From the NCBI GenBank assembly GCA_031281695.1, contig JAITFB010000042.1, positions 1 through 33,364 on the forward strand: a DNA stretch of 33,364 nt, written 5' to 3'. The stretch is from Candidatus Servula neotermitis (GTDB lineage: Bacteria; Actinomycetota; Actinomycetes; Actinomycetales; Bifidobacteriaceae). Below the pieces are notes generated by a model, which had not been told where the DNA came from, did not search any database, and saw nothing but the letters and a program-made list of their open reading frames with translations. The position numbers and the translations under genes are program-made. Below, one piece after another: positions 1 through 33,364 of this stretch; position 1 is the first letter of the stretch; each line of letters opens with the position of its first letter.

Positions 1-2606
1 CCACTACTACCACAAACACCAACGCCGACAGCGCAAGCTCCGATGCTGACACCAATTATGAACTGACAACTGATAACCGGCAACTGACTACTGATAAATG
101 GGATGACTTGACTAAAAACGAACAAGCCCGGATACTAAACCAATACCGTCTCGCCTATCTTTCCGAAACCCCAGTCAATTGGGCGCCCGGTTTAGGGACA
201 GTGGTGGCTAATGAAGAAATTGCCGCTGACGGTCGAACTGAACGCGGCAATATGCCAGTCTTCCAAAAACCTTTGAAACAATGGTCGATGCGGATCACTA
301 AATATGCGCAAAGATTATTGGACGGCCTGGACACTATCGATTGGCCGGACAAAGTCAAAACTATGCAACGCAACTGGATCGGCAAATCTGAAGGCGCGCT
401 GGTCAAATTTCCGCTGGTGGACCGGGACCAAGTGTTGGAAGTTTATACCACCCGCGACGATACATTATTTGGAGCCACCTTTATGGTGATTGCGCCTGAA
501 CACGCTTTGGCAGCTCAAGTTCCAGCAGCTTGGCCGAAAAATGTCCCAGCAACTTGGACCCAAGGTTTCGCTAAACCAGCCGACGCTCTTTGGGATTATG
601 CGCAAAAAGCCAGTCGCAAAACCGCTATTGAACGGCAAGCTGAAATGGGGGACAAATCGGGCGTGTTTACTGGACTCTACGCTTTGAATCCTATTACCGG
701 AACTAAGATTCCCATTTTTGCGGCGGATTATGTTTTGATGGGATATGGAACTGGCGCGATTATGGCAGTCCCTGGAGGCGATCAACGCGATTTTGATTTT
801 GCGAAGAAATTTCAACTTCCGGTAATTTATACGGTTCAGCCCAAAGATCAGCCGCTGGACCCAACTCAAGCTTACGTAGATGATGGGGTAGTGATCAATT
901 CTCAGAACGCCGACATTAGTTTAAACGGACTCAGTATCAGTCAAGCCAAAGCCAAAATGCACACTTACATTACCGAGCAAGGGATCGGCCAACCTACCAC
1001 CAATTATCGTCTGCGCGATTGGTTATTCAGTCGCCAACGCTATTGGGGCGAACCGTTCCCTATCGTTTACGAAATCGAAACTTCAACAGCTCCAGTCGCT
1101 GAAACTAATCCGGCGTCTGTAGCGACTGACCAATGTGTCCGCCTCAGCTCAAAGACCAGTACCGACGACATTAACTCAAACACTGACACAAATCCTGCCG
1201 AACCAATCACCAACAGCGATAGCTCCACACCTGCTGTCACTGACATTAAGGCTGGACTCACAGGTACTGCTCCTACTAACGCTGAAAGATTTAACACACC
1301 AATAGCACTGCCAGAATCTATGTTGCCAGTCACTTTGCCGGAGGTGGCGGATTACACTCCCAAAACTTTTGACCCCAACGATTCTGAATCTATGCCGGAG
1401 ACCCCTTTGTCGCGCAATCAAGATTGGATGTACGTGACTTTGGATTTGGGCGATGGGCCTAAACTATATCGCCGCGACGCTAATGTGATGCCCAACTGGG
1501 CGGGGAGTTGCTGGTATTATTTGCGTTACGCGGATCCGCATTATTCAACTTTAGCGGAGAATCCAGCCAGCGTTTCGGAGTTCGATTCCGATCAATTGGT
1601 TCGGCCGGCCGAAGATCAGTATTGGCTGGGGCCTAATCATAATCAGTATAGTGGCGATTCGGGTGGAGTGGATTTATACGTTGGCGGGGTGGAGCATGCG
1701 GTTTTACATTTGCTTTATGCGCGGTTTTGGCACATGGTTTTGCACGATTTGGGTTATGTCAGTGCGCCGGAGCCGTTTCATAAATTGTTCAATCAAGGCT
1801 ATATTCAAGCTTACGCTTATGTGGATAGTCGCGGCTCTTATGTGCCGGCTTCCGAGGTGGTGGAAGTTGAACCTGGCCGCTTTGAATATCAAGGCGAACC
1901 AGTCACGCAAGAATACGGAAAAATTGGTAAGAGTTTGAAAAACGTGGTTACTCAAGATCAAATCATTGAAGAATATGGCGCGGATACTTTTCGACTTTAC
2001 GAAATGTCCATGGGGCCGCTGGATATTTCTCGGCCTTGGGATACTCGGGCTATTGTGGGATCATTCCGGTTTTTACAAAGACTTTGGCGCAATGTAATCG
2101 ACGAGGAAACTGGCGCAGTCACTGTCCAAAATGTGACGCCCACTATTGAAACGCTTAAAGTGTTGAATAAAGTAATCCACGATGTGATTCGGGAAATGGA
2201 AGCTTTTCGACCCAATACTGCCATTGCGCGTTTAATCGAGTTGAACAATCATTTGACTACGCTGGAAATTGTTCCTCGATCCGCGGTGGAAGATTTGTTG
2301 AAAATGTTAGCGCCGATTGCTCCGCACATTGCCGAAGAACTTTGGCATAAATTAGGCCATACGGACACTATTACTTTGCAAGCTTTTCCAGCCGCTGATC
2401 CAGCTTATTTAGTCTCGGAAACTGTCACTTGCATTGTGCAAATCAACGGTAAATTACGAGCCAAATTGGAAGTCGATCCTGACATCACCGCTGAACAACT
2501 GGAACAACTGGCTTTAGCGGATCCGAAAGTCCAACAATTCTTAGCTGGCACCACTCCTAAAAAAGTAATTGTAAAACAACCTAAAGTAGTCTCGATAGTT
2601 TTGTAA
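1..2606 (+). CDS. leuS: Leucyl-tRNA synthetase, 5'-truncated by the window edge
   Basis: Class I aminoacyl-tRNA synthetase that charges tRNA-Leu in the cytoplasm. The ORF track starts at a TTG at 108, but the frame is open back to base 3 and the HIGH-motif catalytic region is missing, so the true start lies upstream. Visible parts in order: the actinobacterial-type VNWAPGLGTV segment, the CP1 editing domain (TTRDDTLFGATF and MAVPGGDQRDFDFA, with G where VPGHD is usual), the second half of the Rossmann fold (LYVGGVEHAVLHLLYARFW), the KIGKS version of KMSKS, the anticodon-binding domain and the C-terminal domain. Two low-complexity insertions interrupt it: a T/N/D/S-rich stretch at bases 3-98 and about 70-76 residues at 1077-1304 between FPIVYE and ALPESMLPVTLPE. 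All catalytic blocks around them are intact, so it is probably functional. It is convergent with nagB. Confidence 0.95.
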   Translation, partial: TTTTNTNADSASSDADTNYELTTDNRQLTTDKWDDLTKNEQARILNQYRLAYLSETPVNWAPGLGTVVANEEIAADGRTERGNMPVFQKPLKQWSMRITKYAQRLLDGLDTIDWPDKVKTMQRNWIGKSEGALVKFPLVDRDQVLEVYTTRDDTLFGATFMVIAPEHALAAQVPAAWPKNVPATWTQGFAKPADALWDYAQKASRKTAIERQAEMGDKSGVFTGLYALNPITGTKIPIFAADYVLMGYGTGAIMAVPGGDQRDFDFAKKFQLPVIYTVQPKDQPLDPTQAYVDDGVVINSQNADISLNGLSISQAKAKMHTYITEQGIGQPTTNYRLRDWLFSRQRYWGEPFPIVYEIETSTAPVAETNPASVATDQCVRLSSKTSTDDINSNTDTNPAEPITNSDSSTPAVTDIKAGLTGTAPTNAERFNTPIALPESMLPVTLPEVADYTPKTFDPNDSESMPETPLSRNQDWMYVTLDLGDGPKLYRRDANVMPNWAGSCWYYLRYADPHYSTLAENPASVSEFDSDQLVRPAEDQYWLGPNHNQYSGDSGGVDLYVGGVEHAVLHLLYARFWHMVLHDLGYVSAPEPFHKLFNQGYIQAYAYVDSRGSYVPASEVVEVEPGRFEYQGEPVTQEYGKIGKSLKNVVTQDQIIEEYGADTFRLYEMSMGPLDISRPWDTRAIVGSFRFLQRLWRNVIDEETGAVTVQNVTPTIETLKVLNKVIHDVIREMEAFRPNTAIARLIELNNHLTTLEIVPRSAVEDLLKMLAPIAPHIAEELWHKLGHTDTITLQAFPAADPAYLVSETVTCIVQINGKLRAKLEVDPDITAEQLEQLALADPKVQQFLAGTTPKKVIVKQPKVVSIVL
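61..95 (+). repeat. In-gene heptamer array within leuS
   Basis: Units AACTGAC, AACTGAT, AACCGGC, AACTGAC, TACTGAT. Open in the leuS frame, encoding ELTTD and QLTTD repeats just before the conserved WDDLTKNEQ segment. Confidence 0.75.
1119..1144 (+). repeat. Palindromic repeat family member inside leuS, copy A
   Basis: Aligns by eye with intergenic 9110-9136 at 22 of 27 positions with one gap (shared GTGTCCGCCT end). Lies within the roughly 76-codon insertion. Confidence 0.5.
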
Positions 2607-2707
2607 CCTTTAGGAATTAGTCGTGTAATATTGTTTCAGTAAAGGTCTCGCGCTCGCAGTGACACCTCAATGTCTGTCCTAAATCTTTGATCCTATTAAA
2701 GAGCGCA

Positions 2708-3493
2708 CTAGATCCCTTGCCAACTGGGTTTGTTTTCGAATGCGTATTGGTAATAATCTTTATGTTGTAATTTTGAAGCGGCTGCTTGGTCTAGCAAAAC
2801 CGTGGCGTGAGGATGTAATTGGAGGGCTGAAGCTGGGTTAGAGCTGGAGATGGAGCCCTCTACGCATCCAGCAATCGCATCGGCCTTGGTCTCGCCAAAA
2901 GCTAACAGTACTAGGTGTCGCGCTTCTAATATGGTGCCGATGCCTTGAGTCACGCAATGATGCGGTACTTGATCTATTGAATCAAAAAAGCGGGCGTTAT
3001 CTTGGCGAGTTTTTTGAGTCAGGGTTTTGATTCTAGTTCGAGAAGCTAAAGAGGAACCTGGCTCGTTGAAGCCGATGTGTCCGTCTTGACCGACTCCTAA
3101 AATTTGTAAATCTACTCCACCAGCGATTTTAATTTGAGTTTCGTAGTATTCGCCCGCAGTTTCAACGGTTCCGAAATCGCCGCTGGGGGTGTGAATTAAG
3201 TCGGGATTTAGGCCCATGGGGTCAACGACCTCTTTTCTGATTACTGAAAAATAACTCTCTGGGTGATCTTTAGGCAGACCCACGTATTCGTCTAGGGCAA
3301 AACCTTGGACATGCGACACGTCAATTTGACGCTCTTGGATTATTTGAGTTAATTGTTTATACAAAGCCAAAGGGGTTGAGCCTGTAGCTAGTCCCAAAAC
3401 GAAGTCTGGTTTGTTGACAATTTTTTGGGCAATATGTTCAGCTGCAATCGAGCTGGCCTGTTCTTGATTTTGGGCGATAATTACTTCAGCCAT
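2708..3493 (-). CDS. nagB: Glucosamine-6-phosphate deaminase
   Basis: Converts glucosamine-6-phosphate to fructose-6-phosphate and ammonia, the entry of amino sugars into glycolysis. The 261 residues match the usual family length. Motifs: the phosphate-binding LGLATGSTPLALY near residue 35, FALDEYVGL near 66, and the catalytic LGVGQDGHIGFNEPGSS near 132. Its ATG overlaps the cutC stop as TAATG, so the two are probably translationally coupled, and it lacks the TANNNT box found before lead genes. No nagA or transporter is in the window, so the substrate may come from sialic acid, chitin or peptidoglycan breakdown; that is inference. Confidence 0.95.
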   Translation of the reverse strand: MAEVIIAQNQEQASSIAAEHIAQKIVNKPDFVLGLATGSTPLALYKQLTQIIQERQIDVSHVQGFALDEYVGLPKDHPESYFSVIRKEVVDPMGLNPDLIHTPSGDFGTVETAGEYYETQIKIAGGVDLQILGVGQDGHIGFNEPGSSLASRTRIKTLTQKTRQDNARFFDSIDQVPHHCVTQGIGTILEARHLVLLAFGETKADAIAGCVEGSISSSNPASALQLHPHATVLLDQAAASKLQHKDYYQYAFENKPSWQGI

Positions 3494-4140
3494 TAGATCC
3501 TCACAATCTGAGTCCCGTGATAGGCATCTAATTTCAATGCCTGATCAATTTGATTAATGTTTTTCCAACTAACTCCTCCTCCGGCCATAATTTGCATGCG
3601 TCCATTGACGAAGTTGTGGATTTTTTTAAAGTTTTCAGCGTTTTCAAGTACGCTATTTTGGGTGTTTCCGCCGTGAGTCAATAATCTTACGTAACCCAAA
3701 TCAATCAACTGAGATAACGCTTCTTCGATGTATTCAGGGCGATGGATAATAATTTGGTTGAAAGCATTGTGGAAAACCAGCTCGCAACGTCTATCGACCA
3801 AATCTGAAACTGCGGCTAAGAGGTCAATATCTAAAAGATTATCGCTAGTCAGACAACCTAACACGATGGAGTCGGTGTCGGTTTTGACGACCCAAGCTAC
3901 TTCTTCTAAAAGTTTGTCAGGATAATCGAAATCAAAAACAAAACCATCGGCTTTAGGCCTCACCATGGTTGCTACAGTGACATCGTATTGATGGCAATAT
4001 TCTACAGTTTTTTCAATGATTTCTAAAGGCGGAGTCAAACCTTGAGCTCGTAAATCCAAGCAAAGTTCAACTCGATCGATTCCAGCTTCAATAGCTTCGG
4101 GGACTTTACGAAAACCCTCTGAGCAAAATTCTAACTCCAC
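3493..4140 (-). CDS. cutC: CutC family TIM-barrel protein
   Basis: 215-residue CutC-family protein, slightly shorter than usual. Family signatures are the N-terminal ELEFCSEG, then RVELCLDLRAQGLTPP near residue 24, VLGCLTSDN near 93, RLLTHGG near 152 and MAGGGVSWKNI near 185. The family was named for copper tolerance, but that role is disputed and the biochemical activity is not settled. Its coupling to nagB suggests a link to amino-sugar metabolism (inference). The GTG start is chosen because TAAAAT lies exactly 6 nt upstream, as for other lead genes here. Confidence 0.85.
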   Translation of the reverse strand: MELEFCSEGFRKVPEAIEAGIDRVELCLDLRAQGLTPPLEIIEKTVEYCHQYDVTVATMVRPKADGFVFDFDYPDKLLEEVAWVVKTDTDSIVLGCLTSDNLLDIDLLAAVSDLVDRRCELVFHNAFNQIIIHRPEYIEEALSQLIDLGYVRLLTHGGNTQNSVLENAENFKKIHNFVNGRMQIMAGGGVSWKNINQIDQALKLDAYHGTQIVRI

Positions 4141-4146
4141 AATGTT

Positions 4147-4152
4147 ATTTTA
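4147..4152 (-). promoter_or_regulatory. -10 box for leaderless cutC-nagB transcript
   Basis: On the minus strand TAAAAT-N6-GTG. It matches the window-wide TANNNT-N6-start pattern, placing the predicted transcription start at the GTG of cutC. Confidence 0.55.
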
Positions 4153-4225
4153 TAGCATAAACGTAATTAAAAAAAATTTGCTTGATCAGTGGAGTTTTTT
4201 GACAAAATCAATCACCCGCTCTTGT

Positions 4226-4298
4226 CGGGCTGACAAGATTTGAACTTGCGACCTCTTCGTCCCGAACGAAGCACGCTACCAAACTGCGCCACAGCCCG
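4226..4298 (-). tRNA. tRNA-Pro (anticodon CGG)
   Basis: The minus strand folds as a 73-nt cloverleaf: acceptor CGGGCTG/CAGCCCG, D-stem GCGC/GCGT, anticodon stem CTTCG/CGAAG with loop TTCGGGA (anticodon CGG), and T-stem GCAAG/CTTGT with loop TTCAAAT. CCA is not encoded. It lies 81 bp downstream of a second tRNA-Pro in the same orientation. Confidence 0.93.
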
Positions 4299-4379
4299 CT
4301 GAATTAGTTTACCTCAAGGATTGGCCTAGCTTTATTCAGCATTGCGCGCTACTCTCGTAACGCATGAAATGCGAGTGGT

Positions 4380-4452
4380 CGGGATGACAAGATTTGAACT
4401 TGCGACCCCTCGAACCCCATTCGAGTGCGCTACCAAGCTGCGCCACATCCCG
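4380..4452 (-). tRNA. tRNA-Pro (anticodon GGG)
   Basis: Minus-strand 73-nt cloverleaf: acceptor CGGGATG/CATCCCG, D-stem GCGC/GCGC, anticodon stem CTCGA/TCGAG with loop ATGGGGT (anticodon GGG), and T-arm identical to the neighbouring tRNA-Pro (GCAAG TTCAAAT CTTGT). CCA is not encoded. The shared D- and T-arms suggest the pair arose by tandem duplication with later change of the anticodon arm. Apart from the two tRNAs I see nothing else in the 4141-4533 gap. Confidence 0.94.
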
Positions 4453-4533
4453 TAAATTCAGTTTAGCTTGATATGTATGTAGTTTCTACTGAGGTTTTCA
4501 TTTCGGAGTAGGACACTTGAATTAGTCTGACTT

Positions 4534-5211
4534 CTAAATAGAATCTAGGTACTTAGCGTCAGTGTTCAAACGCTCGGTCAGTTCTTTAATCTCTTGGTCA
4601 AAATGATGCATTAATTTCAAATTGGGTAGTTCTTCTAATCTAATCCATCGAGTTTCTAGGGCTTCGTGATCTAAGTTGACAGGAGTAATTGGGTCTTGAG
4701 GATTTTCTAATGCTAAAATCGTAGTGAAGTGCCAATTTTTATGGTCGCGAATAATTTGATCCACAATCCTAATTTGCTCAGGTTTTATTCCAGCTTCTTC
4801 ATATGCTTCTCGGAGTGCACCTTCTAGATCAGATTCGCCATCAGCTAAAGCGCCACCTGGAATGCCCCATGTCTCGCCGTGCGTAACCCAAGGCGCTCTT
4901 AATTGTAGAAGTAAATGAGTCACCTCGTTGCTGTCGGCGTTTTTACTTTTATAATTTTCAGTGCTGGTACCTACTTTGATACGGTCGTCATTTTTCGTTT
5001 GGGATATGTTATTTTTAATTATCTCGGTGTCGGAGTCCGAGCGTTGACTTATGTTAGATGACGAACGGCTACTTTGGACTTTTCTTGCTACAAGTATGCC
5101 CGCAGCCCCATTCAATCCCCAATGTTCTCGTCCGCAAAATTCGCATTTAATGAAGCCATCTCCTGGATGTTGGATCCTAGGGGCTAATTTAGAATGATTT
5201 GTTTCGCTCAT
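4534..5211 (-). CDS. NUDIX hydrolase with low-complexity insertion
   Basis: NUDIX-fold pyrophosphohydrolase, 225 residues, substrate unknown. The N-terminus has a CEFCGREHWGLNGAAGIL segment that I recall from actinobacterial NUDIX proteins. The Nudix box is complete near residues 116-138: G-x5-E (GALADGE), seven residues, then REAYEEAGI. Between the first strand (GILVAR) and the next (HLLLQLRAPW) lies an extra Ser/Asn/Asp/Lys-rich stretch of about 53 residues (bases 4924-5082). It interrupts a conserved beta hairpin without touching the catalytic box. TAAACT-N6-ATG precedes the start, and the gene is divergent from the aminotransferase across only 39 bp. Confidence 0.9.
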   Translation of the reverse strand: MSETNHSKLAPRIQHPGDGFIKCEFCGREHWGLNGAAGILVARKVQSSRSSSNISQRSDSDTEIIKNNISQTKNDDRIKVGTSTENYKSKNADSNEVTHLLLQLRAPWVTHGETWGIPGGALADGESDLEGALREAYEEAGIKPEQIRIVDQIIRDHKNWHFTTILALENPQDPITPVNLDHEALETRWIRLEELPNLKLMHHFDQEIKELTERLNTDAKYLDSI

Positions 5212-5217
5212 TTTTTT

Positions 5218-5223
5218 AGTTTA
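5218..5223 (-). promoter_or_regulatory. -10 box for leaderless NUDIX gene
   Basis: Minus strand TAAACT-AAAAAA-ATG. With the opposing TAAACT at 5239-5244 it forms a compact divergent promoter region of 39 bp. Confidence 0.6.
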
Positions 5224-5238
5224 ACCAAGTCTAATCGC

Positions 5239-5244
5239 TAAACT
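5239..5244 (+). promoter_or_regulatory. -10 box for leaderless aminotransferase-ppc transcript
   Basis: TAAACT-GATTTT-ATG, with exact 6-nt spacing to the ATG at 5251. There is no Shine-Dalgarno. Confidence 0.6.
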
Positions 5245-5250
5245 GATTTT

Positions 5251-6414
5251 ATGCATCTTCCAATTCGAGATAACTTAATCGGGCTTGAACCTTACGAAGA
5301 TGATGTTGCACCCGAATGCGTGCGATTGGGTTTTAATGAAGTTGGCGAGTCCGTTCCGGAAAAGGTGGTAAAAGAGATGCAAAATGCCCTGATTACTACT
5401 TTACCTGGTCTAAATCGTTACCCTGATCATAGCATGGCTAAACTAAGAGAAGTAGCTGTGAGGTTTTTGAACGACCGTTTCGGGACTGATTTAACTATTG
5501 ATAATTTATTCTTCGCGAACGGAGCGACTGAATTGATTTTGCAAATTTTCAATACATTTGGCGGTCCATCGTTCAACCAAGAGCAACGCACAATTTTCAG
5601 TTTTCAACCAGGATATATAGCATATCTCGATGATGCGCGAGATTCAAAATCTAATTTGTATCGAGTTCGGCTTGATTCTAATTTTCAAATAGATCCTGAT
5701 TTGACTATAGCCGAAATTCAAAAACATCGGCCAGCCTTAGTTCTTTTTACTAACCCAGAGAATCCCACAGGTACTTTAACCCCATTGTCCACGTTTAGAA
5801 AAATCATTGATCAAACTCAAGAGGTCATAGTTGCTGGAACTGATCGAGTGACTCACCCGCTGTATATTTCCGACGAGGCTTATATTGAGTTCGCGGAAAA
5901 TACTAACGCTTCGGCAATTCATCTTTTGCAACATTATCCTAATTTGTTAGTTTTGAGAACTTTGTCGAAAAGTTTTGGGTTGGCTGGACTAAGAGTAGGT
6001 TATATCGTAGGTTCTCCTAAAGTTATTTATCCAGTTACAATAGTTCGTCAACCGTACAGTTTCTCAAATGTTACACAAGCTTTGGCTACTGTGGCTTTTC
6101 GCAACAGTGAAATTTTGATGAAACCGATCAAAAAAATTATAGCTCGGCGTCGTGAACTTCTTAGTTGGTTAGAGGGAAAACAATATCAAGGTTATTCCTT
6201 GAAAGTCGTTCCTTCCCAAACGAATTTTTGCTTAGTAGGATTTGATCCTCAAATTCCCAATTACTTAGATTTACCCAATCATGTTGTGGATTTTTTGATT
6301 GATAAAGATGTCTTAGTGCGTAAGGTTGCAGTTCCAGGATATTTTCGAGTCTCAATTGGAACTGAGACGGAGTTGTCTAGGTTTAAACACGTCTTTAATG
6401 AATTTTTAGAATAA
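5251..6414 (+). CDS. PLP-dependent aminotransferase, HisC-like
   Basis: Fold-type I class I/II aminotransferase, 387 residues. Visible signatures are LNRYPDHSMAKLRE near 65, NLFFANGATELIL near 92 (phosphate-cup region), NPENPTGTL near 169, SDEAYIEF near 209, and SKSFGLAGLRVGY near 241 with the Schiff-base lysine in SKSF. The fit is closest to histidinol-phosphate aminotransferase. No other his gene is nearby, however, so an aromatic amino-acid aminotransferase or threonine-phosphate decarboxylase-like role is possible. It is followed after 15 bp by ppc in the same orientation, so the two are probably cotranscribed, placing amino-acid synthesis beside oxaloacetate supply. Confidence 0.88.
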   Translation: MHLPIRDNLIGLEPYEDDVAPECVRLGFNEVGESVPEKVVKEMQNALITTLPGLNRYPDHSMAKLREVAVRFLNDRFGTDLTIDNLFFANGATELILQIFNTFGGPSFNQEQRTIFSFQPGYIAYLDDARDSKSNLYRVRLDSNFQIDPDLTIAEIQKHRPALVLFTNPENPTGTLTPLSTFRKIIDQTQEVIVAGTDRVTHPLYISDEAYIEFAENTNASAIHLLQHYPNLLVLRTLSKSFGLAGLRVGYIVGSPKVIYPVTIVRQPYSFSNVTQALATVAFRNSEILMKPIKKIIARRRELLSWLEGKQYQGYSLKVVPSQTNFCLVGFDPQIPNYLDLPNHVVDFLIDKDVLVRKVAVPGYFRVSIGTETELSRFKHVFNEFLE

Positions 6415-6429
6415 TTTCTGAGTAAAATT

Positions 6430-9066
6430 ATGAAAACGACTTCGCCAAACACGGGTTTCTTGTCTGAACATTTAGAATACTTTGCGTATCTTTTGAATAA
6501 AGTTTTACAAGAATATAATCCACGATTGACTAAGACTTTTAATGATTTAGTGACTTTAACCATGAAAGCTCGGTCAACGAAAACGCTGGAGGCTTACCAA
6601 AAAATTCAAAAATTGATTAGCGTGCATTCGGTTGCACAAATCACCGATTTAGCTAAAGCCTTGACAGTGTATTTCCATCTTTCAAATTTGACTGAAGAAT
6701 TGAACCGCATCCAAAGATTGAAAAATTATGAATTGACGTCAAAAGTCAGGGGGGTGAATAATGCTTTAGGTTTAGCGTATTTGAAGCTGCAAAAAACTCA
6801 AGGCAAAAATAAAGCTTTGGCTCAATTGCGCCAATTGGTTTTTCATCCAGTTTTGACCGCTCATCCGACTGAAGCTCGTAGAGTTTCGACAACCAATTCT
6901 ATTAAACGAATTACTAATCTGATTTTGGAACGGTCGAATTTAGTGGGATTGAGTTTAATCGATAATGAACGGAAATTATTAGCTGAAGTGGATCTGTTAT
7001 TTCGTTCTTCGCCAATTGCTCCTAAAAAACCCACTCCGGCTCAAGAAAACGAAGTGGTTTTGAACATTTTCGATGATACATTTTTCGATTCAACTGTGAA
7101 TGTTTATCAAAGGCTGCAAAATTTTATTCAATCTCAACAAAAATCCAATATCGGGTATGACGCTCCGCAAATTACGCCTTTCATACGTCTAGGTTCGTGG
7201 ATTGGCTCCGACCGAGATGGCAATCCTAATGTGACTTCCGAGGTCACCTATAATGTGGCTCGGCAAAATTATCAGCATATTGTACATAAATACGTTGGGG
7301 AATTGAAGGAATTATCTGATTTACTTAGTTTTAGCGCTTCAAGACGTTCGGCCCCGGCTAAGGTTTTAACTTTATTTCAAACTCTTCAACGCGAGCTGAA
7401 TTCCAAAACCGAAAATAGAGAGGGAATTTATCAATCGATTGTCTTATTGATGTCTCAAAAATTAGAACGAACTTTAGATGATGATTTTCAGTTCGGGTAT
7501 CGTAAGGCTGAAGATTTTTTAGCAAATTTACAACTCATTCAAAGTGCCTTGTTAGAATTGAAAGATCCTCGAGCTGCTTATGGGAAAATATGTCACTTGA
7601 TATGGCAAGTCGAAACTTTTGGATTTCATATGGTGGAGTTAGAAGTGCGCCAACATTCAAAAGTACACGCTCAAGCTGTTTCAGAAATAAATAAATACGG
7701 TTTGACATCCCAGAAGCTGTCAAATCAAACTCGTGAGGCTCTCGAAATTTTTCGGACCATGTTGAAAATTCAACAAAAATACGGCCCTAAAAGTATTGGG
7801 CGTTACATTGTTTCATTTACGACCAGTGCTCGCGATATTATGAACGTAATTAATTTGGCTACATTCGCTCTCCAAAAAGACTTCGGTTTGCTCAAAATGG
7901 ATGTGGTTCCCTTATTCGAAACCCAAGCTGATTTGGATCGAGCTACGGAAATTTTAGATGAATGTTTAGCTTCTCCGTACATCAATAAGCGAGTCAGCGG
8001 ACTAAAGAATCGGATTGAAGTAATGCTGGGGTATTCGGACTCCTCCAAGGACATCGGCCCGATTGCTGCTACTTTGAAAATTCATCATACCCAAGCCGAA
8101 TTAGCTAAGTGGGCTAAAGCCCGCGGGATTGAGTTGATTTTATTTCATGGCCGCGGCGGCGCACTGGGACGAGGAGGAGGACCAGCTCAAAGGGCTGTTC
8201 TAGCTCAACCTGAAGGAACTGTGCATAATCATTTTAAAATCACTGAGCAAGGAGAATCCATTATGGCTCGTTACGGTAATCCTGAGATTGCAGTCCGTCA
8301 TATTGAAAGTGTATGCGCTTCAACCTTGTTGAGCTCGACTAAAAGCGTTGAAGAACACAATCGCCAATTAGATCAAAAATATCAAGAGTTAGCCGAACAT
8401 TTGGTAACGCTTTCGACCGAAACTTATCGCTCAATGATTAATCAACCCGGTTTTCCGGCCTGGTTTACTAAAGTGACTCCTTTAGAAGAAATTGGTCTAA
8501 TGCCTATAGGTTCGCGAGCTATTCGAAGAGGCCTTTCAGTCAAAGAAATTGAAGACTTACGCGCAATCCCTTGGGTATTTTCATGGTCTCAAGCCCGAAT
8601 TAATTTAGCGGCTTGGTACGGTTTCGGTTCAGCTTGCGAAAAATTTGTCAAACTCTATGGAACTGAAAGTCAATTAATGCGTTCGTATAAAGAGTGGAAT
8701 TTCTTTACCACTTTAGTGGATAACATTGAAATGTCCTTGGCTAAAACCGATGAGAATATCGCTCGACTTTATATGGATTTAACTAAGCCCTCCGAATTTT
8801 CTCAACAAATTTTTCACGAAATGAAATTAACTAAACGATGGGTCAAGAAATTGACTCAAAATTCTTACCCTTTGCAATCTCATCCAGTTTTAGGAGAAGC
8901 CATAAAAGTTCGCGGTCCATACGTAGATGCTTTATCGCTAATTCAAGTCAACGCTTTGAAAAAAATCCGTCATATGAAATCTAAGGGTCAGCGTTATGAC
9001 GAGTTGCTATATTTGATTCTTTGTACTGTTTCTGGAGTAGCCGCTGGCTTGCAAAATACTGGTTAG
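6430..9066 (+). CDS. ppc: Phosphoenolpyruvate carboxylase
   Basis: Carboxylates PEP with bicarbonate to oxaloacetate (anaplerosis, and the reductive route to C4 acids in anaerobes). 878 residues, full length for a bacterial enzyme. Active-site blocks: LTAHPTEARRVS near 140 (catalytic His), GSWIGSDRDGNPNVT near 256, VMLGYSDSSKDIGP near 533, the mobile loop LFHGRGGALGRGGGPA near 573, IPWVFSWSQAR near 714, and the conserved C-terminal QNTG. It begins 15 bp after the aminotransferase and has no TANNNT-N6 box, as expected for the second gene of an operon. Confidence 0.97.
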   Translation: MKTTSPNTGFLSEHLEYFAYLLNKVLQEYNPRLTKTFNDLVTLTMKARSTKTLEAYQKIQKLISVHSVAQITDLAKALTVYFHLSNLTEELNRIQRLKNYELTSKVRGVNNALGLAYLKLQKTQGKNKALAQLRQLVFHPVLTAHPTEARRVSTTNSIKRITNLILERSNLVGLSLIDNERKLLAEVDLLFRSSPIAPKKPTPAQENEVVLNIFDDTFFDSTVNVYQRLQNFIQSQQKSNIGYDAPQITPFIRLGSWIGSDRDGNPNVTSEVTYNVARQNYQHIVHKYVGELKELSDLLSFSASRRSAPAKVLTLFQTLQRELNSKTENREGIYQSIVLLMSQKLERTLDDDFQFGYRKAEDFLANLQLIQSALLELKDPRAAYGKICHLIWQVETFGFHMVELEVRQHSKVHAQAVSEINKYGLTSQKLSNQTREALEIFRTMLKIQQKYGPKSIGRYIVSFTTSARDIMNVINLATFALQKDFGLLKMDVVPLFETQADLDRATEILDECLASPYINKRVSGLKNRIEVMLGYSDSSKDIGPIAATLKIHHTQAELAKWAKARGIELILFHGRGGALGRGGGPAQRAVLAQPEGTVHNHFKITEQGESIMARYGNPEIAVRHIESVCASTLLSSTKSVEEHNRQLDQKYQELAEHLVTLSTETYRSMINQPGFPAWFTKVTPLEEIGLMPIGSRAIRRGLSVKEIEDLRAIPWVFSWSQARINLAAWYGFGSACEKFVKLYGTESQLMRSYKEWNFFTTLVDNIEMSLAKTDENIARLYMDLTKPSEFSQQIFHEMKLTKRWVKKLTQNSYPLQSHPVLGEAIKVRGPYVDALSLIQVNALKKIRHMKSKGQRYDELLYLILCTVSGVAAGLQNTG

Positions 9067-9109
9067 TTAGCTCCGCTCGCAGTCGCTAGTAGCTAGATTA
9101 TCTAGCGCC

Positions 9110-9136
9110 GTAGGGGCGTGTCCAACGTGTCCGCCT
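9110..9136 (+). repeat. Palindromic intergenic repeat GTAGGGGCG...GTCCGCC, copy B
   Basis: 27-bp imperfect palindrome between ppc and the AI-2E gene. By eye it matches 22 of 27 positions with bases 1119-1144 inside leuS. It shares both ends with 32980-33005. Confidence 0.6.
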
Positions 9137-9198
9137 TTTTGTTGCTAGTTCTTTTATGTTTTTCACTCGGACTTTACCTTTTTGCACCGCAATTTCAT

Positions 9199-9233
9199 GA
9201 CTAACAGCTAACTGTTGACTGCTAACTGCTAGT
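9199..9233 (+). repeat. Degenerate heptamer tandem repeat (5 units)
   Basis: Five 7-bp units: GACTAAC, AGCTAAC, TGTTGAC, TGCTAAC, TGCTAGT. The array ends on the first base of the TAAACT promoter box of the next gene. Confidence 0.7.
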
Positions 9234-9238
9234 AAACT
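9233..9238 (+). promoter_or_regulatory. -10 box for leaderless AI-2E family gene
   Basis: TAAACT-TATAAT-ATG with exact 6-nt spacing. The spacer itself reads TATAAT. Confidence 0.55.
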
Positions 9239-9244
9239 TATAAT

Positions 9245-10324
9245 ATGTCCAAGTTCTTTGCCGATATTCCGACTAAAACCATTGTGAAGTTTTGGGCAGT
9301 TTTGGTGGTGTTTTTAGGTGGGATTTTTATACTGCAAAAAAGCGTGGATGCCATAGTCATTGTTTTAGTGGGATTTTTTTTAGGAATCGTTTTAAATCGA
9401 CCAGTTGATTTTTTCGAACATAAATTAGGAGGCCGTAATCGGGCGGTGACTTTAGTTTTGTTAATTGCTGTTATCATTTTAGTTGCTTCAATTTTGGTGA
9501 TTGTGCCGTATTTCTTCGCTCAGATTTATGACTTTTTGCTGACAGTTCCTTCAGCTTTGCAAAATTTAGCCAAAAGTAATATAGTCTTGGATTTGTTTAC
9601 TAAAGTGGGTTTGGCTTCAACTTACGATAGTATAATCTCGAATTTGCAATCTTGGGTAGGCAGTTTGATTTACGCTATTCCGAATTCTTTAGCGAATTTA
9701 TTCGGTGGGGTTACGAACATGTTGGTCTCGTCCATTACTGTGATTATGGTGACAATTTTTGCTTTGGTTGAAGGCGATGTGTGGCTGGAGCGCTATTGGA
9801 GAATTGTTTACAAAAATGACATTACTCGAACGACTCATCAAAAAATCGCCGACAAAATGTATAATGCGATCAGTGGTTATGTGGCTGGAACGGTGATTAT
9901 CGCCTTGATTCAGGCGGTCGTCATGGCGGTCTCTATGTTGATTCTCAGCTTTATATTTCCTTTACCGAAAGAGATTTTCTTGCCGTTGGCTGTTATCATG
10001 TTTTTAGCTTCTTTTATTCCTATGTTCGGCGGTTTGATTGCCTTAGTAGTTTCAGTGTTTTTGATTATGCTGTATTCAGGACCAGCTGCTTTGGTCGCCT
10101 TGATTTTCTTGTTAGTTTTGCAAGTTTTTTCAGGAAATGTGCTCACCCCCTTGATTTTTAATCGCACAGTAAAAATTTCTCCATTGACTATTCTTATCGC
10201 TATTACTTTCGGAGGTTTCTTAGGAGGTTTTGTAGGCGTGTTAGTCTCTATCCCTTTGGCAGCTTGCATTCAAGTCGCGGTTCAAGAGTACATTCACTCT
10301 AAAAAATATCGAGGCTTTATTTAG
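9245..10324 (+). CDS. AI-2E family transporter-like integral membrane protein
   Basis: 359-residue polytopic membrane protein with about seven or eight hydrophobic segments: two near residues 13-50, one near 62-88, one near 157-180, and a dense C-terminal block from about 205 to 345. The arrangement and motifs such as FLASFIPMFGGLIALV and the C-terminal GGFLGGFVGVLVSIPLAA are typical of the AI-2E (PerM/TqsA) family. Members export diverse small molecules or ions, and autoinducer-2 transport cannot be inferred for this one. It appears monocistronic: heptamer arrays lie on both sides and it has its own leaderless-type box. Confidence 0.88.
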   Translation: MSKFFADIPTKTIVKFWAVLVVFLGGIFILQKSVDAIVIVLVGFFLGIVLNRPVDFFEHKLGGRNRAVTLVLLIAVIILVASILVIVPYFFAQIYDFLLTVPSALQNLAKSNIVLDLFTKVGLASTYDSIISNLQSWVGSLIYAIPNSLANLFGGVTNMLVSSITVIMVTIFALVEGDVWLERYWRIVYKNDITRTTHQKIADKMYNAISGYVAGTVIIALIQAVVMAVSMLILSFIFPLPKEIFLPLAVIMFLASFIPMFGGLIALVVSVFLIMLYSGPAALVALIFLLVLQVFSGNVLTPLIFNRTVKISPLTILIAITFGGFLGGFVGVLVSIPLAACIQVAVQEYIHSKKYRGFI

Positions 10325-10331
10325 CTTTAAA

Positions 10332-10352
10332 GGAATTAGGAGTTAGGAATTA
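10332..10352 (+). repeat. Heptamer tandem repeat (3 units)
   Basis: GGAATTA, GGAGTTA, GGAATTA immediately after the AI-2E gene. A related pyrimidine-strand array follows at 10409-10443. Confidence 0.65.
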
Positions 10353-10408
10353 GCCATGCAGTTTAAGTCTGAGAGCTAAAGCAAATTCACCGAAATGATT
10401 TTTTACAA

Positions 10409-10443
10409 CTAATTCTTAACCCCTAAAACAATCCCTAACCTCC
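10409..10443 (+). repeat. Degenerate heptamer tandem repeat
   Basis: Units CTAATTC, TTAACCC, CTAAAAC, AATCCCT, AACCTCC. The sequence resembles 31564-31584 and 33067-33095 and is roughly complementary in type to the array at 10332. Confidence 0.55.
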
Positions 10444-10477
10444 CGTCCAACGCCAACTCGCCTCGGCCATTTATCGC

Positions 10478-10483
10478 TAAACT
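10478..10483 (+). promoter_or_regulatory. -10 box for leaderless rel transcript
   Basis: TAAACT-ATCTGT-ATG with exact 6-nt spacing to the ATG at 10490. Confidence 0.6.
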
Positions 10484-10489
10484 ATCTGT

Positions 10490-12706
10490 ATGCACGAAAT
10501 TCCTGCTGCTTTAGAGGCTCTAAAAAACGATGATTTTTTCCAGCCTTTATATGCCGAAATTTCCAAACGACGTACGTTTAATCAGTTAGATATTATGCTG
10601 GAAGCGTATCATTTTGCTAAAAAAGTTCATACTGGTCAATTGCGCAAGTCAGGAGAACCTTTTATCATCCATCCAGTCGCGGCTGCAGTTAATTTGGCCC
10701 ATATCGGCATGCCTTTGGATACTGTAGCTGCTGGATTGTTACACGACGTTTTAGAAGATACTGACACTAAACGCGAAGTGTTGGTGGAAAAATTTGGCGA
10801 ATCTATTACCAATATTGTGGACGGAGTAACCAAGATCGATAAAGTCAAATTGGGAGAAAATTCGCAAGCCGAGACTATTCGCAAAATGGTGGTGGCTATG
10901 TCCAATGATATTCGAGTCTTGATCGTGAAATTAGCTGACCGTTTGCATAATGCGCGGACTTGGGAATTCGTGCCGCTGGACCGGGCGCAATATAAAGCCA
11001 AAGAGACTTTGGAAATTTATGCGCCTTTGGCTGATCGCTTGGGGCTGAACTCGATCAAATTGGAGCTGGAGGACTTGTCGTTTCGAACGCTGGAACCTCA
11101 AGTATATCATGAGTTAGAGAATTTGATGGTCAAACAAGCTCCAGAGTCTGAGTCATACGTGGAGAATTTCTTGACTCTACTGCGCGCGGAACTGCATAAA
11201 GTGAAAATCCGGGCTTCAGTCTCAGGACGACCCAAACATATTTATTCGATTTACAAAAAGATGGTCACTAAGCATTATGAGTTCAAGGACATTTACGATT
11301 TAGTGGCTGTGCGGATTATTGTGGACACTGTGCGCGATTGTTATGGAGCTTTGGGCGCAATTCATGCAGCTTGGGGTCCTATGCACGGTCGATTCAAAGA
11401 TTATATTGCGATGCCTAAGACCAACGGTTATCAAAGTTTGCATACCACTGTGATTGGTCCAGAAGGCAAACCCATTGAGGTCCAAATCCGCACGCGACAG
11501 ATGCATCGGCATGCGGAATTTGGGGTGGCGGCGCATTGGATGTACAAAGAGCGTAATCCTAAAAAAGGTTCTTTGCTGTTGGACGAAGTGAATGTGGAAA
11601 AGAATTTAGTTTGGATGAAGCAACTCACGGATTGGAAAGAGGATGCTGAAGATTCGTCAGAATTTTTGGATCAATTGCGTTATGATTTGGCGGACGAAGA
11701 GGTTTACGTTTTCACTCCAGCGGGTAAAGTGATTGCGCTTCCGCGCGGCAGCACGCCCATCGATTTCGCTTATACAGTCCATACTGAAGTAGGGCACAGG
11801 GCTATGGGCGCCAAAATTGATTCGAAGCTGGTTCCGCTCAATACGCCTTTGCAAAATGGCAATACTGTCGAGATCATTACTTCCAAGGCTCAAGATGCTC
11901 ATCCTACGCGCGAATGGTTGGATTTTGTGAAATCTCCGCGCGCTCGGAATAAAATTCGTCAGTTCTTTATGAAAGAGCGCAAGGAGGAGTCAATCGATTT
12001 CGGAAAAGAAAAATTAGCTAAAATTATTCACGCTCAACGGCTGCCAGCTAAACAATTTTTGACTCAAGAAATTCTTTTAGAGGCCACGACCAGCTTTAAC
12101 TTGCAAGATATCGAAAGTCTATATTATGCAGTCGGAGAAGGGCAGATTTCCGCCGAACGAGTTTTGAATAAGATCATGGAAATTACTGGCGAAGATGAGA
12201 TTGAGGACGTGATTACCTCTCAGTTGCCTGTCCTTCCTAAAGCCGCAACGACTCCTACGACTGATAATCCTGGGATAATCATCAAAGGTGTCGATGAAGT
12301 TTGGGTCAAAATTGCTAAATGTTGTACGCCAGTTCCCGGCGACCAAATCATAGGCTATGTGACTAAAGGGTTTGGCGTAACAGTTCATCGGGTCAATTGT
12401 CCTAATTTACAAAGAGTCCTAAACGAAAAAAATCGGATCGTTGAAGCAGTGTGGTCAGACCAAGTTCGGACTTCGTTTTTAATGCAAATTCAAATCAATG
12501 CTTTGGATCGCGCGAATTTATTGACTGAGATTTTGAAAGTATTATCAGACGATCGCGTTTCTATTAATTCTTTGAATTCTTCAGTCTCTAAAGATCAAAT
12601 CGCTACCTTTCGAATGGTTTTAGATATGGCTGATCCTAAGCAATTACCAGCCGTTTCGAATCACCTTCGACAATTGGATAACATTTTTGAGGTTTACCGA
12701 GTATGA
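10490..12706 (+). CDS. rel: Bifunctional (p)ppGpp synthetase/hydrolase
   Basis: Makes and degrades the stringent-response alarmone (p)ppGpp. 738 residues with the full domain order. First is an HD hydrolase domain (HDVLEDT near 84, KLADRLHNART near 148). Next is the synthetase domain (GRPKHIYSIYKKM near 245, RFKDYIAMPKTNGYQSLHTTV near 302), then a TGS domain (VYVFTPAGKVIALPRGSTP near 405), and finally a zinc-finger/ACT C-terminus (AKCCTPVPGD near 605; ACT from about 665). Both active sites look intact, consistent with a bifunctional Rel rather than RelA or SpoT alone. Its stop codon overlaps the ATG of a 52-codon ORF as ATGA. Confidence 0.96.
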   Translation: MHEIPAALEALKNDDFFQPLYAEISKRRTFNQLDIMLEAYHFAKKVHTGQLRKSGEPFIIHPVAAAVNLAHIGMPLDTVAAGLLHDVLEDTDTKREVLVEKFGESITNIVDGVTKIDKVKLGENSQAETIRKMVVAMSNDIRVLIVKLADRLHNARTWEFVPLDRAQYKAKETLEIYAPLADRLGLNSIKLELEDLSFRTLEPQVYHELENLMVKQAPESESYVENFLTLLRAELHKVKIRASVSGRPKHIYSIYKKMVTKHYEFKDIYDLVAVRIIVDTVRDCYGALGAIHAAWGPMHGRFKDYIAMPKTNGYQSLHTTVIGPEGKPIEVQIRTRQMHRHAEFGVAAHWMYKERNPKKGSLLLDEVNVEKNLVWMKQLTDWKEDAEDSSEFLDQLRYDLADEEVYVFTPAGKVIALPRGSTPIDFAYTVHTEVGHRAMGAKIDSKLVPLNTPLQNGNTVEIITSKAQDAHPTREWLDFVKSPRARNKIRQFFMKERKEESIDFGKEKLAKIIHAQRLPAKQFLTQEILLEATTSFNLQDIESLYYAVGEGQISAERVLNKIMEITGEDEIEDVITSQLPVLPKAATTPTTDNPGIIIKGVDEVWVKIAKCCTPVPGDQIIGYVTKGFGVTVHRVNCPNLQRVLNEKNRIVEAVWSDQVRTSFLMQIQINALDRANLLTEILKVLSDDRVSINSLNSSVSKDQIATFRMVLDMADPKQLPAVSNHLRQLDNIFEVYRV

Positions 12707-12861
12707 GGTTTGATTTCTATCGTCAGCAATTGACTCGTTTTAAAATAAAGCGCACGTTTGCAGAGGTTGACGTTGAAATTGTCTCTGTGTTTATAGGGGT
12801 TTTCTTAGGGGATGGCTTGACTCTAACGACCGGCACAGCCACTAAAGGCATAATACTATGA
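12703..12861 (+). CDS. Small ORF (52 aa) coupled between rel and folD
   Basis: Not in the ORF track because it is too short. It starts at an ATG overlapping the rel stop (ATGA, 12703-12706), and its TGA overlaps the folD ATG (ATGA, 12858-12861). It therefore fills the rel-folD gap exactly. The product begins [17 protein letters not shown], basic and possibly amphipathic, and ends in a hydrophobic, Gly/Thr-rich half ([11 protein letters not shown], then TTGTATKG). I recognise no family. FolD lacks the TANNNT-N6 box that lead genes have, which fits translational coupling through this ORF. It could be a real small protein or a ribosome-relay ORF. Confidence 0.5.
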
Positions 12862-13826
12862 CTGCTCAGATTTTAGACGGTAAATTGTTGGCGCAAACTA
12901 TTAAACAACAATTGCGGGAGCGTTTGCACCATGCAGATCGTCCAGTTGGTCTAGGAACTATTTTAGTAGGAGACGATCCAGCTAGCCAAAAATATGTGGC
13001 TATGAAACAACAAGATTGTCAAGAAGTAGGGATTCAATCGATTCCAATTCATTTACCAGCAAGCGCCAGCTCAACTGAAGTCTTAGCGGCAGTTGATCAA
13101 TTGAACGCCGACCCCGCTTGTACTGGTTTTATTGTGCAATTACCTCTGCCAGCTAAGATCGATGCCAATGCAGTGCTGGAAAGAATTTCACCAACTAAAG
13201 ACGCTGACGGTTTACATCCTAATAATTTGGGTAAATTAGTTTTGCAAGTTGACCAGCCGATTGATTCGCCCTTGCCTTGCACGCCTTTGGGTATTGTTAC
13301 CCTGTTACAGCATTATCAATTGGATTTGGCTGGGAAAACGGCTGTGATTTTAGGTCGGGGAATTACTGCTGGACGACCGCTGGCTCTACTGCTTTCGCGT
13401 AAAAGTATCAACGCCACAGTAACTATGGCTCATTCTCAGACTGCCGATCTACCAGCCTTGATCAAGTCCGCTGATTTATTGGTCGCTGCTATCGGTAAGC
13501 CGCACTTTGTCCAACCGCAATGGATTAAACCGGGCGCAATTGTGGTCGACGTAGGCGTGTCTCGCGTTTCTGTTCCAGTGGCTAACGAGTCAAGGCTAAG
13601 ACCAGTATCACCAGCTGCGTCAGACTCTGTTTCAGTGTCTTCAAATTATGGCACAAACTCCTCGCTCATCACTCCTCGCTCATCACTGGCATCAACCAAA
13701 ATTGTGGGCGACGTCGATCCTGAAGTAGCCGAGCTGGCTGGCTGGTTGACCCCCAATCCTGGCGGGGTTGGACCTATGACCCGCGTGATGTTGCTTAAGA
13801 ACGTCGTGGATTTAGGAAACTTTTGA
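12858..13826 (+). CDS. folD: Bifunctional methylenetetrahydrofolate dehydrogenase/cyclohydrolase, with insertion
   Basis: Interconverts 5,10-methylene-, methenyl- and 10-formyl-tetrahydrofolate with NADP(H). Motifs: [15 protein letters not shown] near 50 with the catalytic Lys, [12 protein letters not shown] near 93, the [11 protein letters not shown] block near 117, the NADP-site [14 protein letters not shown] near 167, and the C-terminal [16 protein letters not shown]. At 322 residues it is about 40 longer than usual. The excess is a Ser/Val/Pro-rich insertion of about 44 residues (bases 13569-13700) between VVDVGVSRV and [12 protein letters not shown], containing a repeated 14-bp unit. Core residues are retained. 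The 3' end overlaps the convergent aminopeptidase gene by 32 bp. Confidence 0.95.
13656..13690 (+). repeat. In-gene heptamer array within the folD insertion
   Basis: Units AACTCCT, CGCTCAT, CACTCCT, CGCTCAT, CACTGGC, i.e. a 14-bp direct repeat built from heptamers. It is in frame and encodes part of the Ser-rich loop. Confidence 0.65.
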
Positions 13827-15276
13827 CCCAGTTTTCCACGTCTTTTAATTTCCGAGGAATGTTAGCGCTGAGGTTTTGGTTACCAGTTTCCGTGAGATGC
13901 ACATTGTCTTCGATGCGAACGCCAATTCCGCGCAGTTCTTGAGGGATCGATAAATCTTCATTTTTGAAATACAGACCAGGCTCAATGGTGAAACACATGC
14001 CCGGAAGCAAAGTCGCCCCATAGTACATTTCAGCGCGAGCTTGCGCGCAATCGTGCACATCCAAGCCTAAATGATGAGAGACTCCATGAACTATCCAGCG
14101 CCGAAAACGATCCGGCTCAGGTTTGGCTGGAAGAACGCCCCAATCGATCAACCCCCTTTGAATTACTGCAAAGGCGGCTTGATTGAGGTCAGAGAATTTG
14201 TTGCCTGGTTGAGCCACTTCAAAGACTGCATCAGCTGCTTCTAAAACCAGTTGATAGACTTGTTTTTGTACGGGCGAGAACCGTCCATTGACTGGGAAAG
14301 TGCGAGTGATGTCGGCAGTATAAAGCGAATCGACCTCGACTCCAGCATCCATGAGGATTAATGATTTAGCTGGAACGGGATTAGAATTACGCATCCAATG
14401 TAAAGTCGTAGCATCAGCTCCAGCGCCCACGATCGAATCATAGCCTTCCCAATTGCCTAGAGTACGAGCGATTTCGTGAAATTTGGATTCAGCCAATCTT
14501 TCGCCGTGGGGGTTCTTCAGAATTTGTTTCAAATGGCTTAGAACATTTTCAAAGCCTAATTTTGTAAAATCGATGGCTTTTTGGATTTCAGCGACCTCTA
14601 AGTCGTCTTTAATTAATCGAGCTTCCGAAATGGTTTCAGACAGAAATCTTTCGTAGGATCGGTTTTTTAAACTATAAGAGCCGCTTTGGTTAAGTAATTG
14701 ATCTAAGTTTTGGTCAATATTGCTAATAGCAACAATTTCTTGAGGCAAAGTCGCCAAACTAGAACGTAAAGCACTCAAGTCTTGGCTGGGAATATCGCAA
14801 AAATTTTCAAAATCAGCTGGAGTAGGTCGATTACCGATCCAAAAGCTGCCGAATTCAGGATTACGGAAAAAGTCTGGAGTGGAAAAATCTTTAGGCGAGG
14901 GCGTATAGAGCGTACAAGCATCTTGGTCGTGGAGGACTAAAACCGCGTAAGGCTCATAGTCCTGGCCTAAACCAGTTAGATAGCTAAAAGCGCTAAAAGG
15001 CCGGAAAGGATAAGATAAATCGTTCGCGCGGGTCTTGGGAGTTCCTGCTGGGATGACTAAAGCAAATTTTTGGTCGGTCCCTAAAAGACTGGTCATTTGG
15101 TGGAAATTGCGGTAAACTGTGGCGCGTCGCGCGGCCACGGCTTGATTCCAAGCGGGATTTTTGGCGTGATTGAATTCGAATTGACCTCGCTTAGCCCACT
15201 TGGATAACATAAGTTTGTCGAAGGCTGGAGTTTTAGGTAAGCCTCTTCGACTTTGATTGGTGTTTTCTTGTCCCAT
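13795..15276 (-). CDS. pepP: Xaa-Pro aminopeptidase (M24B)
   Basis: Dinuclear-metal exopeptidase releasing N-terminal residues before proline. 493 residues, matching the long actinobacterial aminopeptidase P group with an N-terminal creatinase-like domain. Metal-site blocks: [20 protein letters not shown] near 320 (two Asp ligands), [11 protein letters not shown] near 403 (His), TIEPGLYF near 437 (Glu) and [14 protein letters not shown] near 460 (Glu). It is divergent from adenosine deaminase and convergent with folD. Upstream, TAAAAT and TAGAAT lie 4 and 9 nt from the ATG, so the strict 6-nt spacing is not seen. Confidence 0.93.
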
Positions 15277-15308
15277 AATAATTTTATTCTAACTAAAATT
15301 TAATATAT

Positions 15309-16319
15309 ATGCGAAATTTATCACAATTGCCCAAATGTCATTTGCATTTACATTTTGTAGGTTCGATGCGTGGGCGGACTTTAATTGAGTTGTGTCGGCA
15401 AAAAAATATTAAATTGCCTTACCAGCTTTTAAAGTCTTCTAAAGTAATGTTGGATCCCAGTCAGCGCGGTTGGCACAAATTCCAAGAGCTCTACGAGATA
15501 GCTCGCAGTTGTATTGACCACCCCCAAGAAATTCAACGGATATTGTTTGAAGCTGTGGAAGATGATCAATTAGAAGGTTCTCGACGTTTAGAAATTCAAG
15601 TTGATCCCACCACTTATGTCAAATTATTTGATAACAGTTATGAAAAGTGTGTGGAATTCATTTTGGAGCAATTACAAGCTGCTTCAGCTAAATTCGGCGT
15701 TGAAGTTGGATTAATTATTGCGGCTTCTCGATTGCATGGAGGCGAGCATGCTCTGAAATTGGCTGAACTGGCCGCTAAATACGCTGATCAAGGTGTAATT
15801 GGGTTTGGTTTATCTAATGATGAACGAGTGGGTTCAACTTCTGATTTTGTACCAGCATTTGATGTGGCGAGGCAGGCTGGATTGATTTTGGTTCCTCATG
15901 GTGGAGAAATATTAGGTCCAAATTCTTTAAAAGACATTATTGAAAAACTGCATCCGCAACGTATTGGTCATGGGGTCAGCGCTGTAGGGGATCCGCAGTT
16001 GCTTCGAGAAATTGTGGCTCAAAATATTACCTTGGAGTTTAGCCCAGTGTCTAATTTGCATTTGGGGGTAGTGAATTTATACAAAGACTTTCCTTTACAT
16101 AAGTTTTTAGACGCTGGAGTGCGTTGTTGTTTGAATGCTGACGATCCTTTATTATTTGAACATCGATTATTGTATCAATATGTAGTGGCCAGAGAATATA
16201 TGCGCGCCGTTGACTCTGACCTAGCTCAACTGGCCAAATACTCCATAATTGGCTCAACTGCCAGTCACGAGTCAAAAAGACGATGGCTAAAAGAAGTGGA
16301 TCAATGGCAAACTGTTTGA
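15309..16319 (+). CDS. add: Adenosine deaminase
   Basis: Hydrolytic deamination of adenosine to inosine (purine salvage). 336 residues. Zinc and catalytic blocks: CHLHLHFVGSMRG near 10 (HxH), GFGLSNDERVGSTSDF near 164, LVPHGGEILG near 195 (His and Glu), RIGHGVSAVGD near 218, LEFSPVSN near 240, and LNADDPLLF near 275 (the catalytic-site Asp pair). The HLHLHFVGSMR N-terminus matches actinobacterial adenosine deaminases as I recall them. Adenine or N6-methyl-AMP deaminase is less likely. It is divergent from pepP over a short AT-rich intergenic region. Confidence 0.92.
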   Translation: MRNLSQLPKCHLHLHFVGSMRGRTLIELCRQKNIKLPYQLLKSSKVMLDPSQRGWHKFQELYEIARSCIDHPQEIQRILFEAVEDDQLEGSRRLEIQVDPTTYVKLFDNSYEKCVEFILEQLQAASAKFGVEVGLIIAASRLHGGEHALKLAELAAKYADQGVIGFGLSNDERVGSTSDFVPAFDVARQAGLILVPHGGEILGPNSLKDIIEKLHPQRIGHGVSAVGDPQLLREIVAQNITLEFSPVSNLHLGVVNLYKDFPLHKFLDAGVRCCLNADDPLLFEHRLLYQYVVAREYMRAVDSDLAQLAKYSIIGSTASHESKRRWLKEVDQWQTV

Positions 16320-16394
16320 ATGGCCTTCTAGGACTGGGCCAAATTGGTGCAAATTTCGCATCAAATTCCCCATTGCGGCTAACTGAAGCTCGTT

Positions 16395-16400
16395 TAAGCT
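16395..16400 (+). promoter_or_regulatory. Possible -10 box for a leader ORF before the HTH regulator
   Basis: TAAGCT-TTTTAT-GTG. The GTG opens a 16-codon ORF ending in TGA at 16455-16457, which overlaps the proposed GTG start of the regulator (GTGA). Confidence 0.3.
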
Positions 16401-16406
16401 TTTTAT

Positions 16407-16457
16407 GTGGAACACACAAATTATGCATTCAGAGGGGTCGCCTTGGCGGCTACGTGA
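16407..16457 (+). CDS. Possible 16-codon leader peptide upstream of the regulator
   Basis: GTG-initiated mini-ORF preceded by TANNNT-N6. Its TGA overlaps the regulator GTG at 16454 (GTGA), so it could couple translation to the downstream gene. It is too short to judge by composition and could be chance. Confidence 0.2.
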   Translation: MEHTNYAFRGVALAAT

Positions 16458-17125
16458 AACCCAGTTTTTTGCATAGTAAACACATAGATTTATTGTCGAA
16501 GTTTCCTCAAGACGCTACCTTCGTTACCTCCAAAACTTTGGCCGATCGCGCTGGATTATCGCAAAGGAGTGTAAAAACTTTCATTACTGAAATTCGGGCT
16601 GAATATCCTGAATTAATTCAACCCAGCGTTAAAGGATATAAATTAAAAGCTGAATTATTCAAAGAGTTGGATTGGTTCATTCACGCTTGTAAACCCGACA
16701 CCCCCCAAAAACGCATTTTGAGGATTATCCGTTGTCTTTTAGAGGCCCCTCGCGATCAAATCTACGTAAAAAAATTGGCCGAAGACCTGTTCGTTTCGGA
16801 ATCTACAGTTCGAAAACTTTTACCAGGCATTCGCAAAGTTCTTAGTCAATACGATCTAAAGCTAGCCCAACCCAAGGGAGCTTTGCGCATTGAAGGCGAA
16901 GAGACGGCTAAGCGTCAAATGTTTATCCATACTATCTATTCGGAATTTTCGGGCTGCAATATTACGTTCGCAGTTCTTGATCAAGTGTTTGGTTATTATG
17001 ACGTTTCAGCCTTAGAACCAGTATTATTGTCACTTTCGGGAAAGTCCGCTGAGTGTTTAAATAATTCTGAGGTGATTGACGCGACCATGAATTTATTGAT
17101 CGTTTTAAAACGACACGGTTCGTAA
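16454..17125 (+). CDS. Truncated BglG/MtlR-type (PRD family) transcriptional regulator
   Basis: The proposed GTG start gives 223 residues; the ORF track extends back to 16283 inside add, but that extension has no recognisable content. Two helix-turn-helix units are visible: ATFVTSKTLADRAGLSQRSVKTFITEI early on, and DQIYVKKLAEDLFVSESTVRKLL in the middle. These are followed by ALRIEGEETAKRQMFIHTIY, which resembles the junction into the first PTS regulation domain of BglG/MtlR/ManR activators. Full-length family members have about 500-700 residues with PRD, EIIB and EIIA parts. Here the protein stops within the presumed PRD1, and holA follows after 26 bp. It is either a decayed regulator or a stand-alone DNA-binding remnant. 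No PTS genes are in the window. Confidence 0.65.
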   Translation: MKPSFLHSKHIDLLSKFPQDATFVTSKTLADRAGLSQRSVKTFITEIRAEYPELIQPSVKGYKLKAELFKELDWFIHACKPDTPQKRILRIIRCLLEAPRDQIYVKKLAEDLFVSESTVRKLLPGIRKVLSQYDLKLAQPKGALRIEGEETAKRQMFIHTIYSEFSGCNITFAVLDQVFGYYDVSALEPVLLSLSGKSAECLNNSEVIDATMNLLIVLKRHGS

Positions 17126-17139
17126 TTCACTTAGCCTGC

Positions 17140-17145
17140 TAACCT
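17140..17145 (+). promoter_or_regulatory. -10 box for leaderless holA
   Basis: TAACCT-TAGATT-ATG with exact 6-nt spacing to the ATG at 17152. Confidence 0.5.
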
Positions 17146-17151
17146 TAGATT

Positions 17152-18105
17152 ATGTCTATTGTGGTGGTGCTTAGTCCTTCGGAATTATTAGCTGAACGGA
17201 TTGTAGCTCAAAGGTTTTCGAACCAGCAGTTTCAAATTATTGACAACGAGTACTTAGAAGAGCGGTTGTATAGCGCGATTCAACCTACGCTTTGGGAGAA
17301 TCATGAACCTTTATTAATCAAGCATTTGGATCAAGCTCCTAAAAGCTACATTACAACCTTGATTAAGGTTCTTTCCCAGGTTGAAAAGAATTTTACTGCC
17401 CAGAATCAATTAGCTGATAAAAAGACTTTAGATGCTGATTTCAAAATGGCGATTACTTTGAGCTCTTGGACTGGAATTACTGACTTAAAGCATACTTTGC
17501 AAAGCTGTTCAGCTGAGTTGGTGGAAATCAAAGCTCCTAAGTATGAAACTGAGCGCAAGAAATTTATTCAAGATGTGTTCGGTATGCACTCCAAGACTAT
17601 CACCAATGATAGTGTACTAGTTTTTTTGGAGTATTTTCCTCAAAACTTAGATTTGTTGGTGGCCATTATTAATCAAATTGCTCAAGAGAGCCCAGCTAAA
17701 CGAATCGATCAAACGCTGGTTCAAGAATACGTTTCCCTCCTGACCAATGATGACCTTTTTACTTTAGTCGATGCTATTACTTCAGGTAAGCGACGCTTGG
17801 TCGTTCAAGAGTTGATCAAAAGACGCGCCACTTTAGAGCCTATGAAATTTTTGGGCTTATTGCGTTCCAAAACTGAAAATTTAATTAAGGCCCAAGCAGT
17901 CGTAGAGAATCAAATTTCATTTGAAGCCAGCGGACTGAATCGGTGGTATTATAATAATAAATTGCGTCCTGAAATTATTCAACGTTGGACATCCGATCGC
18001 TTAGCCCAAATGCTTCAGCAATTACAAGAAACTTATCGATTTGTTTTAAACGATGTTGGCGCTGGAACTTATGCTTTAGAAAGATTGGCTTTAACCTTCA
18101 GTTAA
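17152..18105 (+). CDS. holA: DNA polymerase III delta subunit
   Basis: Clamp-loader subunit that opens the beta sliding clamp. 317 residues, typical length. The fold is recognised from the overall pattern rather than strict motifs: an N-terminal Rossmann-like part with Gln/Asn-rich loops, a middle segment VLVFLEYFPQNLDLLVAIINQIA, then DDLFTLVDAITSGKRRLVVQEL near 200, and the C-terminal helical bundle ending LALTFS. FTLVDAIxxGxRxxAxxxL is characteristic of HolA. It sits between the truncated regulator and dxs, each downstream gene having its own TANNNT box. Confidence 0.8.
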   Translation: MSIVVVLSPSELLAERIVAQRFSNQQFQIIDNEYLEERLYSAIQPTLWENHEPLLIKHLDQAPKSYITTLIKVLSQVEKNFTAQNQLADKKTLDADFKMAITLSSWTGITDLKHTLQSCSAELVEIKAPKYETERKKFIQDVFGMHSKTITNDSVLVFLEYFPQNLDLLVAIINQIAQESPAKRIDQTLVQEYVSLLTNDDLFTLVDAITSGKRRLVVQELIKRRATLEPMKFLGLLRSKTENLIKAQAVVENQISFEASGLNRWYYNNKLRPEIIQRWTSDRLAQMLQQLQETYRFVLNDVGAGTYALERLALTFS

Positions 18106-18108
18106 ACT
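18103..18108 (+). promoter_or_regulatory. -10 box for leaderless dxs
   Basis: TAAACT-AAAACC-ATG. The box overlaps the last codon and the stop region of holA. Confidence 0.6.
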
Positions 18109-18114
18109 AAAACC

Positions 18115-19893
18115 ATGAGCCGCAACTCAGTCCAGGCATCGCCTTCTAAGCTTTTACCAAAAGTCCGAAAACCCGATGATTTAAAACAGTTTAACCATGA
18201 ACAATTAGATCGATTAGCTAAAGAAATTCGGGCTAAAATCATCTCCGGCGTCAAAAAAAATGGGGGACATTTAGGTTCGAATTTGGGTACTGTAGAATTG
18301 ACTTTAGCTATTCATCGCGTGTTCGACAGTCCGCACGACACGATTATTTTCGATACTGGTCACCAAACTTACACTCATAAATTAATTACGGGTCGCCAAG
18401 ATTTTCGGCATTTAAGAACTGCTCAAGGGTTGTCAGGTTATCCATCTCGACAAGAATCGCTCCACGATGTTTTAGAAAATTCGCACGCTTCATCTTCCTT
18501 AGGCTGGGCCGACGGAATCGCTAAAGCGAATTTGTTGAACCATAGCGATGCGCATACTGTAGTCGTAATTGGCGACGGAGCTTTGACGGGCGGACCAGTT
18601 TGGGAGGCCATCAATAATATTGCTCAATCCATGAACGAACGTTTGACTATAATCATCAACGATAACGGCATGAGTTATACGCCGACTAAAGGGGGGATGG
18701 CTCGTTATTTACAAACTGTGAAAGTTTCTGAACAATGGAACGCTCTTTCGACGACTTCCAAACGAGCTTTGTATCATTTAGGTAAGCCTGGGCGCTTAAT
18801 CCGAGGATTTATTCATAAATTGAAATCATTTTTCGTGCGGGTGGTTAATATTGGAGGCGTGTTTAAAGACTATGACATTACTTATTTAGGACCTATAGAC
18901 GGGCATAACATTGAGTTCATCGAAAAGGAGTTGCGTAGCGCCAAGCGTTTGCATGAACCTTCGATTGTACATGTCGTGACGCAAAAAGGTCACGGCGTTC
19001 AAGTCGCAGAACACGATAATTCCGGCGCTTATCATGCTGTTGCGGCGAATTACGATCAAGATATTCCAGCATTAAATACTTGGACTGAAGTGTTTCGTCA
19101 AGAGATGGTAAAATTAGGCAAACAATATCCCAAATTGGTCACTATTACGGCGGCTATGACTGGTCCTGTGGGATTAGATCTATTCCGAAATGTTTTTCCC
19201 AAACGTTTTTTCGACGTAGGAATCGCTGAGGCTGAAGCTTTTACGATGGCTGCTGGACTGGCCTATAAAGGTTTTCATCCATTAATCGCGCTGTATTCTA
19301 CTTTTGCTTTACGAGGTTTCGATCAACTCTTAATGGACGTGGCTTTGCATAACCAGTCGTTAACTTTAATTTTAGATCGAGCGGGCGTGACTGGCGACGA
19401 TGGCGCATCTCATAACGGAATTTGGGATATGGCGTTGTTTTCGAAAATTCCTAATGTTCGCATTGCGACCCCTTACGATGCCAAATCTTTAAAGCGGGCA
19501 CTATTAGAGGCGGTATCCACTCAAGGAGTCAATATCGTTCGATACCCTAAAGGGGCAATTCCTGCGCAATTGTCTATTCCTCAATCTGCTGGTCGGCAAA
19601 AGTGTGTATTGGCTTTAGGTCCTCTACTCGAGTCAGTTTTAGCTAACCCTTTTTACCAGGATTTTGATATCATCGCTCCGCTTTGGCCTTGGCCTTTGAC
19701 TTCCGAATTATTAGATCAACTTCAACCTTATGATTATATTTTGACTTTAGAAGATGGAGTCTTACACGGTGGATTGGGCGAACAAATTCAAGTGGCTTGC
19801 CCTCATAAAACGGTGGAAATTCGCGCGATACCTAATGCTTTTTTGCCCACTGATTCTCGCAGTTCGCTATTGAAGATCTACGGCTTGGCTTAA
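18115..19893 (+). CDS. dxs: 1-deoxy-D-xylulose-5-phosphate synthase
   Basis: Thiamine-diphosphate enzyme condensing pyruvate and glyceraldehyde-3-phosphate, first step of the MEP isoprenoid pathway. 592 residues, slightly short for the family. Features: GGHLGSNLGTVELTLAIH near 48, IFDTGHQTYTHK near 80, the ThDP/Mg motif GDGALTGG...INDNGMSYTP near 153-190, YLGPIDGHN near 260, GIAEAEAFTMAAGLA near 372 with the catalytic Glu, and RAGVTGDDGASHNG near 423. The C-terminal transketolase domain is complete but shortened. It is followed 91 bp later by dxr, pairing the first two pathway steps. Confidence 0.95.
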   Translation: MSRNSVQASPSKLLPKVRKPDDLKQFNHEQLDRLAKEIRAKIISGVKKNGGHLGSNLGTVELTLAIHRVFDSPHDTIIFDTGHQTYTHKLITGRQDFRHLRTAQGLSGYPSRQESLHDVLENSHASSSLGWADGIAKANLLNHSDAHTVVVIGDGALTGGPVWEAINNIAQSMNERLTIIINDNGMSYTPTKGGMARYLQTVKVSEQWNALSTTSKRALYHLGKPGRLIRGFIHKLKSFFVRVVNIGGVFKDYDITYLGPIDGHNIEFIEKELRSAKRLHEPSIVHVVTQKGHGVQVAEHDNSGAYHAVAANYDQDIPALNTWTEVFRQEMVKLGKQYPKLVTITAAMTGPVGLDLFRNVFPKRFFDVGIAEAEAFTMAAGLAYKGFHPLIALYSTFALRGFDQLLMDVALHNQSLTLILDRAGVTGDDGASHNGIWDMALFSKIPNVRIATPYDAKSLKRALLEAVSTQGVNIVRYPKGAIPAQLSIPQSAGRQKCVLALGPLLESVLANPFYQDFDIIAPLWPWPLTSELLDQLQPYDYILTLEDGVLHGGLGEQIQVACPHKTVEIRAIPNAFLPTDSRSSLLKIYGLA

Positions 19894-19984
19894 TCGAGTA
19901 AGATGTAAGAGTGTATAACAACTATAAATCAAAGGCTAACGGTCTGCGATTGAGTATGAGCATGAGAGTTTTAAATTTGAGTTT

Positions 19985-21112
19985 ATGACGAGCGTAATTA
20001 TTTTAGGATCCACTGGATCGGTGGGGACCCAAACTTTAGAAGTGATTAGTGCTTTTAACCGAGTTGCTTTACCCAAAGAACGCATCAAAGTGGTTGGATT
20101 AGCGGCTAAACATGATTCAGAACTTTTAAAAACTCAAGCTGAACGATTTCAAGTTAAGAAAGTCGTGGTCTATGAACGCGATGGACGAGAAGTACTTTTA
20201 GAGCTGGCTAAATCCAAGGCTACTTTTGTCGTGAATGCTATTGGCGGTTATTTCGGATTGTTTCCATCGTTAGCGGCCTTGAGTTCAAAATCGACGCTGC
20301 TTTTAGCGAATAAAGAGACTTTAGTTTCCGGCGGACCTTTATTAGACCGGTATTTAAAACAAATAATTCCGCTGGATTCCGAACATTCTTCAATTTGGCA
20401 AATTTTACGCAACGAAGATCCTGCTGATGTTCGACGCGTGATTATTACTGCATCCGGCGGACCTTTTTTCGGAAAACATATTGGTCAATTATTCAATGCC
20501 TCTTTAGAAGATGCTTTAAAACATCCGACGTGGTCAATGGGGCAAGTCATCACTATCAATTCAGCTACATTAGTTAATAAAGCTTTGGAATTAGCTGAAG
20601 CTTGCGCCTTGTTTCGATTGCCAGCTGATAAAATCGAAATCAAAGTTGAACGAACTTCTCAAGTCCATGCAATTGTTGAATTCGTTGACGGATCCACTTC
20701 AGTTCAAATTGCTCCGCCGGATATGAGAATTCCGATCAGCGTTGCTTTAGGCGTCCATCGGAGGATTCCCAATGAAATTGAGTCGGTCGATTTAACCGAC
20801 GTTCAAAAATTAGCTTTTTTGAACGTAGATAATCAAGCTTTTCCAGCTATTAGTTTGATGCGTAAATGCTTGGCTCAAGGTCCTTTGTTCGCCACAGTTT
20901 ATAATGCGGCTAATGAAATTTTGGTTGAAAAATTCATTCAAAATGAAATCGGCTTTTTAGATATTGTCAGCGGAATTGATCAAGTTGTAGGGCAATTTAC
21001 CAACACCAAGTCCAAACTTACGCTTGAGGATGTTAAATCAGCCGATCAATGGGCGCGCGAACGAGCTGATGAAATCAAATTGGATCTTTTTGATGTTATC
21101 AACGCCTTTTAG
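19985..21112 (+). CDS. dxr: 1-deoxy-D-xylulose-5-phosphate reductoisomerase
   Basis: NADPH-dependent conversion of DXP to MEP, second step of the MEP pathway. 375 residues. Motifs: the NADPH-binding ILGSTGSVGTQTLEVI at 6-21, ANKETLVSGGPLL near 106, the metal-site PLDSEHSSIWQ near 129, TASGGPFFG near 155, the substrate loop HPTWSMGQVITINSATL near 178, and ALGVHRRIP near 255. TAAATT lies 7 nt before the ATG, one more than the dominant spacing. The stop codon overlaps that of the convergent S16 peptidase gene. Confidence 0.96.
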   Translation: MTSVIILGSTGSVGTQTLEVISAFNRVALPKERIKVVGLAAKHDSELLKTQAERFQVKKVVVYERDGREVLLELAKSKATFVVNAIGGYFGLFPSLAALSSKSTLLLANKETLVSGGPLLDRYLKQIIPLDSEHSSIWQILRNEDPADVRRVIITASGGPFFGKHIGQLFNASLEDALKHPTWSMGQVITINSATLVNKALELAEACALFRLPADKIEIKVERTSQVHAIVEFVDGSTSVQIAPPDMRIPISVALGVHRRIPNEIESVDLTDVQKLAFLNVDNQAFPAISLMRKCLAQGPLFATVYNAANEILVEKFIQNEIGFLDIVSGIDQVVGQFTNTKSKLTLEDVKSADQWARERADEIKLDLFDVINAF

Positions 21113-22044
21113 TCGTTTATAAAGCACACTTTCGAGAGTCGAGCTAAATTTTGATCATAGATTTCGTCGCTCGATAAATCAGAAGTAAAAGTTTCATTTT
21201 CTAAAATTTGAACCGCTTCGTTAATGTTAGCTACAGGATAAAGCGGAAGCGCGGCCATGGAGTTTCGATTGATTGCTGAACAATTATCGAAAGGAAATAA
21301 GAATAACTTTGCTTCGTCTCGTTTAGCTCCAGCGATTTTTTGGTTGATTCCTCCAATTGCTCCGATGACTCCGTCAGTTGAAATTTCCCCAGTTCCAGCG
21401 ATGACTGACCCTTTGGTTAAATCCATTGGACCAATTTTTTGAAGTATGCCTAAAGTGAACATTAATCCTGCGCTAGGACCCCCAACGTCATTTAAGGACA
21501 CTTTGATTTCATAGTCATCGCTAGTCAATCCCAAAAAATTCAAAGCTGCTGTGACCGCGGAATCTTGGGAATTCTCCATCGACTCTTGGTTTTCTTGATT
21601 AATTTCTTCAGAAGTTCTATTGAACCCATAGACCGCTTCAGTCGGCATGACGACTTGATTGGGCGAAAAATAATGATAAATGGCTTCAGGCAAGCTCATG
21701 TAAAAACTCGGTCCTCCCCAAACTGTAACTGTGGTCAAAAGTAAGCGCCCTTCGGAATTTTGGCGAACTGATCCATTCGCTTTAGGAACGATTTGGATTA
21801 AATCAATTATAGTTTTTGACTCTTGGCCATCGCTCGCATCTGGACTCATACTGGGGTCTAGATCTTCGTTGTTAGAACCTGAGTTATCCTGGCTTTCAGT
21901 GTTGTCATCTAAAGCGCTCTGAGTAGTTTCAGTTTGACCCAAGACATCACGCGTTGGCCCAGGCGATTCGGCTACTAAAGGCAAGGGCATCGCCAGCCCC
22001 CAAAATATTAAGATGGCGCATAAACTATAGATGATTCGCTTCAA
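21109..22044 (-). CDS. Secreted/membrane Lon-like S16 peptidase lacking the PDZ domain
   Basis: 311 residues. The N-terminal hydrophobic segment (about residues 4-24) is a signal anchor, followed by an acidic Ser/Asp-rich linker to about 78. Next comes a conserved region LLLTTVTVWGG...SLPEAIYHYF, and then a Lon proteolytic domain with the Ser/Lys dyad: Ser191 in DVGGPSAG and Lys236 in GGINQKIAGA. Actinobacterial YlbL-type relatives carry a PDZ domain between AALxxLG and the VGGPSAG strand. Here AALNFLGL runs into DDYEIKVSLNDVGGPSAG with only about 5 residues between, so the PDZ domain is absent. The start is TTG, with TAAACT 9 nt upstream. It lies next to the UvrD-like and Zincin_2 genes. Confidence 0.85.
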   Translation of the reverse strand: MKRIIYSLCAILIFWGLAMPLPLVAESPGPTRDVLGQTETTQSALDDNTESQDNSGSNNEDLDPSMSPDASDGQESKTIIDLIQIVPKANGSVRQNSEGRLLLTTVTVWGGPSFYMSLPEAIYHYFSPNQVVMPTEAVYGFNRTSEEINQENQESMENSQDSAVTAALNFLGLTSDDYEIKVSLNDVGGPSAGLMFTLGILQKIGPMDLTKGSVIAGTGEISTDGVIGAIGGINQKIAGAKRDEAKLFLFPFDNCSAINRNSMAALPLYPVANINEAVQILENETFTSDLSSDEIYDQNLARLSKVCFIND

Positions 22045-22144
22045 TGTTCTTACAGTTTATCTAGTTAAGTCTCGTGCGCCAATGATTGACTAAAGTAAAT
22101 CAGCTTTCGACAGTTGAGCGCTAACTCAATTTTAATCTTTAGCC

Positions 22145-22150
22145 TAAACT
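22145..22150 (+). promoter_or_regulatory. -10 box for leaderless UvrD-like gene
   Basis: TAAACT-AACCTA-ATG with exact 6-nt spacing to the ATG at 22157. Confidence 0.6.
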
Positions 22151-22156
22151 AACCTA

Positions 22157-23932
22157 ATGGCACGACTTGCGAATCCTGAGAAAATCTTGGCTCAATTAGA
22201 CGAACAGCAACAACAAGCGGTTCGGGCATTGGATGGACCTGTTCGAATCTTCGCAGGCGCTGGAACTGGAAAAACTCGAACAATCACGCATAGGATTGCT
22301 TATGGCGCAGCGCTCGGAGCTTGGTCTTCTCGCGAAGTTCTTGCAGTCACTTTTACTTCCAAAGCCGCTTTAGAAATGCGAGAACGTTTACAAAGTCTTG
22401 GCATTGACAGTCCCCAAGTTCGTACTTTTCATGCTCAAGCACTTTTGGATCTAAATACTTATTGGCCCGAAGTCTGCGATACGCCGATCCCTGAGTTAAA
22501 AACCAATTTACGACCATATTTAATTCAAGGAGTGCATACTCTCCAAGGCCAAGGTTATTTGAAAATTTTACGGGGTCAAATTTTTTATGCTGAAGAGTTT
22601 TTTGATGAACTTAATCCTTTGCAAGTTCAAAAAGCTTTTCAAGCTGGAGAAGATGAACAATCTATAATTACTCCAGTAGTTGAAGCAATTTTAGATGAAA
22701 TTGCTTGGGCTAAAGTTTCATTGATTGATCAATTTCGATACGTCGAGGCGGTTCAAAAACTGGGACGGCCAGTGCCGTTTAGCCTTCCTCCTCAAGTGTT
22801 CGGCCGCATTTATCAAGCGTTCGAGACTGCTAAAGTCAAAAATAACGTAATTGACTTTAATGATTTACTTTTATTGGCATCGTACATGATAGTCAAACAT
22901 GATTCCGTCCGGAAAAAAATTCATAAACGCTATCGTTTTATTACAGTTGATGAATATCAGGATGTTTCGCCGATTCAACAGTTTTTATTGAACCAATGGC
23001 TGGGGAAAAATCGTAATTTGTGCGTCGTAGGGGACGCAAATCAAACCATTTATTCATTCGCTGGAGCGACTCCGAGGTTTCTTTTAGACTTCAAACAAAA
23101 ATATCCAGAAGCTATAGATGTGAGTTTAGCTGTGAACTATCGATCAGTTCCCGCGCCAGTAGCTTTAGCTAATTTCTTAGTTCAAAATAATCCTGGAACT
23201 ATAAATTTGACTACTCGCAAAAAATACGGAACCAGCGTTAAGTTTGAAATTTTCGAGTCTGACGAAGCTGAACTAGAAGCAATCGCCCAATTAATCGCCA
23301 GTTTCCCCGATCGAGATATTCCCGAAGTCGCAATTTTGACCCGTACTAATTTATCTAGCGGATCGGTTATCGCGAAATTGAAAGAGCATGGCGTCAAAGC
23401 TTACGATCGCAACCAACAATTTGCGCTTAAAATCGATGACGCTCATATAGAACCTGAACTTCAAAATAACGATGATCTGAGCGACGATGATAATGATAAC
23501 GACGAGCTTAGCATTGTAGGGGCGGAATATTTACCCTTCAAATTAGCTGAACCGACATCGCAGTTGCCTAAAAAAATCGAAAGACTCTTGTCTCCAGCTA
23601 AAAATCCAGCGACTCATAGCGTTAAACCCATTGAGGCTAAACCTCCAGCGGGCAAGCCTGCGGGAGTTAGTGTCCTAACTATTCATGCGGCCAAAGGCTT
23701 AGAGTTTAAAATTGTGTTTGTCGTAGGAGTTTATGAAGGAAATTTGCCATATATGGAAGCTCAAACTCAAGGTCAACTAGATGAAGAAAAGCGTTTACTT
23801 TATGTTGCTATCACCAGGGCTAAAGAGCGACTCTACATTTCTTATGCCCGCGCTAAACGATCCCAAAATAAACGATCTCGCGCCAAATCTCAGTTTTTAG
23901 AAGGAATTTGGCCAGCGAAATCTCAATCTTAG
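22157..23932 (+). CDS. UvrD/PcrA-type superfamily 1 DNA helicase (UvrD2-like)
   Basis: ATP-dependent 3'-5' DNA helicase of repair and replication restart. 591 residues. SF1A motifs in order: Walker A FAGAGTGKTRTITHRI near 33, AVTFTSKAA, DEYQDVSPIQQ near 266, VVGDANQTIYSFAGA near 288 (motif III), VNYRS (IV), LTIHAAKGLEF near 510 (V), and EEKRLLYVAITRAKERL near 548 (VI). It is shorter than mycobacterial UvrD2, and no HRDC domain follows motif VI. A low-complexity acidic stretch (Asp/Asn-rich, about residues 425-455) and a Pro/Lys-rich linker replace part of domain 2B before motif V. The neighbours (S16 peptidase, Zincin_2) support the UvrD2 assignment. Confidence 0.9.
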   Translation: MARLANPEKILAQLDEQQQQAVRALDGPVRIFAGAGTGKTRTITHRIAYGAALGAWSSREVLAVTFTSKAALEMRERLQSLGIDSPQVRTFHAQALLDLNTYWPEVCDTPIPELKTNLRPYLIQGVHTLQGQGYLKILRGQIFYAEEFFDELNPLQVQKAFQAGEDEQSIITPVVEAILDEIAWAKVSLIDQFRYVEAVQKLGRPVPFSLPPQVFGRIYQAFETAKVKNNVIDFNDLLLLASYMIVKHDSVRKKIHKRYRFITVDEYQDVSPIQQFLLNQWLGKNRNLCVVGDANQTIYSFAGATPRFLLDFKQKYPEAIDVSLAVNYRSVPAPVALANFLVQNNPGTINLTTRKKYGTSVKFEIFESDEAELEAIAQLIASFPDRDIPEVAILTRTNLSSGSVIAKLKEHGVKAYDRNQQFALKIDDAHIEPELQNNDDLSDDDNDNDELSIVGAEYLPFKLAEPTSQLPKKIERLLSPAKNPATHSVKPIEAKPPAGKPAGVSVLTIHAAKGLEFKIVFVVGVYEGNLPYMEAQTQGQLDEEKRLLYVAITRAKERLYISYARAKRSQNKRSRAKSQFLEGIWPAKSQS

Positions 23933-23935
23933 TTC

Positions 23936-23941
23936 TAAAAT
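23936..23941 (+). promoter_or_regulatory. -10 box for leaderless Zincin_2-like gene
   Basis: TAAAAT-AAAATA-GTG with 6-nt spacing. This decides the GTG start at 23948. Confidence 0.5.
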
Positions 23942-23947
23942 AAAATA

Positions 23948-25564
23948 GTGAGCGATGAACTAGATGCTCTGAATTCTCCCGAAGATGAGTTTGATCCTGA
24001 GTCGGTTGAACAGCTTTCGGAGTTGATGCAAGAGCTAAGCGAAAAAATCCAAGAAGCTTTCGGCGCGTCAGATAAAGCTAACTTGAAAGAGCAGCAACAA
24101 TCGAAAATGCAAAAAAAATTACACCAATCTTTAAAAAAAGTAGATGATGCTCAAATTTTAGTCCGCTCGCGTAAGAAACCCGCCACTATGAGATTGAAAG
24201 CTAACTTATACGACTTCAACAATGTGGTCGATTCGTTAATGAGTTTATTAGAAGATCCAAGCCCTGATGTTTTACGCAGCGAAGTCGTACGTTTAGCTCA
24301 AACTAATTTGGCCGCGCCATCCAAAAGTCATCGTTCTCAAATGAGTTTGGACGTATTAGTTAGAGATTCATTAGAGCCTCTAAAAGAGCTGAGCGAAATT
24401 GTTCAAACTATTCCCCGCTTAGAGCGTTGGACACCGCTAGATTGGATAGAAAACACGGTAGATACTTGGTTGGAGTTGACTAAACCGTTGAAACAATTGT
24501 TGATTCGTCAAGGCAAGCTTATTGACGAAAAGACTGATGGAGGATCGCCCTTTTTGGGTTTGCGCGTACATGAATTCAGTTCAGTATTTTCCCATAGTCT
24601 AGGGCATGTTTCGCCGACTAATTTGGCCCAGACCATGTTCGCGTTCAAGATCAGTGAAAGTTTAGGTCTGAGCGCGCGTTACGCTTTATCCAGTTCAGAT
24701 ATGGGCATTCCGCTGACAGACGATTGTTTAGGAGTAGTTATAGAGAATTATCAAATTTACGCTAATGAGCTCCCAGTCCCATTTCGTTCATTATTGAAAT
24801 TCTCTTTATTACATGGGATTTTGATTAATAATTTATTTTCTCAGCATTCCTGGCTTACTTCGCAGCTACGGGCGTTCGCTAATCACTTTATGCGTAAATC
24901 GGTCAATCCATTTCAACTGTTTCAAGACAAGGCCGAGCGTGCATTAGCTCGCGCGCAATACGATGACTATGAAGATATTGAGTCTTTGATTCATCAAGCA
25001 TTTGACGAAGGCGATGCTTCTACTTCCAGCGAAACCGAGCCTAAACCTTCTGAATTGATTTTAAAGCGAATTGAATGGCTGATGTCTTTAATTGAAGCCT
25101 GGGCCAGCGTGAGCGCTTATAAAGTTATGAGTAAAAATTCCAAATATGCTGGATCATTGTTAGAAATTTTCCGACGCCGACGTACTAATTTTGGTTCGAT
25201 CGAATCAGCCATTGCATTTATTTTAGGTCATCCGCTGGATTTGACAGGCAATACTGAAGCTTATGATTTTTGGCTAAGGGCTTATCAGTCGATGGATCGA
25301 GCTGAACGCGATGCTATTTGGGATCGTTTCGATAATTTGCCTTCTTTAGACCAATTGAAGCATTTGGATACTTATTTTAACCCTCCGAAATTTTCATCAT
25401 CATCATCATCTCCTACTGAGAAGAAATCAACCTTAGATTGGGACGCTGAATTGAAAAAATTCTTTTCCCAAACTAATTCTACGAACTCTCAATCTAATCC
25501 TCAATCAGACGCTGATCTAAATAATTCAGGTCAAAATTCGGACGAATCAATTAATCCAACTTGA
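23948..25564 (+). CDS. Degenerate Zincin_2 (DUF2342)-family protein
   Basis: 538 residues, annotated here from pattern memory. SPFLGLRVHEF...SLGHVSPTNL, SSSDMGIPL near 255, NLFSQHSWLTSQLRAF near 298, IEWLMSLIEAW near 375, LLEIFRRRRTNFGSIESAIAFILGH near 400 and RDAIWDRFDNLPSLDQL near 458 align with the actinobacterial zinc-dependent metalloprotease/hydrolase family. The helix that carries the metal-binding E/H residues in relatives reads LLHGILINNLF here, so no HExxH-like motif is left. Long charged N-terminal and Ser/Asn-rich C-terminal tails are present, including a (TCA)5 run at 25394-25408 encoding poly-Ser. Probably a non-catalytic relative. The synteny with UvrD2-like and S16 genes supports the family call. 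Confidence 0.7.
   Translation: MSDELDALNSPEDEFDPESVEQLSELMQELSEKIQEAFGASDKANLKEQQQSKMQKKLHQSLKKVDDAQILVRSRKKPATMRLKANLYDFNNVVDSLMSLLEDPSPDVLRSEVVRLAQTNLAAPSKSHRSQMSLDVLVRDSLEPLKELSEIVQTIPRLERWTPLDWIENTVDTWLELTKPLKQLLIRQGKLIDEKTDGGSPFLGLRVHEFSSVFSHSLGHVSPTNLAQTMFAFKISESLGLSARYALSSSDMGIPLTDDCLGVVIENYQIYANELPVPFRSLLKFSLLHGILINNLFSQHSWLTSQLRAFANHFMRKSVNPFQLFQDKAERALARAQYDDYEDIESLIHQAFDEGDASTSSETEPKPSELILKRIEWLMSLIEAWASVSAYKVMSKNSKYAGSLLEIFRRRRTNFGSIESAIAFILGHPLDLTGNTEAYDFWLRAYQSMDRAERDAIWDRFDNLPSLDQLKHLDTYFNPPKFSSSSSSPTEKKSTLDWDAELKKFFSQTNSTNSQSNPQSDADLNNSGQNSDESINPT
25394..25408 (+). repeat. (TCA)5 microsatellite encoding poly-Ser
   Basis: Five in-frame TCA codons in the C-terminal tail of the Zincin_2-like gene. 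Slippage here would change only the Ser-tract length. Confidence 0.8.
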
Positions 25565-25572
25565 AAGTTTTT

Positions 25573-25863
25573 ATGAATTCGTTCGATTTTGAAGCTCCAT
25601 TAAAGGACAATGAGCTGGAAAATGATCAAGAGGTTGAGCCTCGATCGATCTCTAATCACGCTCCAACGCATCAAGTTTTAGATTTAGGATTAAATGAAAC
25701 TCTGCCTGGATTTCATGAACCTCGAAGTTTTGAAAAGAAGTATCAAGCCCCTGACCCCCAATTTTCCAAATTTTGGTTAGTCGTACCGTACTTTGCTGCG
25801 GTTTTTGCTGGGATCGCTTTAGGACTGTTAGCTTTTCTAATTTTTTGGTTAACTAGTCGTTAG
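25573..25863 (+). CDS. Small single-pass membrane protein, unknown function
   Basis: The ORF track begins at a TTG (25561) overlapping the previous stop. The ATG at 25573 gives 96 residues and is preferred. It has an acidic, polar N-terminal region with no motif I recognise, then one hydrophobic segment (FWLVVPYFAAVFAGIALGLL onward), ending in TSR at the C-terminus. The topology is most likely N-in, or tail-anchored. It is coupled to the Zincin_2-like gene and lies 76 bp before the PASTA kinase, so a kinase substrate or partner role is possible but unproven. Confidence 0.6.
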   Translation: MNSFDFEAPLKDNELENDQEVEPRSISNHAPTHQVLDLGLNETLPGFHEPRSFEKKYQAPDPQFSKFWLVVPYFAAVFAGIALGLLAFLIFWLTSR

Positions 25864-25898
25864 AAATAAATTCGCCTTCAAATATCCATCCAGTATAT

Positions 25899-25912
25899 CC
25901 TAATCCCTAATC
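25899..25912 (+). repeat. Heptamer tandem repeat (2 exact units)
   Basis: CCTAATC twice, followed by TTTAGTT, just upstream of the kinase promoter box. Confidence 0.5.
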
Positions 25913-25927
25913 TTTAGTTAGCTAAAC

Positions 25928-25933
25928 TAAAAT
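25928..25933 (+). promoter_or_regulatory. -10 box for leaderless PASTA kinase
   Basis: TAAAAT-TATAAT-ATG with exact 6-nt spacing. A TAAACT lies 5 nt further upstream and could be an alternative. Confidence 0.5.
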
Positions 25934-25939
25934 TATAAT

Positions 25940-27958
25940 ATGTCCTTGGATAACGAAGCTGACCAGCGGGTGGGACAGTTGGTTGATGGAAGATATGAAG
26001 TTCTAGCTAAAATCGCTCGCGGCGGAATGGCTACGGTTTATCAGGCTTATGATCGAAAATTGGATCGTTTAGTTGCGCTCAAATTAATGCATCAACATTT
26101 GACTGAAGGAGAAGAAGGCCAAGATTTTTTACGGCGTTTCGATCGAGAAGCCAGGACTGCTGCTCAATTAAATCATAAAAATATCGTTCGTATTTATGAC
26201 CAAGGTGAATTTGAAGGTCAACGTTATTTAACTATGGAGTATGTCGAAGGTATTACATTACGGGAACTTTTAAAACGGGAAAAAACTCTTTCAGTCAAAG
26301 ACTCGCTCAATACAGTAATAGCTCTTTTACAGGCTTTAGAAAACGCTCACTCTTTAGGCTTAGTCCACCGAGACATTAAACCCGAAAATGTATTGATCGA
26401 CCGCCATGGGGGAGTCCACTTGACTGACTTTGGCCTGAGTAAAGCTGTAGCTGAATCGAAATCAACTGCGACTGGGATCATTTTAGGGACTGTCGCATAT
26501 GTTGCTCCGGAAATTGTAGATCGCGGCGTCGTGTCTCCGCAAGCTGATATATATTCATTAGGCGTTTTAATGTTTGAACTCTTGACTGGGGAGCCGCCTT
26601 ATGTTGGAAAAACTGCTGTTCAAACTGCTTTTATGCACGTAAAAAAAACTGTCCCTAATGTTCATCAGCTTTATTCAAACATTCACCCTTATGTATCTAA
26701 ATTAATCGAAACTTTTTGTTCCAAAGACCTCCAAGTTAGACCTGAAAACGCTACTCAAGCTCTGCAATTGGCCGTTCAAGTCAAAGCCGCTTTGAGACCT
26801 CAGGATTTGAATCAAAAAACTTCGGACTGGGATAACATGAACCAAGCAACTGAAGTATTTCAAGCTCCAGCAGCTTTACCTTTGGAGCTCGAAGATGCTG
26901 ACACTGAAATTGTACAAGGGCCTCAAGACGACAGATACGCGAATTTGGATCATAGCAGTCAGTTATCAATTGCTGATAGTCAAAATGAACCAGCTAAAAA
27001 CGCCAACGCTAATGCCAGCTCTAATTTTTTGAGCGATCCAGTTAGCCAAGATATTGACGCTAAGCCCAGGCATCGAGGGCGTAATATAATAATTGCTTTG
27101 ATTTTTTTAGTCGCTTTGGGAGTAGGAGGTTGGTGGTGGTGGAATAATGAAGGTCCTGGAGCTTATAGAACTTTCCCTCTGGATTTAGTTGGAGCGACCC
27201 AAGCTAATGCTGAACATTATCTAAATGAACAATCGATTGTGTTTCAAAGTCTGGAAGATTGGTCGCTCAGCATCCCTTTGGGCTCAGTTATTACTAGCCA
27301 GCCGGAACCAGGCAGCTCATTTAAATACCACGAAACTACTTTGACTTTGATCGTTTCTAAAGGCGTTCATTATGTGAAGTTTCCAGCTGAAATTGTTAAA
27401 AAACCTGTTAGCGAAGCCGAAAAGATTCTCAAAGCGGCGGGTTTTGTAGTGACAACTCAATCCAAGTATAGTTTAGAAGTGCCTAAAGACCAAGTAATGG
27501 ACGCTTCTCGCTCAACTGAAGAATCAGTAATTTATGGCGAAACTATTACCTTGACTGTTAGCAACGGGCCTGAACCCGTAAAAATGCCGAACTTATTGAA
27601 TGAGTCGAGATCCGAAGCTATAGCTCAATTAGATCGGCTTAAGATAAAGTTTCAGCTGACTGAGGAATATTCTGAAGAATATGCTCAAGATTCGGTGATG
27701 GGGCAATCGGCTAAAGCGGAGGCTGAATTACGTCAAGGCGATACAGTTACTTTAGTTATTTCGTTGGGCAAGCCTGTGACAGTGCCTAATTTGGTTGGGA
27801 AGAGTCAAGCCAACGCGCATCAAGCTTTGGAAATTTTAGGATTGCTCTATGAGGATTTGCAAATCGGTAGCGGTGCGTTAGGATTAGTCCAATCGCAAGA
27901 TCCTCCAGCGGAAACGGTGGTTAAAGCTGGTACGACTATTACTTTGAATATAGTTTGA
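25940..27958 (+). CDS. pknB: PASTA-domain Ser/Thr protein kinase (PknB/StkP type)
   Basis: Membrane sensor kinase that binds peptidoglycan fragments or lipid II outside and phosphorylates cell-wall and division proteins inside. 672 residues. The Hanks kinase domain spans 19-280: glycine loop IARGGMATVY near 25, VALK Lys near 48, catalytic HRDIKPEN at 143-150, DFG at 163-165 and GTVAYVAPE near 182. A polar juxtamembrane linker (about 285-378) precedes one TM helix (IIIALIFLVALGVGGWWWW, about 381-400). Four PASTA repeats run from about 412 to the end, each with the PNLVGxSxxxAxxxL pattern and the third to fourth best conserved. No partner phosphatase is in the window. Confidence 0.94.
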   Translation: MSLDNEADQRVGQLVDGRYEVLAKIARGGMATVYQAYDRKLDRLVALKLMHQHLTEGEEGQDFLRRFDREARTAAQLNHKNIVRIYDQGEFEGQRYLTMEYVEGITLRELLKREKTLSVKDSLNTVIALLQALENAHSLGLVHRDIKPENVLIDRHGGVHLTDFGLSKAVAESKSTATGIILGTVAYVAPEIVDRGVVSPQADIYSLGVLMFELLTGEPPYVGKTAVQTAFMHVKKTVPNVHQLYSNIHPYVSKLIETFCSKDLQVRPENATQALQLAVQVKAALRPQDLNQKTSDWDNMNQATEVFQAPAALPLELEDADTEIVQGPQDDRYANLDHSSQLSIADSQNEPAKNANANASSNFLSDPVSQDIDAKPRHRGRNIIIALIFLVALGVGGWWWWNNEGPGAYRTFPLDLVGATQANAEHYLNEQSIVFQSLEDWSLSIPLGSVITSQPEPGSSFKYHETTLTLIVSKGVHYVKFPAEIVKKPVSEAEKILKAAGFVVTTQSKYSLEVPKDQVMDASRSTEESVIYGETITLTVSNGPEPVKMPNLLNESRSEAIAQLDRLKIKFQLTEEYSEEYAQDSVMGQSAKAEAELRQGDTVTLVISLGKPVTVPNLVGKSQANAHQALEILGLLYEDLQIGSGALGLVQSQDPPAETVVKAGTTITLNIV

Positions 27959-28002
27959 GGTTCAATTAATCATTGACATCCGATTATTTTTCTCGATTCC
28001 TT

Positions 28003-28008
28003 TAAACT
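28003..28008 (+). promoter_or_regulatory. -10 box for leaderless nfnAB transcript
   Basis: TAAACT-AAACAT-ATG. A perfect TTGACA at 27973-27978 is 24 nt upstream, too far for an ordinary -35. Confidence 0.6.
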
Positions 28009-28014
28009 AAACAT

Positions 28015-28848
28015 ATGTACAAAGTCTTAGAAGTTGAACATCTAAATCCTACTGTAACTCGTTTGAAGGTTGAAGCGCCTGAAGTCGCAAGAAAAGCTTT
28101 ACCGGGTCAGTTTGTGATTGTGCGCACTGATGAAGCGGGGGAGCGTATCCCCTTGACTATTTCCAATTATGATCGCGGCTTAGGTCATATTGAAATTATT
28201 TTCCAGATTGTTGGAAGCGAAACTTTCTTGTTGGATCGAAAAAAACCTGGAGATTATTTATCCGATATTGCTGGTCCTTTAGGGATTGCTTCCGAAACTC
28301 AAGGAAAAAATAAAGTGGCTGTTGTCGGCGGAGGAGTTGGTTGCGCTATCGCTTTACCAGTCGCTCGCCAATTCGCTCAAGATGGGGCGGTCGTCCATTC
28401 GATTGTGGGATTTCGTACGCGAGATTTAGTTATCTTAGAAGATGAGTTTAAAGATTTTAGCGCTGAATTTAGGATGATGACTGATGATGGAAGTTATGGT
28501 CAAAAAGGTTTAGTCACCAACGCTTTAGAAGAATTGATTTGCGCAGGCCATCAATACGATGAAGTTTTTGCGGTCGGACCTGTGATCATGATGAAGTTTG
28601 TCGCTCAACTCACTAAGCAATATAAAGTCAAAACTAAAGTTTCCATGAACCCAATTATGGTCGATGGAACTGGAATGTGCGGCGCTTGCCGCGTACAAGT
28701 CGGCTCTGAAACTAAATTCGCTTGCGTTCATGGGCCAGATTTCGACGGACATTTGATTGATTACGACTTATTGATGCGTCGTAATACTCAATACCGCGAT
28801 AAAGAACAAGCGAATGTACAAGAAGTTGGGATGGTATGCAATGCCTGA
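28015..28848 (+). CDS. nfnA: NfnA-type ferredoxin-NADP oxidoreductase small subunit
   Basis: FAD- and [2Fe-2S]-containing small subunit of NADH-dependent reduced ferredoxin:NADP+ oxidoreductase (Nfn), cytoplasmic. 277 residues. FAD site GQFVIVRTDEAGERIPLTISNY near 30, NAD site VVGGGVGCAIALPVARQF near 104, and a C-terminal cluster segment MVDGTGMCGACRV...FACV with Cys222, Cys225, Cys237 and a nearby Asp as fourth candidate ligand, as in characterised NfnA. Dihydroorotate dehydrogenase electron-transfer subunit (PyrK) is the main alternative, but the overlapping partner is the GltD-like subunit rather than PyrD. It overlaps nfnB by 8 bp. Confidence 0.9.
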   Translation: MYKVLEVEHLNPTVTRLKVEAPEVARKALPGQFVIVRTDEAGERIPLTISNYDRGLGHIEIIFQIVGSETFLLDRKKPGDYLSDIAGPLGIASETQGKNKVAVVGGGVGCAIALPVARQFAQDGAVVHSIVGFRTRDLVILEDEFKDFSAEFRMMTDDGSYGQKGLVTNALEELICAGHQYDEVFAVGPVIMMKFVAQLTKQYKVKTKVSMNPIMVDGTGMCGACRVQVGSETKFACVHGPDFDGHLIDYDLLMRRNTQYRDKEQANVQEVGMVCNA

Positions 28849-30250
28849 AGTAAAAAAAATTAACCGCCAAAAAGAAAAAACTCCTATGCCTCAGTTGAGT
28901 CCTGAGGTAAGGATTACGAATTTCGATGAAGTAGCTTTAGGCTTAGACAGAGAAGCTGCGATTAACGAAGCTATGCGTTGTTTAGGTTGTCCAGATCAAC
29001 CTTGCGTAGGGAAGTGTCCAGTAGGTGTTCCCATTCCAGCGTTTATCAATTGCATTGTGCGCGATAATCCCAAAGCTGCCATTAAAACCATTAAGCGCCA
29101 AAATCTTTTTCCAGCTATTTGCGGAAGGGTTTGTCCTCAAGAGAGCCAATGCGAATCAGTTTGCGTAAGGGCGCGGAACGGTCAACCCGTCGGAATTGGT
29201 TACCTAGAAAGATATGTAGCTGATACTGCTGCGCGTGAAAATTTAGAAGATCCGACTCGAGTTCCCAACCCTACTGGAAAGAAAGTGGCGATTGTTGGTT
29301 CAGGACCTGGAGGCTTGGCCGCTGCTGGAGAGTTAGCTAAAGCTGGGCATGCTGTAACGGTTTTTGAAGCTTTGCATAAGCCTGGCGGAGTTTTGGAATA
29401 TGGCATTCCTCAGTTTCGTTTGCCTAAAGATATTGTAGCCCGGGAAGTGTCTAAATTGAAGGAGTTAGGCGTTAGAATCAAGACCAATGTTATTGTAGGC
29501 AAATCGGTCACTATTGACGAATTGTTGGACTTGGAAGGTTTCGACGCAGTCTATATTGGATCCGGCGCTGGATTGCCGACTTTTATGAATATTCCCGGCG
29601 AAAATTTCAATGGAGTTTTTTCAGCTAACGAGTATTTGACTCGAACTAATTTAATGAAAGGTTATTTGCCTGAAACTCGAACTCCGGTTTATCGCGCTAA
29701 AAAAGCTGCTATAGTTGGTGGTGGAAATGTAGCCATGGATGCAGCTCGATGCGCTCGGCGCTTAGGCGCTGACGTAACTATTATTTATAGGCGTTCCGAA
29801 GCTGAATTACCAGCGCGCGCTGAAGAAGTTGAACACGCTAAAGAAGAAGGTATTAAGTTCCAAATGTTGACTTCACCTGTGGAAATCCAAGCTGACGAAA
29901 ATAATTGGGTCAACCAAGTCAAATGCGAAACTATGATTTTGGGAGAACCTGACGCTTCGGGTCGACGACGTCCGCAACCTACTGGCGAATACGTGACGCT
30001 CGAATGCGATTGCGTAATCATGGCCATTGGTAACTCGCCCAATCCTTTGATTGGTCAAACTACTCCTGGTTTGGATTTGCAAAAATGGGGTGGTATTATC
30101 GTGACTGATGAAACTACTGGGCAAACTACTAAGTCTAAAGTCTGGGCTGGCGGGGATGCTGTGAGTGGTGCTGCGACCGTTATTTTGGCGCTTGGTGCTG
30201 GAAAAGCCGCTGCGAAGGCGATTAATCAGTATTTAAAAACTGCATCTTAA
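28841..30250 (+). CDS. nfnB: NfnB-type / GltD-like flavoprotein large subunit
   Basis: Large subunit of the bifurcating transhydrogenase, often annotated as the NADPH-dependent glutamate synthase small chain (gltA/gltD). The ATG at 28841 gives 469 residues; the ORF-track start at 28814 lies deeper in nfnA. The N-terminal cysteine pattern CLGCPDQPCVGKCPVGVP and CGRVCPQESQCESVC would bind two [4Fe-4S] clusters. It is followed by the FAD site VAIVGSGPGGLAAAGELA near 144, PGGVLEYGIPQFRLPK, the NADPH site AAIVGGGNVAMDAARCARRLGA near 288, and the C-terminal VWAGGDAVSGAATVILALGAGK. No GltB is present, and pairing with nfnA favours the Nfn role in balancing NADH, NADPH and ferredoxin in an anaerobe. 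Confidence 0.9.
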   Translation: MPEVKKINRQKEKTPMPQLSPEVRITNFDEVALGLDREAAINEAMRCLGCPDQPCVGKCPVGVPIPAFINCIVRDNPKAAIKTIKRQNLFPAICGRVCPQESQCESVCVRARNGQPVGIGYLERYVADTAARENLEDPTRVPNPTGKKVAIVGSGPGGLAAAGELAKAGHAVTVFEALHKPGGVLEYGIPQFRLPKDIVAREVSKLKELGVRIKTNVIVGKSVTIDELLDLEGFDAVYIGSGAGLPTFMNIPGENFNGVFSANEYLTRTNLMKGYLPETRTPVYRAKKAAIVGGGNVAMDAARCARRLGADVTIIYRRSEAELPARAEEVEHAKEEGIKFQMLTSPVEIQADENNWVNQVKCETMILGEPDASGRRRPQPTGEYVTLECDCVIMAIGNSPNPLIGQTTPGLDLQKWGGIIVTDETTGQTTKSKVWAGGDAVSGAATVILALGAGKAAAKAINQYLKTAS

Positions 30251-30445
30251 TACTCAATTACAAGACTGGCGATTTTAGGTCTTGGGCTTTTACAGGTCAG
30301 TAATTCGAGGATTTAGTAACAGCTGAGTTTTCAAACTGCTGGTCGATTAATACGATTATGAACACTAATTTAGGCAAATCGAATACTTAATCGCAGTTAG
30401 TGACATTCGATGATTAGGTTTTTCCGGCGTTATAATTTAATCGGT

Positions 30446-30451
30446 TAAGCT
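30446..30451 (+). promoter_or_regulatory. -10 box for leaderless 2-hydroxyacid dehydrogenase gene
   Basis: TAAGCT-ATTAGC-ATG with exact 6-nt spacing. A TATAAT at 30431-30436 is a possible second box that would give a short leader. Confidence 0.5.
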
Positions 30452-30457
30452 ATTAGC

Positions 30458-31426
30458 ATGAGTTATTCTTTAGTTATTCCAGCATATGATCCCATCTCCG
30501 AGCCCGTTTTACGAAGCGATTGGTTTGATGCTCGATGCCGAGAACTTTTTTCTCAAGTTTTCGTCTATCACGATGGTTCTTCTCAAGTTGATCAATGGGT
30601 AGAGCGACTCAGAGGTCAAGATTTTGTTTTGTTGGTCGGGGCTTGTCCTAAAGGGGTATTTTCTCAGTTGGGTCCAAACGACTCCCCTAAATTGGTTTCG
30701 TTTTGTTATACAGGGGTTGAGACAGTCAATGATGTTGCGGAGATTCAGGCTCAAGGAACGGTCTGTACTCGATTGGTGCATTTCGACGATTATGCGATAG
30801 CGGAACATACTTTAGCATTGACTTTGGCTTGTACTCGTAAAATCGTTCAAGTCGACCGCGAAATTCGGGTTGGTCATTGGCCGAAACCGACTGTAACTCA
30901 ACTCAAAGGAAAGACCGTAGGGATTTTGGGTTTGGGAGGAATCGGTAAAGAATATGCAAAAATGTGTTATGCTCTTGGTGCGAAAATTTTAGCTTGGGAT
31001 ATTGTCCAAGATGTAGGGTTCATTCAATCGGTCGAAGGGGAGTTTACGGATGATTTGGATTACCTAATGAATAATTCCCAAATCGTGAGTGTGCATTTGG
31101 CCGCTAATGATGCAACATTTGGCCTGATTAAATCGCATCATTTAGCTAAATTGAATCCGGGCTCAATTATCATTAATACCGCTCGAGCTGAAGTCATTGA
31201 AGCTGGGGCTATGTATGAGCGTTTGGCTCAAGGCGATATTCAAGGCGGATTCGATGTTTGGGAAAAAGAGCCTTTGGCTCAAGATGATCCTCTGCGCGAG
31301 TTAGAAAATGTGGTTCATACTTCCCATAACGCTTACCGCACGATAGAAACTTCTTGGCGTACAATTGAATTAGGTCTGAACAATATTGAAGCTTTTATTT
31401 CCGGCCACCCACAAAATATGGTCTAA
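30458..31426 (+). CDS. D-isomer-specific 2-hydroxyacid dehydrogenase family protein
   Basis: NAD(P)-dependent oxidoreductase, 322 residues, substrate unknown. The Rossmann fold begins at GKTVGILGLGGIGKEYAKMC near 150. The catalytic triad is in place: Arg in INTARAEVIEAG near 242, Glu in GFDVWEKEPL near 268, and His in VVHTSHNAYRT near 290. The N-terminal substrate domain is divergent (VLLVGACPKGVF, then CTRLVHFDDYAIAEHTLALTLA), so it is not clearly SerA, Ldh or a glyoxylate reductase. It lies downstream of nfnAB but has its own promoter box. Confidence 0.85.
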   Translation: MSYSLVIPAYDPISEPVLRSDWFDARCRELFSQVFVYHDGSSQVDQWVERLRGQDFVLLVGACPKGVFSQLGPNDSPKLVSFCYTGVETVNDVAEIQAQGTVCTRLVHFDDYAIAEHTLALTLACTRKIVQVDREIRVGHWPKPTVTQLKGKTVGILGLGGIGKEYAKMCYALGAKILAWDIVQDVGFIQSVEGEFTDDLDYLMNNSQIVSVHLAANDATFGLIKSHHLAKLNPGSIIINTARAEVIEAGAMYERLAQGDIQGGFDVWEKEPLAQDDPLRELENVVHTSHNAYRTIETSWRTIELGLNNIEAFISGHPQNMV

Positions 31427-31563
31427 GGGTCATAAATATATCATTGTGCCAATATATTTTAGGGTACTCTTGAGATTGCCGGTCTGTTCAGTTATCAATT
31501 AACAATCCCTGAAGCTTGAGGTGATTGGGCTTTCGATCCAGCAGTGATGGCCACACCGCATAA

Positions 31564-31584
31564 CTAATTCCTAACCCCTACTTT
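31564..31584 (+). repeat. Heptamer tandem repeat (3 units)
   Basis: CTAATTC, CTAACCC, CTACTTT. Same family as 10409-10443. Confidence 0.55.
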
Positions 31585-31647
31585 CCCGCCAACGGCTCCT
31601 TCACCCTCGCCAATCCCACGTAACTAACTACTAATTCCTACTATTTT

Positions 31648-31757
31648 CGCTAAAGGCTCCTTCGCAGACACCATCTCTCATCGATTATTAACTATTAATT
31701 TCCCCCCGCCAAAGGCTCCTTCGCAGATACCATCTCTCATCGATTATTTACTGTTAA
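31648..31757 (+). repeat. Direct repeat pair, period 59 bp
   Basis: Two roughly 50-bp copies (about 31648-31697 and 31707-31757), near-identical by eye, sharing GGCTCCTTCGCAGA and CCATCTCTCATCGATTATT. A more diverged copy starts at 31587. Confidence 0.8.
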
Positions 31758-31776
31758 CTATTAGCTATTGATTGCC
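31742..31776 (+). repeat. Degenerate heptamer tandem repeat (5 units)
   Basis: Units GATTATT, TACTGTT, AACTATT, AGCTATT, GATTGCC. Overlaps the end of the 59-bp-spaced repeat. Confidence 0.65.
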
Positions 31777-31905
31777 TCCCGCCAACTGCTCCCTCCCTCC
31801 AATTAACCAACCTCCCGCTAGTGGAGTTTTGGTTAACGATAAACTTTCCGTTATCATACCGCACATATTTTAGTTTCAGAATAATTATTTTAGTTGTGAT
31901 TTTCT

Positions 31906-31933
31906 CCTGAAAGAGGTTTTGCACAAATAAAAA
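31906..31933 (+). repeat. Left inverted repeat of putative element
   Basis: Pairs with 33290-33317; 18 exact bp plus an imperfect outer part with one 1-nt gap. Confidence 0.7.
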
Positions 31934-32017
31934 TGTTATTTTAGACCCTAAAATCGGGAGATAATCTGAACTTAGCTTGCAGCAGGAGCTGCGAAACAAT
32001 GTAGAAAGGCATACCTT

Positions 32018-32959
32018 ATGAAAGAAAACCTGAAGAAAATGGATCAGATTATTTTGAAAAAACGAGAGTATTACTATTTGAATCACTACTTGGTGTTTAA
32101 ATGGTTTTTCGGCACTGAGGAGAATAAAGCGTTCTTGGCTTCATTGCTCTTCAGCATATTGGGCGGTGACAAAAGTGACTTCGACGAGTTACAGTATCTC
32201 GACCCTAATAATATCGGCGATTCGATTGACGAAAAATATACAGAAATGGATATATTCGTCCAGGATAAAACTGGTCGTTTGATTAATTTAGAAATGCAAA
32301 ATTATTCGCAATCAGATTTGGCTGAAAGAATGGTGTATTATGGTTTTCGTCTAATCGTCAGTCAATCGATTAAGGGCAAGCCGTACAGCGAATTAAAACC
32401 TGCGGTATCGATTTGGATCACTTCTCATATCCCCTGGGAGGAAGACGATGATGTGATCCACTCTTATAAACTTTTAGCAGTGAAACGTTATACAAATTTA
32501 ACTGAACTCTTCAATATTGTCACGCTCTCTCCTGATAAAATAAAAATAGATGAGCTCCCTAATATTGGTTCAGCACAACCGAGCATTGAGTTCTGGTTGG
32601 CCTTCGTGGGGGCGCAGAGTAAGGAGGAGTTAATGGCAATTGCTCAAAAGTCATCGATTATTGACCAAGCATGGAGCAAAATGAATGACTATAACATTAG
32701 TTTTGCTGATCGCTTGGCAGCTATGTCGGTTTTCAAACGTGAACAAGATATGGCATCCTTAAAAGCCAACGTAAGGATCGCTAAACAACAAGGGCTTGAG
32801 CAAGGTCTCCAACAAGGCAAACAAGAAGGTCTCGAACAAGGTCTCCAACAAGGCGAACAAAACAAACAGCGCGAAATCGCTCAGGCTATGCTCAAACGAG
32901 GGATGAACCTTGATGACATTGTCGCAGTGACCGGTCTAACCCTCGATCAACTCACTTAA
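32018..32959 (+). CDS. Rpn-family recombination-promoting nuclease / PD-(D/E)XK transposase-family protein
   Basis: 313 residues of the family annotated as Rpn or PD-(D/E)XK nuclease family transposase (PF12784 type). N-terminal YYYLNHYLVFKWFFGTEENK, then the nuclease core YTEMDIFVQDKTGRLINLEMQ at about 74-95 with Asp and E-x-Q catalytic residues, then AERMVYYGFRLI. The C-terminus is a Gln/Glu/Gly-rich repeat (QGLEQGLQQG units, about 260-285) followed by a small helical domain (MLKRGMNLDDIVAVTGLTLDQL), both typical of the family. AGAAAGG ends 9 nt before the ATG, an SD-like site unlike the leaderless neighbours. A hairpin GCAGC-AGGA-GCTGC lies at 31979-31992. Probably horizontally mobile. Confidence 0.88.
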   Translation: MKENLKKMDQIILKKREYYYLNHYLVFKWFFGTEENKAFLASLLFSILGGDKSDFDELQYLDPNNIGDSIDEKYTEMDIFVQDKTGRLINLEMQNYSQSDLAERMVYYGFRLIVSQSIKGKPYSELKPAVSIWITSHIPWEEDDDVIHSYKLLAVKRYTNLTELFNIVTLSPDKIKIDELPNIGSAQPSIEFWLAFVGAQSKEELMAIAQKSSIIDQAWSKMNDYNISFADRLAAMSVFKREQDMASLKANVRIAKQQGLEQGLQQGKQEGLEQGLQQGEQNKQREIAQAMLKRGMNLDDIVAVTGLTLDQLT

Positions 32960-32979
32960 CCCAAACCCAATCCTGCGTT

Positions 32980-33005
32980 GTAGGGGCGGATCGATGTATC
33001 CGCCC
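32980..33005 (+). repeat. Palindromic repeat GTAGGGGCGGAT...ATCCGCCC, copy C
   Basis: Perfect inverted arms GGGCGGAT/ATCCGCCC around a short loop, 20 bp after the Rpn stop. It may act as a transcript-end hairpin, though no T-tract follows. Confidence 0.7.
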
Positions 33006-33100
33006 TCTTACCCAACACATCTCCAACCTCCTGCCCACGGCTCTTTCACTTCTGGCGATCCCACCTAACCAACCCCTAGAACAATTCCCAACCCCTATGC

Positions 33101-33106
33101 TAATCT
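33101..33106 (+). promoter_or_regulatory. TANNNT box 6 nt before a small ORF
   Basis: TAATCT-ATATAT-ATG, the same geometry as the lead genes of the window. Confidence 0.35.
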
Positions 33107-33112
33107 ATATAT

Positions 33113-33214
33113 ATGTCTGCGTCAGGTCACGTCCGGAATGGTTTCGACTATTCGGGGGGGGGATTTCGGCCTTTTTTTAACGCAGGTGCAAATTTTTCGG
33201 CACCCGTTTTTTGA
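33113..33214 (+). CDS. Possible 33-codon leaderless ORF containing a G9 tract
   Basis: ATG at 33113, TGA at 33212. The product is Gly/Phe-rich (NGFDYSGGGFRPFF) with no family recognised. The G9 run (33154-33162) is inside it; removing one G would open a frame to the window end. It could be a small protein, a phase-variable start, or chance. Confidence 0.25.
   Translation: MSASGHVRNGFDYSGGGFRPFFNAGANFSAPVF
33185..33212 (+). terminator. Weak hairpin with T-run
   Basis: GGTGC-AAATTTTTCG-GCACC followed by CG and six T. The stem is only 5 bp, so this is a marginal intrinsic-terminator candidate. Confidence 0.3.
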
Positions 33215-33289
33215 AGTCGGGTCCCACCCACCCCTCCACATCCTCCCACCCCTAGAGCTTACCCCCAATTCCGGGCTCTTTCAGAAACT

Positions 33290-33317
33290 TTTTTATTTGT
33301 GCAAAACTATTTCCGAA
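33290..33317 (-). repeat. Right inverted repeat of putative element
   Basis: Reverse complement of 31916-31933 over 18 exact bp, with an imperfect outer extension. Confidence 0.7.
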
Positions 33318-33364
33318 AGGAATCATCAACCTCTTCAAAATCTCTCACCAACCCCCAAATCCCA

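Follow-up and report, generated by a model that had tools for sequence, protein, structure and literature searches.

The window analysed here is the whole of a 33,364-nucleotide contig (C16) of Candidatus Servula neotermitis, from an assembly of 1.12 Mb in 101 contigs that is 77% complete and has a GC content of 42%. It opens within leuS, the gene for leucine–tRNA ligase (LeuRS), and contains the following features.

3–2606, plus strand: leuS (TIGR00396, 672.9 bits), its 5′ end on another contig (C96)
3–107, plus strand: second low-complexity insert of leuS, with a 7-bp tandem repeat AACTGACAACTGATAACC..CAACTGACTACTGATAA (about 58–103) read as NYELTTDNRQLTTDK
1077–1304, plus strand: Ser/Thr/Asn/Asp-rich insert of leuS, 76 codons, disordered in the AlphaFold model
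1107–1115, plus strand: AATCCGGCG in leuS, resembling the AATCCTGCG that precedes the copy at 32980 (a direct reading, weak alone)
1119–1143, plus strand: GTAG-REP-like copy GTAGCGACTGACCAATGTGTCCGCC, in frame within SVATDQCVRL of LeuRS
1254–1278, minus strand: second, degenerate copy in leuS (probable), inverted, with its GTAG outward
4924–5091, minus strand: Ser/Asn/Asp-rich segment of 56 residues in a NUDIX protein, insert-like in appearance
9110–9135, plus strand: intergenic GTAG-REP copy, found by pattern and profile searches
13569–13700, plus strand: Ser-rich insert of 44 residues in folD, between VSRV and IVGDV (phmmer against 2C2X)
32980–33005, plus strand: intergenic GTAG-REP copy with a perfect hairpin, GTAGGGGCGGATcgatgtATCCGCCC (z = −2.6)

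The missing 5′ part of leuS lies on C96, which carries residues 5–142 of the LeuRS family model by profile match, and no stop codon interrupts the open reading frame across both domains. The gene is split between C96 and C16 at a repeat-rich insert made up of positions 3–107 of the window and the end of C96 (L124), and the repeat may be the cause of this contig break. The 3–107 insert matches intergenic DNA at C98, C53 and C12.

Within LeuRS, 78 residues separate FPIVY from ALPES, namely the 76 codons of 1077–1304 plus the residues EI. The same stretch, from FPIVY to the LPxxMLPV motif, measures 7–9 residues in relatives (15 LeuRS sequences and nine more from genomes of the family), so that the net gain is about 70 residues. 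The original prediction of a low-complexity insertion of about 70–76 residues at 1077–1304, where actinobacterial LeuRS have a short linker, is thus borne out on both counts. The nearest LeuRS sequences are those of the Bifidobacteriaceae MAGs Ct408_bin133, Gsp477_bin183 and Gx481_bin29, together with other Actinomycetales. A phmmer alignment to 1H3N skips residues 333–398, and in an AlphaFold model built from 25 sequences residues 326–395 have pLDDT values of about 26–32 and lack secondary structure, between strands at 319–322 and 398–400. The model is modest overall (mean pLDDT 71.7, pTM 0.47), the N-terminal part lying on the other contig, but its local reading is clear, and the structural modelling that had been suggested therefore returns a disordered insert. 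At the nucleic acid level the whole insert folds better than shuffled versions of itself (z = −2.8, 0 of 200). A LeuRS from a family genome of another genus (g4; L125, G003) carries a Ser-rich insert at a different site (EAVSSSSSAQAVPSQSSS), so that disordered inserts may occur across this group.

The repeat at 1119–1143 was scored with a profile built from 15 copies, leuS excluded. In a scan of the window this leave-one-out nhmmer profile placed leuS third, behind the intergenic hits at 32976 and 9106, with 18.8 bits and E=5.4e-5; the next best hit reached 8.1 bits. None of 40,000 shuffled versions of the insert (20,000 codon and 20,000 base shuffles) attained that score, the maximum being 10.2 bits. 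A chance match of the leuS repeat is ruled out by these shuffles and by the E value obtained with leuS left out, and the outcome that had been named as refuting the prediction, a match no better than random sequence, was not what we found. Resemblance to the intergenic copy at 9110–9135, predicted as 22/27, proved to be 21/26 with one gap, and a stronger match of 23/25 exists to the copy at C78:642; GACCAATGTGTCCG is common to the leuS and tatD copies. The inverted copy at 1254–1278 scores 4.4 bits, a value reached by 0.8% of codon shuffles, and is a probable degenerate partner in head-to-head arrangement with 1119–1143. Most GTAG families favour head-to-head dimers (PMC3733652).

The description of the leuS repeat as palindromic holds only in part. 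The sequence is a true copy of the family, but its hairpin has decayed: the segment 1110–1150 folds with z = +0.4, and, read by eye, the stem keeps 5 of its 8 pairs. The copy is therefore old, or never folded there, which counts against the explanation that we favour below. So does the fact that the repeat covers only about 25 of the 228 inserted bases, roughly a tenth, most of the insert being unassigned to any repeat family.

Across the genome the family has the consensus GTAGGGGCGG(N)A(C/T)C(A/G)NTGT(A/G)TCCGCCC; the leuS copy is of a 25-mer subtype, GTAGGGGCTGACCAATGTGTCCG(C/T)C. A 26-mer search allowing up to three mismatches recovered the 9110 copy alone; the family emerged with a pattern that left loop positions free, with BLAST and with a sequence profile. 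Scanning the genome for in-gene and intergenic copies, as had been proposed, yielded 17 copies at E<=1.3e-3, 11 of them intergenic and six in frame in open reading frames: leuS, tatD, an FtrD-like membrane protein gene (twice), an S-layer-type gene and ispD, in the part encoding the C-terminal tail. In the tail of ftsK, past the gamma domain, is a weaker copy (E=0.03). The original inventory had found the copy at 9110 but missed both that at 32980–33005 and the leuS insert at 3–107. Set against a coding fraction of 88% in the sampled part, the in-gene copies are under-represented, as expected if most insertions into genes are purged. The tatD copy sits in an insert, the TatD domain being about 84 residues longer than the Pfam model, and the ispD copy lies beyond residue ~261, where homologues end; in tatD, ispD and ftsK the copies are thus confined to non-conserved inserts or tails.

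The GTAG tag is invariant in all 13 aligned copies, where it is unpaired, terminal and adjoins a short palindrome. The 8-pair stem is 86.5% paired, compared with 31–52% when slid. One stem pair has changed on both sides (CG to UA, in three copies), but covariation does not exceed that of shuffled controls, so covariation as proof of an RNA role is unsupported. No RAYT or Y1 transposase (PF01797) was found in this 77%-complete assembly, which lowers the case for strict membership of the GTAG-REPs, hence the term ‘GTAG-REP-like’, and also counts against the favoured explanation. The profile gave no match at E<=0.001 in 120 other genomes of the family; the three nearest termite MAGs alone gave weak matches, the best at E 0.007. 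The bare hairpin pattern is matched with 1–2 mismatches in 8 of 396 other genomes of the phylum, none of which has the family loop CGATGT.

Two further classes of repeat share the habit of occurring both between and within genes. Cyanobacterial heptanucleotide short tandem repeats (STRRs) are 7-bp units in short intergenic arrays, and the 7-bp tandem repeats found here (types CAGTAGT, CTAATTC, TTAACTA and CAACTGA) form similar intergenic arrays; the units differ, however, and some arrays are in frame in genes, essential ones among them: leuS (3–107), guaA, the FtrD-like gene, the S-layer-type gene and ftsK. The third class, a composite element of 90–120 bp encoding (E)DSLQYQGxSASGSxxExxSDLPSxICHL, is the clearest RPE-like element in this genome. 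Six conserved genes carry it in frame, namely polA, a Xer recombinase gene, gatA (at the C-terminus), obg, ispF and a DUF6541 gene, and it is intergenic at C44 and C59. Its ends are CAGAAGACAG and CATCTGTCATCTG (gene copies L206:2636-2755, L213, L215, L216, L217 and L214, on C92, C39, C85, C38 and C95). In obg the element fills the gap from LKR to the strand before NKID, and in Xer it lies within residues 48–112, a stretch left out of the XerD match. Of the six frames, two stay open across the core in almost every copy, yet the polar one is used every time; differences between copies fall on the three codon positions as 97/65/83, with no third-position excess. Taken together, these two observations fit spread at the DNA level with survival of a harmless frame. 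Two of three copies tested have a strong predicted fold. The composite element had no match in 150 sampled family genomes and the REP none in its 120, so that, as far as these samples go, both seem to be expansions of this lineage.

Rickettsia is the best-known source of palindromic repeats that code for protein. The Rickettsia palindromic elements (RPEs) are 100–150 bp long and lie between genes and in frame in conserved protein genes of a reduced genome (Ogata et al., reviewed in PMC2229807). The composite element is similar in size, in its distribution over genes and intergenic DNA, and in its reduced host genome, though that host is an unrelated bacterium. GTAG-tagged REPs are palindromes of 20–40 bp with an unpaired GTAG at one end and a stem of 6–9 bp (Di Nocera, De Gregorio and Rocco 2013, PMC3733652). 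They occur as singles and inverted pairs, mostly between genes, although some are in frame in genes that include those for tRNA synthetases and DNA polymerase I; they have been reported in Proteobacteria, Cyanobacteria, Chloroflexi and the PVC group, with no mention of Actinobacteria, and REPtrons are missing in some species (PMC3733652), the RAYT being often but not always present. The repeat described here shares the tag, the palindrome, the single and inverted arrangement and the mostly intergenic position with some copies in frame, but differs in its actinobacterial host, in that RAYT was not found, and in occurring within genes alongside two further classes of repeat. The RPEs of R. conorii are tagged CGTC (PMC3733652), and the tag as described there sets them apart from the GTAG repeat of this genome. 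Judged by its sequence, the family is best filed as GTAG-REP-like, one that would work like the RPEs and is not a member of that family.

We consider it likely that non-coding repeats have spread in this genome and entered genes where they were tolerated, the LeuRS loop being one such place. The GTAG-REP-like palindrome, the 7-bp tandem repeats and the composite element would be copied or transposed around the chromosome, and those landing in genes would persist only in surface loops, linkers or tails, and only when in frame and free of stops. The extra LeuRS loop, some 70 residues long, is placed on the hairpin that runs from the strand ending in PFPIVY to the ALPE strand, and the REP copy within it is probably one member of an inverted pair. 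Once translated, the insert would be disordered and polar, and most likely neutral or a mild cost to the enzyme, and a small, drift-prone genome would have left it unpurged; inserts in the other essential enzymes would likewise be expected to form flexible loops or tails. The earlier suggestion of a mobile repeat captured as a protein loop, akin in concept to the RPEs, gains support from the occurrence of the same repeat between genes and in frame in other conserved genes, and of the other classes likewise; precedents for it are described in PMC3733652 and PMC2229807.

Agreement with this picture on everything but the order of events is found in a reading that we regard as possible, if less probable, in which mutation and slippage grow disordered Ser/Thr/Asn/Asp-rich loops and the repeats land later, so that a repeat marks a loop rather than having created it. 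A 253-kb sample (20 contigs, many chosen for holding matches, plus the window, so that frequencies are not unbiased) contains 44 Ser/Thr/Asn/Asp/Gln-rich segments among 198 open reading frames. Most of these are without a recognised repeat, as loops grown first would be, and their codon usage and GC3 are near those of other genes (0.387 versus 0.390), so that they look like established coding sequence, perhaps of long standing. The Ser-rich LeuRS insert of the g4 relative, at another site, also fits such growth. In favour of repeat entry, nine of the 44 segments match intergenic DNA at E<=0.01, while codon-shuffled controls gave no matching segment in 19 of 20 replicates and one in the other, and 11.8% of 10-nt bins in the segments match intergenic DNA compared with 1.1% in other coding sequence. 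The obg and Xer inserts, moreover, nearly coincide with the composite element and leave little loop beyond it, which argues against loops that preceded their repeats. The catalytic domain of methionyl-tRNA synthetase (L208:1663-3666, on C98) has an insertion of about 75 residues rich in Ser, Thr, Ala and Asp. The segments of FolD, the NUDIX protein and MetRS hold no recognised repeat, and this counts against entry of repeats as the explanation.

Retention of the inserts because they alter the enzymes, for example in regulation, localisation or stability, we think unlikely. Many essential enzymes are affected and the composite element is always read in one frame, as selection might have it, yet its copies diverge without a third-position excess, the proteins are unrelated and disorder is predicted (for LeuRS only); in Rickettsia, an RPE-bearing guanylate kinase is active with changed affinity and was judged neutral or slightly impaired (PMC2229807). 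Chance resemblance or assembly error is very improbable, for although the leuS copy is degenerate and the assembly fragmented, the reading frame is open through both domains and the same pattern recurs in many genes.

Endosymbiotic Bifidobacteriaceae of termite-gut flagellates include Servula, with a genome of 1.61 Mb and 42.0% GC (PMC11707648); the sole mention of ‘repeat’ in the main text of that paper concerns CRISPR, and a literature search on GTAGGGGCG and STRR returned nothing useful. We lean, by a small measure, towards the view that RPE-like coding repeats arose independently in this reduced genome, which probably belongs to an endosymbiont of termite flagellates, with at least three unrelated classes in frame in essential genes, on a larger scale than one family and accounting for much of the disordered-loop load of the genome. 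If true, the phenomenon known from Rickettsia would have arisen a second time, in an actinobacterium. With several repeat classes in polA, obg, leuS, ispF, guaA and other genes, one can test whether the repeat load of a reduced genome itself drives the growth of disordered segments, and these genes supply many natural pairs of enzymes with and without inserts for assay.

The surroundings of the intergenic copy at 32980 have features of their own. The stretch 31921–32293, which covers the start of an open reading frame, is 73% identical to a stretch of C53 (C53:11277, L198), and a 22-bp sequence, GTTTTGCACAAATAAAAATGTT, has inverted copies at 31916–31937 and 33286–33307 that flank both that reading frame and the GTAG-REP copy. 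The region 31916–33364 is possibly a separate mobile unit.
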